In this document: positions 1 through 64,000 of the stretch, one piece after another
Layout of the letters: every line of letters begins with the position of its first letter
How positions within the stretch are numbered: the first letter of the stretch is position 1
Origin: Henriciella barbarensis
Lineage (GTDB): Bacteria; Pseudomonadota; Alphaproteobacteria; Caulobacterales; Hyphomonadaceae
DNA: 64,000 nt
Direction: 5' to 3'
Assembly (NCBI RefSeq): GCF_003576345.1
Contig: NZ_QWGB01000005.1
Span: 682,001-746,000, forward strand
The notes under the pieces: generated by a model
What the model saw: the letters and a program-made list of their open reading frames with translations, nothing else
Told to the model about the DNA's origin: nothing
The model's database searches: none
Program-made: the position numbers and the translations under genes

Positions 1-719
1 AGGAATACGTCTTCACCATTCGCTGGGGCAGATCCACCGACACTCTGGACGCCGAAGGTGAAGTCATCTCATCGTCCGACACGCGTCCGGACCGCGACAC
101 CATCGAGACCGCGCTTGAGAGCTTCGAAGGCGAGATCGATCAGATTCCGCCCAAATACTCCGCAATCAAGGTCGATGGTGAACGCGCCTACGATCTCGCC
201 CGCGATGGGGAAGAGTTCGAGATCCCGTCCCGCACCGTTCTCGTCCATGAAGCGCGCCTCGTCGAGACCCCGGATAGTAACCACGCGGTCTTCCATGTTC
301 GCTCCGGCAAGGGCTTCTATGTACGTGCACTCGCCCGCGACCTCGCCGGCGCGCTCGGCTGCGATGGACACATTTCGCAGCTACGCCGCATCCGCGTCGG
401 CGTCATGCATGAAGGCGCAGCCTTCAAGCTCGCCGATCTGGAAGCCATCGAAAGCCGCGATGAACTGCTGCGGACGCTCGCCCCGATCGAAGCGGTGCTG
501 GACGATGTGCCGGACGTCGAAATCAGCGCGGAAGATGCCGCCGACATCCGCCAGGGGCGCGAAGTCATGCTCATGCCGCATGTGACTGAACGCTGGCGGC
601 TTGAAAAGAACCCGGACCCGGAAGACCGCCTTGCACTCGCCATGTGCAATGACGAAGCCGTCGCAATGGGCGAAATCCGCGCCGGGCGCTTTCAGCCGAT
701 GCGGGTGTTCCAGGTCTGA
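1..719 (+). CDS. truB: tRNA pseudouridine synthase B, 3' part
   Basis: TruB makes pseudouridine-55 in the T-loop of cytoplasmic tRNAs. The reading frame is open from base 3 and gives about 238 residues. The N-terminal third, which carries the catalytic aspartate, lies outside the window. What is seen is the family's middle section (RWGRSTDTLDAEGEV near the edge, IPPKYSAIKVDGERAYDLAR, then GFYVRALARDL) and the TruB C-terminal domain ending in GRFQPMRVFQV. In proteobacteria truB usually stands directly before rpsO. Here about 2 kb of accessory genes separates the two. Identity is sure; the gene is cut only by the window edge. Confidence 0.95.
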   Translation, partial: EYVFTIRWGRSTDTLDAEGEVISSSDTRPDRDTIETALESFEGEIDQIPPKYSAIKVDGERAYDLARDGEEFEIPSRTVLVHEARLVETPDSNHAVFHVRSGKGFYVRALARDLAGALGCDGHISQLRRIRVGVMHEGAAFKLADLEAIESRDELLRTLAPIEAVLDDVPDVEISAEDAADIRQGREVMLMPHVTERWRLEKNPDPEDRLALAMCNDEAVAMGEIRAGRFQPMRVFQV

Positions 720-772
720 TAGACCTCCATCAGGCGTAACCGAAGAGCACTGCATACTGCTTGACTCAATTC

Positions 773-790
773 GACAATTAGCTAATTGTC
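773..790. promoter_or_regulatory. Perfect 18-bp palindrome, likely operator of the ArsR-type repressor
   Basis: GACAATTAGCTAATTGTC is an exact palindrome ending 5 bases before the repressor ATG at 796. A -35-like TTGACT lies at 761-766 and the AT-rich palindrome sits where the -10 box would be. A bound dimer would therefore block RNA polymerase. Autorepression from a site like this is common in the ArsR/SdpR family. The site is seen; its regulator is inferred from position. Confidence 0.75.
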
Positions 791-795
791 TATTT

Positions 796-1110
796 ATGAG
801 CTCAGTCTTCAAAGCCCTGTCCGATCCGACGCGCCGCAGGGTGCTGGAAATGCTCAGGGATGGCCCAAAATCCGCCGGTGAACTGGCAGGCGCCTTCGAC
901 GTGTCCAAACCAACCATGTCGGCGCACTTCGCCGTCCTGCGCGACGCTGGGCTAGTTGCCAGCGAGAAGGACGGCAAATCAGTCTTCTACCACCTTCAGA
1001 TGTCGGTGCTGGAGGACGCGTTGTTTGGCTTCGCGCAGACATTCGGCTGGGAACGCCGGGAAGACATCTCGACAACTGGTCGCCCTGTCCTGAAGGAGGG
1101 AAAAGCATGA
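796..1110 (+). CDS. ArsR/SdpR-family autorepressor
   Basis: This 104-residue winged-helix regulator opens with the family signature MSSVFKALSDPTRRR. Its helix-turn-helix spans about residues 27-60 (SAGELAGAFDVSKPTMSAHF...). No paired metal-binding cysteines are visible, so it fits the SdpR type better than metal-sensing ArsR. The ATG at 796 is chosen because the protein family starts there. It has no recognisable Shine-Dalgarno and lies very close to the probable transcription start, so the mRNA may be leaderless. Its stop overlaps the start of the SdpI-like gene by 4 bases (ATGA), which means translational coupling. It probably represses itself and the downstream membrane protein through the palindrome at 773-790. 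Confidence 0.85.
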   Translation: MSSVFKALSDPTRRRVLEMLRDGPKSAGELAGAFDVSKPTMSAHFAVLRDAGLVASEKDGKSVFYHLQMSVLEDALFGFAQTFGWERREDISTTGRPVLKEGKA

Positions 1111-1715
1111 CCCAAGCAGTTGAGCCGCGCCGCGCCATCATTCCGTTGGCCGTCGGTGTCTGCACCATCGTCGGCGCGATGCTCGCCTTCGGCATCACGA
1201 AGAAAACCGGCATACTCGACCCGGATCTTGCCCGGCGGGGTGCGGCTGCGATGCTTGGCCTGATGCTCGTCGTGATGGGAAACTACACCCCCAAACTTCG
1301 TCTCTTCCAGCCGGCAGGCGAACATACTGGCGCCAGCGCCGTCGACCGCTTTGCCGGCTGGACCTTTGTTGTCGCGGGGCTGGCCTTCGTCGCCATCTGG
1401 CTGTTTGCGCCCATCGACAAGGCGATGCTCGCTTCTCCGATGATCGGGGTTGCCGGTTTCCTTGTCGTGTTGGCGCGCTGGCTGGCCTGGGGTGAGCGGG
1501 CTGGTGGCACGGCAAGTGTCCTGCCTCGTCCGACACCGGTGCGCACCGCCGTATTCATATTACTAGTCTCACTACTGTGGACCTTTGCCATCTTCTTTGC
1601 GGATACCATCTGGGGCGACCGCGTGGCGCAATGGATGGCGATGGGCTTGATCATTGTTATAGCCGCAGTCGCGCCGTTCATCGCCGTCGCAATGCGTCGT
1701 GCTTCAAACCCCTAG
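1107..1715 (+). CDS. SdpI-like integral membrane protein
   Basis: This 202-residue hydrophobic protein has about six membrane segments (roughly residues 12-30, 45-60, 80-98, 105-125, 145-165 and 172-195). The stretch GLMLVVMGNYTPKLR matches the conserved GN(Y/F)xPK motif of SdpI. In Bacillus SdpI is an immunity protein that also titrates its repressor SdpR at the membrane. The start overlaps the repressor gene, so the two form an operon. No toxin gene (SdpC-like) is nearby, so immunity to a toxin is not supported. A signal-sensing membrane partner of the repressor is the likelier role. The stop overlaps the convergent methyltransferase-like gene by 4 bases. Confidence 0.75.
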   Translation: MTQAVEPRRAIIPLAVGVCTIVGAMLAFGITKKTGILDPDLARRGAAAMLGLMLVVMGNYTPKLRLFQPAGEHTGASAVDRFAGWTFVVAGLAFVAIWLFAPIDKAMLASPMIGVAGFLVVLARWLAWGERAGGTASVLPRPTPVRTAVFILLVSLLWTFAIFFADTIWGDRVAQWMAMGLIIVIAAVAPFIAVAMRRASNP

Positions 1716-2425
1716 CCCGCCTTCCGGGCAAGGTAGACCGTCTGGGTGAACGGCTTGTCCTGGAGCGGATTGTGGAATGTGACCGGCTCTGCCCAGGCTG
1801 TGCTGAACACAGATTTCATTCGCTCAATAAAGGCTTCATCCGTTCGGGCATCGGACCACAAGCCCATCACGCCGCCAGGCTTGAGGTGGCGGGCGAGCTG
1901 GCTTAGCCCCTCAACCGAGTAGAAACTGCCGCTCCTCGCATCGAGCAGCCAGTCTGGCGTGTGGTCGATATCAATCAGGATCGCATCCTGCGCGCGCCCG
2001 AAGCCCTCATCTGAAGCAGCCATTGCAAAGAAGTCACCGCGACGCACGGTGCACCGCGCATCAGCTGACAGCGGCGGCTCCAGCGGAACGAGCCCCTCCT
2101 CATGCCATTCGATGACAGGGGCCAGCAGCTCGACCACCTCAAGGCGTCCCACACCCTCATGTTCCAGCGCAGTCGCGGCCGTATAGCCCAGACCGAGCCC
2201 GCCGATGATGATGTCCCATCCCCCCTGAGGCGGCTCACCCAGGGCAGTAAGACCCAGCCTTGCAAGCGCGACCTCGGACGCCGTGAACAGACTGGACATC
2301 AGATGCTCCTCACCGAGAAGCACTTCCCAGACGTCCTGATCGAGCGAGAGAATGCGCCTGCGGCGCAAACTGACAGCACCGATTTCTGTGACCTGATAGT
2401 CGAGTTCTTCGAAAAGGCGGCTCAT
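1712..2425 (-). CDS. Spermidine-synthase-like / SAM-dependent methyltransferase-fold protein
   Basis: The 237-residue protein has the nucleotide-binding glycine loop of the Rossmann-like methyltransferase fold (IIGGLGLGYTAATAL, residues 73-87). An acidic strand end follows (VVELLAPVIEW), and later comes DAILIDIDHTP where polyamine synthases hold substrate. This layout belongs to the SpeE-like family, but the aminopropyltransferase motifs are incomplete, so polyamine synthesis is not established. The gene is convergent with the SdpI-like gene and alone on its strand. It could equally be a methyltransferase of unknown substrate. Confidence 0.65.
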   Translation of the reverse strand: MSRLFEELDYQVTEIGAVSLRRRRILSLDQDVWEVLLGEEHLMSSLFTASEVALARLGLTALGEPPQGGWDIIIGGLGLGYTAATALEHEGVGRLEVVELLAPVIEWHEEGLVPLEPPLSADARCTVRRGDFFAMAASDEGFGRAQDAILIDIDHTPDWLLDARSGSFYSVEGLSQLARHLKPGGVMGLWSDARTDEAFIERMKSVFSTAWAEPVTFHNPLQDKPFTQTVYLARKAG

Positions 2426-2676
2426 GATATCTCCTTGGCATAAGCCGTAATGGTCATGCCCCGAGGTGCAAGGCTAAGGGGAAAGATCGCACCGATCCCC
2501 TTCCATTTGCGGGCATTATGTGCCATGTGCGCGCCTTGAGGCGAGCTTTCGGGGCTCACAACTGGCTGGACGACATCCTGGCTGGTTCCCCGGGCACCCC
2601 CCAAACACCACCCTTACATTGAAGGGTATAGCTGAAACGGCCTCAATCGCAGGCCAGAACGAAGAGAGTATTCACG
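2426..2676 (+). promoter_or_regulatory. rpsO upstream region with two leader hairpins
   Basis: No gene is seen in this 251-base gap. Just before rpsO there are two short stem-loops. One is ACCCTT/AAGGGT (2610-2615 with 2622-2627, 6-nt loop); the other is GGCCT/AGGCC (2639-2643 with 2651-2655). Ribosomal protein S15 represses its own translation through structured leaders in several bacterial groups, so this is a candidate autoregulatory leader. That role is inferred from position only. Confidence 0.4.
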
Positions 2677-2946
2677 ATGTCGATCACGGCAGAAAAGAAA
2701 TCTGAGCTGATCAAGAAATTCGCCCAAAATGATGGCGATACCGGGTCTCCGGAAGTACAGGTTGCGATCCTTACCGAGCGTATCTCGAACCTGACCGAGC
2801 ACTTCCAGACCAACAAGAAAGACCACCATTCGCGCCGCGGCCTGCTCAACCTGGTCGCCACGCGCCGGAAACTCCTCGACTATCTGAAGAGGAAAAATGA
2901 GGGCCGCTACCAGGTCCTGATCCAAGAGCTGGGTATTCGCCGCTAG
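2677..2946 (+). CDS. rpsO: 30S ribosomal protein S15
   Basis: S15 binds 16S rRNA early in small-subunit assembly and contacts the 50S subunit. The 89-residue product has the normal length and the conserved core ([16 protein letters not shown], then [22 protein letters not shown]). The start ATG follows an AGAGAG purine stretch at good spacing. The gene is followed by a hairpin terminator and then pnp, the usual rpsO-pnp order. truB normally sits directly upstream but is displaced here. Confidence 0.98.
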
Positions 2947-2962
2947 GCACTGGCTCACAAAT

Positions 2963-2997
2963 AGCCCGCCAGGACATGGGGTCCCGGCGGGCTTTTC
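2963..2997 (+). terminator. Hairpin terminator between rpsO and pnp
   Basis: AGCCCGCC (2963-2970) pairs with GGCGGGCT (2986-2993), followed by TTTT. An inner GGAC/GTCC pairing strengthens the stem. It probably ends part of the rpsO transcripts or serves as an RNase processing site before pnp. Confidence 0.8.
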
Positions 2998-3018
2998 GCA
3001 TGAAGAGAAAGAAAACGC

Positions 3019-5154
3019 ATGTTTGATAAGCAAACCGTGTCGCTGGAATGGGCCGGCCGCACGTTGACGATCGAGACGGGCCGTGTCGCTCGTCAGGCTG
3101 ACGGGGCCGTCCTCGTCACATACGGGGACACCACTGTCCTCGCGACCGCAACCTTCCGCAAGGAAGCCAAGCCAGGGCAGGACTTCTTCCCCCTGACGGT
3201 CAACTACCAGGAAAAATACTACGCATCGGGCCGCATCCCAGGCGGTTTCTTCAAGCGTGAAGGCCGCCCGACTGAGAAAGAGACGCTGACGTCTCGCCTC
3301 ATCGACCGTCCGATCCGTCCGCTTTTCGTCGATGGCTTCAAGAACGAAGTCCAGGTCGTCTTGACCGCGATTTCCTATGACCTCGAAAACGATCCGGACA
3401 TTATCGGCATGATTGGCGCGTCCGCTGCGCTGGTTCTGTCCGGTGCCCCGTTCATGGGCCCGATTGGCGCAGCGCGCGTCGGCTACAAGGACGGCGACTA
3501 TCTGATCAACCCGACGGCTGACGACCTTGAGGAGTCCGACCTGGACCTCGTTGTCGCTGGTACGACCGACGCAGTCATGATGGTCGAGTCCGAAGCCAAA
3601 GAGCTTCCGGAAGACGTGATGCTCGGCGCCGTTATGGCCGGGCACGAAGCCATGCAGCCGGTGATCGACGCGATCATCAAGCTGGCTGAAAAGTCCGCCA
3701 AGGAGCCGTTCGACTTTGAAGCCGAAGACCTTTCGGCCGAGCTGAAGCAGATCCAGGACCTCGTGGGTTCGGATCTGTCGGCTGCCTATCAGATCACCGA
3801 CAAGCTCAGCCGTCAGGAAGCTGTCGGCGGTGCCCGCGAAAAAGCGGCCGAAGCGCTGGTTGCGACCGAAGACAAGCCAGAAGGCATGTCCGAAGGCGTC
3901 TTCAAGTCAGCTTTCAAGAAAGCCGAAGCGTCTGTCGTTCGTGGTGACATCATCAAGACGGGCAAGCGCATCGATGGCCGTTCGCTCGATCAGGTTCGCC
4001 CGATCGTTGCCGAAGCTGGCTTCCTGCCACGCACACATGGCTCTGCCCTGTTCACGCGCGGTGAGACACAATCGATCTGTGTCGCGACACTCGGCACGTC
4101 CGACGATGAGCAATTCATCGACGGCCTGGGTGGCACGCACAAAGAAAAGTTCATGCTGCACTACAATTTCCCGCCCTATTCGGTCGGCGAAACAGGCCGC
4201 ATGGGCGGTGCAGGTCGCCGGGAAATCGGTCACGGCAAACTGGCATGGCGTGCCCTTCGCGCGGTTCTGCCAAAGCCGGAAGAATTCCCGTACACGATCC
4301 GTCTCGTTTCCGAGATCACCGAGTCCAATGGCTCGTCCTCGATGGCGACTGTTTGTGGCGGCGCTCTGGCGATGATGGATGCGGGTGTCCCAATCACGCG
4401 TCCAGTGTCCGGCATTGCAATGGGTCTCATCAAGGAAGAGAACGGCGTTGCTGTCCTCTCTGACATTCTTGGAGACGAAGACCATCTCGGCGACATGGAC
4501 TTCAAGGTCGCTGGTACCGAGAAGGGCGTCACCTCGCTGCAGATGGACATCAAGATCGCAGGCATCACCCGCGACATCATGCAGACCGCTCTCGACCAGG
4601 CAAAGGGCGGTCGCGCCCACATCCTGGAAGAGATGAACAAGGCGCTTGCTGAATCGCGCGGCGAACTGTCGGCAAATGCACCGCAGATGGAAATTGTGAA
4701 CATTCCGGTCGACAAGATCCGTGATGTGATCGGCTCGGGCGGCAAGACCATTCGCGATATCGTCGACACAACGGGCGCAAAGCTCAATGTCGAAGACGAT
4801 GGCACGATCCAGATCTCTGCCCTCGACCGCGAGTCCATCGATGCGGCCAAGAAGCGTATTCGTGAGCTGACGGCAGAGCCGGAAGCTGGCGAAATCTATG
4901 AAGGCAAAGTCGTCTCCATCAAGGATTTCGGCGCCTTTGTGAACTTCTTCGGCCCGAAAGATGGTCTGGTCCATGTTTCTCAGATGGCTGATGAGCGCAT
5001 CAACCACCCCAAGGACCTCGTCAAGGAAGGCGACACGATCTGGGTCAAGCTGATGGGCTTTGATGACCGCGGCAAGGTTCGCCTGTCGATGAAAGCCGTC
5101 GATCAGGAAACCGGCAAGGACAAGGAAAGTGCTGAGGGCGGCGACGCCGAATAA
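3019..5154 (+). CDS. pnp: Polyribonucleotide nucleotidyltransferase (PNPase)
   Basis: PNPase degrades RNA 3' to 5' with phosphate and is a degradosome component. The 711 residues match the usual length. There are two RNase PH-like halves (about 10-230 and 320-545) joined by an all-helical linker. A KH domain follows (from about residue 557, with [15 protein letters not shown]), then a C-terminal S1 domain (about 622-692, [20 protein letters not shown]). The start follows a GAAGAGAAAG ribosome-binding stretch. Mature PNPase is a trimer in the cytoplasm. In E. coli pnp mRNA is autoregulated through its leader after RNase III cleavage; here the rpsO-pnp hairpin could play that part, which is inference. 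Confidence 0.98.
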
Positions 5155-5211
5155 GGCCCCCGTCCAGTAGTCTGAAACATCTCAGACCCGGCACAAATTA
5201 CCCTAATTGAG

Positions 5212-5240
5212 AAGGCCGCCAGAAATGGCGGCCTTTTTTT
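5212..5240 (+). terminator. Rho-independent terminator of pnp
   Basis: AAGGCCGCC (5212-5220) pairs perfectly with GGCGGCCTT (5227-5235) around a 6-nt loop, followed by an unbroken T run to 5240. It is a strong canonical terminator. Confidence 0.95.
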
Positions 5241-5339
5241 ATTGCGTCTCATGCATAAGAACCCCCGGAAATTCCAAATGAAATCGGGCTTCACCTGGGC
5301 TCCGTCATGAAATATCGACCGGATGCCGTCTTTTTTTGA

Positions 5340-5356
5340 TTGACATATAACTGTCA
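5340..5356 (+). promoter_or_regulatory. Promoter-like TTGACA inside an inverted repeat
   Basis: TTGACA at 5340-5345 is a perfect -35 hexamer. It forms the left half of TGACA-TATAAC-TGTCA (5341-5356), a 5-bp inverted repeat. The signal lies just upstream of the first CAP-domain gene and could be its promoter with an overlapping operator. No clear -10 box is seen at 17 bp. Confidence 0.4.
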
Positions 5357-5366
5357 CAAACCGTTC

Positions 5367-6206
5367 ATGACCGTTATGTTACAAAAATATGACGTTCCTC
5401 GCGCCCTTGCGCTGCTGGCCGTGGCGGCATCGTCAGGCGCACTCATGACCCTTCCGGCTGACGCCCAGTCCGCCTGCACACTCGATAATGGCTATGCAGG
5501 TGGCCTCGTCAGTTACGTCACCGAGGTCGAATCCTGCCTCGCTGTGAATAGAAATTTCGAGGCAGGCGCGGAATCGGACCTGTTCGCTGCCACTAACAGC
5601 CATCGCACCACCGCTGGCATGTCCGCGCTTAACCGCCGTGCAACTCTTGACCGCGCCGCACGAGCTCATGCTCTGGACATGGCTGCTCGCGGCTATGCGG
5701 GCCATGATGACCTCGAAGGCCGTGGACACACTTATCGCATGCGAGCCCTGGACCGACAGGTTCTCGCCGGCGCGACAGGTGCAAACGTTGCGGTCCTTTC
5801 TGCAAACGCGACGCCTGCTGAGATATTCGAAGCGATCTCAGCCGATAGCGCGAACCAGCGAAATCTTCTGCATGAGGGCTTCACTGACACCGGCCTCGGC
5901 ATCGCAGAGGCTGATGGTCGCCTCTATGTCGTGCAGATGCTGACCACGGTGGACGGCGAACTCGAAAGCCCGCTACCGCTTCAGGTTGTTGGTGCCACGA
6001 CTATTACGCCGCGTGTGAAGCAGAATTATTTCCGCACGGCTGGCTGGAAACTCAGCGATGCTGCCGGCAATCGCCTTGCTGGCGGCACGATGATGCGCAT
6101 GCACGACGCAGCCATCGACAGTCGGGATACCGGCTATCTCGATGTCCTCGTACAGCTCGACGCCGACACTTATGTCCTTAAGGGACCGATAGTTACGCGC
6201 CAGTAG
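5367..6206 (+). CDS. Secreted CAP-domain (SCP/PR-1 like) protein
   Basis: The product is about 279 residues and begins with a signal peptide (hydrophobic ALALLAVAASSGALMTL, then ADAQSA for cleavage). A CAP-like domain follows: TNSHRTTAGMSALNRRATLDRA, then HALDMAARGYAGHDDLEGRGH, which is the helix plus histidine segment of the family. Bacterial CAP proteins are exported; their functions are mostly unknown and include lipid binding and proteolysis claims. The C-terminal third (from about residue 200) is beta-rich and matches nothing I recognise. A second CAP protein lies 0.8 kb downstream beyond the uridine kinase gene. The ATG at 5376 is an alternative start. Confidence 0.75.
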   Translation: MTVMLQKYDVPRALALLAVAASSGALMTLPADAQSACTLDNGYAGGLVSYVTEVESCLAVNRNFEAGAESDLFAATNSHRTTAGMSALNRRATLDRAARAHALDMAARGYAGHDDLEGRGHTYRMRALDRQVLAGATGANVAVLSANATPAEIFEAISADSANQRNLLHEGFTDTGLGIAEADGRLYVVQMLTTVDGELESPLPLQVVGATTITPRVKQNYFRTAGWKLSDAAGNRLAGGTMMRMHDAAIDSRDTGYLDVLVQLDADTYVLKGPIVTRQ

Positions 6207-6226
6207 GCTGTACGATCCAGACTAGC

Positions 6227-6259
6227 ACGGGCGCATTTCCTGCACCGGAGAGCGCCCGT
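6227..6259 (+). terminator. Hairpin after the first CAP gene
   Basis: ACGGGCGC (6227-6234) pairs with GCGCCCGT (6252-6259) over a 17-nt loop, followed by the weak run TCTTG. It may be an imperfect terminator or a leader structure of the uridine kinase mRNA. Confidence 0.4.
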
Positions 6260-6331
6260 TCTTGTAGAAGAACAGCGCGCGTGCGAGGCGCGTGTTTCCT
6301 TTCTCGCGACGATGCGGTTACAAGCGCGCCC

Positions 6332-7018
6332 ATGACCTTGTCTCCCTTTCTCGTCGCCATGTCGGGCGGTTCCGGCTCTGGCAAGTCCACGCTCGCCGAC
6401 GCACTTATCGAGCGTCTCGGACCTGGACGCGCAGTCATTTTCCACGAAGACGGCTATTATTGGCCAATGCGCCATTACGGCCCATGCGATACGACCGAAC
6501 AGCGTGCCACGATCATCGAGCAGGCCAATTATGATGATCCAGCCTCCAAAGACACCGCTCACCTCGTCAATGACATCCGGGCTCTGAAGCGCGGACAGGT
6601 CATTGAACAGCCCGTCTATGACTTCGATCGCCATGACCGCGACGAGAATCGCACGCTTCGCATCGAGCCTGCGCCTGTCATCATTCTCGAAGGCATACAC
6701 GCCCTGTCAGTCAAGGCACTGCGCCCGCTGATCGATCTGTCCATATATGTCGATACGCCCGATGACCTCAGGTTGGCCCGCCGCATCCGCCGCGACGTGG
6801 TCGAACGCGAGCGCACCGTCCAGAATGTCCTCGAGCATTATCTGAAGACCGTCCGCGCGGCGCACTACCGATTCACCCACCCCGCCAAGTTCGAAGCCGA
6901 GCTTGTTATTGCGGATGAGGGCCTACCCGCCTATGGTAAAGTCTATCCTGGCGAAGACGCGATCGACAGAATGTTGGCCCCAGTCGTCTCGAGGCTCCAA
7001 TTAATGGGTGTCTTATAA
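6332..7018 (+). CDS. udk: Uridine kinase-family P-loop kinase
   Basis: The 228-residue enzyme should phosphorylate uridine and cytidine to UMP/CMP in pyrimidine salvage. A Walker A loop sits at residues 12-20 (GGSGSGKST). The DGYY segment that follows and later VIILEGIHAL match the nucleoside-binding and Walker B-like regions of Udk, and RRIRRDVVERERT resembles the lid. The ATG at 6332 puts the P-loop at the usual distance from the N-terminus. The gene sits between two CAP-domain genes in the same direction, an unusual setting. A related kinase such as phosphoribulokinase is less likely on length. Confidence 0.85.
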   Translation: MTLSPFLVAMSGGSGSGKSTLADALIERLGPGRAVIFHEDGYYWPMRHYGPCDTTEQRATIIEQANYDDPASKDTAHLVNDIRALKRGQVIEQPVYDFDRHDRDENRTLRIEPAPVIILEGIHALSVKALRPLIDLSIYVDTPDDLRLARRIRRDVVERERTVQNVLEHYLKTVRAAHYRFTHPAKFEAELVIADEGLPAYGKVYPGEDAIDRMLAPVVSRLQLMGVL

Positions 7019-7021
7019 ACT

Positions 7022-7044
7022 TTTTTGCCGTATAGTGGCAAAAA
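7022..7044 (+). promoter_or_regulatory. Perfect 8-bp hairpin covering the start of the second CAP gene
   Basis: TTTTTGCC (7022-7029) pairs perfectly with GGCAAAAA (7037-7044) around a 7-nt loop. The last paired base is the A of the chosen ATG. There is no T run after it, so it is not a normal terminator. It could hide the start codon or be the end structure of the uridine kinase message. Confidence 0.5.
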
Positions 7045-7904
7045 TGAGGGGAATTATTGTTTTATTAACCATTTTCGTGGGTGTTTTCGCCTCACAGGCG
7101 AGAGCGGAGTGTCGTATTTCGTTTTCTGAGCGAGCTCGCGACCTGCCAACTTACGTCCAGAATGGTCAGGCATGCCTCCAGACGATCCCTTCGGGCTTTA
7201 CTTTCGACGAAGAACTGGAGGCCCGCTTCGCCGAGCGCATTAACCAGACACGCCGCGAACATGGTCTCCCTACTCTCGTCTACCGCACAGAACTTCGTAA
7301 TGCCGCGCGCTGGCACAGCCTCGACATGGCGGCGAACGACTTCTTCAATCACCAGGGCCTCGACAAGACGATGCCGAAGGACCGGATCAACGCGCTCGAC
7401 CGTACGCTACTGACCAGCCTGCTACTGGAGAACATCGCGTCGATTACCGGCAATTTCGACTGGGACACGGTTGTTGATCGCCTCCACACCGGACTCATGA
7501 ATTCACCCAGCCACCGTGACGCCATCTTGCGTGATGGCATCACGCACTTTGCCATGGGTGTTGTCACAACCGAACGCGGCGTCTGGCTTACAGAGCTGTT
7601 CGTGCGCGAAGACGGCACGTTCGACCGCCCGGTGCCTCTGCGCTTCGAAGCCGGGACCATCATTCGCCAACCCGCTACACTCCGCCGCTGGGCCATGAGC
7701 GGTCTTGCCATGATGTATGGCAACGATGCTGACGCCTTCGACCTGAAGGAAGAAGGCTGGGCGATGGGACGCATCCCGGCGCAGATCCGCGGCAAGATCG
7801 ACTTGACCGTTCGCGGTGAAAAGGCCGGTCCACAGCCGAACCAGACCGTCTATATTCACTTTCACGGTCCCACAGTCGAAGTTCAGCCCTCGCGATCATC
7901 CTGA
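7044..7904 (+). CDS. Secreted CAP-domain (SCP/PR-1 like) protein
   Basis: The product is about 286 residues with a clear signal peptide (MRGIIVLLTIFVGVFASQARA, cleavage before ECR). The CAP domain at about 50-165 is better conserved than in the upstream relative: INQTRREHGLPTLVY, RWHSLDMAANDFFNHQG, and NSPSHRDAIL, which is the classic CAP motif order. A C-terminal extension of about 110 residues is beta-rich. The ATG at 7044 is preferred over a GTG at 7008 because it starts the signal peptide directly; the GTG start would overlap the uridine kinase gene. Function beyond export is unknown. Confidence 0.85.
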   Translation: MRGIIVLLTIFVGVFASQARAECRISFSERARDLPTYVQNGQACLQTIPSGFTFDEELEARFAERINQTRREHGLPTLVYRTELRNAARWHSLDMAANDFFNHQGLDKTMPKDRINALDRTLLTSLLLENIASITGNFDWDTVVDRLHTGLMNSPSHRDAILRDGITHFAMGVVTTERGVWLTELFVREDGTFDRPVPLRFEAGTIIRQPATLRRWAMSGLAMMYGNDADAFDLKEEGWAMGRIPAQIRGKIDLTVRGEKAGPQPNQTVYIHFHGPTVEVQPSRSS

Positions 7905-7920
7905 CCGAAGGGTTTCGACC

Positions 7921-8601
7921 TCATGAAAAGCTGCAGATATCGCCGAGCGCTTTCTTCTTGAGCGCGTGTTTCGGTACCTTGGCCCCCTCGGCTGGATGCC
8001 CCACGGCGAGGATCAGATAGGGTTTCTCCGTATCAGGACGGTCGCAAAGGCGATTGAGGAAACTCATTGGATTTGGGGTGTGCACCAATGTTGCCAGCCC
8101 GGCCTCATGACAGGCCGCAATCAATAGCCCTGTGGCGATACCAACGCTCTCATGAATGTAGTAATTCTTGCGATTATCGCCCACCTCAGCGCCGCCGCGG
8201 CGCTGCGCAAAGATACAGATGAGCCAGGGCGCGGTTTCCATATAAGGCTTCTGCGCATCAGTCCCGATGGGCGCGAGTGCGTCGAGCCATTCCTCGCCCG
8301 CCTTGCCAGAATAAAAGGCGCGCTCTTCAGCCTCCGCCGCCAGCCTGATCTCACGCTTCTTCTCAGGCGAGCCGACGCACGCAAAAAACCAGGGCTGGTG
8401 ATTGGCGCCAGAAGGCGCTGTCCCGGCAGCCGCTACGCAGGCTTCGATCACCGCCCGGTCGACCGGGGTCGGTGCAAAATCGCGCACTGACCGCCTTGTG
8501 CTGAGGTGCCGGTGTAGAGCTTCTGCCCGCCCCAATTGCTCGTGCGGGGCGCGTTCGACATATCCCTGTAGCGGAACATGAGTTCGTGGATCGGATTTCA
8601 T
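7921..8601 (-). CDS. Nitroreductase-family FMN oxidoreductase
   Basis: The 226-residue protein has the nitroreductase fold signatures: RRSVRDFAP near residue 35 (FMN phosphate contact), APSGANHQPWFF near 60-70, and GIATGLLIAACHEAGLATL in the C-terminal half. The combination HQPW with a late LVHTPNP resembles the BluB/iodotyrosine deiodinase branch rather than NfsB. The substrate cannot be told. The ATG at 8601 is chosen because the family begins with this length; an upstream in-frame ATG exists. It is the last gene of a leftward group of three redox genes (see 8639-9990). Confidence 0.85.
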   Translation of the reverse strand: MKSDPRTHVPLQGYVERAPHEQLGRAEALHRHLSTRRSVRDFAPTPVDRAVIEACVAAAGTAPSGANHQPWFFACVGSPEKKREIRLAAEAEERAFYSGKAGEEWLDALAPIGTDAQKPYMETAPWLICIFAQRRGGAEVGDNRKNYYIHESVGIATGLLIAACHEAGLATLVHTPNPMSFLNRLCDRPDTEKPYLILAVGHPAEGAKVPKHALKKKALGDICSFS

Positions 8602-8638
8602 GGAAGGATTATTCACCCAGTAATGAGACGCCAGCAAG

Positions 8639-9238
8639 TCATGCCTTGGCAGGCCGCCGCGCAATAGCTTTACCTCGAACTGCCGCCTTACGCTTCCATG
8701 CTTCGATTTTTGCCGGCTTCGCTGTCTTCACTGGCCCGAACTGGAAGGTCCGACGCGGCTTGACGCCTGAGAAATTCAGAACAGTCTTCTCAACCTGCTT
8801 TTTCGCGGCGCGGCCATACGACAGGGAATCAAAGATCACCGGCGCATCCGACGTCATGAAAATGTCAGCTGATCGACCTTCGAGCAACCGATCCCACCAC
8901 GGCCCATTATCATGATAGGCCATGGCAAACCCCGGTAGGAAGCAGCGATCTACAACCCCCTTCATCTTGGCCGGCATACCACCCCACCATTGCGGGTAGA
9001 TCCATACGAGATGGTCGGCCCAGACTGTATTTTTGCGCCAGTCTTCCAGGCAGGGCTCAAGCGTCTTACGGGCATGATAACCCTCTGTAAGGTCGGCATC
9101 GAATGTCATGTCGTGTAGGTTCATGCGGCGGGTTTCAGCGCCCTCGGCCTTTGCTGCTTGCTCGTAGGCATCGGCTAGGCCGTGCGAAAGCGACGTCTCC
9201 CGTGGATGCCCCACCCAGATAAAAACACGCTTGGCCAT
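8639..9238 (-). CDS. NAD(P)H:quinone oxidoreductase / flavodoxin-fold reductase
   Basis: This 199-residue protein belongs to the NQO1/KefF/MdaB-like family of two-electron quinone reductases. It starts MAKRVFIWVGHPRETSLSHGLAD, the usual first strand and flavin loop. WADHLVWIYPQWWGGMPAKMKG is the family's flavin-binding and dimer motif, and GPWWDRLLEGRSADIFMTSD follows. It lies 37 bases upstream of the nitroreductase gene on the same strand, so the two are probably co-transcribed. A likely role is detoxification of quinones or electrophiles in the cytoplasm. Confidence 0.85.
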   Translation of the reverse strand: MAKRVFIWVGHPRETSLSHGLADAYEQAAKAEGAETRRMNLHDMTFDADLTEGYHARKTLEPCLEDWRKNTVWADHLVWIYPQWWGGMPAKMKGVVDRCFLPGFAMAYHDNGPWWDRLLEGRSADIFMTSDAPVIFDSLSYGRAAKKQVEKTVLNFSGVKPRRTFQFGPVKTAKPAKIEAWKRKAAVRGKAIARRPAKA

Positions 9239-9333
9239 GATCGCCCCAATAAACAATGAACATATTCGTAATCGTTCATTGCCGCTCATGCAACGACTTT
9301 CAACGCCGCATCAGTTTTGGAAGGCGACCGGCT

Positions 9334-9990
9334 CTAGACGCGTCGCAAACCGGAAACTGCGACATCCACGGGCACATCACCATCGGTCAGCTCGAAGATG
9401 TCCTGCCGGATCTCAGGCGTGTCGATCAGTTCAGCGACGAAGGCGGCGACGTTACCGCGAGCAACATCGCCATAAGTCAGCGCACGCCCGGCCGCGATCT
9501 GGCCGTTGCCGTCTTCACTCTGGAGCGTACCTGGCCGGATGATGACATAGTCGAGCCCGCTGGCAGCGAGCGCCGCGTCAGCCTTCTTCTTCTCGCGCAT
9601 ATAATGCTCGAAACCTTCACCGATATCGCGGTCGCGGCCAGCATCCGGAAAGACAGACACGAGATAGACCCGCTTCACGCCAGTAGCGCGCGCTGCCTCA
9701 ATCAGTTTAACGGGGCCCTGGCCGTCGATCATGCTCGTCCGTTCAGCGCCGCTGCCCGCCGCGCCAGCCGAGAAAACGACCGCGTCTGCGCCCTTTATAA
9801 TTGCGGCGAAGTCATCGGCGCTCATCTCCATGAGGTCGCCTCGTGCCGGTGTTGCGCCCGCATCCTTCAGGTCACTGGCCTGCTCATCCTTGCGGTGGAG
9901 CCCTGTGACGCTGTGACCGCGTCGGATCAGCATGGGGATGAGCCGGCTACCCACACCGCCTGTCGCGCCGATGATAACGATATCTGCCAT
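9334..9990 (-). CDS. NAD(P)-binding atypical SDR (NmrA/YtfG-like)
   Basis: The 218-residue protein starts MADIVIIGATGGVGSRL, the GxxGxxG dinucleotide loop of atypical short-chain dehydrogenases. VYLVSVFPDAGRDRDIGEGFEHYMREK follows, with the region where family members keep an active-site Y/H and Lys. DYVIIRPGTL is the conserved substrate-side motif. No fixed reaction can be assigned; relatives reduce quinones or act as redox sensors. It is 95 bases upstream of the quinone reductase gene in the same direction. The divergent SDR gene at 10123 may share its control region. Confidence 0.8.
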   Translation of the reverse strand: MADIVIIGATGGVGSRLIPMLIRRGHSVTGLHRKDEQASDLKDAGATPARGDLMEMSADDFAAIIKGADAVVFSAGAAGSGAERTSMIDGQGPVKLIEAARATGVKRVYLVSVFPDAGRDRDIGEGFEHYMREKKKADAALAASGLDYVIIRPGTLQSEDGNGQIAAGRALTYGDVARGNVAAFVAELIDTPEIRQDIFELTDGDVPVDVAVSGLRRV

Positions 9991-10122
9991 CTGGAATTCT
10001 CCTTCAATCTTCTTTGCAACAGGCCCCAGCCAACGAAGTTCCAGCCGGTTTCCCACCCGTCACCACTAGCGCGATGGCCGCCCACCCCTAGGATGCGCCA
10101 AAACATAAGGGAGGAGACTGAG

Positions 10123-11025
10123 ATGAAAGATTTCAGCGGAAAGATCGCCATCGTTACCGGCGGCGGAAACGGGATGGGCCGGGAGCTCACCAAACAGCTT
10201 GCTGAAGCGGGCTGCAGCGTCGCGATCTGCGACATCTCGGAAGAGGACATGGCCGAAACCGTAAGCGCCGCTGAGGCGCTCGCCCCGCAAGGTGTCCGGG
10301 TTACGCATTTCCGCGCCGATGTTGGCAAGGAAGAAGACGTCCACGCCTTCGCAGACCATGTCCGTACCGCCCACGAGACCGACCACATCCACCTACTGAT
10401 AAATAATGCAGGCATTGGCGGCGGGGGCAGCTTCGTTGACGGCCCGCGTGAGAATTGGGAGCGGACGTTCAATGTCTGCTGGTACGGCGTCTACAACAAT
10501 GCGCGTGCCTTCATGCCCATGCTGGTCGCCGCCGATGAAGCGCATATCGTCAATGTAAGCTCGGTAAACGGCTTCTGGGCCAGCATCGGCCCCGATACCC
10601 CGCACACTGCCTATTCTGCCGCAAAATTCGCGGTGAAGGGTTTTACCGAGGCGCTCATCACCGATCTTCGGCTTAACGCGCCGCACGTGAAGGCAAGCGT
10701 TGTGATGCCAGGCCATATCGGCACCCAGATCGCCCTCAACACGCTGCGCGAGTTTGGCAACGACTCTGCCATCGGTGGCGGCAATGAAGAATATGAGGCC
10801 GCCAAGGCGCGCGGAGAGCAATTCCGCGATAATGCCATCACCACAGCCGAAGACGCTGCGCGCATCATTCTCGACGGTGTCCGCGCCGATGACTGGCGCA
10901 TCCTCATTGGACCTGATGCCGAAGCCATCGATGAAGCGGTCCGCAAGACACCAAAAGCTGCCTATGAAGGTGACTTCGGCCTCAGCATCTTCGCAAGGTT
11001 GCGCGAAGCCATCGCGCCGGGGTGA
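10123..11025 (+). CDS. Classical short-chain dehydrogenase/reductase
   Basis: The 300-residue enzyme has the TGGGNGMG cofactor loop at residues 12-19, the NNAG motif near 98 (INNAGIGGGG), Ser in NVSSVNG near 146 and the catalytic YxxxK at about 164-168 (AYSAAKFAVKG). The substrate is unknown; the family includes many alcohol dehydrogenases. The start at 10123 follows a strong GGGAGGAGA ribosome-binding stretch. A much longer open frame runs in from 9256 but its first part is antisense to the NmrA-like gene and is not coding. This gene is transcribed away from that neighbour. Confidence 0.9.
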   Translation: MKDFSGKIAIVTGGGNGMGRELTKQLAEAGCSVAICDISEEDMAETVSAAEALAPQGVRVTHFRADVGKEEDVHAFADHVRTAHETDHIHLLINNAGIGGGGSFVDGPRENWERTFNVCWYGVYNNARAFMPMLVAADEAHIVNVSSVNGFWASIGPDTPHTAYSAAKFAVKGFTEALITDLRLNAPHVKASVVMPGHIGTQIALNTLREFGNDSAIGGGNEEYEAAKARGEQFRDNAITTAEDAARIILDGVRADDWRILIGPDAEAIDEAVRKTPKAAYEGDFGLSIFARLREAIAPG

Positions 11026-11076
11026 CAGCAGGCGCCCCCTCCCATCCTGGAATGGGTAGCGGCGTGCCTATCAGCC

Positions 11077-11892
11077 TTATTCCTCGCCCATGTCCGGCAC
11101 ACCGACGACATGGAAGCCTGCATCGACGTGCAGCACCTCACCGGCCACCGAATGGCCGATGTCGGAGAGGAGATAGAGCGCCGCGCCGGCGACGCCTTCC
11201 ATGCGCGTGTCTTCCTTGAGCAGGGACATGTCGCGGCCGGTCCCCATAAGTGACTTGCCGCCCTTGATGCCTGCCAGTGACAACGTGCGCATCGCGCCCG
11301 CAGAAATGGCGTTCACGCGGATGCCTTGCGGGCCGAGATCGCGAGCTGCATAGCGGGTCGAGGCCTCAAGCGCCGCCTTGGCAACGCCCATAACATTGTA
11401 CGACGGCACAACGCGCTCTGCGCCAAGATAGGTCATGCAGATGATCGAGCCGCCATCGGGCATGATTTCAGAGGCGCGGCGTGCGCAGTCGATGAAGCTG
11501 TAGACAGAGATGTCCATCGCCCGGCGAAAGCCTTCACGCGTCGTATTGGCGACCATTGAACCTTGCAGCTCATCCTTGCCCGCAAAGGCGATGGAATGGA
11601 CCAGGAAGTCGATCTTGCCCCACTTCTCCTTCACCTGCGCGAAGGCGGCATCCATGCTCGCATCATCCGTGACGTCAGCGGGGATCATCGTGTCCATACC
11701 GATCGACTCGACCAGTGGGCGCACCCTGCGTTCCAGGCTGTCACCCTGATAGGTGAAGGCGATCTCGGCGCCCTGCGCGGCGAGCTGTTTGGAGATACCC
11801 CATGCAATGGAGTTCTGGTTGGCGACACCCATAACGATGCCGCGCTTGCCCTTCATGAGATTGCCTTCCGGCATATTCCAGTCGTCAGCCAT
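11077..11892 (-). CDS. fabI: Enoyl-[acyl-carrier-protein] reductase (NADH)
   Basis: FabI performs the last reduction of each fatty-acid elongation cycle. The 271-residue protein has the FabI signature GVANQNSIAWGI near the N-terminus. The active-site pattern is Y155, Y165 and K172 (MTYLGAERVVPSYNVMGVAK), equivalent to Tyr146, Tyr156 and Lys163 of E. coli FabI. The enzyme is the usual triclosan target. The gene lies 63 bases downstream of fabA on the same strand. Many alphaproteobacteria have fabA-fabB-fabI; here fabB is absent between them. Confidence 0.95.
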   Translation of the reverse strand: MADDWNMPEGNLMKGKRGIVMGVANQNSIAWGISKQLAAQGAEIAFTYQGDSLERRVRPLVESIGMDTMIPADVTDDASMDAAFAQVKEKWGKIDFLVHSIAFAGKDELQGSMVANTTREGFRRAMDISVYSFIDCARRASEIMPDGGSIICMTYLGAERVVPSYNVMGVAKAALEASTRYAARDLGPQGIRVNAISAGAMRTLSLAGIKGGKSLMGTGRDMSLLKEDTRMEGVAGAALYLLSDIGHSVAGEVLHVDAGFHVVGVPDMGEE

Positions 11893-11955
11893 GAGCGTTC
11901 ACTCCCTGCGAATATCTATGTCTGTGGTCCGGGCTAGGCGCGCCGAAGGAAAGCG

Positions 11956-12510
11956 TCAAGCGCCCGGAATACCGGTATCGCCGCCGAGCACGTTCTTAAG
12001 GCCGACCTTCATGTCGAGCGCCGTGTAGACGTGTTCGTCGTCGACATAGACACGGCCATTGGCGATGCCGAGATTCAGCCTGCCACGGCGCACGCGCTTG
12101 ATGTCGATGACATATTTCACGAGCTTCTTGTCCGGCGTGATCTCGCCGGTGAACTTCACTTCGCCAACACCGAGCGCGCGTCCCTTGCCCGGTGAGCCAG
12201 ACCAGCCGAGCCAATAGCCGACGGCCTGCCACATGGCATCGAGGCCAAGACAGCCCGGCATCACTGGGTCGCCCGGGAAGTGGCACTGGAAGAACCAGAG
12301 ATCGGGCTTCACATCATACTCGCCGATGACGTGGCCTTTGCCGAACTCGCCGCCATCAAGACTGATCTCGGTGATACGGTCCATCATCAGCATCGGCGGT
12401 ATAGGCAATTGTGCGTTACCGGGGCCGAAAAGCTGGCCCTGCCCTGATATCAGGAGATCTTCCTTCGTATAGGAGGATTGGGGCGTGTGAAAATCGTGTG
12501 GTCCGCTCAT
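11956..12510 (-). CDS. fabA: 3-hydroxydecanoyl-ACP dehydratase/isomerase
   Basis: FabA dehydrates 3-hydroxyacyl-ACP and isomerises trans-2 to cis-3-decenoyl-ACP, opening the anaerobic route to unsaturated fatty acids. At 184 residues it has the catalytic histidine H77 and aspartate D91 in [20 protein letters not shown], matching His70/Asp84 of the E. coli enzyme. It precedes fabI, so the two are probably one operon. A ketoacyl synthase able to extend the cis product (FabB type) must be encoded outside the window if the pathway works. Confidence 0.96.
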
Positions 12511-12587
12511 GCAATGCCTCTACTTGCCGTCAATTGCGATCAGGGCATGAGCCTGCCCCAATCCGCCTTGTCAAGCAAACGAGCAGG

Positions 12588-13103
12588 TTACAGGCCAGCT
12601 GTGTCTGTGTTCAGACCCCAGAGCGATGGCTTGTCGATCCAGCCAGTATAGGCCCCAGCGCTGATCTCGCACCACCTGTCATTGCAGCTATGCAGCTCCG
12701 CAAGAACACCCGGCTCAATCGTCGCGCGGGCAGGCGATGCCGATTGTGGTTTGCGGCGGAGCGCGACCTCCCGGGTCACGATAACGTGGTCAGGCTCGCT
12801 CAACTGGCCAACATGCATCCAGACCTCGTCGCCCTCGAAATCGCGTACCCGCGCCCAATCGGTGGTTTCCTTGACGATCAGGACAGGCATGCCTGCGCGC
12901 TCATACTCGAAGGCGACCTGATGGTCCGTCGACGGCCCGATACGTCCATTGACCCGCGCATAGCGCAGTGAGGCAAAGCGCGGCACCGGCTTTCCCGAGA
13001 ACTGACTGATCTTCACCGACTGTGCAGAAGCAGACGGCGTTGCCAACTGACAGGCAGTCAGGATAAGGCAGGCAGATAGAAAAAGACGGAAAAATCCCAG
13101 CAT
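12588..13103 (-). CDS. Secreted SH3-domain-like protein
   Basis: The 171-residue product begins with a signal sequence (MLGFFRLFLSACLILTACQL, a possible lipobox at LTAC) and is followed by two bacterial SH3-like repeats. The first is about residues 45-100 (YARVNGRIGPSTDHQVAFEYERAG...VWMHVGQL). The second is about 110-160 (VALRRKPQSASPARATIEPG...GWIDKPSLWG). Such SH3_4-type domains bind periplasmic peptides or cell wall. The start at 13103 is preferred because it opens the signal peptide; the frame extends upstream without coding character. It lies 77 bases upstream of fabA on the same strand. Confidence 0.8.
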   Translation of the reverse strand: MLGFFRLFLSACLILTACQLATPSASAQSVKISQFSGKPVPRFASLRYARVNGRIGPSTDHQVAFEYERAGMPVLIVKETTDWARVRDFEGDEVWMHVGQLSEPDHVIVTREVALRRKPQSASPARATIEPGVLAELHSCNDRWCEISAGAYTGWIDKPSLWGLNTDTAGL

Positions 13104-13218
13104 GTGGCTATCTAGTCGGGGCTTGGTGAATCGGTCGTAAAGGCCGATGCGTCTGTTGCAGCAATTGGCGCAAGCGGTTCGCTCTGCTATGCGCTGACGG
13201 CAAGGAAAGGAAACGCGT

Positions 13219-14205
13219 ATGACCGCAAAACGGCTGAAGGTTATCGTGACACGGCGCCTGCCGGACCCGGTGGAGCTCCGTCTGAAAGAGCTGTTCGACA
13301 CCGAGCTCAACGAAACTGACACACCGTTTGACGACGCAAAACTTGTCGATGCGGTCAAACGTGCCGACGTACTGGTGCCAACCGTGACCGACGCGATCGA
13401 TGCGCGCCTCCTTGCGCAGGCTGGCCCCCAGCTACGCCACATTGCCCAGTTTGGCGCAGGCGTTGACAATCTCGACATTGAAAGCGCCGTCCAGCGCGGG
13501 ATCACCGTCACCAACACACCAGGCGTGCTTACGGATGATACCGCTGACGTCACCATGGCCCTGATCCTTGCGGTGCCGCGCCGCCTGCATGAAGGCATCA
13601 AGCTTCTTGAAGCAGGCAAGTTCGATGGCTGGGCGCCGACCTGGATGCTCGGCAAGCGGCTTGCCGGCAAACGCCTCGGCATCATCGGCATGGGCCGTAT
13701 TGGACAGGCTGTCGCCCGCCGTGCAAAAGCCTTTGGCCTGCAGATCCACTACCACAACCGCAAGCCGGTGAACCGTCAGGTGACCGAAGAACTGGACGCG
13801 ACGTACTGGGAAAGCCTCGACCAGATGCTGGCCCGTATGGATATCATCTCGGTGAACTGCCCGCACACGCCGGCAACTTTCCACCTTCTTTCCGCCCGCC
13901 GCCTCGATCTCGTTCGCAAGGACGCCTACATCGTCAATACGGCGCGCGGCGAAGTGATCGACGAAGCTGCCCTCGCCCGCGCCCTCAAGGCCGGCAAGAT
14001 TGCTGGCGCCGGCCTCGACGTGTTCGAACGTGAGCCTGCCGTGAACCCTGAACTGCTCGGCCTCTCCAATGTGATGCTTTTGCCTCATATGGGATCTGCG
14101 ACTGAAGAAGGCCGGATCGAGATGGGCGAGAAGGTCATTATCAACATTAAAACCTTTGCCGATGGCCACAGGCCACCAGACCGCGTCATTCCGGCCATTC
14201 TCTAG
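13219..14205 (+). CDS. D-2-hydroxyacid dehydrogenase (glyoxylate/hydroxypyruvate reductase type)
   Basis: The 328-residue NAD(P)-dependent enzyme has the family layout: a split catalytic domain around a Rossmann domain with LGIIGMGRIGQAVARRAKAFG near residues 153-173. Catalytic Arg243 lies in VNTARGEVID, Glu near 272 in DVFEREP, and His near 290 in LLPHMGSAT. These are the Arg-Glu-His triad of 2-hydroxyacid dehydrogenases. Reduction of glyoxylate or hydroxypyruvate is the likeliest reaction by overall similarity; other 2-ketoacids are possible. It is divergent from the SH3 gene. Confidence 0.88.
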   Translation: MTAKRLKVIVTRRLPDPVELRLKELFDTELNETDTPFDDAKLVDAVKRADVLVPTVTDAIDARLLAQAGPQLRHIAQFGAGVDNLDIESAVQRGITVTNTPGVLTDDTADVTMALILAVPRRLHEGIKLLEAGKFDGWAPTWMLGKRLAGKRLGIIGMGRIGQAVARRAKAFGLQIHYHNRKPVNRQVTEELDATYWESLDQMLARMDIISVNCPHTPATFHLLSARRLDLVRKDAYIVNTARGEVIDEAALARALKAGKIAGAGLDVFEREPAVNPELLGLSNVMLLPHMGSATEEGRIEMGEKVIINIKTFADGHRPPDRVIPAIL

Positions 14206-14233
14206 CCTCTGGCTTGACGCATCGGCTCGCCTG

Positions 14234-14259
14234 CTCTCAACTCAAGATCGAGTTGAGAG
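14234..14259 (+). promoter_or_regulatory. Perfect 10-bp hairpin over the RBS of the first S9 peptidase
   Basis: CTCTCAACTC (14234-14243) pairs perfectly with GAGTTGAGAG (14250-14259) around a 6-nt loop. The 3' arm contains most of GAGAGGG (14255-14261), the best Shine-Dalgarno for the TTG start at 14269. There is no T run directly behind the stem. The structure could block ribosome access; a terminator role is less likely. Confidence 0.65.
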
Positions 14260-14268
14260 GGCAGGGTT

Positions 14269-16344
14269 TTGAAAAGATTACTGATTATACTGGCATGCCT
14301 CTGGCTACCATTCTGGACTTCGGCTCAGGGCGGCTATGGGGACGCGCTGCGAAACAGCACCACATTTCATGATTATCTACGTGCGCCAGCGCTGAGCAGC
14401 GTTGAACTCTCGCCGAACGGGCGCTGGCTCACGGGTGTGAAGCGGAACCATGAAGGTATCTTCGTCTTCGTCAGTGATCTCGACAATCCGCAAGCTCAGA
14501 CGGTTGATCTGCCATTCGACGAATCGACTTTTGTGAACTGGGTCGAATGGGCGAACGACGACTGGCTGATCACGTCAGTAACCGTCTACGGCACTTTCGA
14601 CGGCCAGATTTATACGCGCGCGGGTCTCAACTATTATACCTTCTCCGGTTTCGAGACGATGCCAATCCCGGTGACCCGGCTATACCTCCTGCGCCGGGAC
14701 GGATCAGGCGTTCAGCGGGTCTTTGAAGGCGTGAAGTCTCTCGAAAAGCGCAATCTCAACCTTGGCCGGATTGTCAGCTTCCTGCCGAATGATCCTGATC
14801 ATTTCCTCGTTGCGGCCACGTTGCGCGGCGATCTTGATCTATTCCGGGTCCAGGTTTCGACCGGCGCGCATGAACGCATTGGTGTGGGTAAGAAGGGCAC
14901 CATTGGCTGGTACGCCGACATTAATGGCGAACCTGCCTTGCGGGTGGACGCAAACCGCCGGGGCACGCGCTACACATATTATGGGCGGCAGGATCGGCCG
15001 AATGGCAGGACATCCTGGAAGCGTCTGAAATCGGTTCGTGCAGATGAGCGCGCCGAAACCATCAAACAGAGCACGGAATTTCGTCCGCTCTCCCCTGGCG
15101 CGGTGACAGGCACTTATTATGTTGCCGCACGCCCTGCGGGTGAGCCCACGACCGGCATTCATCTCTATGATTTTACTACCGACACCTATGTGCGCCCGAT
15201 CCGGGTCGACCCGGACCGCGATATCGAAGACGCGCTCATCAATCCGGAGTCCTATGAGTACCTTGGCAGCCGCTACTATGAAGACCTGTTGAAGACCGAA
15301 TTCACCGACCAGACCATGCAGGCTCACATGGATGGTCTGTCGGGCATGTTCGAGACCGCGGTAAATATCGACTGGACCGACAGCAGCCGCGACGGGAAAC
15401 GCTGGCTGGTCTATGCAAGCGGGCCGCAGGAGCCGGGCACATATTACGTCTATGACGTCGAGAACGCCCATATCCGCAATTATGGAAGCGCGTTTCCAAA
15501 CCTTTCACCTTACAGGCTGTCGCCCGTCGAAATCGTGAAATACCGGGCGCGCGACGGACTGGAGATCACCGGCTATCTGACGATGCCGAAGGGCGTCGGA
15601 GACGGCGTGATCCCTCCGGTCGTCGTCATGCCTCATGGCGGGCCGGAAATGCGGGACACAATCACATTCGACCCGCTTGCGCAGATCCTCGCCGGCAACG
15701 GATATGCCGTCTTCCAGCCGAATTTCCGGGGGTCCTCTGGCTACGGGCTGGAGTTTGCCGATGCCGGAAGGCGCCAATGGGGCAAGGCCATGCAGCATGA
15801 TATCGAAGACGGGTTCGCTCACCTCATTGCCGCAGGAAAGGCCGACCCGTCGAATGCCTGTATCTTCGGCTATTCCTATGGCGGCTATGCCGCCCTCGCG
15901 GCCGCGACAATGACCCCGGATCTATTTAAATGCGTCATTGCAGCGTCCGGGCCGAGCGATCTTCTGGAAATGCTGAACTGGGTGCGCGACGAGGATGGGA
16001 GTCGGTCAGACGAGTATGAGTACTGGACCCGGCACATCGGTGATCCGCGCCGCGACCGCGATGAACTTGCGGCGCATTCGCCCGCGCGTCTTGCTCAGTA
16101 CGTGAAGGCGCCCGTCCTGATGATTCACGGGCATGAAGATGCGGTCGTGCCGGTCGAGCAGTCATCGCTCATGGTCGAAGCACTTAACGAAGCTGGCAAA
16201 AGCGTAGAGTTCGTCGAGCTTTATCGGTCGGGGCATTCGCATCGCATGGCCGGCGATCAGCGCAAGGAAATGGAGGCCATTATCGGCTTTCTCGACAGCC
16301 ATCTTGCCGTTGATCCGCAGATCTGGTCGTTCAGCGGCGAGTGA
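14269..16344 (+). CDS. Exported S9 family prolyl oligopeptidase-like peptidase
   Basis: The 691-residue protein begins with a signal peptide (MKRLLIILACLWLPFWTSA, cut before QGGYG). An N-terminal beta-propeller (about 40-420, e.g. VELSPNGRWLTGVKRN) is followed by a C-terminal alpha/beta hydrolase. The catalytic triad reads Ser536 (GYSYGGYAAL), Asp624 (HGHEDAVVP) and His656 (SGHSHRM). This is the acylaminoacyl-peptidase/DPP branch of family S9, expected in the periplasm. The start codon is TTG at 14269: it opens the signal peptide exactly and GAGAGGG lies 7 bases upstream, inside a hairpin. A second S9 gene lies at 19982. Confidence 0.88.
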   Translation: MKRLLIILACLWLPFWTSAQGGYGDALRNSTTFHDYLRAPALSSVELSPNGRWLTGVKRNHEGIFVFVSDLDNPQAQTVDLPFDESTFVNWVEWANDDWLITSVTVYGTFDGQIYTRAGLNYYTFSGFETMPIPVTRLYLLRRDGSGVQRVFEGVKSLEKRNLNLGRIVSFLPNDPDHFLVAATLRGDLDLFRVQVSTGAHERIGVGKKGTIGWYADINGEPALRVDANRRGTRYTYYGRQDRPNGRTSWKRLKSVRADERAETIKQSTEFRPLSPGAVTGTYYVAARPAGEPTTGIHLYDFTTDTYVRPIRVDPDRDIEDALINPESYEYLGSRYYEDLLKTEFTDQTMQAHMDGLSGMFETAVNIDWTDSSRDGKRWLVYASGPQEPGTYYVYDVENAHIRNYGSAFPNLSPYRLSPVEIVKYRARDGLEITGYLTMPKGVGDGVIPPVVVMPHGGPEMRDTITFDPLAQILAGNGYAVFQPNFRGSSGYGLEFADAGRRQWGKAMQHDIEDGFAHLIAAGKADPSNACIFGYSYGGYAALAAATMTPDLFKCVIAASGPSDLLEMLNWVRDEDGSRSDEYEYWTRHIGDPRRDRDELAAHSPARLAQYVKAPVLMIHGHEDAVVPVEQSSLMVEALNEAGKSVEFVELYRSGHSHRMAGDQRKEMEAIIGFLDSHLAVDPQIWSFSGE

Positions 16345-16370
16345 TCGTGATGGCTCGCAACAGGCAATAA

Positions 16371-16397
16371 AAAAGCCCGGCATCTCGCCGGGCTTTT
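16371..16397. terminator. Bidirectional terminator
   Basis: AAAAGCCCGGC (16371-16381) pairs perfectly with GCCGGGCTTTT (16387-16397) around a 5-nt loop. A-rich and T-rich flanks let it work for both the S9 peptidase gene and the convergent DUF1150 gene. Confidence 0.92.
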
Positions 16398-16419
16398 CCT
16401 TGTTCATCTGAAAAGGCGC

Positions 16420-16665
16420 CTAGTGGACGCTAACAGGCTGCATCTCATAGGCACGGGCTGCGGCAAACGCAGCGTCACGGCCCTCTACGATGGCCAGTTG
16501 CTCACCCTCACCATTCGCAACCACGAACAGGGAGGTGCGATCATTGACGGCTTCCAGCGCCTCATCAGGCAGGCCGCTCAGTTCGTCGTCCGCAATCTGG
16601 CGTACATAAACCAGATCCTTCGCGGTGAAGAGCTTTGCAGCTTGATGTTCAAGGTCTGTCGTCAT
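16420..16665 (-). CDS. DUF1150 family small protein
   Basis: The 81-residue protein has the DUF1150 pattern: an early VYVRQIADDEL, a middle LFVVANGEGEQLAIVEGRDAAF and the family's C-terminal VSVH. The function is unknown. In many alphaproteobacteria such genes stand beside a small heat-shock protein gene (IbpA type); no such gene is present here. The 200 bases upstream (16666-16850) contain no other gene I can support. Confidence 0.8.
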   Translation of the reverse strand: MTTDLEHQAAKLFTAKDLVYVRQIADDELSGLPDEALEAVNDRTSLFVVANGEGEQLAIVEGRDAAFAAARAYEMQPVSVH

Positions 16666-16850
16666 GGCATGCTCCTTCCTTCAAAGACAGGACCACGACA
16701 CATGAGAACCCCGGCCAGGCGCCCCGCTAGGCGGCAGCACCGGATGTTGCCGGATCTTTCCGTGTCATAACTGAATCTGGGGGCTGATTATGCCGCGTTC
16801 AAGCCGCAATCGCGGCGATATGCGGGCAATCCGGCTTCTGCCAACCCCCG

Positions 16851-16868
16851 TCTGAACATCTGTTCAGA
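16851..16868. repeat. Perfect palindrome TCTGAACA-TC-TGTTCAGA
   Basis: Eight bases are exactly mirrored around a TC centre, ending one base before the stop codon of the reductase gene on the minus strand. There is no T run, so it is a poor terminator. The core GAAC-N4-GTTC resembles the LexA site of Gram-positive bacteria but not the direct-repeat LexA box usual in alphaproteobacteria. Its role is unknown. Confidence 0.55.
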
Positions 16869-17546
16869 TCAGTCGAAGAACTCCTCAATGATGATGTCTT
16901 CTTCGGCCACACCAATCTCTTTCAGCGCGCCGGCAATGTCTTCGACCATACCATCTGGGCCGCAGATATAGCATTTGCCCTTGCCCGGCTCGACACGTTC
17001 TTCGAGCAGCGCCCGGTCGATCTTTCTAGTGTGAACATCCGCATCGGCTTCGTCCGTGACGGTGAAATAAGTCTTGAGACCCTCCATGCGCTCGAACTCA
17101 TCGCGATAGATGATATCTTCCTGCTTGCTGTTGGAGAAGATAAGCTCACAACCCTCAAGCGTTCCTTTGTCTTCGAGGCGCTTACGAAGGATCGCAATCA
17201 TTGGCGTCACACCAGCGCCGCCCGCGATGAACCAGCCCTTGCCCTCATCCTCGATGGCACCCCATGGCTCGTCGACAAGTACGCGGTCACCTGGCTGCAA
17301 CTTGGCGATCTGTTCGGTCACACCATCATGCTCCGGATAGGATTTGATGGTGAATTCGAGATATCCATCGGATGGCAAACTGGTCGGCGTGAACGGTCGT
17401 TTTTCCCCGCGCCAGTCATCCTTGTCGATAGCAAGGTCTACTGCCTGCCCTGGCTGAACGCCCAGTCCCGCAGGCTTGTCGAAGCGCAGCTTGAAGACGT
17501 CAGGTGTGACGGGCTCAATCGATTGTAGTGTAAGCGCGTAGCTCAT
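16869..17546 (-). CDS. Ferredoxin/flavodoxin-NADP reductase-like protein
   Basis: The 225-residue enzyme has an FAD-binding barrel (about 1-95, with the FAD contact KRPFTPTSLPSDG) and an NAD(P)-binding half (about 100-225). WFIAGGAGVTPMIAILR is the pyridine-nucleotide loop and CYICGPDGMV is the usual C-terminal motif of this superfamily. There is no ferredoxin domain, so it probably passes electrons to a separate partner. The ATG at 17546 is chosen because the barrel begins right after it. An upstream in-frame ATG would add 29 unusual residues. The gene stands alone on its strand. Confidence 0.85.
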   Translation of the reverse strand: MSYALTLQSIEPVTPDVFKLRFDKPAGLGVQPGQAVDLAIDKDDWRGEKRPFTPTSLPSDGYLEFTIKSYPEHDGVTEQIAKLQPGDRVLVDEPWGAIEDEGKGWFIAGGAGVTPMIAILRKRLEDKGTLEGCELIFSNSKQEDIIYRDEFERMEGLKTYFTVTDEADADVHTRKIDRALLEERVEPGKGKCYICGPDGMVEDIAGALKEIGVAEEDIIIEEFFD

Positions 17547-17715
17547 CTCTTCTATCTCCGTGTCTTTTTCCAAAGTCACTGGAAAAACGGAATGTTCAGA
17601 AGGTGTGTTCCCGGTCGCAGAGTCGCAGGGCAACTATAGGATCGGCGACGTGGCAGAGCCTGCAGCCCTGAGCGCGTTCCAACGCGAAACAAAGTGAAGC
17701 CGGAATGTAAGGAAA

Positions 17716-17791
17716 TGGTGGAGCCTAGCGGGATCGAACCGCTGACCTCCTGCATGCCATGCAGGCGCTCTCCCAGCTGAGCTAAGGCCCC
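17716..17791 (-). tRNA. tRNA-Ala (anticodon GGC)
   Basis: Read on the minus strand, a full cloverleaf is visible. Acceptor GGGGCCT pairs with AGGCTCC (one G-T). The D arm is AGCTCAGCTGGGAGAGC, the anticodon stem CCTGC/GCAGG encloses loop ATGGCAT, and the T arm contains GGTTCGATCC. The anticodon GGC reads GCC/GCU alanine codons. The 3' CCA is encoded (17716-17718). It lies 57 bases downstream of the FYDLN gene, same strand. Confidence 0.97.
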
Positions 17792-17848
17792 GTACCAGTC
17801 GGAGACGCGTGAGTTATAGCCTCACGCGCCGCCGATCAAGTCCAATTG

Positions 17849-18460
17849 TCAGGACGATTTCGTGTCATCCTCATCGTCGCCGCCAACCTCGTCGGCGTCG
17901 TCATCTCCATCATCGTCATCCAGGTCGTCATCGTCGAGATCGATATCGTCGTCGAGGTCGAAGTCTTCCTCCTCCTCATCGTCGAGAGGGATGTCTTCGT
18001 CGTCGTCATCATCGTCGAGTTCGTCTTCGGAGAAGCCGGTCGGCACCTTGCCGGGGGCTGCTTCCTCATCTTCGTCCTCGTCATTGCCTTCCAGGACGAC
18101 TTCATCAGCTTCCGAACCGAGTTCACGGGAGGCTACATCATCCTCCTCGTCCTCGTCTTCTTCGTCCTCTTCGACTTCTTCCTCATCGTCGATGTCGTCA
18201 TCATCGGCGTCGCGGACGGCCGCCTTTTTCTTCTTTTTCTTTTTCGTCTCTTCTTCAAGATCGTCCTCGTCCTCATCGACAGGGACAGAGCTCTTGGCGC
18301 GCTTGGCCTTCAGCTTTGCGCTCGTCGTGCGTACCTCATCGTCTTCTGGATCGAATTCGGTCTTGCACTTCGGGCAAACGGCGGGGCGCTTGTTGAGATC
18401 GTAGAATTTAGCTTCGCAGCTCGGACAGATCTGCTTTGTGCCAAGATCAGGATCAGCCAT
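17849..18460 (-). CDS. FYDLN-acid family protein (TIGR02300)
   Basis: The 203-residue protein has an N-terminal zinc ribbon with two CxxC pairs (CPSCEAKFYDLNKRPAVCPK, about residues 12-32). A basic patch (KLKAKRAK...KKKKKKK) and then about 120 residues made mostly of Asp and Glu follow. The family is alphaproteobacterial and named after the FYDLN motif; its function is unknown. A ribbon plus acidic tail suggests binding to a basic partner or to nucleic-acid proteins, which is inference. It is divergent from aroA (103 bases apart), the usual arrangement. The acidic tail creates long false open frames in other frames. Confidence 0.92.
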   Translation of the reverse strand: MADPDLGTKQICPSCEAKFYDLNKRPAVCPKCKTEFDPEDDEVRTTSAKLKAKRAKSSVPVDEDEDDLEEETKKKKKKKAAVRDADDDDIDDEEEVEEDEEDEDEEDDVASRELGSEADEVVLEGNDEDEDEEAAPGKVPTGFSEDELDDDDDDEDIPLDDEEEEDFDLDDDIDLDDDDLDDDDGDDDADEVGGDDEDDTKSS

Positions 18461-18563
18461 TGGTAAGGAACTCCGGGCTCGATTTAATAATTGCCGGGGC
18501 GCTTGCCAGAAACCCCCGCCCCTGTCAAAGCGCTTTTGGCGTCGATCTGCAAAGGAGAAATCA

Positions 18564-19886
18564 TTGGCATGGACTTCGTTCCCGGTTGATCGGTTTCAGG
18601 GCGCGATCCGTGCGCCCGGCGACAAGTCATGTTCTCACCGCGCGCTGATGCTCGCTGGCGCCGCCGCTGGCGTGTCTGAAATCTCCGGTCTGCTGGAAGG
18701 CGAGGACGTCATAAATACGGCCCGGGCCATGCAGGCACTGGGCGCCGACGTAGAACAGACCGCACCGGGACGCTGGCGCATAGAGGGCACCGGCAAGGCA
18801 GGTTTGCGCGCGCCCACTTCGCCGCTCGACTTCGGCAATTCCGGCACGGGGTCTCGCTTGATGATGGGGCTCATGGCCGGCTACCCCCTCACTGCAGAAC
18901 TGACGGGCGACAAGAGCCTGTCCTCACGCCCCATGGCCCGCATAACCGATCCGCTGAAACTGATGGGTGCGAAGTTCGCGCCTGAAAGCCGCGACAAACT
19001 TCCCCTCACGCTAAGTGGACGCGCTGATCTCACCCCGATCTCCTACGCACCAAAGCAGGCTTCGGCACAGGTGAAATCTGCCATTCTTCTGGCCGGCCTC
19101 AATGCCGATGGCTTCACCGAAGTGACCGAACTCCACGCCACGCGCGACCATACCGAACGCATGTTGCGCAGCTTCGGTGTCGAGGTGGCGGTGCGCGCCG
19201 GCGAGGGCAGTCAGAATGTGGTCACGATTGAAGGCGGCCAGTCCCTGCAGGCCGTAGAGACGAGCATACCCGGCGACCCATCATCGGCTGCCTTCCTGAT
19301 CGCAGGCGCGCTTATCTCGCCGTCCGGCGGCGTCGTCGTTGAGCACATCATGTCGAATGAAACGCGCGACGGCTTCTTCCAGGCAGCAGAGCGCATGGGC
19401 GCAGGTCTTGGTGCTGAAGAAATTGGCGACGGCGCGGGTGAACGTCTTGTCGACCTGCAGGCCGCAACGAGCGACCTGAGAGGCTGCGAGATTCCGGAAT
19501 TCCTGGTCGCCGCCATGATTGACGAGTTTCCCATTCTTGCCGTCATCGCCGCCTTTGCCAAAGGTGAAACGCGGGTGCGTGGCGCCGAGGAACTGCGCGT
19601 CAAGGAAAGCGACCGCATCAGCGCCATCGTCGCAATGCTTCGCGTGAACGGGGTCGAGGTTGAGGAGCATGAGGACGGCTTCACTGTCATGGGCTGCGAT
19701 GGCCCGCCACCCGGCGGCGGCCTTGTAGAGACCCGCCACGACCACCGCATAGCCATGAGCGCCCTCGTTATGGGTACGGCCAGCCAGAAACCTGTCGCCG
19801 TCGATGACATCGCGATGATCGCAACCTCCTATCCGGACTTCCTGGACCATATGCGTACACTCGGCGCCGACATCCGCGAAACCTGA
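18564..19886 (+). CDS. aroA: 3-phosphoshikimate 1-carboxyvinyltransferase (EPSP synthase)
   Basis: AroA joins phosphoenolpyruvate and shikimate-3-phosphate in aromatic amino-acid synthesis. The start is taken as TTG at 18564: AAAGGAGA lies about 6 bases upstream and the protein then opens MAWTSFPVDRFQGAIRAPGDK at normal distance from the family motif. That gives 440 residues. LDFGNSGTGSRLMMGL is the PEP/glyphosate loop with Gly where resistant class II enzymes such as CP4 have Ala, so glyphosate sensitivity is expected (inference). ESDRISAI and the late DHRIAMSALVMG motif are present. The substrate loop reads GDKSCSHRA with Cys where Ile is common. cmk normally follows directly but is 4 kb away here. 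Confidence 0.96.
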   Translation: MAWTSFPVDRFQGAIRAPGDKSCSHRALMLAGAAAGVSEISGLLEGEDVINTARAMQALGADVEQTAPGRWRIEGTGKAGLRAPTSPLDFGNSGTGSRLMMGLMAGYPLTAELTGDKSLSSRPMARITDPLKLMGAKFAPESRDKLPLTLSGRADLTPISYAPKQASAQVKSAILLAGLNADGFTEVTELHATRDHTERMLRSFGVEVAVRAGEGSQNVVTIEGGQSLQAVETSIPGDPSSAAFLIAGALISPSGGVVVEHIMSNETRDGFFQAAERMGAGLGAEEIGDGAGERLVDLQAATSDLRGCEIPEFLVAAMIDEFPILAVIAAFAKGETRVRGAEELRVKESDRISAIVAMLRVNGVEVEEHEDGFTVMGCDGPPPGGGLVETRHDHRIAMSALVMGTASQKPVAVDDIAMIATSYPDFLDHMRTLGADIRET

Positions 19887-19931
19887 CTGGCGACCACCGA
19901 ATTTATTTTCCCGGCCAGCTTGCAAACACCG

Positions 19932-19971
19932 CCATCCATGTATATCGTTTTTCGATAACATATATGGATGG
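19932..19971 (+). promoter_or_regulatory. 40-nt hairpin ahead of the second S9 peptidase
   Basis: CCATCCAT (19932-19939) pairs with ATGGATGG (19964-19971). Inside, TATCG (19943-19947) pairs with CGATA (19953-19957) across a TTTTT loop, with a 3-nt bulge. The 3' arm ends inside the Shine-Dalgarno GGAGGG (19970-19975) of the ATG at 19982. The inner TATCG-TTTTT-CGATA could also be a protein operator at DNA level. Confidence 0.6.
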
Positions 19972-19981
19972 AGGGTACATC

Positions 19982-22096
19982 ATGAAACGCACACTTGTGA
20001 GCGTCAGCGCCATTGCGCTGTCAGGCGCCTGGCTTGCGGGCTGTTCGCCGGAAACCTTGAAATCGGCAGAAGCTCAGGAGAGCGCCCAGACCGATACGGA
20101 AGCCGTCGCCAGCGATCTTGCTTCCTACGACCTGATCGAGCGGGCCGCGATCTTCGGCAATCCTGAGAAAGCCCAGGGGCGCATCAGCCCGAATGGCGAG
20201 TATGTAAGCTGGATCGCCCCTGTCGACGGCGTCATGAACATCTGGGTTGCGCCTGCCGATGATCCGGATGCCGCTGAAGCGATTACCAATGACACCTATC
20301 GCGGCCTCAATGGTCACTTCTGGTCACCGGACTCCGCCTATGTCTATTACACACAGGACGATGGCGGGAATGAGAACTTCCACGTCTATGCCTCGAACGC
20401 GGAAACAGGTGAGACGCGAGACCTGACGCCTGTTGCCGACGGCGTGCGCGCTGTGATCCAGGGCGTCTCGAAAGAACAGCCCGGCAAGGTGCTGATCGGC
20501 CTCAATGACCGCAACCCGCAGCTTTTCGATCTCTATCTCGTCGATGTCGCGACGGGTGAGATGGAGCTCGCGGCCGAGAATCCAGGCTATGCCGGCTGGC
20601 TGATCGACAATACACTCACGCCGCGCTTTGGCCTTGTCCAGACGCCAGGTGGCGGCGCCTCGATCGTCGACATGGAAGGCAATGAGCTGACCTCCATCCC
20701 GGCTGAAGACTTCCTCACCACCAATCCGTTTGGTTTCAACGCGGCGAATGACGCCTTCTACGCAGTCGACAGCCGCAACCGTGACACCGCTGCGCTCGTC
20801 AAGATCAGCACCGAAGACGGGTCTGCCGAAGTCATCGCGGAGAATGACCGCGCCGATATCAGCGATGTTCTGCTTCATCCAGAAACCTATGAGCCGATGG
20901 CCTACGCCGCAGAGTATCTGCGCAATGAGTGGCAGCCGCTCACAGACGAGGCCGGGGCCGACCTCGACTTCCTTCAGTCTGAGCTAGAAGGCGATATCCA
21001 GATCGTCGCCGCCACCGATGACCTTTCCCGCATGGTCGTCTATTCAGGCTCTGCGACCCTGCCGGGCGTCTATTATGTCTATGACCGCAGCGCACAGACG
21101 CTGACGGAAATGTTCAAGACCCGGCCAGACCTCGCATCTTCGCCGCTTCAGCCGATGCACCCGGTTGAAATTGCATCACGCGACGGTCTGACGCTTGTCT
21201 CTTACCTGACACTGCCACCCGGCTCTGATGCCGATGGTGATGGCCGACCTGAGCAGCCTGTTCCGATGGTGCTCAACGTCCATGGCGGCCCATGGGCGCG
21301 TGATTCCTATGGCTACAATTCATGGCACCAGTGGCTCTCCAATCGCGGCTATGGCGTCCTGTCAGTCAATTATCGCGGCTCTACCGGCTTCGGTAAGGAA
21401 TTCGTCAACGCCGCCGTCAAGGAATTCTCCGGCAAGATGCATGATGACCTGATCGACGCCGTCGAATGGGCCATTGAGGAAGACATCGCCATTGAAGACC
21501 AGGTCGCCATCGCAGGCGGCTCCTATGGCGGCTATGCGACACTTATCGGCGTGACCTTTACGCCGGATACCTTTGCCTGCGGCGTGGATATTGTCGGCCC
21601 GTCCAGCCTTGTGACGCTGGTCGAAAGCTTCCCGGACTACTGGAAGCCTTTCCTGGAGGGCACCTGGTTCAAATATGTCGGCGACCCGGCCAATCCTGTG
21701 GACCGCGAAGACATGCTGGCGCGCTCCGCAATCAGCCGTGTGGACGACATTTCCGTGCCGCTCCTCATCGGTCAGGGCGAGAACGATCCGCGCGTGACCA
21801 AGCTGGAATCCGATCAGCTCGTCGAGACGATGAACGAAAAGGGCCTTCCGGTTACTTATGTGAACTTCCCGGACGAAGGACACGGCTTTGCTCGTCCTGA
21901 AAACCGCCTCGCCTTCTACTCGGTGATGGAAGGCTTCCTCGGTGAATGTCTTGGCGGACGCGCAGAGGATTTCGGCGCAGCTTTCGAAGGCTCGACTATC
22001 CAGGTGCTGGCGGGCGCCGAATATGTCGATGGGCTCGAAGAAGCCGTCGCGACATCGGCCCCGACCGATGAAGCAGAAACCGAGGACGGCGAATAG
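19982..22096 (+). CDS. S9 family prolyl oligopeptidase-like lipoprotein peptidase
   Basis: The 704-residue protein starts with a lipoprotein signal (MKRTLVSVSAIALSGAWLAGC, lipobox LAGC). It should sit in the outer membrane or periplasm. A beta-propeller occupies about 60-400 (RISPNGEYVSWIAP at its start). The C-terminal hydrolase holds Ser514 (GGSYGGYATL), Asp602 (GENDPRVT) and His634 (EGHGFARPEN). It is a close functional analogue of the S9 enzyme at 14269 but with a lipid anchor. The ATG at 19982 has GGAGGG 6 bases upstream. The gene is the first of three that split aroA from cmk. Confidence 0.88.
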   Translation: MKRTLVSVSAIALSGAWLAGCSPETLKSAEAQESAQTDTEAVASDLASYDLIERAAIFGNPEKAQGRISPNGEYVSWIAPVDGVMNIWVAPADDPDAAEAITNDTYRGLNGHFWSPDSAYVYYTQDDGGNENFHVYASNAETGETRDLTPVADGVRAVIQGVSKEQPGKVLIGLNDRNPQLFDLYLVDVATGEMELAAENPGYAGWLIDNTLTPRFGLVQTPGGGASIVDMEGNELTSIPAEDFLTTNPFGFNAANDAFYAVDSRNRDTAALVKISTEDGSAEVIAENDRADISDVLLHPETYEPMAYAAEYLRNEWQPLTDEAGADLDFLQSELEGDIQIVAATDDLSRMVVYSGSATLPGVYYVYDRSAQTLTEMFKTRPDLASSPLQPMHPVEIASRDGLTLVSYLTLPPGSDADGDGRPEQPVPMVLNVHGGPWARDSYGYNSWHQWLSNRGYGVLSVNYRGSTGFGKEFVNAAVKEFSGKMHDDLIDAVEWAIEEDIAIEDQVAIAGGSYGGYATLIGVTFTPDTFACGVDIVGPSSLVTLVESFPDYWKPFLEGTWFKYVGDPANPVDREDMLARSAISRVDDISVPLLIGQGENDPRVTKLESDQLVETMNEKGLPVTYVNFPDEGHGFARPENRLAFYSVMEGFLGECLGGRAEDFGAAFEGSTIQVLAGAEYVDGLEEAVATSAPTDEAETEDGE

Positions 22097-22126
22097 AACA
22101 CCGCGCCAAAAGCAAGAAGATGACAG

Positions 22127-22160
22127 GCCGCCGCCCCCGCCAGAAGGGGCGGCGGCTTTT
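22127..22160 (+). terminator. Strong GC terminator
   Basis: GCCGCCGCCCC (22127-22137) pairs perfectly with GGGGCGGCGGC (22146-22156), followed by TTTTCTTTT. It ends the S9 peptidase transcript before the macro-domain gene. Confidence 0.92.
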
Positions 22161-22219
22161 CTTTTGGCACTTGACCCCGCCATTCTGCGTTGGGCTTTCA
22201 CAAACGACAGGGAGCCGAC

Positions 22220-22726
22220 ATGAAAGGCCGCATCCATCTCTATCAAGGCAATATTCTCGACGTAGACTGCGAGGTAATCGTGAACGCTGCGAACAGCTCA
22301 CTAATGGGCGGCGGCGGCGTGGACGGTGCGATCCACCGTGCAGCCGGCCGGGACCTCAAGGACGCCTGCAAACCGCTTGCCCCATGTCCGACCGGAGAGG
22401 TTCGCGTCACCGAAGGCTTTGGCCTTTCCCCGCGTCTCATCTTCCACACGGTTGGCCCGGTCTGGCGCGGCGGCGATCAAGGCGAGGCAGAATTGCTGAA
22501 GGCCTGCTATCGCCACTGCCTTGAGGAACTTGTTCGGCGCGACCTGACCTCCATCGCCTTTCCGGCAATCTCGACAGGTGTTTATGGTTATCCTGCTAAT
22601 GAGGCCGCGGGCATAGCCGTAAACACCTGCCGCGAATTTGCGAGAGATCACGAGGTGAAGGTCATCCTCACTGCCTTCGAAGACAGAATGGCGACAGCCT
22701 TCGAAGGCGCGCTCGATCAGCCCTGA
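22220..22726 (+). CDS. Macro-domain protein (YmdB-like ADP-ribose hydrolase)
   Basis: The 168-residue single-domain protein binds ADP-ribose. It should hydrolyse O-acetyl-ADP-ribose or remove mono-ADP-ribose from proteins. The first loop is [20 protein letters not shown] (residues 15-34), with the Asn of VNAAN and the Gly-rich loop. [12 protein letters not shown] near 122 is the phosphate loop. Length and motifs match the YmdB class. It lies inside the aroA-cmk gap, and its end overlaps the convergent Cds1-like gene by 10 bases. The ATG at 22220 follows GGGAG. Confidence 0.9.
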
Positions 22727-23790
22727 CGGGTGAGTGCGTCAATCGCCTCAAGATGAGGTGCAAGATGGAGATCCTGCGCGGCAAGCCAGTCTGGATTGTA
22801 GTAGGTGTCGAGATAGCGTTCACCACCGTCGCAGATGAGCGTGGCGACACTGCCGTCTCGTCCTGCAGCGCGCATTTCGGCCATCAGGTGTAGCGCCGCC
22901 CAGACATTGGTGCCGGTCGACCCGCCGCACTTCCTGCCTAGTACCGTTTCAAGCCAGTGTATTGTCGCCAGGGACGCCGCGTCCGGGACCTGCACCATCC
23001 GGTCGATCACCCGCGGCTGGAACGACGCTTCTACCCGTGGCCGCCCGATCCCCTCAATCCGTGAGCGCGTCTGCAAACGCACGTCGCGGTCACCAGAATT
23101 GTAATAGTCGTAGAAAACGGAGTTTTCAGGGTCGGCCACACAAAGCTGCGTCTTGCCGGAAAGATCGCCGCGATAGCGGATAAACCGCCCGATCGTGGCC
23201 GACGTGCCCCCCGTCCCTGCGCTCATGACTACCCAGTCCGGAATAGCGTGTTCTTCCAGCTCAAGCTGCGCAAAAAGGCTCTCGGCGATATTGTTATTGC
23301 CGCGCCAGTCCGTGGCCCGCTCTGCATAGGTGAACTGGTCCATATAATGGCCGCCCGTTTCGTGCGCGATCCGCTCAGCTTCGGCATAGATTTGCGAGGC
23401 AGGCACCGCACGGGTCTCTGCGCCATAGAAATTGATCTGGTCGATCTTCTTCTGGGCAGTCCCTTCCGGAACGACAGCGATAAAGCGCAAGCCCAGAAGC
23501 TTGGCGAAGTACGCTTCTGAAACGGCGGTTGAGCCTGACGAGCTTTCCACCACAACCGTGTCCGGGCCGATCGCGCCATTGCAGATGCCGTAGAGATAGA
23601 GCGAGCGCGCCAGCCGGTGCTTCAGACTGCCGGACGGGTGGATGGACTCGTCTTTCAGATAGAGTTGCTGGCCCGAAAAACCCGGCAGGTCGACCCGGAT
23701 GAGATGCGTGTCGGAGGAGCGATTGAAGTCGGCGTTGAGACGACGCACCGCCTCGCACACCCAGTTGCGTTGTGCACATAGACCACTCAT
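22717..23790 (-). CDS. PLP-dependent cysteine synthase-fold enzyme, Cds1-like L-cysteine desulfhydrase
   Basis: The 357-residue fold-type II PLP enzyme probably turns L-cysteine into pyruvate, ammonia and sulfide. The PLP lysine is K57 in [37 protein letters not shown] and the long [19 protein letters not shown] block are what I remember of the mycobacterial Cds1 protein. [13 protein letters not shown] is the phosphate-binding glycine loop. These exact blocks separate it from ordinary CysK/CysM, though cysteine synthase activity cannot be excluded. The start ATG at 23790 gives [20 protein letters not shown], the family's N-terminus. It is the only leftward gene of the aroA-cmk gap. Confidence 0.8.
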
Positions 23791-23902
23791 CAGCCAGTCA
23801 TCCTTGTATCTCCGCCTGCCATGAAGCCCGAATTGACAGGTGACTGCACCGCAATGCAAGGCTGGTTGACCCTTCCGGCTACATGGCGCATCTGTCCGCG
23901 CC

Positions 23903-24535
23903 ATGATTATTGCCATTGATGGAACGCTCGCCTCCGGAAAGGGGACGATTGCCCGCCGCTTGTCGGACCTGTTCGCATTGCCGCACATGGACACAGGCCG
24001 TCTTTATCGCGCGACAGGCGTCGCCGCCATGAATGCCGGCGCTGACCTCAGCGATGCTGCCGCGGTTGCGGAAATCGCCTCGAAGCTGGAACCGTCGCTC
24101 TTCACCGAAGCCGAACTTCGCACCGCAGATGCCGGCCTTGCGGCGTCAAAGGTTGCTGTCCTGCCTGAGGTGCGGGCCGCCCTGCTAGAGCTGCAGCGCA
24201 ACTTCGCGAACCAACCGACCGGTGCCATCCTTGATGGTCGTGACATAGGCACGGTCGTCTGCCCGGAAGCAGATGTGAAACTCTGGGTCGATGCCGATGT
24301 CGAAGTGCGCGCCAGGCGCCGCCACGCTGAGCTGGAAGCTGCTGGCGACACGATCACGCTCGATGAGCTGACGGCCCAGCTGCGAGAGCGCGATGAGCGC
24401 GACCGCAACCGCAAGGACGCGCCGATGGTCGCTGCCGCAGATGCGATCTTGATCGATACGACTGATCTGACTATAGACGCGGCTGTGAACAAGGCGCGGG
24501 CCGCCGTCGAAAAGGCGAACTCCCGTACCGGCTAG
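23903..24535 (+). CDS. cmk: (d)CMP kinase
   Basis: Cmk phosphorylates CMP and dCMP. The 210-residue enzyme has a P-loop variant [15 protein letters not shown] at residues 6-20 and [11 protein letters not shown], the family's NMP contact. [21 protein letters not shown] is the signature of bacterial Cmk. The late [13 protein letters not shown] carries the lid arginines. cmk-rpsA is the classical order and is kept here. aroA, usually next door upstream, is displaced by 4 kb. Confidence 0.97.
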
Positions 24536-24664
24536 CAGGTTCTGGCGCATCTGGCGTCAAATCCAAAAACCTCTGCCCGCCTCGTTCAAGACCCTGACCC
24601 TGCGATTACGCCAGCAATTCCGCTTGCGCGTCATAAACCCGTTTGGGTCGGACCTGGAGTTTAC

Positions 24665-26407
24665 ATGTCTACTGAAACAATGAATCCGAGCACCGACGAC
24701 TTCGCCTCTATGTTCGAAGACTCGGCGGCTGCTTCTACTCTGCAGGAAGGCCGTGTGGTCCCTGCAACGGTCGTTGCCATCACCGGCGACAACCTGATCC
24801 TCGATGTCGGCTTGAAAGTCGAAGGCCGCGTCGCCCTTAAAGAATTCATGCTCGAAGAAGAGCAGCCGAAACCGGGCGACATTGTCGAGGTCTTCCTCGA
24901 GCGTATCGAAAACCTGATGGGCGAAGCCGTTCTCTCGCGCGACAAGGCGCGCCGCGAAGAGAGCTGGATCAAGCTGGAAGACAGCTACAACAAGGACGAG
25001 CCGGTCAAAGGCGCGATCTCTGGCCGTGTCAAAGGCGGTTTCACCGTCGATCTCGGCGGCGTCAATGCGTTCCTTCCTGGTTCGCAGGTCGACATTCGCC
25101 CGGTGCGCGACGTTGGCCCGCTGATGGGCGAAGTTCAGCCTTTCGCAATCCTCAAGCTCGACCGCGCCCGTGGCAACATTGTTGTCTCGCGCCGTGCGAT
25201 CCTTGAAGAGAGCCGCGCCGAACAGCGTGCAGAAATCGTCGAAGCGATGAACGAAGGCGATGTCCGCGACGGCGTCGTCAAGAACATCACCGATTACGGT
25301 GCGTTCGTTGATCTCGGCGGCATCGACGGCCTCCTTCACGTCACCGACATGAGCTGGAAGCGGATCAACCACCCAAGCCAGGTCGTCAATGTTGGCGACA
25401 CGGTGAAGGTCCAGATCATCAAGGTGAACGAAGAAACCCAGCGTATTTCGCTCGGCATGAAACAGCTCGAGGCCGATCCTTGGGAAGGCATCGAGAGCAA
25501 GTACCTCATCGGCACCCGTCTTCCAGGCGTTGTCACGAACATCACCGATTACGGTGCGTTCGTTGAGCTTGAAGATGGCGTCGAAGGCCTGATCCACGTC
25601 TCTGAAATGAGCTGGACCAAGAAGAACGTCCATCCTGGCAAGATCGTGTCGACCACTCAGGAAGTCCTCGTCGAAGTGCTCGACGTCGATTCCGAAAAGC
25701 GTCGTATCTCGCTTGGCCTCAAGCAGACCCAGGACAATCCTTGGTCGGCATTCCTCGGCGACCACCCTCCGGGCACGGAAGTCGAAGGCGAAGTTCGCGG
25801 CATTACCGAGTTCGGTCTCTTCATTGGTCTCGGCCCAGAGCTCGACGGCATGGTCCATATCAACGACATTTCGTGGGATGTGCCAGGTGAGCAGGCGATC
25901 GCCAACTTCAACAAGGGCGATCAGGTCCGCGCCAAGGTGCTCGACGTCGACACCGAAAAAGAGCGTATCTCGCTCGGCATCAAGCAGCTTTCGGGCGATC
26001 CGATGTCCGATCTCGACGTTCGCCGCGGCGACACGGTCACCTGTACGGTCAGCGAAGTCACCTCCGGTGGCATCGAGGTTCAGTTCGGCGATCCGGCCAT
26101 GACGGCCTTCGTCCGCCGTTCAGACCTGTCCCGCGACCGTTCCGAGCAACGCCCAGAGCGTTTCTCTGTCGGCGACAAGATCGACGCCAAGGTCACGCAG
26201 ATGGACAAGGCTTCGCGCCGCGTCTCCGTTTCGATCAAGGCGCTCGAAATCTCCGAGGAGCAGGAAGCCGTCAAGCAGTATGGTTCTGCTGACAGCGGTG
26301 CCTCGCTCGGCGACATTCTTGGTGCCGCGCTCGCATCGGGCGACGACAAGGAGACCTCCGACAAGGTCACCGAGACCCCGGATGAGATCGACGAAGACGA
26401 TAACTAG
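24665..26407 (+). CDS. rpsA: 30S ribosomal protein S1
   Basis: S1 brings mRNA to the ribosome. The 580 residues hold six S1 RNA-binding domains, starting at about 27, 110, 195, 282, 365 and 455. Clear repeats of ITDYGAFVDLGGIDGLLHVTDM and ITDYGAFVELEDGVEGLIHV mark domains 3 and 4. An acidic tail ends in DEIDEDDN. The ATG follows CTGGAG. The gene lies 129 bases after cmk and ends before a hairpin terminator and ihfB, the typical proteobacterial order. Confidence 0.98.
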   Translation: MSTETMNPSTDDFASMFEDSAAASTLQEGRVVPATVVAITGDNLILDVGLKVEGRVALKEFMLEEEQPKPGDIVEVFLERIENLMGEAVLSRDKARREESWIKLEDSYNKDEPVKGAISGRVKGGFTVDLGGVNAFLPGSQVDIRPVRDVGPLMGEVQPFAILKLDRARGNIVVSRRAILEESRAEQRAEIVEAMNEGDVRDGVVKNITDYGAFVDLGGIDGLLHVTDMSWKRINHPSQVVNVGDTVKVQIIKVNEETQRISLGMKQLEADPWEGIESKYLIGTRLPGVVTNITDYGAFVELEDGVEGLIHVSEMSWTKKNVHPGKIVSTTQEVLVEVLDVDSEKRRISLGLKQTQDNPWSAFLGDHPPGTEVEGEVRGITEFGLFIGLGPELDGMVHINDISWDVPGEQAIANFNKGDQVRAKVLDVDTEKERISLGIKQLSGDPMSDLDVRRGDTVTCTVSEVTSGGIEVQFGDPAMTAFVRRSDLSRDRSEQRPERFSVGDKIDAKVTQMDKASRRVSVSIKALEISEEQEAVKQYGSADSGASLGDILGAALASGDDKETSDKVTETPDEIDEDDN

Positions 26408-26466
26408 GCCTGTTTAACGGCTTAATTATTGGTAATTCCGGTCGATTCGGAAGAAACCTGACATAG

Positions 26467-26498
26467 TTTGGGGCGGAGCCACTGGTTTCCGCCCCAAA
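26467..26498 (+). terminator. rpsA terminator hairpin
   Basis: TTTGGGGCGGA (26467-26477) pairs perfectly with TCCGCCCCAAA (26488-26498), loop 10 nt, followed by TTTCATTT. It stands 20 bases before the ihfB start, so it may also limit read-through into ihfB. Confidence 0.85.
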
Positions 26499-26518
26499 TT
26501 TCATTTACATTCAACGTT

Positions 26519-26818
26519 ATGCTCAGGTCAGAACTGATTGCCCGTCTGGCAGAAGAATATTCGCATCTCCGGCACGATGATCTGGAAAAGATCGTCGCGG
26601 TGATCCTTGATGAAATCGCTGATGCGCTGGCCGACGGTAACCGCGTCGAGTTACGCGGCTTCGGTGCCTTTTCGGTCAGGGAACGAAAACCGCGCACCGG
26701 CAGGAACCCCCGCACTGGCGAGACCGTCGAAGTGAAGGCCAAACGCGTGCCTTTCTTCCGGCCCGGCAAGGAATTGCGCGCGCGCGTCAATGGCGGCGAC
26801 GATCCCGAAGCGCGATAG
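26519..26818 (+). CDS. ihfB: Integration host factor subunit beta
   Basis: IHF-beta pairs with IHF-alpha to bend DNA at specific sites. The 99-residue product has the DNABII layout: helix pair at 1-40 ([21 protein letters not shown]) and beta saddle [23 protein letters not shown]. The arm with the DNA-intercalating proline lies in [16 protein letters not shown]-terminal [15 protein letters not shown] is typical of IHF rather than HU. The ATG at 26519 is chosen by alignment to the family N-terminus. It follows rpsA, as in most proteobacteria. Confidence 0.96.
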
Positions 26819-26926
26819 TTTCGAGCTATTGTACGGCCGTCATTCTCTCACAACTGGTTGACGCTAGGTCCAAAGCTGGGAATATCGGGTTTGCCGTAGG
26901 GGCGGCATGCTCAGGGAGACATTCTA

Positions 26927-27349
26927 ATGTTCAAGGAATTCAAAGAGTTCGCAATGAAAGGAAACCTGGTCGATCTGGCCGTTGGTTTCATTCTTGGCGG
27001 TGCGTTCTCGACCATCGTGAAGTCGCTCGTAAACGACATCATCATGCCGCCGCTCGGCCTGGTCCTCGGCGGTGTCGACTTCGCCGATCTTCACCACCCG
27101 CTGGATGGCGGCACGTATGAGTCGCTCGAGGCCGCGAACGAAGCTGGGGCGCCGGTCATCGCGTACGGCCTCTTCATCAACAACGTGATCTCCTTTGTGA
27201 TCATGGCGCTTGCCCTGTTCTTTGTCGTAAAGGGCATCAACAACATGAAGCGCAAGCAGGAAGAAGCCCCGGCAGAGGCGCCTCCGCCGCCGCGCGAGGA
27301 AGTCCTTCTGGAAGAGATCCGCAACCTGCTCGCTAAGCAGCAGAGCTAA
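26927..27349 (+). CDS. mscL: Large-conductance mechanosensitive channel MscL
   Basis: MscL is an inner-membrane homopentamer that opens under osmotic downshock. The 140 residues start with the amphipathic helix [22 protein letters not shown]1 is [23 protein letters not shown] and TM2 about residues 75-100 ([20 protein letters not shown]). The cytoplasmic tail contains [12 protein letters not shown], a Pro-rich linker and a terminal helix ([15 protein letters not shown]). All are in the canonical order and length. A terminator follows 26 bases after the stop. Confidence 0.98.
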
Positions 27350-27375
27350 GGCAAGACTTCCTTCGCAAGAACAAG

Positions 27376-27405
27376 AAAGGGCGGCTCCGATGGGGCCGCC
27401 CTTTT
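27376..27405. terminator. Terminator between mscL and the DUF3299 gene
   Basis: AAAGGGCGGC (27376-27385) pairs with GCCGCCCTTT (27395-27404), followed by T. The symmetrical flanks allow use from both strands; the leftward zinc operon also ends here. Confidence 0.9.
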
Positions 27406-27430
27406 CGCATCTTCGATCGCCGAAACCGAC

Positions 27431-28114
27431 CTAGTATTCGTAGATTTCCCAGCCGGTCATCTCGATCGTATAGGCTGCGTCGGCCAGCTCTGTATCCTGC
27501 CGGGCCGTGCGGATGGTTCCCTCGATCCAGACCGCCTGCGACAGGTCGCGAAGCTTGATCTTGTCTTCGGTCTCGACAAACACCGTCTGGTTTGGCGGCG
27601 GCGGCGGGGCATGCAGACAGGCGCCGTAATACGGCACCAGAAGGAATTCGGAGATTTCCGCCTCAGACCCGTAATCAAACGGCACCGTGTATCCGGGCAG
27701 GCGTATCTTCATGCCATCAAGGTCGTCGACGACATTGAATGTGCCGATCTGGATGGCCTGGTCGGCGGCGGAGCCTTCGGCAATGCCGCCGCCAGAATAT
27801 AGCCGCGCCATTTGCGCCTGATACATTTCGGCGATGCGTTCTTCCTCGCCCTCCGGCATCAGTTCTTCCCAACCGATTTCGGTCACACCGCGTGCTTCCA
27901 GCTCAGCGTCACGCTGGGCCTGTTGCGCCAGAGACGAACTTTCAGGTTCCGGCACCGGATCGCCAATTTCAGGCTCGCTCGCGGAAGACTGGCCGGTAGG
28001 TTCAGTCACTTCCGGCGTATCAGGTTGCGGCTGGGCCGCTTCACTGGTCTCGCCGCCACAGGCTGCGATGACCAACAGACTGGCGGCGGAGAGTAGAGGG
28101 TGAAAATGTTTCAT
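27431..28114 (-). CDS. DUF3299 lipoprotein of a Zrg-like zinc uptake cluster
   Basis: The 227-residue protein begins with a lipoprotein signal (MKHFHPLLSAASLLVIAACGG, lipobox IAAC). A Pro/Glu-rich linker follows, then the DUF3299 domain: IGWEELMPEGEE, IRLPGYTVPFDY and FLLVPYYGACLHAPPPPPNQ, the family's most recognisable segment. DUF3299 genes accompany DUF2796 and MacB-like ABC genes, as in the Vibrio zrg operon. The cysteine and histidine in GACLHAP are possible metal ligands (inference). It is the last gene of the leftward operon, 71 bases behind the permease. The ATG at 28114 opens the signal peptide. Confidence 0.82.
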   Translation of the reverse strand: MKHFHPLLSAASLLVIAACGGETSEAAQPQPDTPEVTEPTGQSSASEPEIGDPVPEPESSSLAQQAQRDAELEARGVTEIGWEELMPEGEEERIAEMYQAQMARLYSGGGIAEGSAADQAIQIGTFNVVDDLDGMKIRLPGYTVPFDYGSEAEISEFLLVPYYGACLHAPPPPPNQTVFVETEDKIKLRDLSQAVWIEGTIRTARQDTELADAAYTIEMTGWEIYEY

Positions 28115-28185
28115 GCGTTCAAAATAGTGCGTCCCAGAGCCCGCTGCTACAGGCAAGTTCAGGATTAGCGCCCATCCTCTTATGG

Positions 28186-29454
28186 CTAGAGTTTCACTGT
28201 CAGTCCGTCAGCCAGCGACCGGCGGAGCGCCATGACCGCCGGGATCGTCCCGATCAGGGTTGCCGCGCCGAACACTGCGAGAACCGTCCAGCCATCAATG
28301 GCCGAAATACCAAGCCCGCCAATGGAGATGCCATAGGCGGACGACAGCATTGGCCCCGCGATAAGCAGGCCAAGCTGCACAAGCATAACGCCGGAAATTG
28401 CGCCGCAAAGGCCCAAAAGGGCCGCTTCGGCCACCATCAGGAAAAAGATATGTCCGGGCCGCGCGCCCGTCGCCCGCAGGATCGCCATTTCCCGGCGTCG
28501 TTCGTTGAGGCTCGTCAGGATGCTGGTCAGCACAGAAACGAGGCCAACTGCGATCACGAAGACCGACACCGCGATGAGTGCACGCTCGACAATCCCCGTT
28601 ACCTGCCACAATTCGCCAAGCGCCACGCCGGGAATGATTGCCAGCAATGGCTCACCGCCTTGCGTGTTCAGCGCCCGCTGCGTGCGCAGCAGGCTGCCGC
28701 GTTGTTCCAGTCCGACGAATACGGCCGTGACTGACTTGGGCGTCAGGTCGAAGCCCCGGATCATATCCTCACTGATCGTATCGGCGAACGGGCTACGCGT
28801 GCCGCTCTCCCAGCCGACATGTATTGCGGTAATTCCCTCAAGCGGCACATGGATAGACCGGTCTACGGGGGTCCCGGTCGGCGACAGAATGCCTGTGACG
28901 ATAAACGGTTTGTCCTCATGGTCGGTCAAGCCACCAGCGCCGAGGCCATGCGTCAGGACCAGCTCGCTGCCGATCGAATAGTCCAGCTCTTCGGCGACAT
29001 CCGCGCCGATGACCGTTTCGTAAATATCGCTGAAAAGCCTGCCTTCCGAAACGCGAAGCTGATTGCCACCGCCATGACGGTAGTGTTCGAAATAGGACTC
29101 ATTCGTGCCGACCACGCGGAAGCCACGATGATTGTCGCCAAGCGATAGTGGGATCGTCCATGCAACGTCATCGCGCCCATCAATCGATTCATACGTGTCC
29201 CAACTAATTTCAGCGGTCGCGCTCCCCAGTCGGAAAACCGAATAGAGCAGCAAATTTATCTGACCTGTAGGCGCGCCGACAATCAGGTCGGTCCCCGAAA
29301 TCGTATTGTCGAAGCCGGCCCGCGCGCCATTTCGAACCTTGTCGACGCCCAGGAAGAGCGCGACGGACAAGGCCACGGCGAGAATTGTCAGCAGCGCCGA
29401 TCCTCGCCGGTTCATCAGGCTGCGCCAGGCAAGGCCCAGAATGGATAAGCCCAT
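28186..29454 (-). CDS. ABC transporter permease (MacB/LolC-FtsX type)
   Basis: The 422-residue protein has the FtsX-like layout. There is one N-terminal TM (about 15-38, SALLTILAVALSVALFLGV), a periplasmic domain of about 230 residues, and three C-terminal TMs (about 290-315, 340-370, 385-410). RREMAILRATGARPGHIFFL before the third TM is the coupling segment seen in this family. Proteins of this type usually do mechanotransmission rather than direct import. The start codon shares one base with the stop of the ATPase gene (TGATG), so they are translationally coupled. Context ties it to zinc uptake. Confidence 0.85.
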   Translation of the reverse strand: MGLSILGLAWRSLMNRRGSALLTILAVALSVALFLGVDKVRNGARAGFDNTISGTDLIVGAPTGQINLLLYSVFRLGSATAEISWDTYESIDGRDDVAWTIPLSLGDNHRGFRVVGTNESYFEHYRHGGGNQLRVSEGRLFSDIYETVIGADVAEELDYSIGSELVLTHGLGAGGLTDHEDKPFIVTGILSPTGTPVDRSIHVPLEGITAIHVGWESGTRSPFADTISEDMIRGFDLTPKSVTAVFVGLEQRGSLLRTQRALNTQGGEPLLAIIPGVALGELWQVTGIVERALIAVSVFVIAVGLVSVLTSILTSLNERRREMAILRATGARPGHIFFLMVAEAALLGLCGAISGVMLVQLGLLIAGPMLSSAYGISIGGLGISAIDGWTVLAVFGAATLIGTIPAVMALRRSLADGLTVKL

Positions 29455-30158
29455 CAGATGCCTCCCTTCGCGCGGTTGATCTCTGACAGGTCCACGCTGC
29501 GGTCAAAATGCCCTGCGAGCGACGCATCGTGGCTAACGAAAAGAAGGGCTGAACCAGAGCGGCTCGCTTCCTCATTCAACAGCTCAATGAAGCGATCACG
29601 TGCATCAGCATCGAGCGCAGACGTCGGCTCGTCAGCAATGATAAGATCCGGACCCCCAATAAGCGCGCGGGCAACCGCGACGCGCTGCTGCTGGCCGACT
29701 GAAAGTTCTGTTACAGGACGGGCGAGCAGACGCTCGCCGCTGAGGCCGAGGCGTGAGAGCAGCCTCACCGCCTCCTCGTGCAACTGCCCTTCCCCGCCTG
29801 CCGCCTGCCGACGGGGCGACGAAAACCTGCAGGGCAAGGTCACATTCTGGACAAGCGACAGGTACGGCACGAGGTTGAACATCTGGAAGATGACACCCAG
29901 CCGGTCCGCCCGCAACGCATCTCGCTTCGGCCCGCTCAGCGCCATCATGTCATGGCCCAGCACTTCTACCTTGCCGGATTGCGGCTCAAGCACGCCAGCA
30001 ATCAGGCCAAGCAAGGTGGATTTTCCAGAGCCGCTGGGCCCACGCAGGAACACACGTTCTCCGGCCTCTACCCTGAAGCCGGGAATGTCGAGCAGGGTCG
30101 GACCATCCTGCCAGGCGAAGCGTAAATCAATGAGATCGATGACAGGCGGTGTCGTCAC
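29454..30158 (-). CDS. ABC transporter ATP-binding protein (LolD/MacB type)
   Basis: The 234-residue nucleotide-binding subunit has Walker A (GPSGSGKST), a Q-loop (VIFQMFNLVPYL), the signature ELSVGQQQRVAVARAL, Walker B with LIIADEPTSALD and the H-loop LLFVSHD. The Q-loop with MFNLVPYL is typical of the LolD/MacB group. The GTG at 30158 is preferred because it places the first strand (VIDLIDLRF) at the usual position and clears the upstream gene. An ATG at 30209 would overlap it by 44 bases. It pairs with the permease at 28186-29454. Confidence 0.88.
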   Translation of the reverse strand: MTTPPVIDLIDLRFAWQDGPTLLDIPGFRVEAGERVFLRGPSGSGKSTLLGLIAGVLEPQSGKVEVLGHDMMALSGPKRDALRADRLGVIFQMFNLVPYLSLVQNVTLPCRFSSPRRQAAGGEGQLHEEAVRLLSRLGLSGERLLARPVTELSVGQQQRVAVARALIGGPDLIIADEPTSALDADARDRFIELLNEEASRSGSALLFVSHDASLAGHFDRSVDLSEINRAKGGI

Positions 30159-30165
30159 GATAGGT

Positions 30166-30870
30166 CTAGTTGATCCTGAGTTCCGGGTTCGAACGTGTAA
30201 GCTCTGCACTCGTCTGCGTCACATCCGAAACATAGACTGTCTCGACCTCTGACAAGGTCGGATACGCATTGAACGCCACGACGCGGATAGCCTTGAGCGC
30301 GCCAACATCCGCGCAGTCATAATCTGCTGATGCCTGAAGTTCGCCGTGGCCGTTCGCGAGACGCGTCGACATGGACCGGGAAACCAGATCGCATCCGACA
30401 TCGCCAACAAGATTCACAATATTCGTCTCGTCTCGCAGCGTTTCCTGTACCGCTTCAATCTTGGCCTGATCTTCATCGGTCTGCGGGCTCTCGGGCGCGC
30501 CGACGGAAGCGAGTGGTGCATCGAAGGAAATCGAAATTGTGCTGTTCTGCACAGTGACCGCAAGCATCGCATAGCCATGCTGATGGCTACCTAGCCGCAC
30601 GGCAGGTTCATCTGCCGATTGATCGCGGTCATGGTCGTTGTGATCACCTTCGGCTGAAGCGCGCTCTACATGAGCGTGATCTTCGGTTTCGATGACCATT
30701 TCGTCCGTCTCGCCATCGACCATGTCAATTTCGGTCGTTTCCTCTTCGACATTTATCTCGGTCTCGGTCGTTTCCTGCGGTTCAGACGCATCGGAGCCCG
30801 CCTCGACACCACAGGCGGCCAGCATGGCGGCTGAAGCCAATACGACAAAGCTTGCACTGCAATACTTCAT
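30166..30870 (-). CDS. DUF2796 (ZrgA-like) zinc-binding lipoprotein
   Basis: The 234-residue protein starts with a lipoprotein signal (ASFVVLASAAMLAACG, lipobox LAAC). A low-complexity stretch rich in Glu, Asp and His follows (EDHAHVERASAEGDHNDHDRD, about residues 56-76). The DUF2796 domain starts with GSHQHGYAMLAVTVQNSTI, and two cysteines lie near the end (VGCDLVS and DYDCADVG). DUF2796 proteins include ZrgA of Vibrio zinc uptake, which fits the clustered His/Asp residues. It is the first gene of the leftward operon, facing the ZIP gene across a Zur-like site. The ATG at 30870 begins the signal peptide. Confidence 0.82.
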   Translation of the reverse strand: MKYCSASFVVLASAAMLAACGVEAGSDASEPQETTETEINVEEETTEIDMVDGETDEMVIETEDHAHVERASAEGDHNDHDRDQSADEPAVRLGSHQHGYAMLAVTVQNSTISISFDAPLASVGAPESPQTDEDQAKIEAVQETLRDETNIVNLVGDVGCDLVSRSMSTRLANGHGELQASADYDCADVGALKAIRVVAFNAYPTLSEVETVYVSDVTQTSAELTRSNPELRIN

Positions 30871-30924
30871 GATACTCCCTTTCGCGCGCCACCATCGGGG
30901 TGTATGGGCTCGCAATCCATAAAT

Positions 30925-30942
30925 GAGATACTATAACGTCTC
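30925..30942. promoter_or_regulatory. Zur-like operator between the zinc cluster and the ZIP gene
   Basis: GAGATACTATAACGTCTC is an imperfect palindrome whose six mismatched positions are all transitions, extended by T and A on the flanks. It resembles alphaproteobacterial Zur boxes of the form GnnATGTTATAACATnnC, with the central TATAAC kept. It sits 55 bases before the DUF2796 ATG and 73 bases before the ZIP ATG, well placed to control both directions. The site is seen; zinc control is inferred. Confidence 0.65.
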
Positions 30943-31014
30943 AATCAGCAATCGTGCATTAATGCAAGTTCGCCCGCTCGCGGACATAAAGAGCAAGTCA
31001 GGCAATCCAAGTCC

Positions 31015-31836
31015 ATGCTGTCTTACCTGCAAGCGCCTTTGCTATTTGGACTCATTGCCGCTTCCGTCACGACGGTCGGCCTGGTGATCGTGGCCCGCCG
31101 CGCGACATGGACAGAAAGAAACGCGTCGATTTTCGGGCTTGCCGCTGCCGGCATGCTCGCAACGCTCGCCTTCCTTCACATCATTCCAGAAGCTTTTCAT
31201 CTTTCGCAGCAGGCGCCTGTCTGGCTTGCGGCAGGCTTTTTCGGGGGCCTCCTTCTTCACAATGCTGTTGCGCTCCTCTTTCCCGAACGGCCCGGGCGCA
31301 AGCCCGTGAACATCGCCTTCACCCCGATTATCGCCATCGCCTCTCACTCCTTCATCGACGGCATCATCTATGCGGTCACATTTGCGAACAGCTTCGAGTC
31401 CGGCCTCTATGCCTCCCTTGGCCTCATCCTCCATGAGTTCCCGGAAGGCGTGATCGCCTTTGCGATCATGAAGCGGGCCGGGGTCAGCAACATGAAGGCG
31501 TTCTGGATCGCCTTTCTGGCCGCCGCGGCCACGACGCCTGCAGGGGCGCTTGTCTCAGCGCCCATCATGTTCATGCTGGAGCCGGAATTGCTCGGCGCTC
31601 TGTTCGCAATGTCGGCGGGGCTTCTTCTGTTCGTCGCGACCGGCCCCCTCATGGCCCCGCTCAAGGAAACCAGACCCGCACGGGGCCTCGGCGCTATTGC
31701 CGCAGGAGTTGTCGCGGCAATGGTGATCTTCCTCGCCCCCATCCATGGTGGGCACCATCATGATATGAATACCGTCCACGATGATGATCACGACCACGCC
31801 CCTGGCATGGACCAGCCTGATTTCTCACGGATGTAA
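31015..31836 (+). CDS. ZIP family metal transporter
   Basis: The 273-residue inner-membrane protein has about eight TM segments. The ZIP metal-site helices are clear: HSFIDGIIYA (TM4, His and Asp) and HEFPEGVIAF (TM5, HExPEG). LHIIPEAFH stands early in the sequence. A His-rich C-terminus (HGGHHHDMNTVHDDDHDHAPG) probably binds metal in the cytosol or periplasm. ZIP proteins bring zinc (sometimes iron or manganese) into the cytoplasm. It is divergent from the DUF2796-ABC cluster, with a Zur-like site between, so zinc is the best substrate guess. Confidence 0.92.
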   Translation: MLSYLQAPLLFGLIAASVTTVGLVIVARRATWTERNASIFGLAAAGMLATLAFLHIIPEAFHLSQQAPVWLAAGFFGGLLLHNAVALLFPERPGRKPVNIAFTPIIAIASHSFIDGIIYAVTFANSFESGLYASLGLILHEFPEGVIAFAIMKRAGVSNMKAFWIAFLAAAATTPAGALVSAPIMFMLEPELLGALFAMSAGLLLFVATGPLMAPLKETRPARGLGAIAAGVVAAMVIFLAPIHGGHHHDMNTVHDDDHDHAPGMDQPDFSRM

Positions 31837-31896
31837 GCGGGCTCAGCTCGCGCTTTGGCGCTGACGACTATCGTTTTCTGGAGACGCCTTCGAAAA

Positions 31897-31980
31897 ACAC
31901 CGCCAGTACACCGCCACTGCACCATCACTGCACCGCTCCGGCACCACATTTGCAACGGTTACCAAAAGGTTACCGGAGCG
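31897..31980 (+). repeat. Degenerate 11-base tandem repeats and a hairpin
   Basis: Four 11-base units beginning (A/G)CACC follow each other at 31897-31940: ACACCGCCAGT, ACACCGCCACT, GCACCATCACT, GCACCGCTCCG. The exact repeat GGTTACC-AAAA-GGTTACC lies at 31957-31974. CGCTCCGG (31934-31941) can pair with CCGGAGCG (31973-31980), closing a hairpin just before the next gene. Its role is unknown; it may be a control region. Confidence 0.5.
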
Positions 31981-31987
31981 CGGATGA

Positions 31988-32851
31988 ATGCGGGACAAAA
32001 TCGGAAGATACACCAGTGCGCTGATCGTATCGCTCGTCTCCATGTATTGCGGCGCCAGCCGCTACGCGTTCGCCGAAACGCCCGCCTCCCCGGCCTGCGG
32101 CCTCAACGATGCCCTTGCCTGGCAGATGCAGCTCGACGCGCCGGACGAGGAGGGAACGCCCGCCTATATCCGCCGTGTCACCGAGGACTTCATTACCCGC
32201 TGTCCGAACCGCCCGGAAGTACCAAGTGCCCATCAGGTTGCCGGTATGGCCGCAGGCTGGGAAGGGCTTCCAGAGGTCTCCGTCCAACACTTTCGCAAGG
32301 CCGGCGCCATGCGCGAGAGCGATGCCCTCTTCATGGCGGCGGCGGGCGAACTTCATACCGGAAACAGCGACGTTGCCTGGGCCCTGCGCGACAGGGCCAT
32401 CGCCCTCTGGATCCGGCGCCTCGAACATCGCGGCGCGGATGTGGGCACTTTCAGGGTCCGCAGTGGGACAATTCACGCGATCCGCTTTACGCGGCAGCGC
32501 GCGTCGACGGGAGCCACTCATATCTGGCTGGCGCAACCTGATGGCCCCGGCTGGCCCGGCGTGCTGACCTTGCAGTCGAGCGAGCAGCTCAACGCCCTCC
32601 ATCAGCTAACCGCTGGCGAGGACGCAAAACCCATCTCACATCTTCGCTTTGTCAGGTGCCAGTCGCGCCGCCTTCTCGCGCGCACGGAGGACGCCTTTAC
32701 CGAGGAAGAACTGGAGGAACTCGCTGAACAATCGCTGACGGCCTACCTCGCAGACCCGGACAGGGAAGGCGAAAAGGAATATTCCACCTGCATCCTCACC
32801 CGTCAGATGCTGGCTGAGCCTCAGGATCCCGCGCTGCTATTGACCCAATAG
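31988..32851 (+). CDS. Secreted protein of unknown function
   Basis: I do not recognise this 287-residue protein. It has a signal peptide-like start (residues 9-28, ALIVSLVSMYCGASRYAFA, cleavage before ETPASPAC). A soluble, helix-rich body follows (HFRKAGAMRESDALFMAAAGELHTGNSDVAWALRDRAI), with the spacing of tetratricopeptide-like helical pairs. Four cysteines remain after cleavage (PACGLN, TRCPN, VRCQS, STCIL), which could form two disulfides in the periplasm. It sits after the ZIP gene behind a repeat-rich 151-base gap and before a small membrane protein. The ATG at 31988 is the first that gives a signal peptide. Confidence 0.6.
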   Translation: MRDKIGRYTSALIVSLVSMYCGASRYAFAETPASPACGLNDALAWQMQLDAPDEEGTPAYIRRVTEDFITRCPNRPEVPSAHQVAGMAAGWEGLPEVSVQHFRKAGAMRESDALFMAAAGELHTGNSDVAWALRDRAIALWIRRLEHRGADVGTFRVRSGTIHAIRFTRQRASTGATHIWLAQPDGPGWPGVLTLQSSEQLNALHQLTAGEDAKPISHLRFVRCQSRRLLARTEDAFTEEELEELAEQSLTAYLADPDREGEKEYSTCILTRQMLAEPQDPALLLTQ

Positions 32852-32914
32852 GTCAATCTGGCACTGCTGTGACCGTCAAACTTTCAGACGGCAGAGGCAG
32901 GGGGCCTTTCACCG

Positions 32915-33190
32915 ATGCCAAAGGCACTTTCCATCCCTTTGATGCTGTCAGGCCTCCTTCTGGTCTGCGCCCCCTTTATTATCTACGCACTCGATTCGCT
33001 GATCGGGCTCGGCAGGCTTGATCCGCTGACACTTTCCACCCTGATCGGGACGCTGGGCGCAGGCCTTCTCGCTTTCAGCCAGGGTGACCGCTGGCCGCGC
33101 TTTTTCCTCGCCTTAGGCGCTGGATTGGGTGTTCTTGCCCTGCAGATTTACGGAATTGTTTTCCTCGTGCTGGCCTCAAGCGGGCTCTAG
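32915..33190 (+). CDS. Small membrane protein of unknown function
   Basis: The 91 residues form three hydrophobic segments (about 6-28, 40-56, 66-88) with short loops. No family is recognised. It follows the secreted unknown protein by 63 bases on the same strand, so they may be co-transcribed. Its stop overlaps the end of the convergent GtrA gene by 4 bases. Confidence 0.6.
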   Translation: MPKALSIPLMLSGLLLVCAPFIIYALDSLIGLGRLDPLTLSTLIGTLGAGLLAFSQGDRWPRFFLALGAGLGVLALQIYGIVFLVLASSGL

Positions 33191-33588
33191 CTCGTGCGGA
33201 ATGCAAATTTTCCATACCCGGCAAATGACGCGAGCGTGCAGATGAGTGTCGCGATAGCCGTGGCCAGTACCGGCGGGCATGAAGGCACGATCACGAGCAG
33301 GCCCGCATAGAGCAGATAGTTGAGGGCTGCGACGCTCGCTGCCACGGAAAAGTACCGTCCCGCTTCAGAAATCGGGCTGCCGCTACTGGCGCCAAATGTG
33401 AAGGCGCGGTTGAGTCGCCAGGTCACGAACATGGCAAACAGGATGGAAACGACACGCGCGACAAAAGGGCCAACGCCGCCTGAAATCAGGAGGAAAAGTG
33501 TTCCAGCATCCGCGACGAAGCCAAGCCCGCCGACCAGAACGAAACGTACGAATCTGGCCTTCAGGACCTGATGGATCAGGACTTCCAT
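33187..33588 (-). CDS. GtrA family membrane protein
   Basis: The 133-residue protein has four TM helices. FVRFVLVGGLGFVADAGTLFLL at the N-terminus and WRLNRAFTF between helices 2 and 3 are the GtrA signatures. GtrA proteins are thought to flip or help transfer polyprenyl-phosphate sugars. The ATG at 33588 overlaps the 3' end of the glycosyltransferase gene by 13 bases. That gene makes or uses exactly such a lipid-linked sugar, so the two probably act together. Confidence 0.85.
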   Translation of the reverse strand: MEVLIHQVLKARFVRFVLVGGLGFVADAGTLFLLISGGVGPFVARVVSILFAMFVTWRLNRAFTFGASSGSPISEAGRYFSVAASVAALNYLLYAGLLVIVPSCPPVLATAIATLICTLASFAGYGKFAFRTS

Positions 33589-34556
33589 TCGGGCGCAGGA
33601 TAGCTGAGGAAGACGGAGCGTTTTGCCTCGACGCGCGCGCGCGCAAGACTGTCGAGGATGAGGCCGCAAACCGCCGTCACCGTCGCAACAATAACGAGGC
33701 CCATGGAGAGGACCGCCGTCGGGAAACGCGGCACGAGGCCGGTCTGAAGATAGGTCAGAGCGAGCGGCGCCGCGAGACAGAGCGCGGCCAGGGTCAACGC
33801 AAGGCCAATCGCGCCAAAGAAAGCTGCCGGACGCGTTTCCTTGGCCAGCACCATGAACATGCCGAGAATGCGGAAACCGTCCCGGAATGTCTTGAGTTTG
33901 GAAGTCGAGTCCTCGGGACGCACGCCGTATGGCGTTGGACGTTCCAGCGTCGGAATGCCGATCTGGCAGGAATGAACCGACATCTCTGTCTCAATCTCGA
34001 AGCCGCCAGAAACTGCCGGAAACGATTTCACGAACCGGCGGGAAAATACACGGTAGCCAGAGAAGATGTCGCTGAACTGGCGACCGAACAGCCGATTGAA
34101 CAGCATGTTGAAAATGCGGTTGCCAAAGGCATGACCGCCGCGGCCAGCATCCTTGGTCACATTAGCCCGCGTGCCGACAACCATGTCGACATGGTTCTTC
34201 TTCATCAGCTCAACCAGCGTTGGCGCGAGCGAGGCATCATAGGTGCCGTCACCGTCGGCCATAACGTAGATGTCCGCCTCAATGTCCGCGAAGATACGGC
34301 GCACGACATGACCTTTGCCCTGCCGGATTTCGGTGCGGACGATTGCGCCAGCTTCCCGCGCAATCTGCGCCGTCGCATCGGTGGAATTGTTGTCGAAAAC
34401 ATAGATGTCGGCGCCGGGGAGCGCGCTGCGAAAATCTTCGATAACCTGGGCGATGGTGGCAGCTTCATTATAGCAGGGCAGCGTCACGGCGATGCGTGCT
34501 TCTGCCGGGTCAGCGGCTGGACGGGGATTAAAAGTTTCAACAGCCGCGCGCTTCAT
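33576..34556 (-). CDS. GT2 glycosyltransferase, dolichyl-phosphate-mannose synthase-like
   Basis: The 326-residue enzyme has a GT-A domain (about 20-230): IAVTLPCYNEAATIAQVI for nucleotide binding, YVMADGDGTYDASL as the DXD-containing metal site, and FSDIFSGYRVFSRRFVKS, as in DPM1-like synthases. Two C-terminal TM helices (about 250-275, 285-310) anchor it. Family members move a sugar from a nucleotide to polyprenyl phosphate at the inner membrane. The downstream overlapping GtrA gene and the divergent GT-C gene at 34644 fit a lipid-linked sugar pathway. The ATG at 34556 is chosen; an earlier one adds eight residues. Confidence 0.88.
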   Translation of the reverse strand: MKRAAVETFNPRPAADPAEARIAVTLPCYNEAATIAQVIEDFRSALPGADIYVFDNNSTDATAQIAREAGAIVRTEIRQGKGHVVRRIFADIEADIYVMADGDGTYDASLAPTLVELMKKNHVDMVVGTRANVTKDAGRGGHAFGNRIFNMLFNRLFGRQFSDIFSGYRVFSRRFVKSFPAVSGGFEIETEMSVHSCQIGIPTLERPTPYGVRPEDSTSKLKTFRDGFRILGMFMVLAKETRPAAFFGAIGLALTLAALCLAAPLALTYLQTGLVPRFPTAVLSMGLVIVATVTAVCGLILDSLARARVEAKRSVFLSYPAPEWKS

Positions 34557-34643
34557 CGCGTCACCTTTCTGTAACCACATTCGTCGTTTAACAGGGCCAG
34601 GTGAACAGCTGGTTACGCCTGCCAGCCCTGAAGATGAGCGCGC

Positions 34644-36431
34644 ATGCAGAGCGAAAAGCCTTCCCCCCTGGCCTCGAAATGGGTGCTGATTGCCTTCGGT
34701 CTCGTCGCTGTTGGCCTCGTCGCCCTACAGGCTGGCCCTACGCTCGGCGGCGACCTCCGCGGCAATGACGACATGATGCGCATGCAGCAGGTTCGTGACC
34801 TGCTATCGGGCGAGCGGGGCTGGTATGACGTCAGCCAGAGGCGGCTTCTGACGCCCGAAGGCGGCGAAATGCACTGGTCTCGCCTGCCGGACCTTTTCAT
34901 TGCCGCCATTATCTTCCTGCTTCAGCCATTGATCGGCACACGTATGGCAGAAGGCGTGGCGGCAACGCTTTGGCCGATGATGCAGCTTGGCTGGGTGCTG
35001 GCCATGGTTGCTGTCTGCCTGAAGCGGCTTGGCGCGACTCTCAGCGGCCAGCTTGCAGGCATGTTCTTCCTTGCCACCTCATTTGCGCTATTCAACCTGC
35101 TCCCCGGCCGGGTCGACCATCACGGCCTCGGGCTCGTGCTCACGCTGACAGGGTTCGCGGCGCTTCTCTCGCCGATAAGGAATGCGCGATCAGCTTTGAT
35201 CGGCGGGGCGTGCGTCCCCGTCATGCTGAGCGTCGCAATCGAGAACTTGCCGGCGGCTGCCTTCCTGATCGCAGGCTTCTCGATCGCCTGGGTCGTGCGC
35301 GGCGGCATAGAAGTGGGGCGCTTGCGGATTTTTGGTGCAACGCTGGTCGTCGCAGCGCTTCTTACATACGTCTTCGATGCGCCGGGGGCACAAGGTGTGC
35401 GCGCCGTTTGCGATGCCTACGGACAATCGCACTTTGTTGCGCTCCTCGTCGGGGGTGCCGGACTTTTCGTGATCGCGACTGCCGCCCCATCTGCGGACAC
35501 GTGGCGCCTGCGCCTTGCTCTGATAACCGTGGCTGGCGCCGTCGCGCTCGCGACGTTCATTGCCGTCAATCCGTCCTGCCTCGGCAACCCGTATGCAGGC
35601 GTCCTTGATGATGTGCGCACTGGCTGGCTGTCAGGCGTCGGGGAGGCCCGCAACGCCGCCGCGGTATTTGTCGACGATGCAACCCAGGCAATGTTCTATT
35701 TCGGATTTGGCGTGGCTGGCGTCATCGCTGCGATAGTCTGCCTGCTGCGAGCGCCGGACGGCCTGCGTCTTGCGCGCAGCTTCCTGCTCGCCTTCTGCCT
35801 TCTTGGCTTTGTGATCTCTCTCTGGCAGCTGCGCGCGGCCATGATGTCCCATGCCTTCGCTGCTATCGCCGGAGGCTTGCTGACCGGCGTTGCGTTCCAG
35901 CACTGGAGGAACAGACGCGGCGGTAAAGCGGCGCTCATCCTCGTACTGGTGGCATTGCTCGCATCGCCTGCGGGATGGCGCCTGCCGGGACTTCTTCTGA
36001 CTGACGCTGATGAAGAAACTGACACAGCAGACTTTGACTGTACTTCTGCCGCGGCGCTGGCGCAGGTCGCCGCTGCGCCGAGCATGGTGGTCTTCACACC
36101 GATCGATCTTGGTGCGCCGTTGATCTACCATACGCCGCATTATGCAACGGCCGCCCCCTACCACCGCAATGTACATGCGCTGTCGCGGACGCTGAACATT
36201 TATACCGGCCCGGTTTCGAGAGCCCGCGAAAAAATGTCCCGCTCAGGCGCCACCCACCTTCTCTATTGCCCCGGCCTGAATGAGATGGCTGCCTATGCAG
36301 AGCGCGCGCCGAACGGTTTCGCAGCCGCGCTGGAAAGCGGCAACCTGCCGAACTGGCTGGTCCCGACGACGTCCCAAGATAACAGGACCGGCGACCCTGT
36401 CCTTTACAGCATCGTCTTCGACCGCAATTGA
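34644..36431 (+). CDS. STT3-like GT-C membrane glycosyltransferase
   Basis: The 595-residue protein has about 11-12 TM helices and a C-terminal soluble domain (about 470-595). The first periplasmic loop reads RGNDDMMRMQQVRDLLSGE then MHWSRLPDLFIA, as in the STT3/AglB/PglB family (paired acids, then W-P/R-L-x-D-xxIA). LPGRVDHHGLGLV matches the DHH block of the same fold. I do not find the WWDYG motif of oligosaccharyltransferases, so protein N-glycosylation is not supported. It probably uses a polyprenyl-linked sugar from the divergent DPM-like enzyme. AMP nucleosidase follows by 30 bases. Confidence 0.65.
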   Translation: MQSEKPSPLASKWVLIAFGLVAVGLVALQAGPTLGGDLRGNDDMMRMQQVRDLLSGERGWYDVSQRRLLTPEGGEMHWSRLPDLFIAAIIFLLQPLIGTRMAEGVAATLWPMMQLGWVLAMVAVCLKRLGATLSGQLAGMFFLATSFALFNLLPGRVDHHGLGLVLTLTGFAALLSPIRNARSALIGGACVPVMLSVAIENLPAAAFLIAGFSIAWVVRGGIEVGRLRIFGATLVVAALLTYVFDAPGAQGVRAVCDAYGQSHFVALLVGGAGLFVIATAAPSADTWRLRLALITVAGAVALATFIAVNPSCLGNPYAGVLDDVRTGWLSGVGEARNAAAVFVDDATQAMFYFGFGVAGVIAAIVCLLRAPDGLRLARSFLLAFCLLGFVISLWQLRAAMMSHAFAAIAGGLLTGVAFQHWRNRRGGKAALILVLVALLASPAGWRLPGLLLTDADEETDTADFDCTSAAALAQVAAAPSMVVFTPIDLGAPLIYHTPHYATAAPYHRNVHALSRTLNIYTGPVSRAREKMSRSGATHLLYCPGLNEMAAYAERAPNGFAAALESGNLPNWLVPTTSQDNRTGDPVLYSIVFDRN

Positions 36432-36461
36432 CGCAGCGGAGGCTTTGCGGCAACGGAAAGC

Positions 36462-37913
36462 ATGTCAAAACTCGATACGCCCGAAAAAGTCGTCGATGCG
36501 CTTGAGGCCGTCTATTCGAACGCCGTCAATGCGCTCACCTCCAGCCTTGAAACCTATCTGCACGAAGGCAAGGCGCCGCCTGTAGACACGCGCACCGCGC
36601 GAACCTTCTGTTACCCCGCATTGATCATACGCTATGATCCCGAAGGTCCTCCGCCGCCGATTTCGCGCGCATTCGGCAAGATGTCGGAACCCGGCACCTA
36701 TATGTCGACCATTACCCGGCCCGACTATTATCGCCCTTACCTGCTGGAGCAGCTTCGCCCCCTGATGCGCGACTACCCGGTAGAGGTTGAGGTGAAGCCG
36801 TCCGGGTCTGAGATTCCGTACGCCTATGTCTGGGATCAGGCCGAAGCGCAGGGGCTGGATGAGGTAAACCCTGCAGAGCTTGCCCGCTGGTTCCCCTCCC
36901 CGACCCTGTCCGCAATCGGCGACGAAGTGGCTGATGGTGAGCTTTACGAAGCCGGCTCCACGCGCCCGCTTGCGCTGTTTGACGGGCCCCGCACCGATTA
37001 TTCGCTGAAGCGCCTTGCGCACTATACCGGGACGCCTGTCGAGCACATGCAGCGCTATGTGCTGTTCACCAACTATCACCGGTACGTCGACGCCTTCTGT
37101 GACTGGGGCGTTCAGCAGCTGGAGCAGGGATCGCGCTATACCGGCCTGTCTGTCGCTGGCGGCCTTATCGTCGACGGCAAGACGCCTGACGCCAAATCAG
37201 CCATTGATGCGGCACCCTGGCGACGTTTCCAGATGCCGGCTTATCACCTGATGGCTGAAGACCGGACTGGCATCACATTGGTAAATATCGGTGTTGGTCC
37301 GTCCAATGCGAAAACGATCACCGACCACCTTGCAGTCCTGCGTCCCGAATGCTGGCTGATGGTCGGCCATTGCGGCGGCCTTCGGCATAGCCAGCAGATC
37401 GGCGACTATGTGCTGGCCCACGCCTATCTGCGCGATGATCATGTCCTTGATGGCGTCCTGCCGCCAGACATCCCGGTCCCACCGATTGCAGAGGTGCAGA
37501 TCGCCCTTCAGCAGGCGGCCGCCGATGTTACAGGCGAACAGGGCGACGCCCTGAAAAAGCGCCTTCGCACCGGGACGGTCGTGACGACCGATGACCGTAA
37601 CTGGGAGCTGCGCTTCACCGAAACGGCCCGCCGCTTCAACCAGTCCCGCGCGATCGGCATCGACATGGAAAGCGCGACCATCGCTGCGAACGGCTACCGG
37701 CTGCGGGTGCCGTATGGCGTCCTGCTATGCGTGTCCGACAAGCCGCTGCATGGTGAAATCAAGCTGCCCGGGGCGGCGAACCGCTTTTATGAGCGGGCCA
37801 TCGGAGAGCATATCCGCATCGGTATCGAGACGCTGGAGCGGCTTGCCCGCGATGGCGGGGCCGCGCTCCATTCGCGCAAGCTACGTGCCTTCGACGAGCC
37901 GCCTTTCCGCTAG
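36462..37913 (+). CDS. amn: AMP nucleosidase
   Basis: Amn splits AMP into adenine and ribose 5-phosphate and helps set purine nucleotide levels. The 483 residues match the E. coli-type long form. An N-terminal AMP nucleosidase domain (about 1-170) contains TFCYPALIIRYDP. The C-terminal phosphorylase-like domain holds VNIGVGPSNAKTITDHLAVLRP and WLMVGHCGGLR. GIDMESATIAANG is the purine-phosphorylase active-site Glu segment. A cytoplasmic enzyme, it starts 30 bases after the GT-C gene and may share its transcript. A tyrosine phosphatase gene follows. Confidence 0.94.
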   Translation: MSKLDTPEKVVDALEAVYSNAVNALTSSLETYLHEGKAPPVDTRTARTFCYPALIIRYDPEGPPPPISRAFGKMSEPGTYMSTITRPDYYRPYLLEQLRPLMRDYPVEVEVKPSGSEIPYAYVWDQAEAQGLDEVNPAELARWFPSPTLSAIGDEVADGELYEAGSTRPLALFDGPRTDYSLKRLAHYTGTPVEHMQRYVLFTNYHRYVDAFCDWGVQQLEQGSRYTGLSVAGGLIVDGKTPDAKSAIDAAPWRRFQMPAYHLMAEDRTGITLVNIGVGPSNAKTITDHLAVLRPECWLMVGHCGGLRHSQQIGDYVLAHAYLRDDHVLDGVLPPDIPVPPIAEVQIALQQAAADVTGEQGDALKKRLRTGTVVTTDDRNWELRFTETARRFNQSRAIGIDMESATIAANGYRLRVPYGVLLCVSDKPLHGEIKLPGAANRFYERAIGEHIRIGIETLERLARDGGAALHSRKLRAFDEPPFR

Positions 37914-37983
37914 GGCGCGGGTGGACGCCTGTGGGCGTTCATCCTAGCTCACCCTGCAGAATTGATGGCAAGAGGCAGATGAT

Positions 37984-38766
37984 ATGGACGACCGGGTGAA
38001 GCCGCTCGAAGGCGTGCGGAATTTTCGTGACTTTGGTGGATATGAGGGCGTCGATGGCGCGCGCATAAGATCTGGCAAGCTCTACCGGTCCGGTCATTTC
38101 GGCGAAGCGTCGGACAATGACCTGACCGCAATCGACCTGTTCAACATCACCCTACAGGCGGACCTGCGCAGACCCGACGAGCGCGAGCGCCATGGCGACA
38201 AGTGGCCGGTGCAAGGTGTTCACCGGCTCTATTCAGACCTTGGCCGCGAAACCGATGCGCCGCACGTCAATTTCCTGCGTCAGGTGGCTATTGATGCCGA
38301 CAGCTCGCGCGGCTGGATGCGCGATTATTACGTCAACGCACCTTACCGGCCCGCCCTGGTGGAAACCTATACCGCCTGGTTCGATCGCCTCGCGAATATG
38401 GACGATGATACCGCAGCGCTCGTGAACTGCGCGGCTGGCAAGGACCGTACCGGCATTCTCTGTGCCCTTACCCATCACGCACTCGGCGTCTCCATGGACG
38501 ATATCTTCGTCGATTATGAGCTCACCAATTCTGCGGCAAATGTCGAAGAACGGCTTCCGGAAGCAGCGGCCTATTTCAATGACATGCTGTCGAAAAATTT
38601 CGATAATGCTGTCTATCAGCCCTTTGTTGGCGTGGACCGCGAATTCCTCGAAGCGGCGATTGCCGCGATCAAAGACCAGTCAGGCGACATAGATACCTAT
38701 CTGGTGACAGCGCTTGGCGTCGATAATGCCAAGCGGGAGGCGATCCGCGAGAAGCTTCTGGCCTAG
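37984..38766 (+). CDS. Protein tyrosine phosphatase (PF13350 type)
   Basis: The 260-residue phosphatase has the PTP loop NCAAGKDRTG (C149, R155: the CX5R motif with Cys as nucleophile and Arg as phosphate clamp). The N-terminal GVRNFRDFGGYEG and LYRSGHF blocks are typical of the LipA/PtpB-like Y_phosphatase3 family, some of which also act on phosphoinositides. RRPDERERHG is the general-acid region. There is no signal peptide. It follows amn by 70 bases in the same direction. The substrate is unknown. Confidence 0.88.
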   Translation: MDDRVKPLEGVRNFRDFGGYEGVDGARIRSGKLYRSGHFGEASDNDLTAIDLFNITLQADLRRPDERERHGDKWPVQGVHRLYSDLGRETDAPHVNFLRQVAIDADSSRGWMRDYYVNAPYRPALVETYTAWFDRLANMDDDTAALVNCAAGKDRTGILCALTHHALGVSMDDIFVDYELTNSAANVEERLPEAAAYFNDMLSKNFDNAVYQPFVGVDREFLEAAIAAIKDQSGDIDTYLVTALGVDNAKREAIREKLLA

Positions 38767-38870
38767 ATCGCCTGACGCGGCGGCATGGGCACGTAGGCAC
38801 TTTTCAACTTCCTGTTTTTGGCAGACGCTGGTCCCAGAGCTCCGAAAAGGTGCCATGGGAGGAATGAGAA

Positions 38871-40364
38871 ATGAGCAGCCAGGCCACGCCGCCACCGGCA
38901 GAAACGCTTGTCGCTGAACCACGGCTCGATCTTGGGGGCGCACTGGACAGGCGAGGCTTTGCCTGGGCGATCTTCGAATGGGCACGTAACCCCTACTACA
39001 TCCTTGTCATCATCTATCTGTTCGCGCCTTATTTTGCGGGCATTATCGGCGCGAACCTGATTGCAAGCGGCGCGGTTGATGGCCTCGACGGCCCGGCTCA
39101 ACGCGCCGCAGCCAACGCCGAAGGTCAGGCGACCATCTCCTCGCTGGTCAAATATGCCGGCTTTATTGCTGCCTTTACCGCGCCTTTCCTTGGCGCGGCG
39201 CTGGACCGCGGTGGCCGCCGCAAGCCGCTGCTCGTCGTCTTTCTCGGCCTGATTGCTGTCATGTCGTTTTCACTCTGGTGGGTGAAACCTGATGGCAGCG
39301 GCATGCCGATCTGGATGGGGATGAGCGCACTCGTCCTCGCGGCGCTTGGCTATACCTATTCGGAAGTCACCCACAATTCGATGCTGAACGTGAATGGCCG
39401 GGCCAGCGCGTTGCCGGCGATTTCCGGGCTTGGTCTCGCGCTGGGCAATCTCGCCGGCGCGATCCTGATGCTGTTCATCGTGCTGTCTTTCGCCATGCCT
39501 GCGCTGGTTGGCTGGCCCTTCGACGCGCCGCTCTTCGGCATCAACGTCGCCAATGGCGAGCATCAGCGCCTCGTCGGGCCGATCTGCGCGATCTGGCTGG
39601 TTATCTTCTCTATTCCCTTCTTCCTCTATTCTGACGATGGCGGCACGCGCGGCGCCAACTGGACCAAGGCTGCAAAGAACGGTGCGGCAGGCATCTTCCG
39701 GACGATGCGCAATGCTTCGGACAATAAGGAAATCCTGAAATATCTTGCCGCGCGGATGCTCTATGCCGACGGCATGCAGGCCCTTCTCGCGCTCGGCGGC
39801 GTCTTCATCGGGCTGTATCTCGAGTGGAATGTCGTTGAGCTGTCCGCCTATGCCATCCTCGCCTCCTTCTTTGCCTTTGGCGGCGGGATTGTCGGGGGCT
39901 GGCTGGACGGGCTGGTTGGTCCGAAACGGGCCCTGATGATCGAGATCACCGGTATGATCGCGACCCTGGCCTTTCAGCTCTCGATCACACCAAACTCTAT
40001 TCTCTATGGTCTGGTACCGGGTTTCGAGATCTGGGACGGTCCGATCTTCAACACGCTGTCTGATGTCGTCTATCTCAGCACGGCTGTCTTTATTGCCGTG
40101 ACGGCGACGGCCAGCATCTCGTCCAGCCGGTCCATGCTGGTGCATCTCGCACCAAGCGACAGGGTGGGTGAGTTTTTCGGGCTCTATGCGATTGCAGGCA
40201 CGGTGACGGTCTGGCTCGGCCCGCTTCTGGTCGAGCTTTTCACCAAATGGTCAGGCGACCAGCGTGTCGGCATGAGCGCGATTGGTCTGCTCTTCGTGCT
40301 GGGCCTCATGGTGCTGACGACGGTGCACTCACCGCACCATCCAGCCGTCGACAAGGACAGCTAG
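38871..40364 (+). CDS. MFS transporter of the Atg22/UMF1 group
   Basis: The 497-residue inner-membrane protein has about 12 TM helices. The start FAWAIFEWARNPYYILVIIYLFAPYF matches the W-A-x-x-D/E-W-A-x-x-P block of Atg22-like (UMF1) transporters. GAALDRGGRRKPLLVVFL is the MFS loop 2-3 motif. Fungal Atg22 exports amino acids from the vacuole; bacterial substrates are not known. An ATG with GGGAGGA stands at 38871. The stop overlaps the convergent TadG-like gene by 4 bases. Confidence 0.85.
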   Translation: MSSQATPPPAETLVAEPRLDLGGALDRRGFAWAIFEWARNPYYILVIIYLFAPYFAGIIGANLIASGAVDGLDGPAQRAAANAEGQATISSLVKYAGFIAAFTAPFLGAALDRGGRRKPLLVVFLGLIAVMSFSLWWVKPDGSGMPIWMGMSALVLAALGYTYSEVTHNSMLNVNGRASALPAISGLGLALGNLAGAILMLFIVLSFAMPALVGWPFDAPLFGINVANGEHQRLVGPICAIWLVIFSIPFFLYSDDGGTRGANWTKAAKNGAAGIFRTMRNASDNKEILKYLAARMLYADGMQALLALGGVFIGLYLEWNVVELSAYAILASFFAFGGGIVGGWLDGLVGPKRALMIEITGMIATLAFQLSITPNSILYGLVPGFEIWDGPIFNTLSDVVYLSTAVFIAVTATASISSSRSMLVHLAPSDRVGEFFGLYAIAGTVTVWLGPLLVELFTKWSGDQRVGMSAIGLLFVLGLMVLTTVHSPHHPAVDKDS

Positions 40365-40900
40365 CTGGTTTCGCGGGCGACCCGGTCGGTACGGCGTGGG
40401 CGCAGGTAGAACTCGTCCGACAGCGTCTTCGACGTGGTGAAGAAATAGCCGAGCGTCGAGTTGTAGTCGTACTCGACCTCGGCGAACACCACTGACCCGT
40501 CCTCGGGTACGATGCCATCTGGCACGGTGATCGTCGAGTCTACGGTGAACGGCGTCATGTTGCGACCCTCGCTCCAGGCAACCTTGATCGTGCCCTCATC
40601 GTCATAGAGGCTCGAGATCCGCATGCGCGCATCAGAGATCGGGTTCGGCTGGAAGATCATCCGCGTCGCTTCGAAGATGTCGTCCATTTCATCGTCATTG
40701 ATGGTCGCAGCGCGGGCGACAAGGTCCCCCAGCGCGGACGCAGAGCTGGTCACCTTGCGGTCCAGCACCATCATGAAAGAGAGCTCGATACAGGCGAAAT
40801 AGATCAGGATCATGACCGGCGCGATAAGCGCAAACTCAATGGCGGACACGCCCTTGTTTTCTGCCCGCAGGCAACGGATGGCATTCATCAAACGGTGCAT
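40361..40900 (-). CDS. TadE/TadG-like pseudopilin or pilus assembly protein
   Basis: The 179-residue protein has a type IV pilin-like N-terminus: a short basic region, then GVSAIEFALIAPVMILIYFA, with the Glu five residues after the likely cleavage Gly. This is the TadE hallmark. The rest is an exported domain with YNSTLGYFF and no pilus adhesin features. TadE/TadG family proteins belong to tight-adherence pili, but no tadA/B/C, rcpA or flp gene is in the window. It is the second gene of a pair with the TadE-like gene upstream, separated by 3 bases. Confidence 0.8.
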   Translation of the reverse strand: MHRLMNAIRCLRAENKGVSAIEFALIAPVMILIYFACIELSFMMVLDRKVTSSASALGDLVARAATINDDEMDDIFEATRMIFQPNPISDARMRISSLYDDEGTIKVAWSEGRNMTPFTVDSTITVPDGIVPEDGSVVFAEVEYDYNSTLGYFFTTSKTLSDEFYLRPRRTDRVARETS

Positions 40901-40903
40901 CTG

Positions 40904-41443
40904 CTAGTCTCCGAACGGTTCATTGCGGAAGACGACGGTGGCCTGAAGCAGCCGGCGGTTTTCACTGAGATTGGCAAGCGGTGCGCTCAGGACGGGCGTC
41001 ATGAGCTCCCACTCATAGAAGGCGCGAACCACGACTATGTCGTTCGCCCCGCCCGGATTGAAGTCAAAGTCCTCGGTATCGAGATTGCCTTCATCATCAA
41101 TGGCTGACGGGTTCGAGGTCGATGCAAAGTCGCTATAGGTTTTGACGTCGAGCTCGATTGCGCCTTCGCACTGGAACAGGTCGAAAATCTCGGCGCAGAT
41201 GATCTCCTCGAACGCGTCGCGGTCAAAGCTGCCACCACTCTGAAGCTGGCCTGTGCGGATACCGCGGGCCGCTTCATTGAGGCCGTGCTCCAGCACGGAA
41301 GACATGATGAAGATCACGCAGATCTCCAGCAGACCGAAAATCAGAAAGAAGAACGGCGCGGCGATCATGGCGAACTCGACCGCGGCAACGCCGCGGCGGT
41401 CGCCGGCCCAGTCGCGCAGCTTCTCCAGAAGCCTTGGCGCCAT
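40904..41443 (-). CDS. TadE-like pilus assembly protein
   Basis: The 179 residues have the same layout as the neighbour: RRGVAAVEFAMIAAPFFFLIFGLLEI (Gly then AxxEF, followed by a hydrophobic helix at about 25-45). A periplasmic domain with two Cys (EIICAEIFDLFQCEGA) follows, which might form a disulfide. This TadE_like pattern fits a minor pseudopilin. The ATG at 41443 is preferred as it gives the usual short leader; an upstream ATG at 41470 would lengthen the leader. It is translated just before the partner at 40361-40900. Confidence 0.82.
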   Translation of the reverse strand: MAPRLLEKLRDWAGDRRGVAAVEFAMIAAPFFFLIFGLLEICVIFIMSSVLEHGLNEAARGIRTGQLQSGGSFDRDAFEEIICAEIFDLFQCEGAIELDVKTYSDFASTSNPSAIDDEGNLDTEDFDFNPGGANDIVVVRAFYEWELMTPVLSAPLANLSENRRLLQATVVFRNEPFGD

Positions 41444-41687
41444 GATACCTGGAAACACAGGTGGAAACATACGGATACTACCCTGATGCGGCGGAGCGAG
41501 CGCCTCTATCGACCCGTAGAGTGCTAGCAGCTCGTAGTTTCGGCCGGGTTCAGCCGGTATATGAAATTTCATCTATCCAGTGGCTCTCGCACCTGCCCTG
41601 TCGGCGCCTGAGTCATCACGGCGCCTTTACCTCGCCATCATGATTGCCCACATAGGCTTGAAATTCTGCTCGCATCGAGGTGAAGCG

Positions 41688-42824
41688 ATGAGCCACAATC
41701 CCATCAGGCCCTGGCGCTCTATCGAGCGGCGCAAATCGCGCAAAATCCGCGTCGGCAGTGTCGAGGTGGGCGGTGATGCGCCGATCGCCGTGCAGACAAT
41801 GACCAACACGCCGACCGAGGACGCCGCCGCGACCATCGCGCAGATCGAGCGCTGCGCTGAAGCGGGCGCCGACATCGTTCGCGTCTCCTGCCCAACGGTG
41901 GAATCGACGGCGGCCATGCCGGAAATCTGCAGGAACAGCCCGGTACCGATCGTAGCGGACATTCACTTTCACTATAAGCGCGGCGTTGAAGCGGCAGATG
42001 CAGGCGCCGCCTGCCTGCGTATCAATCCAGGCAATATCGGCAGCCCGGACCGAGTGAAAGAAGTCGTGAACGCAGCCCGCGCCAATGGTTGTTCTATCCG
42101 CATCGGTGTAAATGGAGGCTCACTGGAGCGCCACCTTCTGGAAAAGTATGGAGAGCCATGCCCGGACGCGATGGTGGAAAGCGCGCTCGACCATGCACGC
42201 ATTCTCGATGATCTTGGCTTTCATGACTACAAGATATCGGTCAAAGCCTCCGACATGTTCCTCACTGTGGCTGCCTACCAGCAGCTGGCGGAAGTGACCG
42301 ACGCGCCGCTCCACCTCGGCATCACAGAGGCGGGCGGACTTCGCACAGGGACAGTCAAATCCTCCATCGGCATGGGCAATCTGCTCTGGATGGGGATTGG
42401 CGACACGATCCGTGTGTCGCTGTCGGCTGACCCGGTCGAAGAAGTGAAAGTCGGCTTCGACATGCTGAAGTCGCTAGGTCTGCGCACCCGCGGCGTGAAC
42501 ATCATCGCCTGCCCTAGCTGTGCGCGCCAGGGCTTTGACGTCATCAAGACTGTCGAAACTCTGGAAGACCGGCTGGCTCATATTTCCGAGCCAATTTCGC
42601 TCTCCATCATTGGCTGCGTTGTGAACGGTCCCGGCGAAGCCGCAATGACCGATCTCGGATTTACCGGCGGCGGCAAGGAGAGTGGCAAGATGTATATCTC
42701 CGGTCGCCCCGACCATAACGTCTCCAATGCCGACATGGTCGAGCACATCGTCGAGCTGGTCGAGCAGAAGGCCGAACGTCTCAAAGCTCAGCGCGAAGAA
42801 GGCGACACCATTGCGGCCGAGTAG
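41688..42824 (+). CDS. ispG: 4-hydroxy-3-methylbut-2-enyl-diphosphate synthase
   Basis: IspG carries a [4Fe-4S] cluster and makes HMBPP in the MEP isoprenoid pathway. The 378-residue protein has the TIM-barrel start [25 protein letters not shown] and [10 protein letters not shown]. The cluster ligands are near the C-terminus: [12 protein letters not shown] (two Cys) and [10 protein letters not shown] with Cys and Glu. The length fits the bacterial form without the insert seen in plants. The ATG at 41688 follows GAGGTGA. It is divergent from the TadE genes and stands alone. Confidence 0.97.
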
Positions 42825-42833
42825 GCCACAGCT

Positions 42834-43667
42834 TTAGTCGTAGAAGCACTTCTCCGTGCCGTTGCCCTGATCGTAGCAGCGTGGCTCATTTGACGATGGC
42901 GGACGATAGGTCGGCTTGGGAACGGTGCCCTCATAGCCTGCATTGTAGCCGCGATCCTGATCTGAATAGGTCCCATTGAAGGTCTGGGTGGTGCCGCCTG
43001 TATAGGGATTGCGCCCTGAATTCAGATAGGTCCATTCAGCCACGAGGCCGCATTCATAGCTGGACGAGCCGAATTTGCGGCAGAGCTCGAACGCATCTGC
43101 GGTCCGCCGCATTTCAAAGTTCTTGCGCCACCACTGGTAAAACTGATCGCCGCCCGCCTGACGCGCGGCATCATAGCCCACCCATTTCGGGTCTGGCGCC
43201 GCTTGCTGCTGAACAGCTGGTGCGGGTTCGGATGTGGTGCAGCCGAGCACGCCTTCAGCCCATCGAAGCATACTGTCATCAGGGAATGGCGCGCTTATCG
43301 GAACACGCGGCTCCGAAGTGGCTCTTCCATTTCTGAACGCATACACAGCGTCTTGATAATCCACCAATTGCTCAAAGCGCGTGCCGGACAGGTCATCCGG
43401 AAGACCGCAATTTCCTTTCGGATAGCTGCAGCCCTTGATGACACCAAGTAGGTTCACGTCCTCGTAGATCTCATAAGTCGCGCGCTTCCAGTATATGATC
43501 GCATAGGCCTTGGTCTTGTTGGGATCGCCCGGAATGGCGTTAGCCGCACTGACCAGCGTGTTCACGAGTTCCCGCCCCTTGAGACAGGTGCCCTGCGCCT
43601 GCGCCGGAAGCGCAATCGCCAACAGTCCGACGAGACTGGCAAGTACGAATTTAATCATGGTTTTCAT
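42834..43667 (-). CDS. Secreted Cys-containing protein of unknown function
   Basis: The 277-residue protein has a signal peptide (MIKFVLASLVGLLAIALPAQA, cut before QGTC). The mature part has a first domain (about 25-130) with TCLKGRELVNTLVSA and four cysteines. A Pro/Ala linker follows, then a second part with ELCRKFGSSSYECGLVAEWTYL, a compact two-Cys helical unit. A Tyr/Gly/Pro-rich tail (YNAGYEGTVPKPTYRPPS) ends in RCYDQGNGTEKCFYD. No family is recognised. It is convergent with ispG at 9 bases. Confidence 0.55.
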   Translation of the reverse strand: MKTMIKFVLASLVGLLAIALPAQAQGTCLKGRELVNTLVSAANAIPGDPNKTKAYAIIYWKRATYEIYEDVNLLGVIKGCSYPKGNCGLPDDLSGTRFEQLVDYQDAVYAFRNGRATSEPRVPISAPFPDDSMLRWAEGVLGCTTSEPAPAVQQQAAPDPKWVGYDAARQAGGDQFYQWWRKNFEMRRTADAFELCRKFGSSSYECGLVAEWTYLNSGRNPYTGGTTQTFNGTYSDQDRGYNAGYEGTVPKPTYRPPSSNEPRCYDQGNGTEKCFYD

Positions 43668-43819
43668 CACAGTGTCCCCTCTCGCGGAAAGATATCCCCG
43701 AGGCACACATCTTCGCAAGCGCGGTCGGCGACCTGATCCAGGCTAATTGCTGGTCTGCGCGCTCCAGACGTTCGCAGGTCGATTGCTCGACCAGCGCTGT
43801 GACGGCTTTATGGGTAGCT

Positions 43820-45094
43820 TCATCCGGAGCACCCCTGCGGATTCGAGTCAGCCCCGACCTCGGCATCGTAAGCGTTTTTGTCCTGATCCGTTCGCGTCTC
43901 GCCGCCGGGGCGACCATCGGGGTGGGTTGCAAGCGGTGGCCTGGGCTTGAGCCCGAAGAATGGTCTCAACACCCCGGTCCGCCGGATCACGAACTCATGC
44001 AGCAGGGCACACCCCCCGATCGTAAGCAGCACCAGCGCGCCAAATTCACTCCAGACGCCGAGCGACTGGCGCGTCAGCCAGAAGCCAGCCATGACAATCA
44101 GGGTCTGGTGAAGGATGTACCAGGGGAAGACCGCTTCCGTCAGATAGCGAAGGAGGGGCCCCGGCCTGTTGAGGTATCGTTGTGCGAGCCCCAATAGGGA
44201 CAGAATGGCTATCCAGGCGTAGAGGAGGCGGAACATGCGGGCCGGCCAGATCGCAAGCTGCCAGGAGGCATCCAGAGACAGCTCTTCCCAGTTCGCCCAC
44301 AACAGGGACAGTCCTGCGCCAAGCATCATGACCAGTAAGATGGCGGGCACCGTGGCGCGGCGTACCGCACTCCAGAATGCGGCATCACGTGCGAGCAGAA
44401 ATCCGGTGAGCAGCATGGTCAGGCTATGGGCGTGATTGGCCCAGTCCTCCACGAGATTGTGCGTGGTTGGAAAATATGGGTCGAGCGCAAGCCGGAAGAT
44501 CATGTGCGGAAATGCTGGCAGGAAGAGCACGGCAAGGACCCCCGAGCGTCCAGCAAACAGCTTTGCTGTCAGCGTCGCACCAGTTCCCTGCATCCACCTC
44601 GTGATTAGGCCTGCCACAGGCGCCAGCAGTAGCGAGTAGGCCAGCAAATAGACGATGTACCAGAGATGGTTCCAGGTCGGCGTGATGATCGAGAAGTTGG
44701 AGTCTGGCTCAATGTAATGCGGGTAGAAAGCCAGAAAGCCTCCGTCGAATTCTCCCTTCTCGACAAGCTCCAGCCAGCTTTGCGGCGCAACGATCAGGAC
44801 GATACCTGCCAGTATTGGCAGCCCCATCCGCAGCACGCGGTCCCGTGCGAGCCGCCCGGCACCCAGCTTCATGTAAAGAAAGTGCAGGGCCAGACCGGAA
44901 ATAAAGAAGAGGAGCGACAACCGCCAGGGGTTCAGCAGCAGCATCAATGGTTCTGCACCCTCACCGGAATGCACGCTTTTCACATGCCAGTCCCAAGGCA
45001 CGTAAAACATGCCGATATGATAGAAAATGAGCAACAGAAAGGCGATCACCCTCAACCAGTCCAGATCGTATCGCCGTGTCTCAAGATGCTGCAT
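43820..45094 (-). CDS. Membrane acyltransferase (family 3 / OpgC-like)
   Basis: The 424-residue protein has about ten TM helices. YDLDWLRVIAFLLLIFYHIG is the start typical of acyltransferase 3 proteins, and the His of FYHIGM is the catalytic position in that fold. SLLFFISGLALHFLY and VFPWYILHQTLIV are other family landmarks. Members O-acylate sugars or succinylate glucans at the inner membrane. The substrate is unknown. It is divergent from a LytTR regulator whose binding site candidates lie between the two genes. The ATG at 45094 is preferred as it sits right before the first helix. Confidence 0.85.
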   Translation of the reverse strand: MQHLETRRYDLDWLRVIAFLLLIFYHIGMFYVPWDWHVKSVHSGEGAEPLMLLLNPWRLSLLFFISGLALHFLYMKLGAGRLARDRVLRMGLPILAGIVLIVAPQSWLELVEKGEFDGGFLAFYPHYIEPDSNFSIITPTWNHLWYIVYLLAYSLLLAPVAGLITRWMQGTGATLTAKLFAGRSGVLAVLFLPAFPHMIFRLALDPYFPTTHNLVEDWANHAHSLTMLLTGFLLARDAAFWSAVRRATVPAILLVMMLGAGLSLLWANWEELSLDASWQLAIWPARMFRLLYAWIAILSLLGLAQRYLNRPGPLLRYLTEAVFPWYILHQTLIVMAGFWLTRQSLGVWSEFGALVLLTIGGCALLHEFVIRRTGVLRPFFGLKPRPPLATHPDGRPGGETRTDQDKNAYDAEVGADSNPQGCSG

Positions 45095-45156
45095 GTCTCG
45101 TCTCCTTCCGGGCTTTGAAGGGAGCATGGCAGAGCCTTGCTGACGAAGCGGCCACG

Positions 45157-45204
45157 GTGACGCGAATCACGGGCCGCGGGGACGAATTGCGCGAAGCTGG
45201 GACG
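45157..45204. promoter_or_regulatory. Three phased direct repeats, possible LytTR binding sites
   Basis: GTGACG (45157), GGGACG (45179) and GGGACG (45199) start 22 and 20 bases apart, about two helix turns. LytTR regulators bind direct repeats with this spacing. They lie in the 178-base gap between the acyltransferase and LytTR genes. Confidence 0.4.
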
Positions 45205-45272
45205 AGCGGCGGTGTGATGGGATGAGGCGCATAGGCAGGGTTCGCGGCGGGCCGCGCCTGTGGCAGACGAAC

Positions 45273-46118
45273 ATGATGGACAAGCCAACCCGCCACCCCG
45301 AAATCGAGGCTGACCGCCGGGCTGACCGGCGCACATATCTCTATTTTGTCTGCTTCCTGTTCGCCTCCTATATCGTTCTGTCCCTCTCGGACCAGCATGA
45401 CCTGACCCGTGCGGGCTCGGAGAACCCCAACCTGCCCTGGCTGTCGCAGGCGACATCACACCTCGTGATACTCGTCATGACACCGTTCATCACCTTCATG
45501 CTCAGCCGGTTTCCGCTTTCCGCCTGGCGCCGTAACCTGCCGGTTCACATTGCAGGCGTCGTGGTTTTCTCATTGGTCCATGTCCTCGCCATGGTGGCAC
45601 TTCGGAAACTTTTGACGCCGCTCATATTTGGCGTGCCATATGATTTCGGCCTCAGCGACCCATCAATGTGGCTTTACGAATTTCGCAAAGACGCCCTCTC
45701 TTATTCGCTTATCGCGGCGATTTTTGCGATGAACCGGCTGGCAGAGCAGCGCGGCCTTGAAGCCAGGGCCGCGCGGCGCGAAGCAAGCGAACGCCATCGG
45801 GTCACGCTGAAGTCGGGCGGCCGCACCTATTTCGTCGACGCAGGCGATGTGGTCTGGGCGCGCGCCGCCTCCAATTATGTAGAGGTGGTCACACCCGGAC
45901 GGACCTATCTTGCCCGCTCGACACTCAGCGAGCTGGAGAAACTTCTCCAGGCTGCTGGCGGCAGGCATGTGCGGGTCCATCGCTCACATGTTGTCAATCT
46001 GGACAAGGTCTCCGAAATCACACCGACGGGCGAAGGCGATGTTACGCTGACACTGGAGACCGGTGAAACCGTACCCGGTTCGCGGCGCTATCGGGATGCG
46101 TTCAGTCCGGCAAAATAG
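45273..46118 (+). CDS. LytTR transcription regulator with membrane domain
   Basis: The 281-residue protein has four TM segments in its first 165 residues (YLYFVCFLFASYIVLSLS at about 23-40, further helices near 65-85, 95-115 and 140-155). A C-terminal LytTR domain (about 185-278) contains YFVDAGDVVWARAASNYVEV and VRVHRSHVVNL, the classic LytTR DNA-contact block, and ends in VPGSRRYRDAF. Membrane-bound LytTR proteins are often self-sufficient sensors without a histidine kinase. It stands divergent from the acyltransferase and upstream of a CE15-type esterase; these are its likely targets (inference). Confidence 0.88.
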   Translation: MMDKPTRHPEIEADRRADRRTYLYFVCFLFASYIVLSLSDQHDLTRAGSENPNLPWLSQATSHLVILVMTPFITFMLSRFPLSAWRRNLPVHIAGVVVFSLVHVLAMVALRKLLTPLIFGVPYDFGLSDPSMWLYEFRKDALSYSLIAAIFAMNRLAEQRGLEARAARREASERHRVTLKSGGRTYFVDAGDVVWARAASNYVEVVTPGRTYLARSTLSELEKLLQAAGGRHVRVHRSHVVNLDKVSEITPTGEGDVTLTLETGETVPGSRRYRDAFSPAK

Positions 46119-46200
46119 TACCCGCGTGGACAGCTGACAGGCGTGGGAGTTCCACGGCGTGTCAGCACCTGCTAAAGCTTCTAAAAGGCTGGAGGAATAC

Positions 46201-47532
46201 ATGGCTCTGATCTTCAAGGGGCTAAGCTGGACCCTGCGCCTTGTCGTCGGGGCCGTCCTTCTGGTCCTGATGACCAATTGCACCATGCTGGGCCTCAACT
46301 ATGCGAGCCTTGAGGTCGACAGCAAGCCGGATGCTCGGCCTGAGATTACGGCGACCGCTCTCTCCGAATGGGAGGACGGGCGCAACGCGCTGATCGAAAC
46401 GTTTGAGACCTTCGTCTATGGGCCCTGGCCAGAAGGACAGGCGGTGAGGCTGGTGAGCCGGACCATGATTGATGACGGTTTCGCTGGCGGCCGTGGCTCG
46501 CTCGAAGAACTCGTCATTGAAGTCGGCTCGGATGACGGTGCACGCCGGTTTCATGTCGCGCTTGCCCTGCCGGAGAGCGAAACACCTGTACCGCTGATTA
46601 TCAGCCAGACCTTTTCCAGCAATTGCGGCGCATTTCCGGGAGCGACCCTGACCGCACCGGGCGGCGGCGACTGCGCCGATCATGAAACCGTCCCCGGCTT
46701 TGTCGAGGCGATCTTCGGGGAATTTATCGCGCTGGTGCCAATCGAACAGTATTTCGACCGTGGCTATGGCTATGCGACATGGCAGGCCGGTGAGTTCATC
46801 CCGGACCGGCAGGGTGAAGCGCAAGCGGTCATGGACGCCATGGCCGGCGACGGTGTCGCTGCTCCAACCGGTACGCTGGCTGGCTGGGGGTATGGCTTCT
46901 CTGCCATCATCGACGCGCTCGAGGGCGATCCAGCGATCAATGCAGACGCGGTCGCCGTCATGGGACATTCGCGCCACGCAAAATCTGCCATGGTCGCGGC
47001 GGTCTACGACAGGCGGATCTCGGCCGTGGTTTCTCACCAGTCCGGCTTTGGCGGCGCGGCCTCGTCGAGGTCTGAGACAGGCGAGACGGTCGAACGCATG
47101 GTGGATGGCGCGCGCGCGCTGGGCGTCCTCAGCATGGAGGGCTATCCGCACTGGTTTGCACCGGCGTTCGCCGACTATGCCAGCCATACAGAAGACCTGC
47201 CGGTCGACCAGCATCAGTTCATCGCGCTTGTCGCGCCCACCCCGATGCTGCTGGGGAATGGGCGCCGCGATGTCTGGTCCGATCCCAACTCGACCTATCG
47301 CATGGCCGAAGCCGCGGACCCGGTTTACGAACTCTATGGGACGCAGGGCCTCGATCAGGACGGTATGCGCGATTACAATCCGGAGGCGGCCTTGAGCTAT
47401 TATCTGCGTCCAGGCGGACATGCGATCACGCAGCGCGACATCAGCACCTTTCTCGATATGCTGGATGCCGCCATGCCCCAAGGGAATCGGGTGCCAGATA
47501 CCGCAAATGGGGATAGCCTCACCTCACAATAA
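46201..47532 (+). CDS. CE15-type glucuronoyl esterase-like hydrolase
   Basis: The 443-residue protein has an N-terminal membrane segment (about 10-33) ending in LMTNC, a weak lipobox. The alpha/beta hydrolase domain carries GHSRHAKSAM with Ser257 as nucleophile. The G-x-S-R-x-x-K form and SHQSGFGGAA shortly after are hallmarks of carbohydrate esterase family 15. WFAPAF and the late PGGHAITQRD (probable catalytic His) fit as well. CE15 enzymes cut ester bonds between lignin and glucuronoxylan; bacterial members vary. The ATG at 46201 has GGAGG 7 bases upstream. It follows the LytTR gene and precedes a MAPEG gene. Confidence 0.75.
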   Translation: MALIFKGLSWTLRLVVGAVLLVLMTNCTMLGLNYASLEVDSKPDARPEITATALSEWEDGRNALIETFETFVYGPWPEGQAVRLVSRTMIDDGFAGGRGSLEELVIEVGSDDGARRFHVALALPESETPVPLIISQTFSSNCGAFPGATLTAPGGGDCADHETVPGFVEAIFGEFIALVPIEQYFDRGYGYATWQAGEFIPDRQGEAQAVMDAMAGDGVAAPTGTLAGWGYGFSAIIDALEGDPAINADAVAVMGHSRHAKSAMVAAVYDRRISAVVSHQSGFGGAASSRSETGETVERMVDGARALGVLSMEGYPHWFAPAFADYASHTEDLPVDQHQFIALVAPTPMLLGNGRRDVWSDPNSTYRMAEAADPVYELYGTQGLDQDGMRDYNPEAALSYYLRPGGHAITQRDISTFLDMLDAAMPQGNRVPDTANGDSLTSQ

Positions 47533-47550
47533 TTATGAGGGAGGGCACCC

Positions 47551-47982
47551 ATGCCATTTCAAACTGAAGATCTGCTTCCCGTCCTGGCGCTGGTCGTCTG
47601 GACGCTCATCATGTTCATCTGGATGTACCTGACGCGCATCCCTGCCTTCCAGAAGGCCGGAATCGATCCGAATGAGGCGCGCCATCCAGACGCCGGTTAC
47701 AATGCCAAAATCCCGGCAAGTGTCCGTTCGATTGCAGACAATTACAATCATCTGCACGAACAGCCGACCATCTTCTACGCACTGGTCTTCTTCGCCGCGC
47801 TGACCGGCGGGGCCGATAATATCTTCATGTATCTTGCCTGGGCCTATGTAATCCTGCGGGTGCTCCACTCCTTCATCCAGGTCCTGTCTTCACAGGTCGC
47901 CCAGCGCTTCCTGGTCTTCGCGCTAAGCACGCTGGTGCTCATCGTCATGGCCGCCAAAGAAGTGTTGCGCCTGTTCCTCTAG
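47551..47982 (+). CDS. MAPEG family membrane protein
   Basis: The 143-residue protein has four TM helices. [15 protein letters not shown] in the middle is the MAPEG motif (N-x-x-E-x-x-P/H type), and [17 protein letters not shown] follows. Eukaryotic relatives use glutathione in eicosanoid metabolism; bacterial functions are mostly unknown. It starts 18 bases after the CE15 gene and may be in one operon with it. Confidence 0.85.
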
Positions 47983-48058
47983 GCGCGCGGGACGCCAGGT
48001 GCGGGGAAGCGGCGCAAGGTGCTTCCCCCGCTCCGCAATAAGGGATAGATGCGGGACT

Positions 48059-49135
48059 ATGGCATCTATCCCGAACACCCGACTTGAGCAGGTTGTCGAC
48101 AGGTTCGACGAAGTCGAAGCCCGCATGGGCGCGACAACAGATAGCGACGAGATCGTCGCCCTGTCCAAAGAACACGCTGACCTGAAACCCGTTGCTGACC
48201 AGGCAAAGCTCCTGCTCGACCTTCGCGCTGAGCTGAAAGACGCCGAAGCCATGATGAATGGCGCAGACAAGGACATGGCAGAGCTCGCGGCAGATGAGTT
48301 CTATGAGATCAAGGAACGTCTGCCCGCGCTGGAAAAAGAGGTCCAGCTTCTCCTCATCCCGAAGGATGTCGACGACAAGGCTGACATCGTACTCGAAGTG
48401 CGTGCCGGCACGGGCGGTGACGAGGCAGCCCTGTTCGCTGGCGACCTTTTCCGCATGTATTCGCGTTACGCCCAGCTCCAGGGCTGGAAGGTGGAGGTTA
48501 TCTCAATTTCCGAAGGTGATGTGGGCGGCTACAAGGAAATCATCGCGACCATTTCTGGCGATGGCGTTTTCGGCAGGCTGAAATGGGAAAGCGGCGTTCA
48601 CCGCGTCCAGCGCGTGCCGGAAACTGAGAGCGGTGGCCGCATCCATACATCGGCCGCGACCGTTGCTGTTCTGCCAGCCCCTGAAAACATCGAGATTGAG
48701 GTGCGCCAGGAAGATATCCGTATCGATACGATGCGCTCTTCCGGTGCAGGTGGCCAGCACGTCAACACGACCGACTCCGCCGTTCGCATCACCCACCTTC
48801 CGACCGGCATCGTCACCACAAGCTCTGAGAAATCCCAGCACGTGAACCGTGATAAGGCGATGGAGCAGCTTAAGATCCGCCTCTATGAGCGTGAACGCGA
48901 AGAGAAAGACTCTGCGCGCGCCGAGGCCCGCAAGGACCAGATCGGCTCCGGCGACCGTTCTCAGAAAGTGCGGACCTACAACTTTCCGGAAAACCGCGTC
49001 TCCGACCACCGGATCAACCTGACTCTCTACGCGCTCGACAAGATCATTGCCGGAGACAAGCTGGAAGAGGTGATTACTTCGCTCATCGCTGAGGATCAGG
49101 CCCGCAAGCTTGCCGCGATGGACGAGAATGCATGA
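48059..49135 (+). CDS. prfA: Peptide chain release factor 1
   Basis: RF1 ends translation at UAA and UAG. The 358 residues have the normal length. The GGQ motif is at residues 231-233 in [15 protein letters not shown] and the stop-codon recognition loop is about 185-200 ([20 protein letters not shown]). An N-terminal coiled domain is present. The ATG at 48059 is chosen by family length; the frame opens earlier. It overlaps the start of prmC by 8 bases, so the factor and its methylating enzyme are translationally coupled. Confidence 0.97.
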
Positions 49136-49982
49136 AGTGCGCACCTACAAGGAGCAGCTCGGCATTGCGTCCACGCGGCTGAAGTCTGCGGGCATCGACA
49201 GACCGGCACGCGAAGCGCGTCATCTGATGCAACATGTCTGTAGCTTCAGCGCGACCGACCTCATCAACCGTGAAACCGACCTGATGCCCAAGGTTGAGAC
49301 CGAGGCCTTCTTTGACCTCATCGAACGCAGGTCACTTGGTGAGCCGTATGAATACCTCACAGGCGAGGCGTGGTTCTATGGACTTCAGTTCGCCTGTTCA
49401 CCCGATACTCTAATTCCACGCCCGGATAGCGAAATCGCCGTCGACGAAGCGCTGGCTCGCCTGCCGCTTGGCCGGGTCTCGAGGGTTGCCGATCTCGGAA
49501 CCGGCACAGGCTGCCTGCTGATCGCTCTGCTCAAACAGGAGCCACGTCTGACAGGCGTCGGCATCGACCTTTCAAGCGCCGCTATTGATGTTGCGCAGCG
49601 CAATGTCGATGCGCATGGCCTCGGCGACCGGGCAGACATGCGCCCTATCGGCTGGCGGGACTGGGATGGATGGGGTGAAGCTGACCTCATCATTTCCAAT
49701 CCACCCTATATTCGCAGCGAGGTTATCGACACCCTCGATAACAGTGTCCGGGCCTTTGAGCCACATAGCGCCCTCGACGGTGGGACGAGCGGTCTCGATG
49801 CCTATCGTGAGATCATTGCGCTCGCGGCCAAGGGTATGAAGGCGGGCGCGTGGATCGTGTTCGAGATCGGCTTCGATCAGGCAGACCAGGTGCGCTTCCT
49901 ACTTGAAACGGCCGGTTTTTCGTCCATTTCAGTAGCGACAGACACAGGTCAGCGCGACCGGGTCGTCTCCGCCCGCCTCTGA
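49128..49982 (+). CDS. prmC: Release factor glutamine N5-methyltransferase
   Basis: PrmC methylates the glutamine of the GGQ motif in RF1 and RF2. The 284-residue protein has an N-terminal helical domain, [15 protein letters not shown], the SAM loop [16 protein letters not shown] (about 118-133) and the catalytic NPPY at residues 191-194 ([10 protein letters not shown]). The start ATG overlaps the end of prfA. The next gene, DUF4167, is usual downstream in alphaproteobacteria. Confidence 0.97.
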
Positions 49983-50161
49983 TAGACAGTTCGGGGGCTT
50001 GGCGAAGCACCAAATGCGCGCTAAGGCTTGTGTCGGGCAGGCGGCTGATGATGAACACTCAGCCCTGTCACGAGCAAGCAAGACATCACCGAGAATACCC
50101 AATCCGGGATGCAGCGCACAGGGTCTGGACAACGGACATAACGGGATCAGGAATTTAGCGT

Positions 50162-50851
50162 ATGCAACGCAAGCGCGGACGCGGCCGCCGTTCAGGTGGC
50201 AATAACAATAATCCGAACCGGCATTATGAGAGCACCGGCCCGGACGTGAAAATCCGTGGGTCTGCCCAGCAGATTCTGGACAAGTACCAGCAGTACGCCC
50301 GCGATGCGATGACGGCTGGCGACCGCGTGAAGGCCGAAGCTCACTACCAGCACGCTGAACACTATGCGCGCATCGTGGCGAGCTTCCAGAAAGACACCAA
50401 GCAGCGCAGCCGCAACGACGATAACGATTCCGATGATAATGACGACAATGACAACTCGTCTGATCATCGCAATGAGCAAGGGTCTGACCGTCAGGATGAC
50501 CAGCGCTCCAATCGCAATCAGAACCGCAGGTCGGACAACGACCAGCAGGATGATAGCGACAATCGTCAGGACGAAAACAAGAGCGAAAACAGCGAGCCGA
50601 AGAAGCCGCGCCGGGGCCGCAAGCCGAAATCGTCTGAGGACGACCCGATGAAGGTCATCGATTCCGACAAGGGCGAGGAGGCTTCCGCATCTGAAGAAGC
50701 GGCACCCGCAAAGCCGAAGCGCCGCACTTACCGCAAGAAAGCTGAAGCGAGCGATGACACGTCTGGTGTCATGTCTACCCTTTCGCGCGGTCGCGGCGAT
50801 GATGCCGACGAAGAAGAAAAAGACACGCGACCGGCAAACGCTGCCGAATAA
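50162..50851 (+). CDS. DUF4167 RNA-binding-like protein
   Basis: The 229-residue protein opens with a basic patch (MQRKRGRGRRSGG). The DUF4167 helical domain follows (about 30-78, VKIRGSAQQILDKYQQYARDA...AEAHYQHAEHYARIV). Then comes a long tail dominated by Asp, Asn, Arg and Gln (DDNDSDDNDDNDN, RNQNRRSDNDQQDD) and alternating acidic and basic runs. The family is alphaproteobacterial and always near prfA-prmC; the function is unknown. Basic and disordered segments suggest RNA or protein contacts (inference). The 179-base gap before it holds no gene. Confidence 0.85.
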   Translation: MQRKRGRGRRSGGNNNNPNRHYESTGPDVKIRGSAQQILDKYQQYARDAMTAGDRVKAEAHYQHAEHYARIVASFQKDTKQRSRNDDNDSDDNDDNDNSSDHRNEQGSDRQDDQRSNRNQNRRSDNDQQDDSDNRQDENKSENSEPKKPRRGRKPKSSEDDPMKVIDSDKGEEASASEEAAPAKPKRRTYRKKAEASDDTSGVMSTLSRGRGDDADEEEKDTRPANAAE

Positions 50852-50906
50852 GGCGCTGACATTCCAAGGATCGCCGGTCCTCAAACCAGCTTTCCGCCCA
50901 TGAAAA

Positions 50907-50938
50907 AACCGCCACCCTGAGGGTGGCGGTTCTTTTTT
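50907..50938. terminator. Bidirectional terminator between DUF4167 and nrdB
   Basis: AACCGCCACCC (50907-50917) pairs perfectly with GGGTGGCGGTT (50921-50931) around a 3-nt loop. CTTTTTT follows and AAAAAA precedes it, so both DUF4167 and nrdB transcripts can end here. Confidence 0.95.
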
Positions 50939-50960
50939 GCGCGGAGATCAGTGAGCCGCG

Positions 50961-51986
50961 TTAGCCGGCCAGAACCTTGCTGCGCTGCTTGTCGAACATG
51001 GACCAGACACCATCGTCGCCATGCCAGTCACCCTTCGTGGCGCCCTTGGAATATTCAGTGGCGCGCGCTTCGAAGAAGTTCGCATGCTCAACGCCATTAA
51101 GAATTTCCGTGAGCCACGGGATCGGGTGCTTCTCAACACCGTAGATCGGGTCAAGCTTCAGCTGGCCCATGCGCCAGTCGGCGATGTAGCGGATATAATT
51201 CTTGATGTCCTGTGGGGTCATGCCCTGCACTTCACCGGCTTCGAAAGCGAGATCGATGAACTTGTCTTCGAGCTTCACAACCGTCTGACAGCAATCAGCA
51301 ATATCGTCCTTGACCGATTTCGTCAGGGCGCCGGTCTCTTCGGCGAAGGTGTGAAACATCTTCATCATGCCTTCGCAGTGCAGCGACTCGTCGCGCACCG
51401 ACCAGGACACGATCTGCCCCATGCCCTTCATCTTGTTGAAGCGGGGGAAGTTCATCAGCATGGCAAAGGAAGCGAACAGCTGCAGACCTTCGGTGAAGCC
51501 GCCAAACACCGCCATCGAGGTCAGGATGTCCTTCTCGGTCTCACAACCGAACTGGCCGAGATAATCATGCTTGGCCGCCATCTGCTCGTATTCCATGAAG
51601 GCGCCGAATTCAGAATCCGGCATACCAATCGTCTCGAGCAGGAGTGCATAGGCAGCGATATGCACCGTTTCCATGTTCGAGAAGGAGGCGAGCATCATGC
51701 GCACTTCAACCGGTTTGAAGAGCGGCATGTAGTTTTCCATGTAGTTGGCGCCGACTTCGACATCCGACTGCGTGAAAAAGCGGAAGATCTGTGTCAGCAG
51801 ATTACGCTCTTTATCGGTGAGCTTGTTGGTCCAGTCCTTACAGTCCTCGCCCAGCGGAACCTCTTCCGGCAGCCAGTGAACCTGTTGCTGGATTTTCCAG
51901 AAGTCATACGCCCATGGGTACCGGAAAGGCTTGTAGGCCTTGCTCGGCGTAAGAAGCCCTGGAATCTGAATGATGCCGTCTGCCAT
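50961..51986 (-). CDS. nrdB: Class Ia ribonucleotide reductase beta subunit
   Basis: NrdB holds the diiron-tyrosyl radical that starts ribonucleotide reduction. The 341-residue protein has the metal-radical block METVHIAAY (E106, H109, radical Tyr113) and D75 as the probable first ligand. VRDESLHCEGM contains the later Glu and His. There is no N-terminal ATP-cone. The C-terminal tail WSMFDKQRSKVL should bind NrdA. It is separated from nrdA by 5 kb of unrelated genes on the same strand. An NrdR box lies 25 bases upstream. Confidence 0.97.
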   Translation of the reverse strand: MADGIIQIPGLLTPSKAYKPFRYPWAYDFWKIQQQVHWLPEEVPLGEDCKDWTNKLTDKERNLLTQIFRFFTQSDVEVGANYMENYMPLFKPVEVRMMLASFSNMETVHIAAYALLLETIGMPDSEFGAFMEYEQMAAKHDYLGQFGCETEKDILTSMAVFGGFTEGLQLFASFAMLMNFPRFNKMKGMGQIVSWSVRDESLHCEGMMKMFHTFAEETGALTKSVKDDIADCCQTVVKLEDKFIDLAFEAGEVQGMTPQDIKNYIRYIADWRMGQLKLDPIYGVEKHPIPWLTEILNGVEHANFFEARATEYSKGATKGDWHGDDGVWSMFDKQRSKVLAG

Positions 51987-52010
51987 AGGTCTGCCCCTTA
52001 ATATCCTGCA

Positions 52011-52026
52011 ACACTATATATAGTGC
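52011..52026. promoter_or_regulatory. NrdR box upstream of nrdB
   Basis: ACACTATATATAGTGC matches the NrdR consensus ACACwATATwTwGTGT at nearly every position and is almost palindromic. It sits 25 bases upstream of the nrdB ATG. A weaker partner, GCAAGATATATACCTG, lies at 52045-52060, 34 bp centre to centre, further than the usual 31. Confidence 0.85.
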
Positions 52027-52127
52027 CAAATCACGCATTCTCTCGCAAGATATATACCTGAGGGGCCGGTGATTTTCCACAGCGAATGGCAAACTGTGGA
52101 CAATTGCCGCGCCGACCTCGTAACGCC

Positions 52128-53144
52128 TTAATAGGCAACGGAAATTGAGACTGCACCAAACCTTTGCGGGCCAGCCTGGCGCCGAAATTCTTCAGTTCTG
52201 TGCACATAGGTGAAGGCGAACTGCACATTTTCAACGTGAATAGCCGCGCCGGCCTGAGCATCGGCGACCAGTTTGTTGCGGTCTGATACGCGCGGGCTGT
52301 CACGCCACGCATTCCCGTCAAGAAACATGTCCCGCAACACGAAACGTCCTTCAACCCCGGCAAACAGGTAGGCACCGAAGCTCTGTTGGGGCGAAAACGT
52401 ACCGGCCCCCGCAAGCGCCGGGCGGATGCGTGGCGGTCCGAAATCCGAACCGAGGTCCCATCCGATTCGCCCGGTCAGGCCGGTGGCCGCATAGGTGCGC
52501 ACATTTCCAAGCGCACCGCCTGCGTGAAGACCGTAATCGGTCTCGAGCCCGAGTGGCAGGCGGGAGCCTTCATACAGAGCCATGCGCTGGACAATGAGTT
52601 CGAACCCCGGCTCATTTCGAAGCTGGTAATCCCAACCCCTTGGTTTGTCCTCTTCGATAAGGTCATGCCAATTGGTCTGGACGAACTTGCCGAGCGCTGC
52701 AGGTCCGACAACGCCGAGGTTCAGCTGAAGGACGTCCTGGATATTGTCGTCACTGGCCACCACGGTGCCTGAAACGTACAGCCAGCCGGCATAGGGACGG
52801 TCATCGGGGTCGGGTTCCGATATGGATATATCGCTTGGCGTAAAGATCGCGTGCGAGACCGCGAGGCCCTGGCGCAGCTTGCGCCTGCGGAGGTCGAGCA
52901 CCGGCACTCGGCTAGCTGCCCAGTCTAGGATGGGCAGCACCCTGTCCTCTGGGGACACGCGTTCTAAGCGGATCCCGTTGGTATAGTCGCGGTCTGTACC
53001 GCCGAAGAGATCATTCTCGGACGTGAGCGACCACACGCCGCGTGCACCTGATGTATCGGGCTGCGCGTCATCGCGCACCTCTGCCTCTGCCGGTCGCAGC
53101 GCGCAAAAGACGACAATCGAAAGAAGTAGCAACGCAGCGCGCAT
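52128..53144 (-). CDS. LpxR-type lipid A 3'-O-deacylase (DUF2219)
   Basis: The 338-residue protein has a signal peptide (MRAALLLLSIVVFCALRPAEA). The DUF2219 barrel follows, with the catalytic motifs WSLTSENDLFGG and DRDYTNGIRLE (the Asn/Asp and Thr of LpxR). TPSDI, a DRPYAGWLYVSG block and a C-terminal aromatic (SISVAY) suit outer-membrane barrel insertion. LpxR removes the 3' acyloxyacyl group from lipid A. The next gene upstream is a motif-less relative. Confidence 0.85.
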   Translation of the reverse strand: MRAALLLLSIVVFCALRPAEAEVRDDAQPDTSGARGVWSLTSENDLFGGTDRDYTNGIRLERVSPEDRVLPILDWAASRVPVLDLRRRKLRQGLAVSHAIFTPSDISISEPDPDDRPYAGWLYVSGTVVASDDNIQDVLQLNLGVVGPAALGKFVQTNWHDLIEEDKPRGWDYQLRNEPGFELIVQRMALYEGSRLPLGLETDYGLHAGGALGNVRTYAATGLTGRIGWDLGSDFGPPRIRPALAGAGTFSPQQSFGAYLFAGVEGRFVLRDMFLDGNAWRDSPRVSDRNKLVADAQAGAAIHVENVQFAFTYVHRTEEFRRQAGPQRFGAVSISVAY

Positions 53145-53239
53145 TCAAGACAGGACCAGATAGCCAGTAGTCGCCGCGCCAATAGCGCAGCTCGTCCCGT
53201 CTCGTCAGCTTAAATTCTGGAAACGACTGCGCTTGAAGC

Positions 53240-54049
53240 CTAACGGCGGAGGGTAAAGCTCACACCAGCAAAGTCTTCTGCGGCGCGCTGGCCCTGAAGG
53301 CCGCGCTCGTTATACTCCACCTCGCGGTGAATATAGCTCAGGGAGAGCTGACCGTTGCCGCGCGTGAAGGACACGCCGGCCTGCATGTCACCGACGGTAA
53401 CCTGGTCACGAAGGGCCATGCGATTGGTGAAATTGCGATCGCCGTCGGGCTCATATACCAGCGCTTCGCCGTCAGCACCTGCAAACAGATACCAGCTATC
53501 GGGCGCTATATTCTCGCCACGCTGGTCGAAATTCTGACCGATACGGATTTCGCCGCCGACGCTGCGCTGTTCGAAATCGCCATCCCGGCTAAGACTGATC
53601 CGCGGCACAACGCCCACATCAAAACCAAGACCCGTGCGCTCCATCGGAGCAGAGATCGCGACCTCCGCGTCGAAATCACTGACCTGCCGCACGGGCCGGG
53701 TCAGATTCTCGGCACTTCGGCGGCCTTGATAACCGACGACGCCAGCAGAGTTCGAAATCCGCAGGCTGTTCACACTAGGCGGACGGCTTGCATCAACGCC
53801 AATCGGACGCGTCCGGCGGATGCCAAGCACGGGTGCGATTGCAATTTCAGAGGTCGCCGAGGTTTGCGCCTGGCTGAAAGAAAAGTTCGAAGCGGCGCGG
53901 ATTGTGGCGTCCGTCTGTTCGTCCGTTGTCTCGACGAGCCGGTAATCAACCTCAGTAGCGGCACCCCTGACAGTCGCAGCAGCGGAGGCTTGCGCCGGGG
54001 AACATCCCTGACAGCCTGCGGCGATCATTGAGGCCAAAACCAATAACAT
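53240..54049 (-). CDS. LpxR-related outer-membrane protein lacking catalytic motifs
   Basis: The 269-residue protein has a lipoprotein-like leader (MLLVLASMIAAGCQGC). An Ala/Ser/Gln-rich region follows, then a C-terminal half resembling the neighbour LpxR: WYLFAGADGE vs YLFAGVEGR, VGDMQAGVSF vs VADAQAG, and LSYIHREVEY vs FTYVHRTEEF, in the same order. It lacks the END and YTNG motifs, so it should not deacylate. It may be a structural paralogue or partner. It ends in FTLRR rather than the terminal aromatic usual for barrels. The start at 54049 is chosen for the lipobox; an upstream ATG adds 26 residues. Confidence 0.6.
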   Translation of the reverse strand: MLLVLASMIAAGCQGCSPAQASAAATVRGAATEVDYRLVETTDEQTDATIRAASNFSFSQAQTSATSEIAIAPVLGIRRTRPIGVDASRPPSVNSLRISNSAGVVGYQGRRSAENLTRPVRQVSDFDAEVAISAPMERTGLGFDVGVVPRISLSRDGDFEQRSVGGEIRIGQNFDQRGENIAPDSWYLFAGADGEALVYEPDGDRNFTNRMALRDQVTVGDMQAGVSFTRGNGQLSLSYIHREVEYNERGLQGQRAAEDFAGVSFTLRR

Positions 54050-54327
54050 TCGTCCACTCCAGCCAACCCTAAACCATAGGGTTACGACGTTTCGCCCCTC
54101 TTGTAGCACAGACAATCGTGCTGTCACAGGGGTATTCCGATTGCAGTATCAACGAATCCTTACAATTCCTCCATTGAATTGTTGTTCCACAAAATGCGAA
54201 TTTTCTAGGATCTACCGATACGTTTGGTTAACATATTCTCGCAGACGAGTGTGTAATTGGTCGGACACGGCTCTCAGAAAAGACGCCATCGCACAAAGAC
54301 TATTGAGCGCCAACGCGTTTTTGTTAC
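54050..54327. promoter_or_regulatory. AT-richer intergenic region before the His-rich small gene
   Basis: No gene is seen in these 278 bases between divergent genes. The stretch at 54160-54240 is clearly AT-richer than the surroundings and probably holds the promoters for the LpxR-like gene (left) and the small protein/TonB gene (right). No Zur-like box as good as the one at 30925 is visible. Confidence 0.4.
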
Positions 54328-54335
54328 ATGGTAAC
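54323..54335. promoter_or_regulatory. Palindrome GTTAC-ATG-GTAAC over a start codon
   Basis: The 13-base palindrome encloses the ATG of the small secreted protein (54328-54330). It could be an operator or RNA fold at the translation start; nothing more can be said. Confidence 0.4.
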
Positions 54336-54645
54336 GACTGTGACAACGCCCCGCTCATCTTTCGCCATAAAGGCCTTGCTTGTCGCCCTCCTCCTCTGGG
54401 TTCAGGGCGCGGCGCTCCATGATGCGGCGGCTCATGGCGACGAACCGCATGAACATTACGGCCTGACATGCGATCTTGAGCATGTCGTCGCACCGCAGAT
54501 CGCCGCGCTTCCGACCACGCCGACGCTACCAACGCCGCCGCGCGGGGTCGAACTGACTGATGGGCCTGCCTCTGATTACAGACCATGGTCGCGCCCCCCT
54601 GGCCGAGCACCACCACCACGAAGTCCCCCTACCCCCAATCAGTAG
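54328..54645 (+). CDS. Small secreted His-containing protein before a TonB receptor
   Basis: The 105-residue protein has a signal peptide (about 10-35, FAIKALLVALLLWVQGAALHDAAA). AHGDEPHEHYGLTCDLEHVVAP follows, a short His-rich segment with one Cys. The tail is Pro-rich (PPGRAPPPRSPPTPNQ). Small proteins of this type (DUF2946-like start) often stand immediately before metal-related TonB receptor genes. It is separated from the receptor by 78 bases, same strand, so it is probably co-transcribed. A metal-delivery role is inference. Confidence 0.55.
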   Translation: MVTTVTTPRSSFAIKALLVALLLWVQGAALHDAAAHGDEPHEHYGLTCDLEHVVAPQIAALPTTPTLPTPPRGVELTDGPASDYRPWSRPPGRAPPPRSPPTPNQ

Positions 54646-54723
54646 TACTGACGCCGCCTGATCATACCGGCATCGAGACCGGACGTGGGCGACCTACCTG
54701 TTGATTGAGGGGAATACCCAGCC

Positions 54724-56952
54724 ATGACTTCCAGAATTTTCCGCCGCACGCTTGCGGCAACCCTGCTCGTGGGCGCCAGCCCGCTTGCAATCGCCCAGAA
54801 CGTAGATAGCGCACCCGCCAACGAGAGCACGGAACGTCTCTCCACCGTCATCGTCTCCGGTGTCGGCCCGCAGCGCGAAACCGATGAGATGATCGGAAAT
54901 GCCAGCGCCGTTACTCGAGGCGAGATCGTCGAACGCCTTCAGGCCTCGCTCGGCAATACGCTCGATAGCGAACCGGGCGTCTCGACCACCCATTTCGGCC
55001 AGGCCGCCAGCCGTCCCGTCCTTCGCGGACTGGGCGCGGAACGCGTTCTCGTCCTGACCAATGGCATTGGCGTGATCGACGCCTCCGCCGCGTCGCCTGA
55101 CCACCAGGTCGCAGGCGACGGTATCGATGCGGAGAAGATTGAAATCCTGCGCGGCCCTGCTGCGCTGGCCTATGGCGGCCAGGCGATTGGCGGCGTCGTA
55201 AACGTCATCGACGGCCTTATCGTTGAGTACCTTCCTGAAGAGCCTGTCTCCGGCGAAGCCTATGGCGCCTATAACAGCGTCAATGAAGGCCAGGAAAGCG
55301 CCATCAAGGGCCGTTTCACCACTGGGCCGTTCGTGCTGTCTCTGTCTGCTTCCGCACGCGACTTCGACAATTACGATATTCCCGGCTTTGCCGAATCCTC
55401 ACGCCTGCGCGCCCTGGAAGCGCTTGAAGGCGACGATCACCACGATGAGGACGAGCATGACGAGGAGGAAGATCATGATGAGCATGATCACGAGGAGCAC
55501 GAAGACGAGGAAGTTCGCGATACGCTGGAAAACTCCTTCGTAGAGACTGAATCCTTTGCAGGGGGTCTTTCCTGGGTCGGTGATGGCGCCTTTGCAGGTA
55601 TCGCCGTTCGTCGTCAGACGTCCTTCTACGGCCTGCCCGGTCATAGCCACGCACATGAGCATGATCACGAAGACGAGCATGATCATGAAGAGGGCGATGA
55701 TCATGATGAAGATCATGACGAGGAGCACGAGGAAGGCGAAGAGAACCCGTTCATCGACCTCGAGCAGACCCGGTATGATTTCCGCGCTGGTGCCGACCTG
55801 AATGTCGGTCCGTTCACCCGCATCGCTGGCAACATCTCGATCGCTGACTATGAGCATACAGAGTTCGAAGCGCCGGGAGAGCCGGGCACCAAATATGAAA
55901 GCGACGGCGCTGAAGGCCGCGTCGAACTCGGAACCGGTTTTGGTGACTGGGAAGGCGCTGTTGGCGTTCAGATCCTAGACAAGTCACTGGACGCATTCGG
56001 TGACGAAGCTTTCATCACCAAGACCGACACCATGTCGTCTGGCGTGTTCCTCTATCAGACGAGGGAATGGGCCAACGGCTTCGGTGTCGAAGGTGGACTA
56101 CGCTATGACTCGACCGAGCTGAAGAATATCGTGGGGGGCGCACGCGAATATGACCTCTTCTCCGGATCGTTCGGCGCGCACCAGCACTGGGAGAATGGCT
56201 GGTTCGTCGGTGGCCAGATCAGCCTGACCGAGCGCGCGCCAAATGAAAGCGAACTTTTCGCTGACGGCGCCCACCTTGCGACCGAGCAGTATGAAGTCGG
56301 CGACAACACGCTGGAGAAGGAACGCGGCCTGAACCTTGAGGGCACGGTCCGCTGGCGCGGCGACACAGGCTTTGGCTTCGGCGCAAACCTGTTCCACACC
56401 GAGTTTGATGGCTTCATCTACCTGACCCCGGGCCTGACGCTGGACGAAGATGGTGATCTCGTCGGCGAGATCGATGAGTTGCCTGTTTACCTTTTCGTCC
56501 AGGAAGACACGAGCTTCACGGGCGGCGAAGTCTATGTCGACTACGTCCTCTCTGACGGCCCGCTCGGTGCAGACTGGCGCGCTGAAGCCAACGTCGACTT
56601 TGTCAGCTCCGACATCGACGATGGCGGTAACGTACCGCTGCTCCCGCCTACAACCTTCAACGCCTCGCTTGATGGCGATTGGGGCCTCTGGAAAGCCGGG
56701 GCAAGCGTGACCGTTGCAGCCGATCAGGACGACACTGGCGTCGGCGAGCTACAGACGGATGGGTATACGACGCTCGACCTGCGCGCGGCGCTATCGCTGG
56801 CGGAGCTTGGCGTAGGCCGTGAAGGCACCGAATTCTTCCTCGAGGCGCGCAACGTCACCGATGAAGAGGTCCGCTACGCCACCTCCGTGCTGAAGGACAC
56901 CGTCCCAGCGCCCGGCCGCAACTTCCGCGGCGGTGTAAGGATCGTGTTCTAG
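54724..56952 (+). CDS. His-rich TonB-dependent outer-membrane receptor, probable zinc receptor
   Basis: The 742-residue receptor has a signal peptide (about 1-24) and a plug domain. GNTLDSEPGVSTTHFGQAAS, RPVLRGLGAERVLVLTNG and EILRGPAALAYGG are canonical. A 22-strand barrel follows, with terminal aromatic ending GGVRIVF. Two loops are extremely rich in His, Asp and Glu: residues 237-263 (DDHHDEDEHDEEEDHDEHDHE) and 306-343 (HSHAHEHDHEDEHDHEEGDD). ZnuD-like zinc receptors carry such loops. It is TonB-driven import across the outer membrane. No TonB gene is in the window. Confidence 0.85.
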   Translation: MTSRIFRRTLAATLLVGASPLAIAQNVDSAPANESTERLSTVIVSGVGPQRETDEMIGNASAVTRGEIVERLQASLGNTLDSEPGVSTTHFGQAASRPVLRGLGAERVLVLTNGIGVIDASAASPDHQVAGDGIDAEKIEILRGPAALAYGGQAIGGVVNVIDGLIVEYLPEEPVSGEAYGAYNSVNEGQESAIKGRFTTGPFVLSLSASARDFDNYDIPGFAESSRLRALEALEGDDHHDEDEHDEEEDHDEHDHEEHEDEEVRDTLENSFVETESFAGGLSWVGDGAFAGIAVRRQTSFYGLPGHSHAHEHDHEDEHDHEEGDDHDEDHDEEHEEGEENPFIDLEQTRYDFRAGADLNVGPFTRIAGNISIADYEHTEFEAPGEPGTKYESDGAEGRVELGTGFGDWEGAVGVQILDKSLDAFGDEAFITKTDTMSSGVFLYQTREWANGFGVEGGLRYDSTELKNIVGGAREYDLFSGSFGAHQHWENGWFVGGQISLTERAPNESELFADGAHLATEQYEVGDNTLEKERGLNLEGTVRWRGDTGFGFGANLFHTEFDGFIYLTPGLTLDEDGDLVGEIDELPVYLFVQEDTSFTGGEVYVDYVLSDGPLGADWRAEANVDFVSSDIDDGGNVPLLPPTTFNASLDGDWGLWKAGASVTVAADQDDTGVGELQTDGYTTLDLRAALSLAELGVGREGTEFFLEARNVTDEEVRYATSVLKDTVPAPGRNFRGGVRIVF

Positions 56953-56974
56953 GCCGGCGGTTCGAGGCAACCCC

Positions 56975-57014
56975 AACGCCCTCGTCCTTCGACTTCGCGC
57001 AGGATGAGGGCGTT
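56975..57014. repeat. REP-like dispersed-repeat hairpin
   Basis: AACGCCCTCGTCCT (56975-56988) pairs with AGGATGAGGGCGTT (57001-57014) with one mismatch. The core CCTTCGACttcgcgcAGGATGAGGG resembles the common CCTCATCCTTCGACAxGCTCAGGATGAGG element found between genes in several alphaproteobacteria. It is in the intergenic gap after the TonB gene. Copy number cannot be seen here. Confidence 0.6.
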
Positions 57015-57115
57015 AAATTTCTGCTGCAGCAACAGCGCTTATGCTGAGCAACGCATGTGCCTGCGGAGGCAGGCATCGAAGCACGAGCGCTCAGCGGGTA
57101 CAATTCAGGCAAACA

Positions 57116-57147
57116 AAAACCCCGGCTCATCGCTGAGCCGGGGTTTT
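57116..57147. terminator. Bidirectional terminator between the TonB receptor gene and nrdA
   Basis: AAAACCCCGGCTCA (57116-57129) pairs perfectly with TGAGCCGGGGTTTT (57134-57147) around a 4-nt loop. It ends nrdA (leftward) and the TonB receptor transcript (rightward). Confidence 0.95.
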
Positions 57148-57180
57148 CTTCATCCTGTCAGATGGCGACGAGTGCGGTGC

Positions 57181-59055
57181 CTACTGGCAGGCGAGACATT
57201 CGTCATAGTCGGTGTTGGGCACATCCATGCCGGTCGCCTTCTCCTTGTCAGCGGAGCCTGCAAAGCCAGCGCGCTGGACCGATTTGGAGCGGCAGTAATA
57301 GAGCGACTTCAGGCCCTTCTCCCATGCCGTCCAGTGCAGCATGTGGAGGTCCCACTTGTTGATGTCGGCAGGCAGGAAGACGTTAAGCGACTGGCTCTGG
57401 CAGATATATGGGGTGCGGTCTGCGGCCAGCTCGATGATCCAGCGCTGGTCGAGCTCAAATGCCGTCTTGAACACGCCCTTCTCATGCTCGTCGAGACAAT
57501 CGAGATGCTGTACGGAACCCTCATTCTCGAGGATCGAATTCCACGTCTCCTCGGTATTGGCGCCTTTTTGCTCAAGCACGCGCTCCAATTGCTGGTTCTT
57601 CACAGTGAAAGAGCCTGACAGCGTTTTGTGCGTGTAGACGTTTGCCGGGATCGGCTCGATGCCAGCAGACGTGCCACCGCAGATGATCGAGATCGATGCG
57701 GTCGGCGCAACTGCCATCTTGTGGCTGAAGCGGGCCATCATGCCTGCTTCACGCGCGTCTTCACACGGCCCACGTTCCTTGGCGAGCTTGACCGATGCCT
57801 GATCTGCGCCAGCGCGGATGTGCTTGAACATCTTCTCGTTCCAGACTTTCGACATCGCGCTTTCAATCGGCACGTTCATCGTCTGCAGGAAGGAGTGGAA
57901 GCCCATCAGGCCGAGGCCGACAGAGCGCTCACGCTTGGCCGAATAGACGGCGCGGGCCATCTCGTTCGGCGCACGCTGGATGAAGTCTTCCAGCACATTG
58001 TCAAGGAAGCGGAAGATGTCTTCCAAGAAGTTCTCGTCCTTGGACCATTCGAGGAACTTCTCGGCATTGACCGAAGACAAGCAGCAGACAGCCGTGCGGT
58101 CTTCGCCGTTCTGGTCGACGCCCGTCGGAAGGGTGATTTCCGAGCAGAGGTTCGACTGGTGAACCTTGAGGCCGAGCTTGCGCTGGTGCGCCGGCATCGC
58201 ATTGTTCACCGTGTCGGTGAAGAGAAGGTATGGCTCACCGGTCTGGATGCGCAGCTCAAGGATCTTCTGCCAGATCTTGCGCGCATTCACGGTGCGTAGC
58301 ACTTCGCCGGACTTCGGCGAACGCAGGCCGAACTCTTCATCCTTGCGGACCGCCTCCATGAACTCATCAGTGATGTTGATGCCATGGTGCAGGTTGAGGG
58401 ACTTGCGGTTGAAGTCACCCGACGCTTTGCGGATTTCCAGGAATTCTTCGATTTCCGGGTGGTGTACATCAAGATAGCAGGCTGCCGAGCCGCGGCGCAG
58501 CGAGCCCTGGCTGATCGCGAGCGTCAGGCTGTCCATCACACGGATGAAAGGAATGATGCCGGAAGTCTGCCCGTTCTGGCCGACTTTCTCCCCGATGGAG
58601 CGGACATGCCCCCAATAGGTACCGATACCGCCGCCATTCGAAGCGAGCCAGACATTCTCGGTCCAGGTCTCGACGATATCGTCGAGCGAGTCGCCGACCT
58701 GGTTGAGGAAGCAGGAAATTGGAAGGCCGCGATCAGCGCCGCCATTGGAGAGGACAGGCGTCGCTGGCATGAACCAGAGGCGTGACATGTAGTCATAGAT
58801 ACGCTGGGCGTGATCCTGGTCGTCAGCGAAGGCTTTCGCGACGCGGGCGAACATCTCCTGATAGCTTTCTCCGGTGAGGAGGTAGCGGTCTTCGAGCGTC
58901 TTCTTGCCGAACTCGGTCAGTAGCGCATCGCGCGACTCGTCGATCGTGATCTCGATATCGTTAACGACCTTGAGATCCGGACGCGGTGTCTGGCCCTTCG
59001 GCTTGCCCCGGCGAAGCGCGGCGGATGTTTTGGTCGCAACAGTGCTCGCAGACAT
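57181..59055 (-). CDS. nrdA: Class Ia ribonucleotide reductase alpha subunit
   Basis: NrdA reduces ribonucleoside diphosphates. The 624 residues contain C115 (ISCFLNQ, C225 of E. coli), NLCSEITLP (C439 and Glu441 equivalents), AVCCLSS (C462 equivalent) and the C-terminal redox pair DYDECLACQ. All needed active-site residues are present. The protein is about 135 residues shorter than E. coli NrdA because the N-terminal ATP-cone is missing. The N-terminus starts with a basic linker (ALRRGKPKGQTPRPDL). Overall activity control by dATP must therefore be absent or different. NrdR boxes lie upstream. Confidence 0.97.
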   Translation of the reverse strand: MSASTVATKTSAALRRGKPKGQTPRPDLKVVNDIEITIDESRDALLTEFGKKTLEDRYLLTGESYQEMFARVAKAFADDQDHAQRIYDYMSRLWFMPATPVLSNGGADRGLPISCFLNQVGDSLDDIVETWTENVWLASNGGGIGTYWGHVRSIGEKVGQNGQTSGIIPFIRVMDSLTLAISQGSLRRGSAACYLDVHHPEIEEFLEIRKASGDFNRKSLNLHHGINITDEFMEAVRKDEEFGLRSPKSGEVLRTVNARKIWQKILELRIQTGEPYLLFTDTVNNAMPAHQRKLGLKVHQSNLCSEITLPTGVDQNGEDRTAVCCLSSVNAEKFLEWSKDENFLEDIFRFLDNVLEDFIQRAPNEMARAVYSAKRERSVGLGLMGFHSFLQTMNVPIESAMSKVWNEKMFKHIRAGADQASVKLAKERGPCEDAREAGMMARFSHKMAVAPTASISIICGGTSAGIEPIPANVYTHKTLSGSFTVKNQQLERVLEQKGANTEETWNSILENEGSVQHLDCLDEHEKGVFKTAFELDQRWIIELAADRTPYICQSQSLNVFLPADINKWDLHMLHWTAWEKGLKSLYYCRSKSVQRAGFAGSADKEKATGMDVPNTDYDECLACQ

Positions 59056-59106
59056 GGTGTCTTTCCTCTCAATCGGCCCGTCAAATATAGGGATTTGGCC
59101 CCAGAA

Positions 59107-59153
59107 GCGCCATATGCGGTGCCTCTACCCCGTCCCAATACTAGATATAGTGT
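59107..59153. promoter_or_regulatory. Pair of NrdR boxes upstream of nrdA
   Basis: ATACTAGATATAGTGT (59138-59153) is a good NrdR box. GCGCCATATGCGGTGC (59107-59122) is a weaker one. Their centres are exactly 31 bp apart, three helical turns, the spacing typical of NrdR pairs. They lie 52 to 98 bases before the nrdA ATG. Confidence 0.75.
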
Positions 59154-59398
59154 TCCCAAGGTTAAGGCTTGGTCAATGGGGACTCTGCCGAATTTACGAC
59201 GGTTGCCGTGGAATTCTCGCCGTCTTCGGTGGGATTCCTGCCCGCAACGCCCGTCACTAAAAGCGATAAACAAATTGCAGGAAATTTCATTTCGGATGCG
59301 GAAAGATCTAAGGCTTTGGCGCTCAAACGCGCACCGCCTGAAACTCTTTTCCGCAAGACGATAAACACCTTTCAATATGCAGGCGATCTTTCCTCGAA
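59154..59398. other. Gene-free gap between nrdA promoter and serine hydrolase gene
   Basis: No gene is supported here. An open frame runs through it rightward but has no ribosome-binding site and overlaps the end of the hydrolase gene in antisense. The sequence is AT-richer than average around 59270-59390. It probably holds the nrdA promoter at its left end. Confidence 0.5.
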
Positions 59399-60631
59399 TC
59401 ACCCCTCGCCCTCTGCCGATGAGACCTCCTGGTTGGGCACGTCCGGAAAGAGCCGGGCTACCGACTGATTCCACTCATAAAGCCTCGGCCAATTGTCGCC
59501 ACCATTCGGCATCAGGCCGAGCCTGACGATGACCAGATCTTTTGAGGGGACGATCCAGATGGTCTGGCCTTCATGGCCCTGCGCCGAGAACGCATCGAAA
59601 GGCGGCGTTGTCGCCGCCTGCCCCGCTGGCTCGGGCGCAGGGTCTGCGCCGAGCCACCACCCTGCGCCATAGACATTAACCTTGGTGGACACAGGGTTGC
59701 GGCGGGAGAAGTCCACCCAGCCTTCAGGCAACAGCCGCTCACCCTCCCAGACGCCATCACGCAAATAGAGATAACCGAACTTCGCAAAATCGCGCGCAGA
59801 GGCCCAGACGAGCGAGCCACCAAGGAAGGTGCCGGCTGCATCGAATTCGGGCTGCGCGTCCATGCCTATTTGGTCGAAGAGTAAATAGGCATGGAGATCG
59901 CGAGCCCACGCTTTCCGCTCGTACAGTCCCATCGCTTCAGCGCACTCGCCGTGTGGGAGATGACTGCAATGAAGTGTGTCTTCGTGGAGCTTCTGAAGTG
60001 CCCAAGAGATAAGATGAAACCCCGCCGTCGAGTAATTCCACACCGCGCCAGGGTCGTGCGCCAGCTCGAACTCGTCCACTATATGTTGTGCCACGTCGAA
60101 ACGGCCGGGACCGTACATCATCTGGACGACATCATTGTCGGCAAGTCCTGTTGAGCCGATTTCGAGATAATCGAGCCCATCGGTCATCGTCAGCCATTGG
60201 CGCCAAGTGATCTCACCGCGCGGGTCGCCCTCTGGAAATGGGGTCGGCATCACATAGTCGATATCTTCGATCAGGCCGATTTCGACCGCCCGGCCAACGA
60301 GCGCCGAAGTGATCGATTTCGCCATTGACCATGAAACCTGTTTCGTGTCCGGCCCGAACCCGTCGGCATAGGACTCGGAGATCAGACGTCCCTCATGGAT
60401 AATGATGATCGCGCGCGTCTGGCCCATCGGCTCTGTTACGCTCGTCGCCATCGCATCGCGGACAAGAAGCGAAAGCTCTTCATCGATCCCGGCAGGCACC
60501 TCGCCCTCGGGCCAGCTTTCAGTGGGCCAGGCAACGCCGTCAGGCTGCGGCGGCAGCGGGACGAGGCCCTGCGCACTGGCCTGCAAGCCGACAGCGCAGG
60601 CGGCTGCGATGAGGAGAGACTTGAACAACAT
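59399..60631 (-). CDS. Secreted serine hydrolase (beta-lactamase / class C-like fold)
   Basis: The 410-residue protein has a signal peptide (MLFKSLLIAAACAVGLQASA). The penicilloyl-serine transferase fold follows: SxxK at S102-K105 (SWSMAKS), the YxN-type tyrosine in VWNYSTAGF and GHEGQTIW in place of KTG. This set is typical of NylB-like esterases and hydrolases rather than true AmpC. A role in cell-wall or ester hydrolysis cannot be told apart. It is divergent (45 bases) from a small membrane protein whose sequence resembles a domain seen in other serine hydrolases. Confidence 0.82.
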   Translation of the reverse strand: MLFKSLLIAAACAVGLQASAQGLVPLPPQPDGVAWPTESWPEGEVPAGIDEELSLLVRDAMATSVTEPMGQTRAIIIIHEGRLISESYADGFGPDTKQVSWSMAKSITSALVGRAVEIGLIEDIDYVMPTPFPEGDPRGEITWRQWLTMTDGLDYLEIGSTGLADNDVVQMMYGPGRFDVAQHIVDEFELAHDPGAVWNYSTAGFHLISWALQKLHEDTLHCSHLPHGECAEAMGLYERKAWARDLHAYLLFDQIGMDAQPEFDAAGTFLGGSLVWASARDFAKFGYLYLRDGVWEGERLLPEGWVDFSRRNPVSTKVNVYGAGWWLGADPAPEPAGQAATTPPFDAFSAQGHEGQTIWIVPSKDLVIVRLGLMPNGGDNWPRLYEWNQSVARLFPDVPNQEVSSAEGEG

Positions 60632-60676
60632 CGACGCGCTCCGTAACGATTGTCACAGCACATCTAGAGGCAGAGC

Positions 60677-60997
60677 ATGAAACTCGTCAAAGCCGCAATC
60701 GTCATCGTGATCATGTTGGGCGTTGCAGCACTTCTCGCCTGGCAATTCATGATCAAGGACCAGATCGATCTTGCCCGTGTCGCGACGCCTTACGGCGCCA
60801 AGATGGTCTGCTCCTGCCGCTTCGTCGCTGAACGGCCGATGGATAGCTGCCTTGCCGATTTCACCGAAGATGTAAGTGCCGTCAGCTTTAGCGAACAGGA
60901 CAACGCCATACGGGCAACAGTGCTCGGCGGCGTGGTCAGCGCCACTGCTGTCCATGAGAAAGGTCTTGGATGTTCGCTGGTTGAACAGGAGCAGTAA
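60677..60997 (+). CDS. Small membrane-anchored protein, serine-hydrolase-associated domain
   Basis: The 106-residue protein has one N-terminal TM (about 5-26, KAAIVIVIMLGVAALLAWQF) and a short exported domain. ATPYGAKMVCSCRFVAERPMDSCLAD, then VSFSEQDNAIRATV, and the end EKGLGCSLVEQEQ are its features. The blocks YGAKMxCS...GLGCxL are what I recall from the N-terminal part of some larger secreted serine hydrolases. Here they stand alone next to such a hydrolase. The three or four Cys may form disulfides. Function is unknown. Confidence 0.6.
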   Translation: MKLVKAAIVIVIMLGVAALLAWQFMIKDQIDLARVATPYGAKMVCSCRFVAERPMDSCLADFTEDVSAVSFSEQDNAIRATVLGGVVSATAVHEKGLGCSLVEQEQ

Positions 60998-61003
60998 AAC
61001 CGC

Positions 61004-61870
61004 TCAGGGCGCGGGCGCGCTCTCCAGGACCTCCGCGTCAGTATCGAACAGGTCACCATATCTCGGCGCGAGCTCATCGACGAAGACCGAAGCGGACACT
61101 GCAATCTCATACGGCCCTTCGGCATAGGCACCGACCGTGTAAGGCTGAAAATGATAGATGAGCCCGGCTGGTGCTTCACTGTCCATCCCGCGCGCAATGG
61201 TGAAGTTCTCGAAGATCGCCTCATTATTGTCGAACGCCGCCCGCAGCCAGCTATCCATCAGCTGCTCGTCGCTAAGGCTTTGATCATTCATACGCTCGCG
61301 CTTTGCGGCGATCAGGGCCGCCTGCAACGCATCCCCCATGATGGATCGGGCTGCCTCGTCATCCTCAAAAAGATCCTCGAAGCTGATTTCCTCGCCAAGG
61401 CCCTCATCCCAGTTCAGCACATCGAACTGGAAGTTGGGGTGAGCGCCGCCGGCATAGGCTGCATAGGAGCCGAGGAAGGATCGGAGCGTTCCTTCACGGG
61501 GGCCAACTTCATCCCAGCTGACGGTCAGCGAGTGGGGCCGGAATGCGTAGCCTTCATTCTCTGCATCAGCACGGTCATTCTGCGCGGCCGCCAGGAAGGC
61601 TTCCTGGCCATCAGCCGCACGCTGACGGATCAAAGCTGCCAGTTCCGGATCAATCTCGTCTATGCGCGCCGGAAGCCGGATATCGATGGAGGCCGCTTCG
61701 GTCCCGCTGACGATGGCGATGCCACCGTTCGGATCAGCGAACCCGTTGCTAGAAGGCTGCTCAGGACGCGGTAGCTGTGAGACGCGAACGTTCTCAGACT
61801 GATCTGCCCGCTCTGCGCCGCATGCCACGAGGAAAATGGCACCCATCAGGAACACGCTGGTCTGCTTCAT
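61004..61870 (-). CDS. DUF3298/RsiV-like lipoprotein
   Basis: The 288-residue protein starts with a lipoprotein signal (MKQTSVFLMGAIFLVACGAE, lipobox LVAC). A DUF4163/DUF3298-like domain follows: SLTVSWDEVGPREGTLRSFLGSYAAYAGGAHPNFQFDVLNWD carries the characteristic Y-x-GGAHP, then SFEDLF. The late AGLIYHFQPYTVGAYAEGPYEI is the domain's end. RsiV-type domains bind lysozyme in some bacteria; here only an envelope role is safe. It is convergent with the 106-residue gene at 6 bases. Confidence 0.75.
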   Translation of the reverse strand: MKQTSVFLMGAIFLVACGAERADQSENVRVSQLPRPEQPSSNGFADPNGGIAIVSGTEAASIDIRLPARIDEIDPELAALIRQRAADGQEAFLAAAQNDRADAENEGYAFRPHSLTVSWDEVGPREGTLRSFLGSYAAYAGGAHPNFQFDVLNWDEGLGEEISFEDLFEDDEAARSIMGDALQAALIAAKRERMNDQSLSDEQLMDSWLRAAFDNNEAIFENFTIARGMDSEAPAGLIYHFQPYTVGAYAEGPYEIAVSASVFVDELAPRYGDLFDTDAEVLESAPAP

Positions 61871-61904
61871 GGGCCTCGCCCCCAAACGAAACGGAATCGG
61901 AGGG

Positions 61905-64000
61905 TTATAGGCTCAACAATTCCGGATCACCACCCTGGGCCGTGATATCCACCGTAACCACGCGCTCGCTTGCGAAGCGCAGCATATAGTGTGGGCCGCC
62001 TGCCTTGGGCCCGGTGCCGGAAAGACCCTCGCCGCCGAAAGGCTGCACACCCACCACTGCGCCAGTCATCGAGCGGTTGATATAGGTGTTGCCCGCCTTG
62101 ACAGCGGCGCGGACCTTGGCCGCAAAGCTTTCAAGGCGCGAGTGAACACCAAGCGTCAGACCGTAGCCTTTAGCCTCCAGCGCCGCTCCGACTTCAGCGA
62201 TATTGTCAGGTTTGTAGCGCACGATATGGAGCACCGGCCCGAAGGTCTCTTTCTCGATCTGGTCGAGCGAATTCAGCTCGATAATCGATGGGCCGAAAAA
62301 GTGTCCGCCTTCCGGCGTGTCCAGCGTCTTGATGACAGACGCCTCTGTCTCCATGCGCGCCATATAGGCCTGCAGCATCTCACGGGCTTCGCTATCGATG
62401 ACTGGTCCGACATCGGTATCGGCGCGCCCCGGGTCACCAATCTTCAACTCATCCATTGCGCCCTTGAGACCCTCCAAAATGAAATCCGCCGTCGCATCAG
62501 GCAGGAAGAGGAGCCGCAGGGCGGAACACCGCTGCCCCGCAGACCCGAAGGCCGACCCCAGGACATCGTCAATCACCTGCTCACGAAGGGCCGTTGTGTC
62601 GACAAACATGCCATTCAGACCGCCCGTCTCGGCAATTAGCGGAATGATGGGTCCTTGCCTGTCTGCCAGTGTCTTGTTGATCAGGCGCGCGGTATCGGTA
62701 CCGCCCGTAAAACAGACGCCGCTGACACGAAGGTCTTTGGTGAGTTTTGCGCCCACGGTCTCACCGCGCCCTGGAACAAGGTGAAGTGCACCAACCGGAA
62801 GCCCTGCCTTCTGGAAGATGCGCACAGCCTCGAAAGCGATGATCGGTGCCTGCTCTGCAGGTTTGGCGACCACCGTATTGCCTGCACCCAGCGCAGCCGT
62901 GATCTGGCCCGTGAAGATCGCCAGCGGGAAATTCCATGGCGAGATACAGGCAAACACGCCGCGGCCATGCAGCGAGATATGGTTGGTCTCACCCGCCGGT
63001 CCCGGCAGGCGTGTGCGGCCTTCGAACTTCTCTTCAGCCTGCACCGCGTAATAGCGGCAAAAGTCGACAGCCTCGCGCACTTCTGCGATGCCGTCACCAA
63101 ACGTCTTGCCAGCCTCTTCAGCCATCAGCGCGACAAGCCGGTCCATATTGGCCTCGAGCGCATCGCCCATATCAGAGAGGATCCTGGCCCGCCTCGCTCC
63201 GCCAAGCGCGTCCCATTCAGGCTGGAAGGCGGTTGCCGCATCAAGCGCGGCATCGACATCTGCGTCAGACGCTTCGCGCACCGTGCCGAGACGGCGTGAT
63301 GTATCGGACGGTGCGACCACTTCCGCGCCGCCCTCGCTCAGCACCTTGCCAGATATGATCGGCCCCGCGACCAGCGCCTTGCCTCCACGCAGCTGGTCGA
63401 CATGGTCTTCCAGAACCTTGCGCTCGCTCGCCTGCGAGAGGTCCACACCGATGGAGTTTTTTCGCATCGGGCCATAGAGACGCGGCGGCGTCGGAATGCG
63501 CGGATGACGACGCGGACCAGCCTCGACCTTGGCAATCGGGTCATCGACAACTTTTTCGACATCCACGTCCGGGTCGAGAAAGGAGTGGACGAAGCTAGTA
63601 TTCGCGCCGTTTTCCAGAAGGCGGCGCACGAGATAGGGCAACAGGTCCTTGTGCGCGCCAACTGGCGCATAGACGCGAACCTTGTCGCCTTTTTCGGCCG
63701 CGCCATAGAGCGGCTCACCCATGCCATGCAGGCGCTGGAACTCGTAATTCGTCACGCCTTCTGACTCCGCCATCATCAGGATGGTGGCCAGCGAATGCGC
63801 ATTGTGCGTGGCAAATTGGGCATAGATGCGCGGGCTCGCCTGCAGCAGCGCGTGCGCGCAGGCGAGGTAGTTGATGTCGGTGCCATGCTTCGTCGTGAAC
63901 ACGGGAAAGTTCACCATGCCGTCTTCATGGGCATGCTTGATTTCGGTGTCCCAATAGGCGCCCTTCACCAGACGCACCATGAGCCGCATGCCGGTCTCTC
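61905..64000 (-). CDS. putA: Bifunctional proline dehydrogenase / glutamate-semialdehyde dehydrogenase, C-terminal part
   Basis: PutA oxidises proline to glutamate. The part seen begins in the FAD barrel (MVRLVKGAYWDTEIKHA and the flavin/proline contact NYEFQRLHGMGEPLY). A linker and the aldehyde dehydrogenase half follow. The ALDH catalytic residues are Glu in AETGGLNG and Cys in GSAGQRCSALRL. The ALDH ends VGVQPFGGEGLSGTGPKAGGP. There is no extra C-terminal domain, so it is the short (type A-like) form at this end. The start lies beyond the window. Confidence 0.96.
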   Translation of the reverse strand, partial: ETGMRLMVRLVKGAYWDTEIKHAHEDGMVNFPVFTTKHGTDINYLACAHALLQASPRIYAQFATHNAHSLATILMMAESEGVTNYEFQRLHGMGEPLYGAAEKGDKVRVYAPVGAHKDLLPYLVRRLLENGANTSFVHSFLDPDVDVEKVVDDPIAKVEAGPRRHPRIPTPPRLYGPMRKNSIGVDLSQASERKVLEDHVDQLRGGKALVAGPIISGKVLSEGGAEVVAPSDTSRRLGTVREASDADVDAALDAATAFQPEWDALGGARRARILSDMGDALEANMDRLVALMAEEAGKTFGDGIAEVREAVDFCRYYAVQAEEKFEGRTRLPGPAGETNHISLHGRGVFACISPWNFPLAIFTGQITAALGAGNTVVAKPAEQAPIIAFEAVRIFQKAGLPVGALHLVPGRGETVGAKLTKDLRVSGVCFTGGTDTARLINKTLADRQGPIIPLIAETGGLNGMFVDTTALREQVIDDVLGSAFGSAGQRCSALRLLFLPDATADFILEGLKGAMDELKIGDPGRADTDVGPVIDSEAREMLQAYMARMETEASVIKTLDTPEGGHFFGPSIIELNSLDQIEKETFGPVLHIVRYKPDNIAEVGAALEAKGYGLTLGVHSRLESFAAKVRAAVKAGNTYINRSMTGAVVGVQPFGGEGLSGTGPKAGGPHYMLRFASERVVTVDITAQGGDPELLSL

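Follow-up and report, generated by a model that had tools for sequence, protein, structure and literature searches.

What does an enzyme of the oligosaccharyltransferase fold act upon when the motif that reads the sequon is missing? The question is raised by three genes in the window, that is, the whole 64,000-nucleotide stretch of DNA from the marine bacterium Henriciella barbarensis that was analysed. There, a first-pass annotation had proposed an STT3-like GT-C enzyme paired with a DPM-like GT2 and a GtrA protein. Enzymes of the STT3 fold are known for protein N-glycosylation and C-mannosylation, and a family in which the metal and phosphate residues of AglB persist while the sequon motif does not would reveal how one acceptor can be exchanged for another on this scaffold. 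We propose, at a probability of about two in three, that the genes encode the three components of a transmembrane glycosylation system. Its final step would fall to an AglB-like enzyme that depends on a metal and whose acceptor site has been remodelled.

The three genes and their products

All three proposed genes are present, arranged as follows.

33187 to 33588, minus strand: GtrA-family protein, proposed Und-P-sugar flippase, 133 residues from its ATG (PF04138)
33576 to 34556, minus strand: GT2, putative AglJ-type polyprenyl-phosphate hexose synthase, 326 residues (PF00535, TIGR04182)
34557 to 34643, no strand: divergent intergenic region of 87 bases between the GT2 and GT-C starts (from the coordinates)
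34644 to 36431, plus strand: GT-C glycosyltransferase of STT3/AglB fold, 595 residues (open reading frame, AlphaFold, Foldseek, VIA)

The GT-C gene thus stands head to head with the GT2–GtrA pair, whose members overlap by 13 bases, and a scan of the 87-base intergenic region found no sigma-70-like site. The ATG of the 326-residue GT2 is directly preceded by AGAAAGGTGA; an alternative start at 34580 would give 334 residues. For GtrA, a longer open reading frame begins at a TTG.

The GT2 matches PF00535 at E 6.6e-19, and its best family is the archaeal AglJ (TIGR04182, 209.6 bits; the next model scores 72 bits), at a score short of the equivalog cut-off of 325 bits, so that it is not filed as AglJ itself. 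AglJ is also the best match of all 18 members of an alignment made of the window protein and 17 of the 30 strong GT2s; the profile of that alignment matches the DPMS structure 5mlz at E 3.8e-12. The GtrB phage family gave the GT2 only 56.7 bits. Two hydrophobic C-terminal segments (242-271 and 273-293) are read as membrane helices and, together with the homology, suggest a membrane-anchored polyprenyl-phosphate sugar synthase. The GtrA protein has four hydrophobic segments and matches PF04138 above the cut-off (E 1.4e-18).

Fold and residue register of the GT-C enzyme

The GT-C protein is nearly invisible to sequence searches. It has no Pfam match at E 10, neither to the STT3 model (PF02516) nor to a PMT model; PF02516 matches 1 of 76 family members, at E 0.053, and is tallied in 0 of 61 relatives and in 11 of 398 genomes of the phylum. 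Searches of the PDB with the single sequence and with a 21-sequence profile were empty, as was the PHROGs search. No match to the GT-C was present in 50,697 phage records, and a phage-borne serotype converter was set aside on that ground. Against a cut-off of 450, the NCBIfam model TIGR04154 gives no more than 20.8 bits (E 1e-4); it reaches E 1.6e-10 with the best of the 76 members, 32 of which match it at E 0.1 or better. A description of this STT3-like family was not found in a literature search, within the portions of the sources that were available.

The fold tells more. The AlphaFold model (pLDDT 93.7, pTM 0.93) has a multi-span membrane part up to about residue 452, followed by an extracytoplasmic C-terminal domain. 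Its best 22 Foldseek matches in the PDB are AglB, STT3, DPY19 or PglB only (E 2.3e-11, to AglB, through 4.7e-7), with ArnT at E 3.8e-4. By VIA, the model superimposes on A. fulgidus AglB (3waj) with Z 26.1 over 512 residues at 3.6 A; STT3 follows at 24.8, DPY19 at 21.6 and PglB at 21.2, and PMT (18.0) and ArnT (17.1) share the same wider fold. The predicted structure thus has the STT3-type membrane part and C-terminal dome that the GT66 fold demands. The STT3-like assignment of the first-pass annotation therefore stands, since the fold search puts these enzymes far ahead of any other membrane family. Since orthologues occur in 34 of 61 relatives and the Foldseek match to AglB is so strong, the observation is not due to chance.

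RefSeq gives one member, WP_347092546.1, the name "AcrB/AcrD/AcrF family protein", and others are named only as hypothetical proteins. Could the GT-C then be a transporter? That annotation is all that speaks for it. The window protein lacks any Pfam match, the RND fold is absent among the matches listed, where GT-C folds stand at E 1e-11, and the GT-C catalytic residues are conserved; an RND transporter is thus contradicted, the chance of any transporter being negligible. Because at least one member carries the name of an efflux protein and others go as hypothetical, the route is easily overlooked.

Residues were compared in two alignments. The smaller holds 21 sequences from a whole-protein search, representing 20 of the 34 matching genomes, none used twice. 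The larger holds 76 members, the window protein plus 75 GT-C frames out of the 81 at 80 loci (taken of 223 confirmed), with two overlong frames and four near-duplicates omitted; these loci were found by HWSR and DHH patterns, so both motifs are favoured in its counts. The open-frame extensions at L073 and L074 (952 and 987 residues), which look like low-complexity read-through, were among those omitted. The 76-member profile matches the AglB C-terminal domain (3vgp) at E 0.0018 and AglB (3waj) at E 0.048. The residues of note are listed below, with counts among the 76.

34767 to 34772, plus strand: D42-D43, first external loop, the presumed first DXD (AglB D47), from conservation and loop position
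34872 to 34883, plus strand: H77-W78-S79-R80, where the first external loop ends, from conservation
35115 to 35123, plus strand: D158-H159-H160, second DXD (AglB D161-H162-H163, metal ligands), by profile alignment to 3waj
35643 to 35645, plus strand: E334 (AglB E360, TIXE motif), by profile alignment to 3waj, 74/76
35832 to 35834, plus strand: R397 (AglB R426, phosphate site), by profile alignment to 3waj, 76/76
36039 to 36041, plus strand: C466, invariant, 76/76
36099 to 36113, plus strand: P486-I487-D488-L489-G490, at the place of the WWDYG sequon motif, by profile alignment to 3vgp
36156 to 36170, plus strand: P505-Y506-H507-R508-N509, a C-terminal domain motif specific to the family, from conservation
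36267 to 36269, plus strand: C542, invariant, 76/76

D42, D43, H77 to R80 and D158 to H160 are invariant in the 21 sequences. In the larger set D42 is found in 76/76 and D43 in 74/76, D158 in 75/76 and H159 and H160 each in 76/76, which bears out the first-loop and DHH features claimed earlier; H77 and W78 are also in 76/76, as parts of a motif by which the loci were found. AglB D161/H163, E360 and R426 align with D158/H160, E334 and R397, the roles of these AglB residues (metal, TIXE, phosphate) being taken for the register from the available text of PMC8342417. In the first loop the correspondence is only inferred, since an N-terminal profile found yeast STT3 at E 9.8 and nothing else in the PDB: D42 would be the counterpart of AglB D47 by order and loop position, and H77 is perhaps that of AglB H81, near the phosphate, judged by position. 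As aligned, the GT66 catalytic set (two DXD-type motifs, the TIXE/SVSE glutamate and the phosphate arginine) is present, D42 by position. A profile–profile comparison against seven STT3-like proteins of bacteria fell short of significance (probability 8.5) and is not evidence; all that agreed with the order of the motifs was its global register.

The absence of WWDYG, also noted in the first pass, takes a particular form. No member has W at 486 or 487 (0/76), D488 and G490 are each kept in 66/76, and PIDLG is not strictly fixed, varying in 3 of the 21 sequences and in several of the 76. On this alignment the motif is replaced at the homologous place rather than deleted and, given that the aspartate of WWD is kept, part of the acceptor pocket may survive. 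In PYHRN, a candidate acceptor-site element, R508 occurs in 76/76, H507 in 75/76 and Y506 in 73/76. The two invariant cysteines could possibly form a disulfide.

Linkage of the three genes

The genes do occur together in relatives, with exceptions. An AglJ-type GT2 is present in 30 of 34 GT-C-positive relatives vs 1 of 27 GT-C-negative ones (Fisher 5.6e-12), and in 33 of 54 GT-C-positive vs 29 of 344 GT-C-negative genomes of the phylum (Fisher 2.0e-17), where the 54 are 56 minus the two weakest, G313 and G438; the Fisher values take no account of shared ancestry. The GT-C family was found in 51 alphaproteobacterial genomes among the 398. In 18 of the 33 the GT2 lies within 3 kb of the GT-C, 14 times divergently and 4 times on the same strand, with overlapping genes at two of these 4 loci; several independent gene orders are seen, including overlapping genes outside the class. 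Two relatives (G007, G023) have lost all three genes from the locus and two (G001, G003) the GT-C and GT2, which is coordinated loss.

The exceptions are of several kinds. One relative, G009, has an intact GT-C with GT2 and GtrA missing at the locus, and neither a strong GT2 nor a PF04138 match was found in its genome. An AglJ-type GT2 is missing from 21 of the 54 GT-C-positive phylum genomes, 29 phylum genomes have the GT2 and no GT-C, and at 28 of 58 more distant GT-C loci no GT2 or GtrA lies within 8 kb. At many sphingomonad loci GT2 and GtrA are not near the GT-C; the GT2s scored there (263-325 bits, from an iterated profile) were ruled out as AglJ-type orthologues by a pairwise check, and the 2-kb GT2 counts at distant loci mix two GT2 types. 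The neighbours in the loci read are housekeeping genes (AMP nucleosidase, gshB, purK, MarC), with no polysaccharide cluster. A functional tie to AMP nucleosidase was set aside: its gene adjoins in Henriciella and near kin and does not in the more distant loci read.

The proposed route, its acceptor and known systems

With G009 and the sphingomonad loci as exceptions, a putative membrane-anchored GT2, a GtrA and a GT-C are encoded together, which suggests that an STT3/AglB-class GT-C can carry out the final step in a three-component system like Gtr. The AglJ-type GT2 would charge undecaprenyl phosphate with a hexose taken from a nucleotide sugar, at the cytoplasmic face of the membrane, GtrA would carry the Und-P-linked hexose to the periplasmic side through the flippase activity proposed for its family, and the GT-C would pass the sugar to a cell-envelope acceptor. 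D42, D158 and H160 would bind a divalent metal, with E334 contributing through water, and R397 would bind the phosphate; a conserved T-x-H / PYHRN site, new here, lies in the C-terminal domain. Since this site is new and the sequon-reading tryptophans are replaced, an N-X-S/T sequon is an improbable acceptor, and the GT-C is unlikely to be an oligosaccharyltransferase of the N-X-S/T kind. At about 60:40, the sugar would sooner go to a glycan, of the envelope or lipid-linked, than to a protein.

How far may a protein acceptor nevertheless be entertained? An AglB-like protein glycosyltransferase, transferring one hexose or a short glycan from an Und-P-linked donor to periplasmic proteins at a non-canonical sequon, in the manner of DPY19, is possible, at odds well short of even. 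The nearest folds all act on proteins, the TIXE glutamate, a peptide contact in AglB, is kept as E334, and the genes stand among housekeeping genes in the loci read. Against this, the WW of WWDYG is missing in 76/76, and the characterised three-component systems, in the available parts of PMC11127046 and PMC8035078, modify glycans. We regard as a shade less probable still the joint proposal of an unrecognised alphaproteobacterial AglJ/AglB-like module that no longer reads sequons: its STT3-fold enzyme would transfer one hexose from Und-P to proteins of the envelope at sites of a novel type, as a counterpart of DPY19 in bacteria with the metal-dependent AglB active site.

STT3 and PglB take pyrophosphate donors. 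The GT-C might likewise use an oligosaccharide on a pyrophosphate carrier that is synthesised elsewhere, in which case its association with GT2 and GtrA would reflect a shared pathway or chance synteny rather than the supply of a donor; the 21 positive genomes without an AglJ-type GT2 and G009, without either partner, would fit. The joint occurrence, with its several independent gene orders and its overlapping genes outside the class, speaks against this reading, as does AglB itself, which takes single-phosphate donors (the A. fulgidus lipid-linked donor, in the available text of PMC8342417), and we hold it improbable.

The three-component system with an AglB-like last enzyme can be set beside several known systems. 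AglB (GT66, A. fulgidus 3waj/7e9s) shares the fold over nearly the whole length, the DHH, the TIXE glutamate, the phosphate arginine, a C-terminal domain with a WWDYG-equivalent place and an AglJ-like synthase as partner. Unlike AglB, with about 868 residues and at 15% identity, the GT-C has 595, lacks the WW, has PYHRN and two invariant cysteines, and is found in Alphaproteobacteria. DPY19, a C-mannosyltransferase, takes Dol-P-Man as donor and tryptophan motifs as target; the STT3-like fold is common to both, and a single-sugar polyprenyl-phosphate donor would be expected for the GT-C too. The available text of PMC10154233 describes DPY19 as metal-independent and without metal ligands, whereas the GT-C keeps the AglB metal set and TIXE glutamate and does not have the metal-free site of GT98; a DPY19 orthologue was set aside on that account. 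Gtr O-antigen glucosylation and the Gram-positive multi-component systems have a GT2 with C-terminal membrane helices, GtrA and GT-C together, as here, but here the fold places the GT-C in the STT3/AglB class, the GT2 resembles AglJ, and no O-antigen or teichoic acid cluster adjoins. The LA_3751/LA_3752 putative glycosyltransferases (NF047440) match 12 of the 76 members weakly (best E 8.4e-5), but not the window GT-C itself. The GT136 pentofuranosyl system, in the available text of PMC11127046, follows the same logic of lipid-linked donor synthase, flippase and GT-C, but with a UbiA-type synthase, a MATE flippase and a different GT-C with a CBM.

Gene layout and fold of the putative membrane glycosyltransferase

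The putative membrane glycosyltransferase (GT-C) stands head to head, across a gap of 87 bases, with genes for a predicted AglJ-type polyprenyl-phosphate hexose synthase (GT2) and a proposed Und-P-sugar flippase (GtrA), and an AMP nucleosidase gene follows 30 bases after its end:

33187-33588, minus strand: GtrA protein, 133 aa, overlapping GT2 by 13 bases
33576-34556 or 34580, minus strand: GT2
34644-36431, plus strand: GT-C membrane protein, 595 aa

Henriciella homologues share 90-94% identity over the GT-C protein, which places the window in this genus of Hyphomonadaceae. Single-sequence searches with GT-C gave no match in Pfam, PHROGs or the PDB, and our literature searches found no publication describing the family. 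TIGR04154 (archaeal STT3) is matched faintly by the window protein and by 32 of 76 members of the family alignment (best E 1.6e-10). Structure prediction upheld the STT3-like assignment of the first-pass annotation: in the AlphaFold2 model built from this alignment (pLDDT 93.7, pTM 0.93), GT-C is STT3/AglB-like in fold. Its best 22 Foldseek matches in the PDB are AglB, eukaryotic STT3, DPY19 and PglB (E 2.3e-11 to 4.7e-7), followed by AftA (1.5e-4) and ArnT (3.8e-4); as a rough yardstick for these values, the model of a second, probable GT-C family matches yeast STT3 (4.5e-4) and ArnT (9.6e-4) about equally. VIA-align likewise places Archaeoglobus AglB (AfAglB; Z 26.1, 512 residues, 3.6 A), yeast STT3 (24.8), DPY19 (21.6) and PglB (21.2) ahead of Pmt4 (18.0) and ArnT (17.1).

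That second family (motif DLPGHMGRYRVQ), Pfam-less and membrane-bound, occurs near GT-C in 14 sphingomonad-type loci, in several of them directly downstream (L112:9612-11231, L114:9527-11182, L126:5757-7412 and others, in locus coordinates). Since its model (pLDDT 80.0) matches both STT3 and ArnT, it is probably another uncharacterised GT-C. Outside Alphaproteobacteria, loci L131 and L133-L138 carry bacterial STT3-like proteins distinct from the GT-C family, with the WWDxG-type motifs WWDNG, WWDFG, WWDAG, LWDAG and WWDIG.

Catalytic residues and the second domain

In AfAglB, D47, D161 and H163 are metal ligands, E360 is linked via water, and H81 and R426 lie close to the phosphate (PMC8342417). 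The family profile aligns directly D161-H162-H163 with D158-H159-H160, E360 (TIXE) with E334, and R426 with R397, which bears out the DHH feature noted earlier; in the first loop, D42 and H77 correspond to AglB D47 and H81 by position only. D42, H160 and R397 are invariant (76/76), and E334 is kept in 74/76. For the second domain, the family profile matches 3vgp, the C-terminal domain of AglB (E 0.0018), and places AglB's WWDYG on PIDLG, so that the reported lack of this motif is confirmed: no member has tryptophan at either WW place (0/76), while D488 and G490 are each kept in 66/76. Conserved instead are T497, H499, Y506-H507-R508 and the cysteines C466 and C542.

With the AglB catalytic residues kept and WW replaced, the sequences suggest that the chemistry, probably STT3/AglB-like, is retained and that acceptor reading has changed. 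By the defining motif of GT66, GT-C is outside that family. DPY19, another STT3-like branch, is metal-independent (PMC10154233), whereas the GT-C family conserves AglB-type metal residues.

Linkage with GT2 and GtrA

GT2 matches PF00535, and its top curated model is the archaeal Dol-P-sugar synthase AglJ (209.6 bits, below the cut-off of 325; runner-up 72), matched by all 18 homologues from diverse loci (best E 1.1e-64). The GT2 profile also retrieves 5mlz, a Dol-P-Man synthase of solved structure. The GtrA protein scores above the cut-off of PF04138.

The proposed co-occurrence of the three genes stands in most GT-C-positive relatives. GT-C is present in 34 of 61; a close AglJ-type GT2 is found in 30/34 positives versus 1/27 negatives, and PF04138 in 33/34 versus 12/27. 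One exception is genome G009, where an intact GT-C stands alone, GT2 being absent and no PF04138 protein found. A sample of 398 genomes from the phylum contains 54 with a clear GT-C and 62 with a strong GT2 (>300 bits; next score 134); both occur in 33/54 positives, and GT2 alone in 29/344 negatives. The comparisons in relatives and in the phylum make no correction for shared descent, but the variety of gene orders speaks for selection on the pair: the two lie within 3 kb in 18 of the 33, 14 divergent and 4 same-strand, two of the latter overlapping, both outside Alphaproteobacteria. Both partners lie within 2 kb of GT-C in 18/22 close loci, and at least one is near in 30/58 distant loci; at L147, GtrA flanks GT-C together with GT2. 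A compact two-gene version, overlapping and same-strand with GtrA not adjoining, is seen outside Alphaproteobacteria at L149:5149-7841 and L150:5384-8078.

Within the genus Henriciella, none of the three genes is present beside amn in G007 and G023, and GtrA alone is left there in G001 and G003; an intact GtrA beside amn, with GT-C and GT2 lost, is seen in two genomes of the genus (L161:3908-4300, L162:3924-4316), so GtrA may serve other systems too. AglJ-type GT2 is absent from 21/54 GT-C-positive phylum genomes, some of which may use GtrB/DPM-type GT2s, as seen near sphingomonad copies. At L146:8153-9610, a divergent GT2 is followed downstream by genes for a methyltransferase, for a small membrane protein resembling EamA and for a protein weakly similar to GtrA, possibly alternative flippases. 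In Sphingomonas parapaucimobilis (L156:4950-6719, NZ_CP155751.1), GtrA and SAM methyltransferase genes lie divergent beside a family member that RefSeq names 'AcrB/AcrD/AcrF family protein', which looks like a misannotation.

Proposed scheme and acceptor

By analogy with three-component systems (PMC11127046, PMC8035078), GT2 would make Und-P-hexose, GtrA would help it across the membrane, and GT-C would transfer the sugar on the outer side. Possible acceptors are proteins, glycans and lipid-linked glycans. Genes set by themselves among housekeeping genes, and nearest folds that modify proteins, speak for a protein; we favour a glycan, at about 60:40, because WW is gone and the characterised three-component systems modify glycans (PMC11127046, PMC8035078). 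A close parallel to GT2 and GT-C is the haloarchaeal pairing in which AglJ starts the glycan on dolichol phosphate and AglB transfers it later (PMC3871713); in a pair of this kind GT-C takes the AglB-like role, minus AglB's sequon motif.
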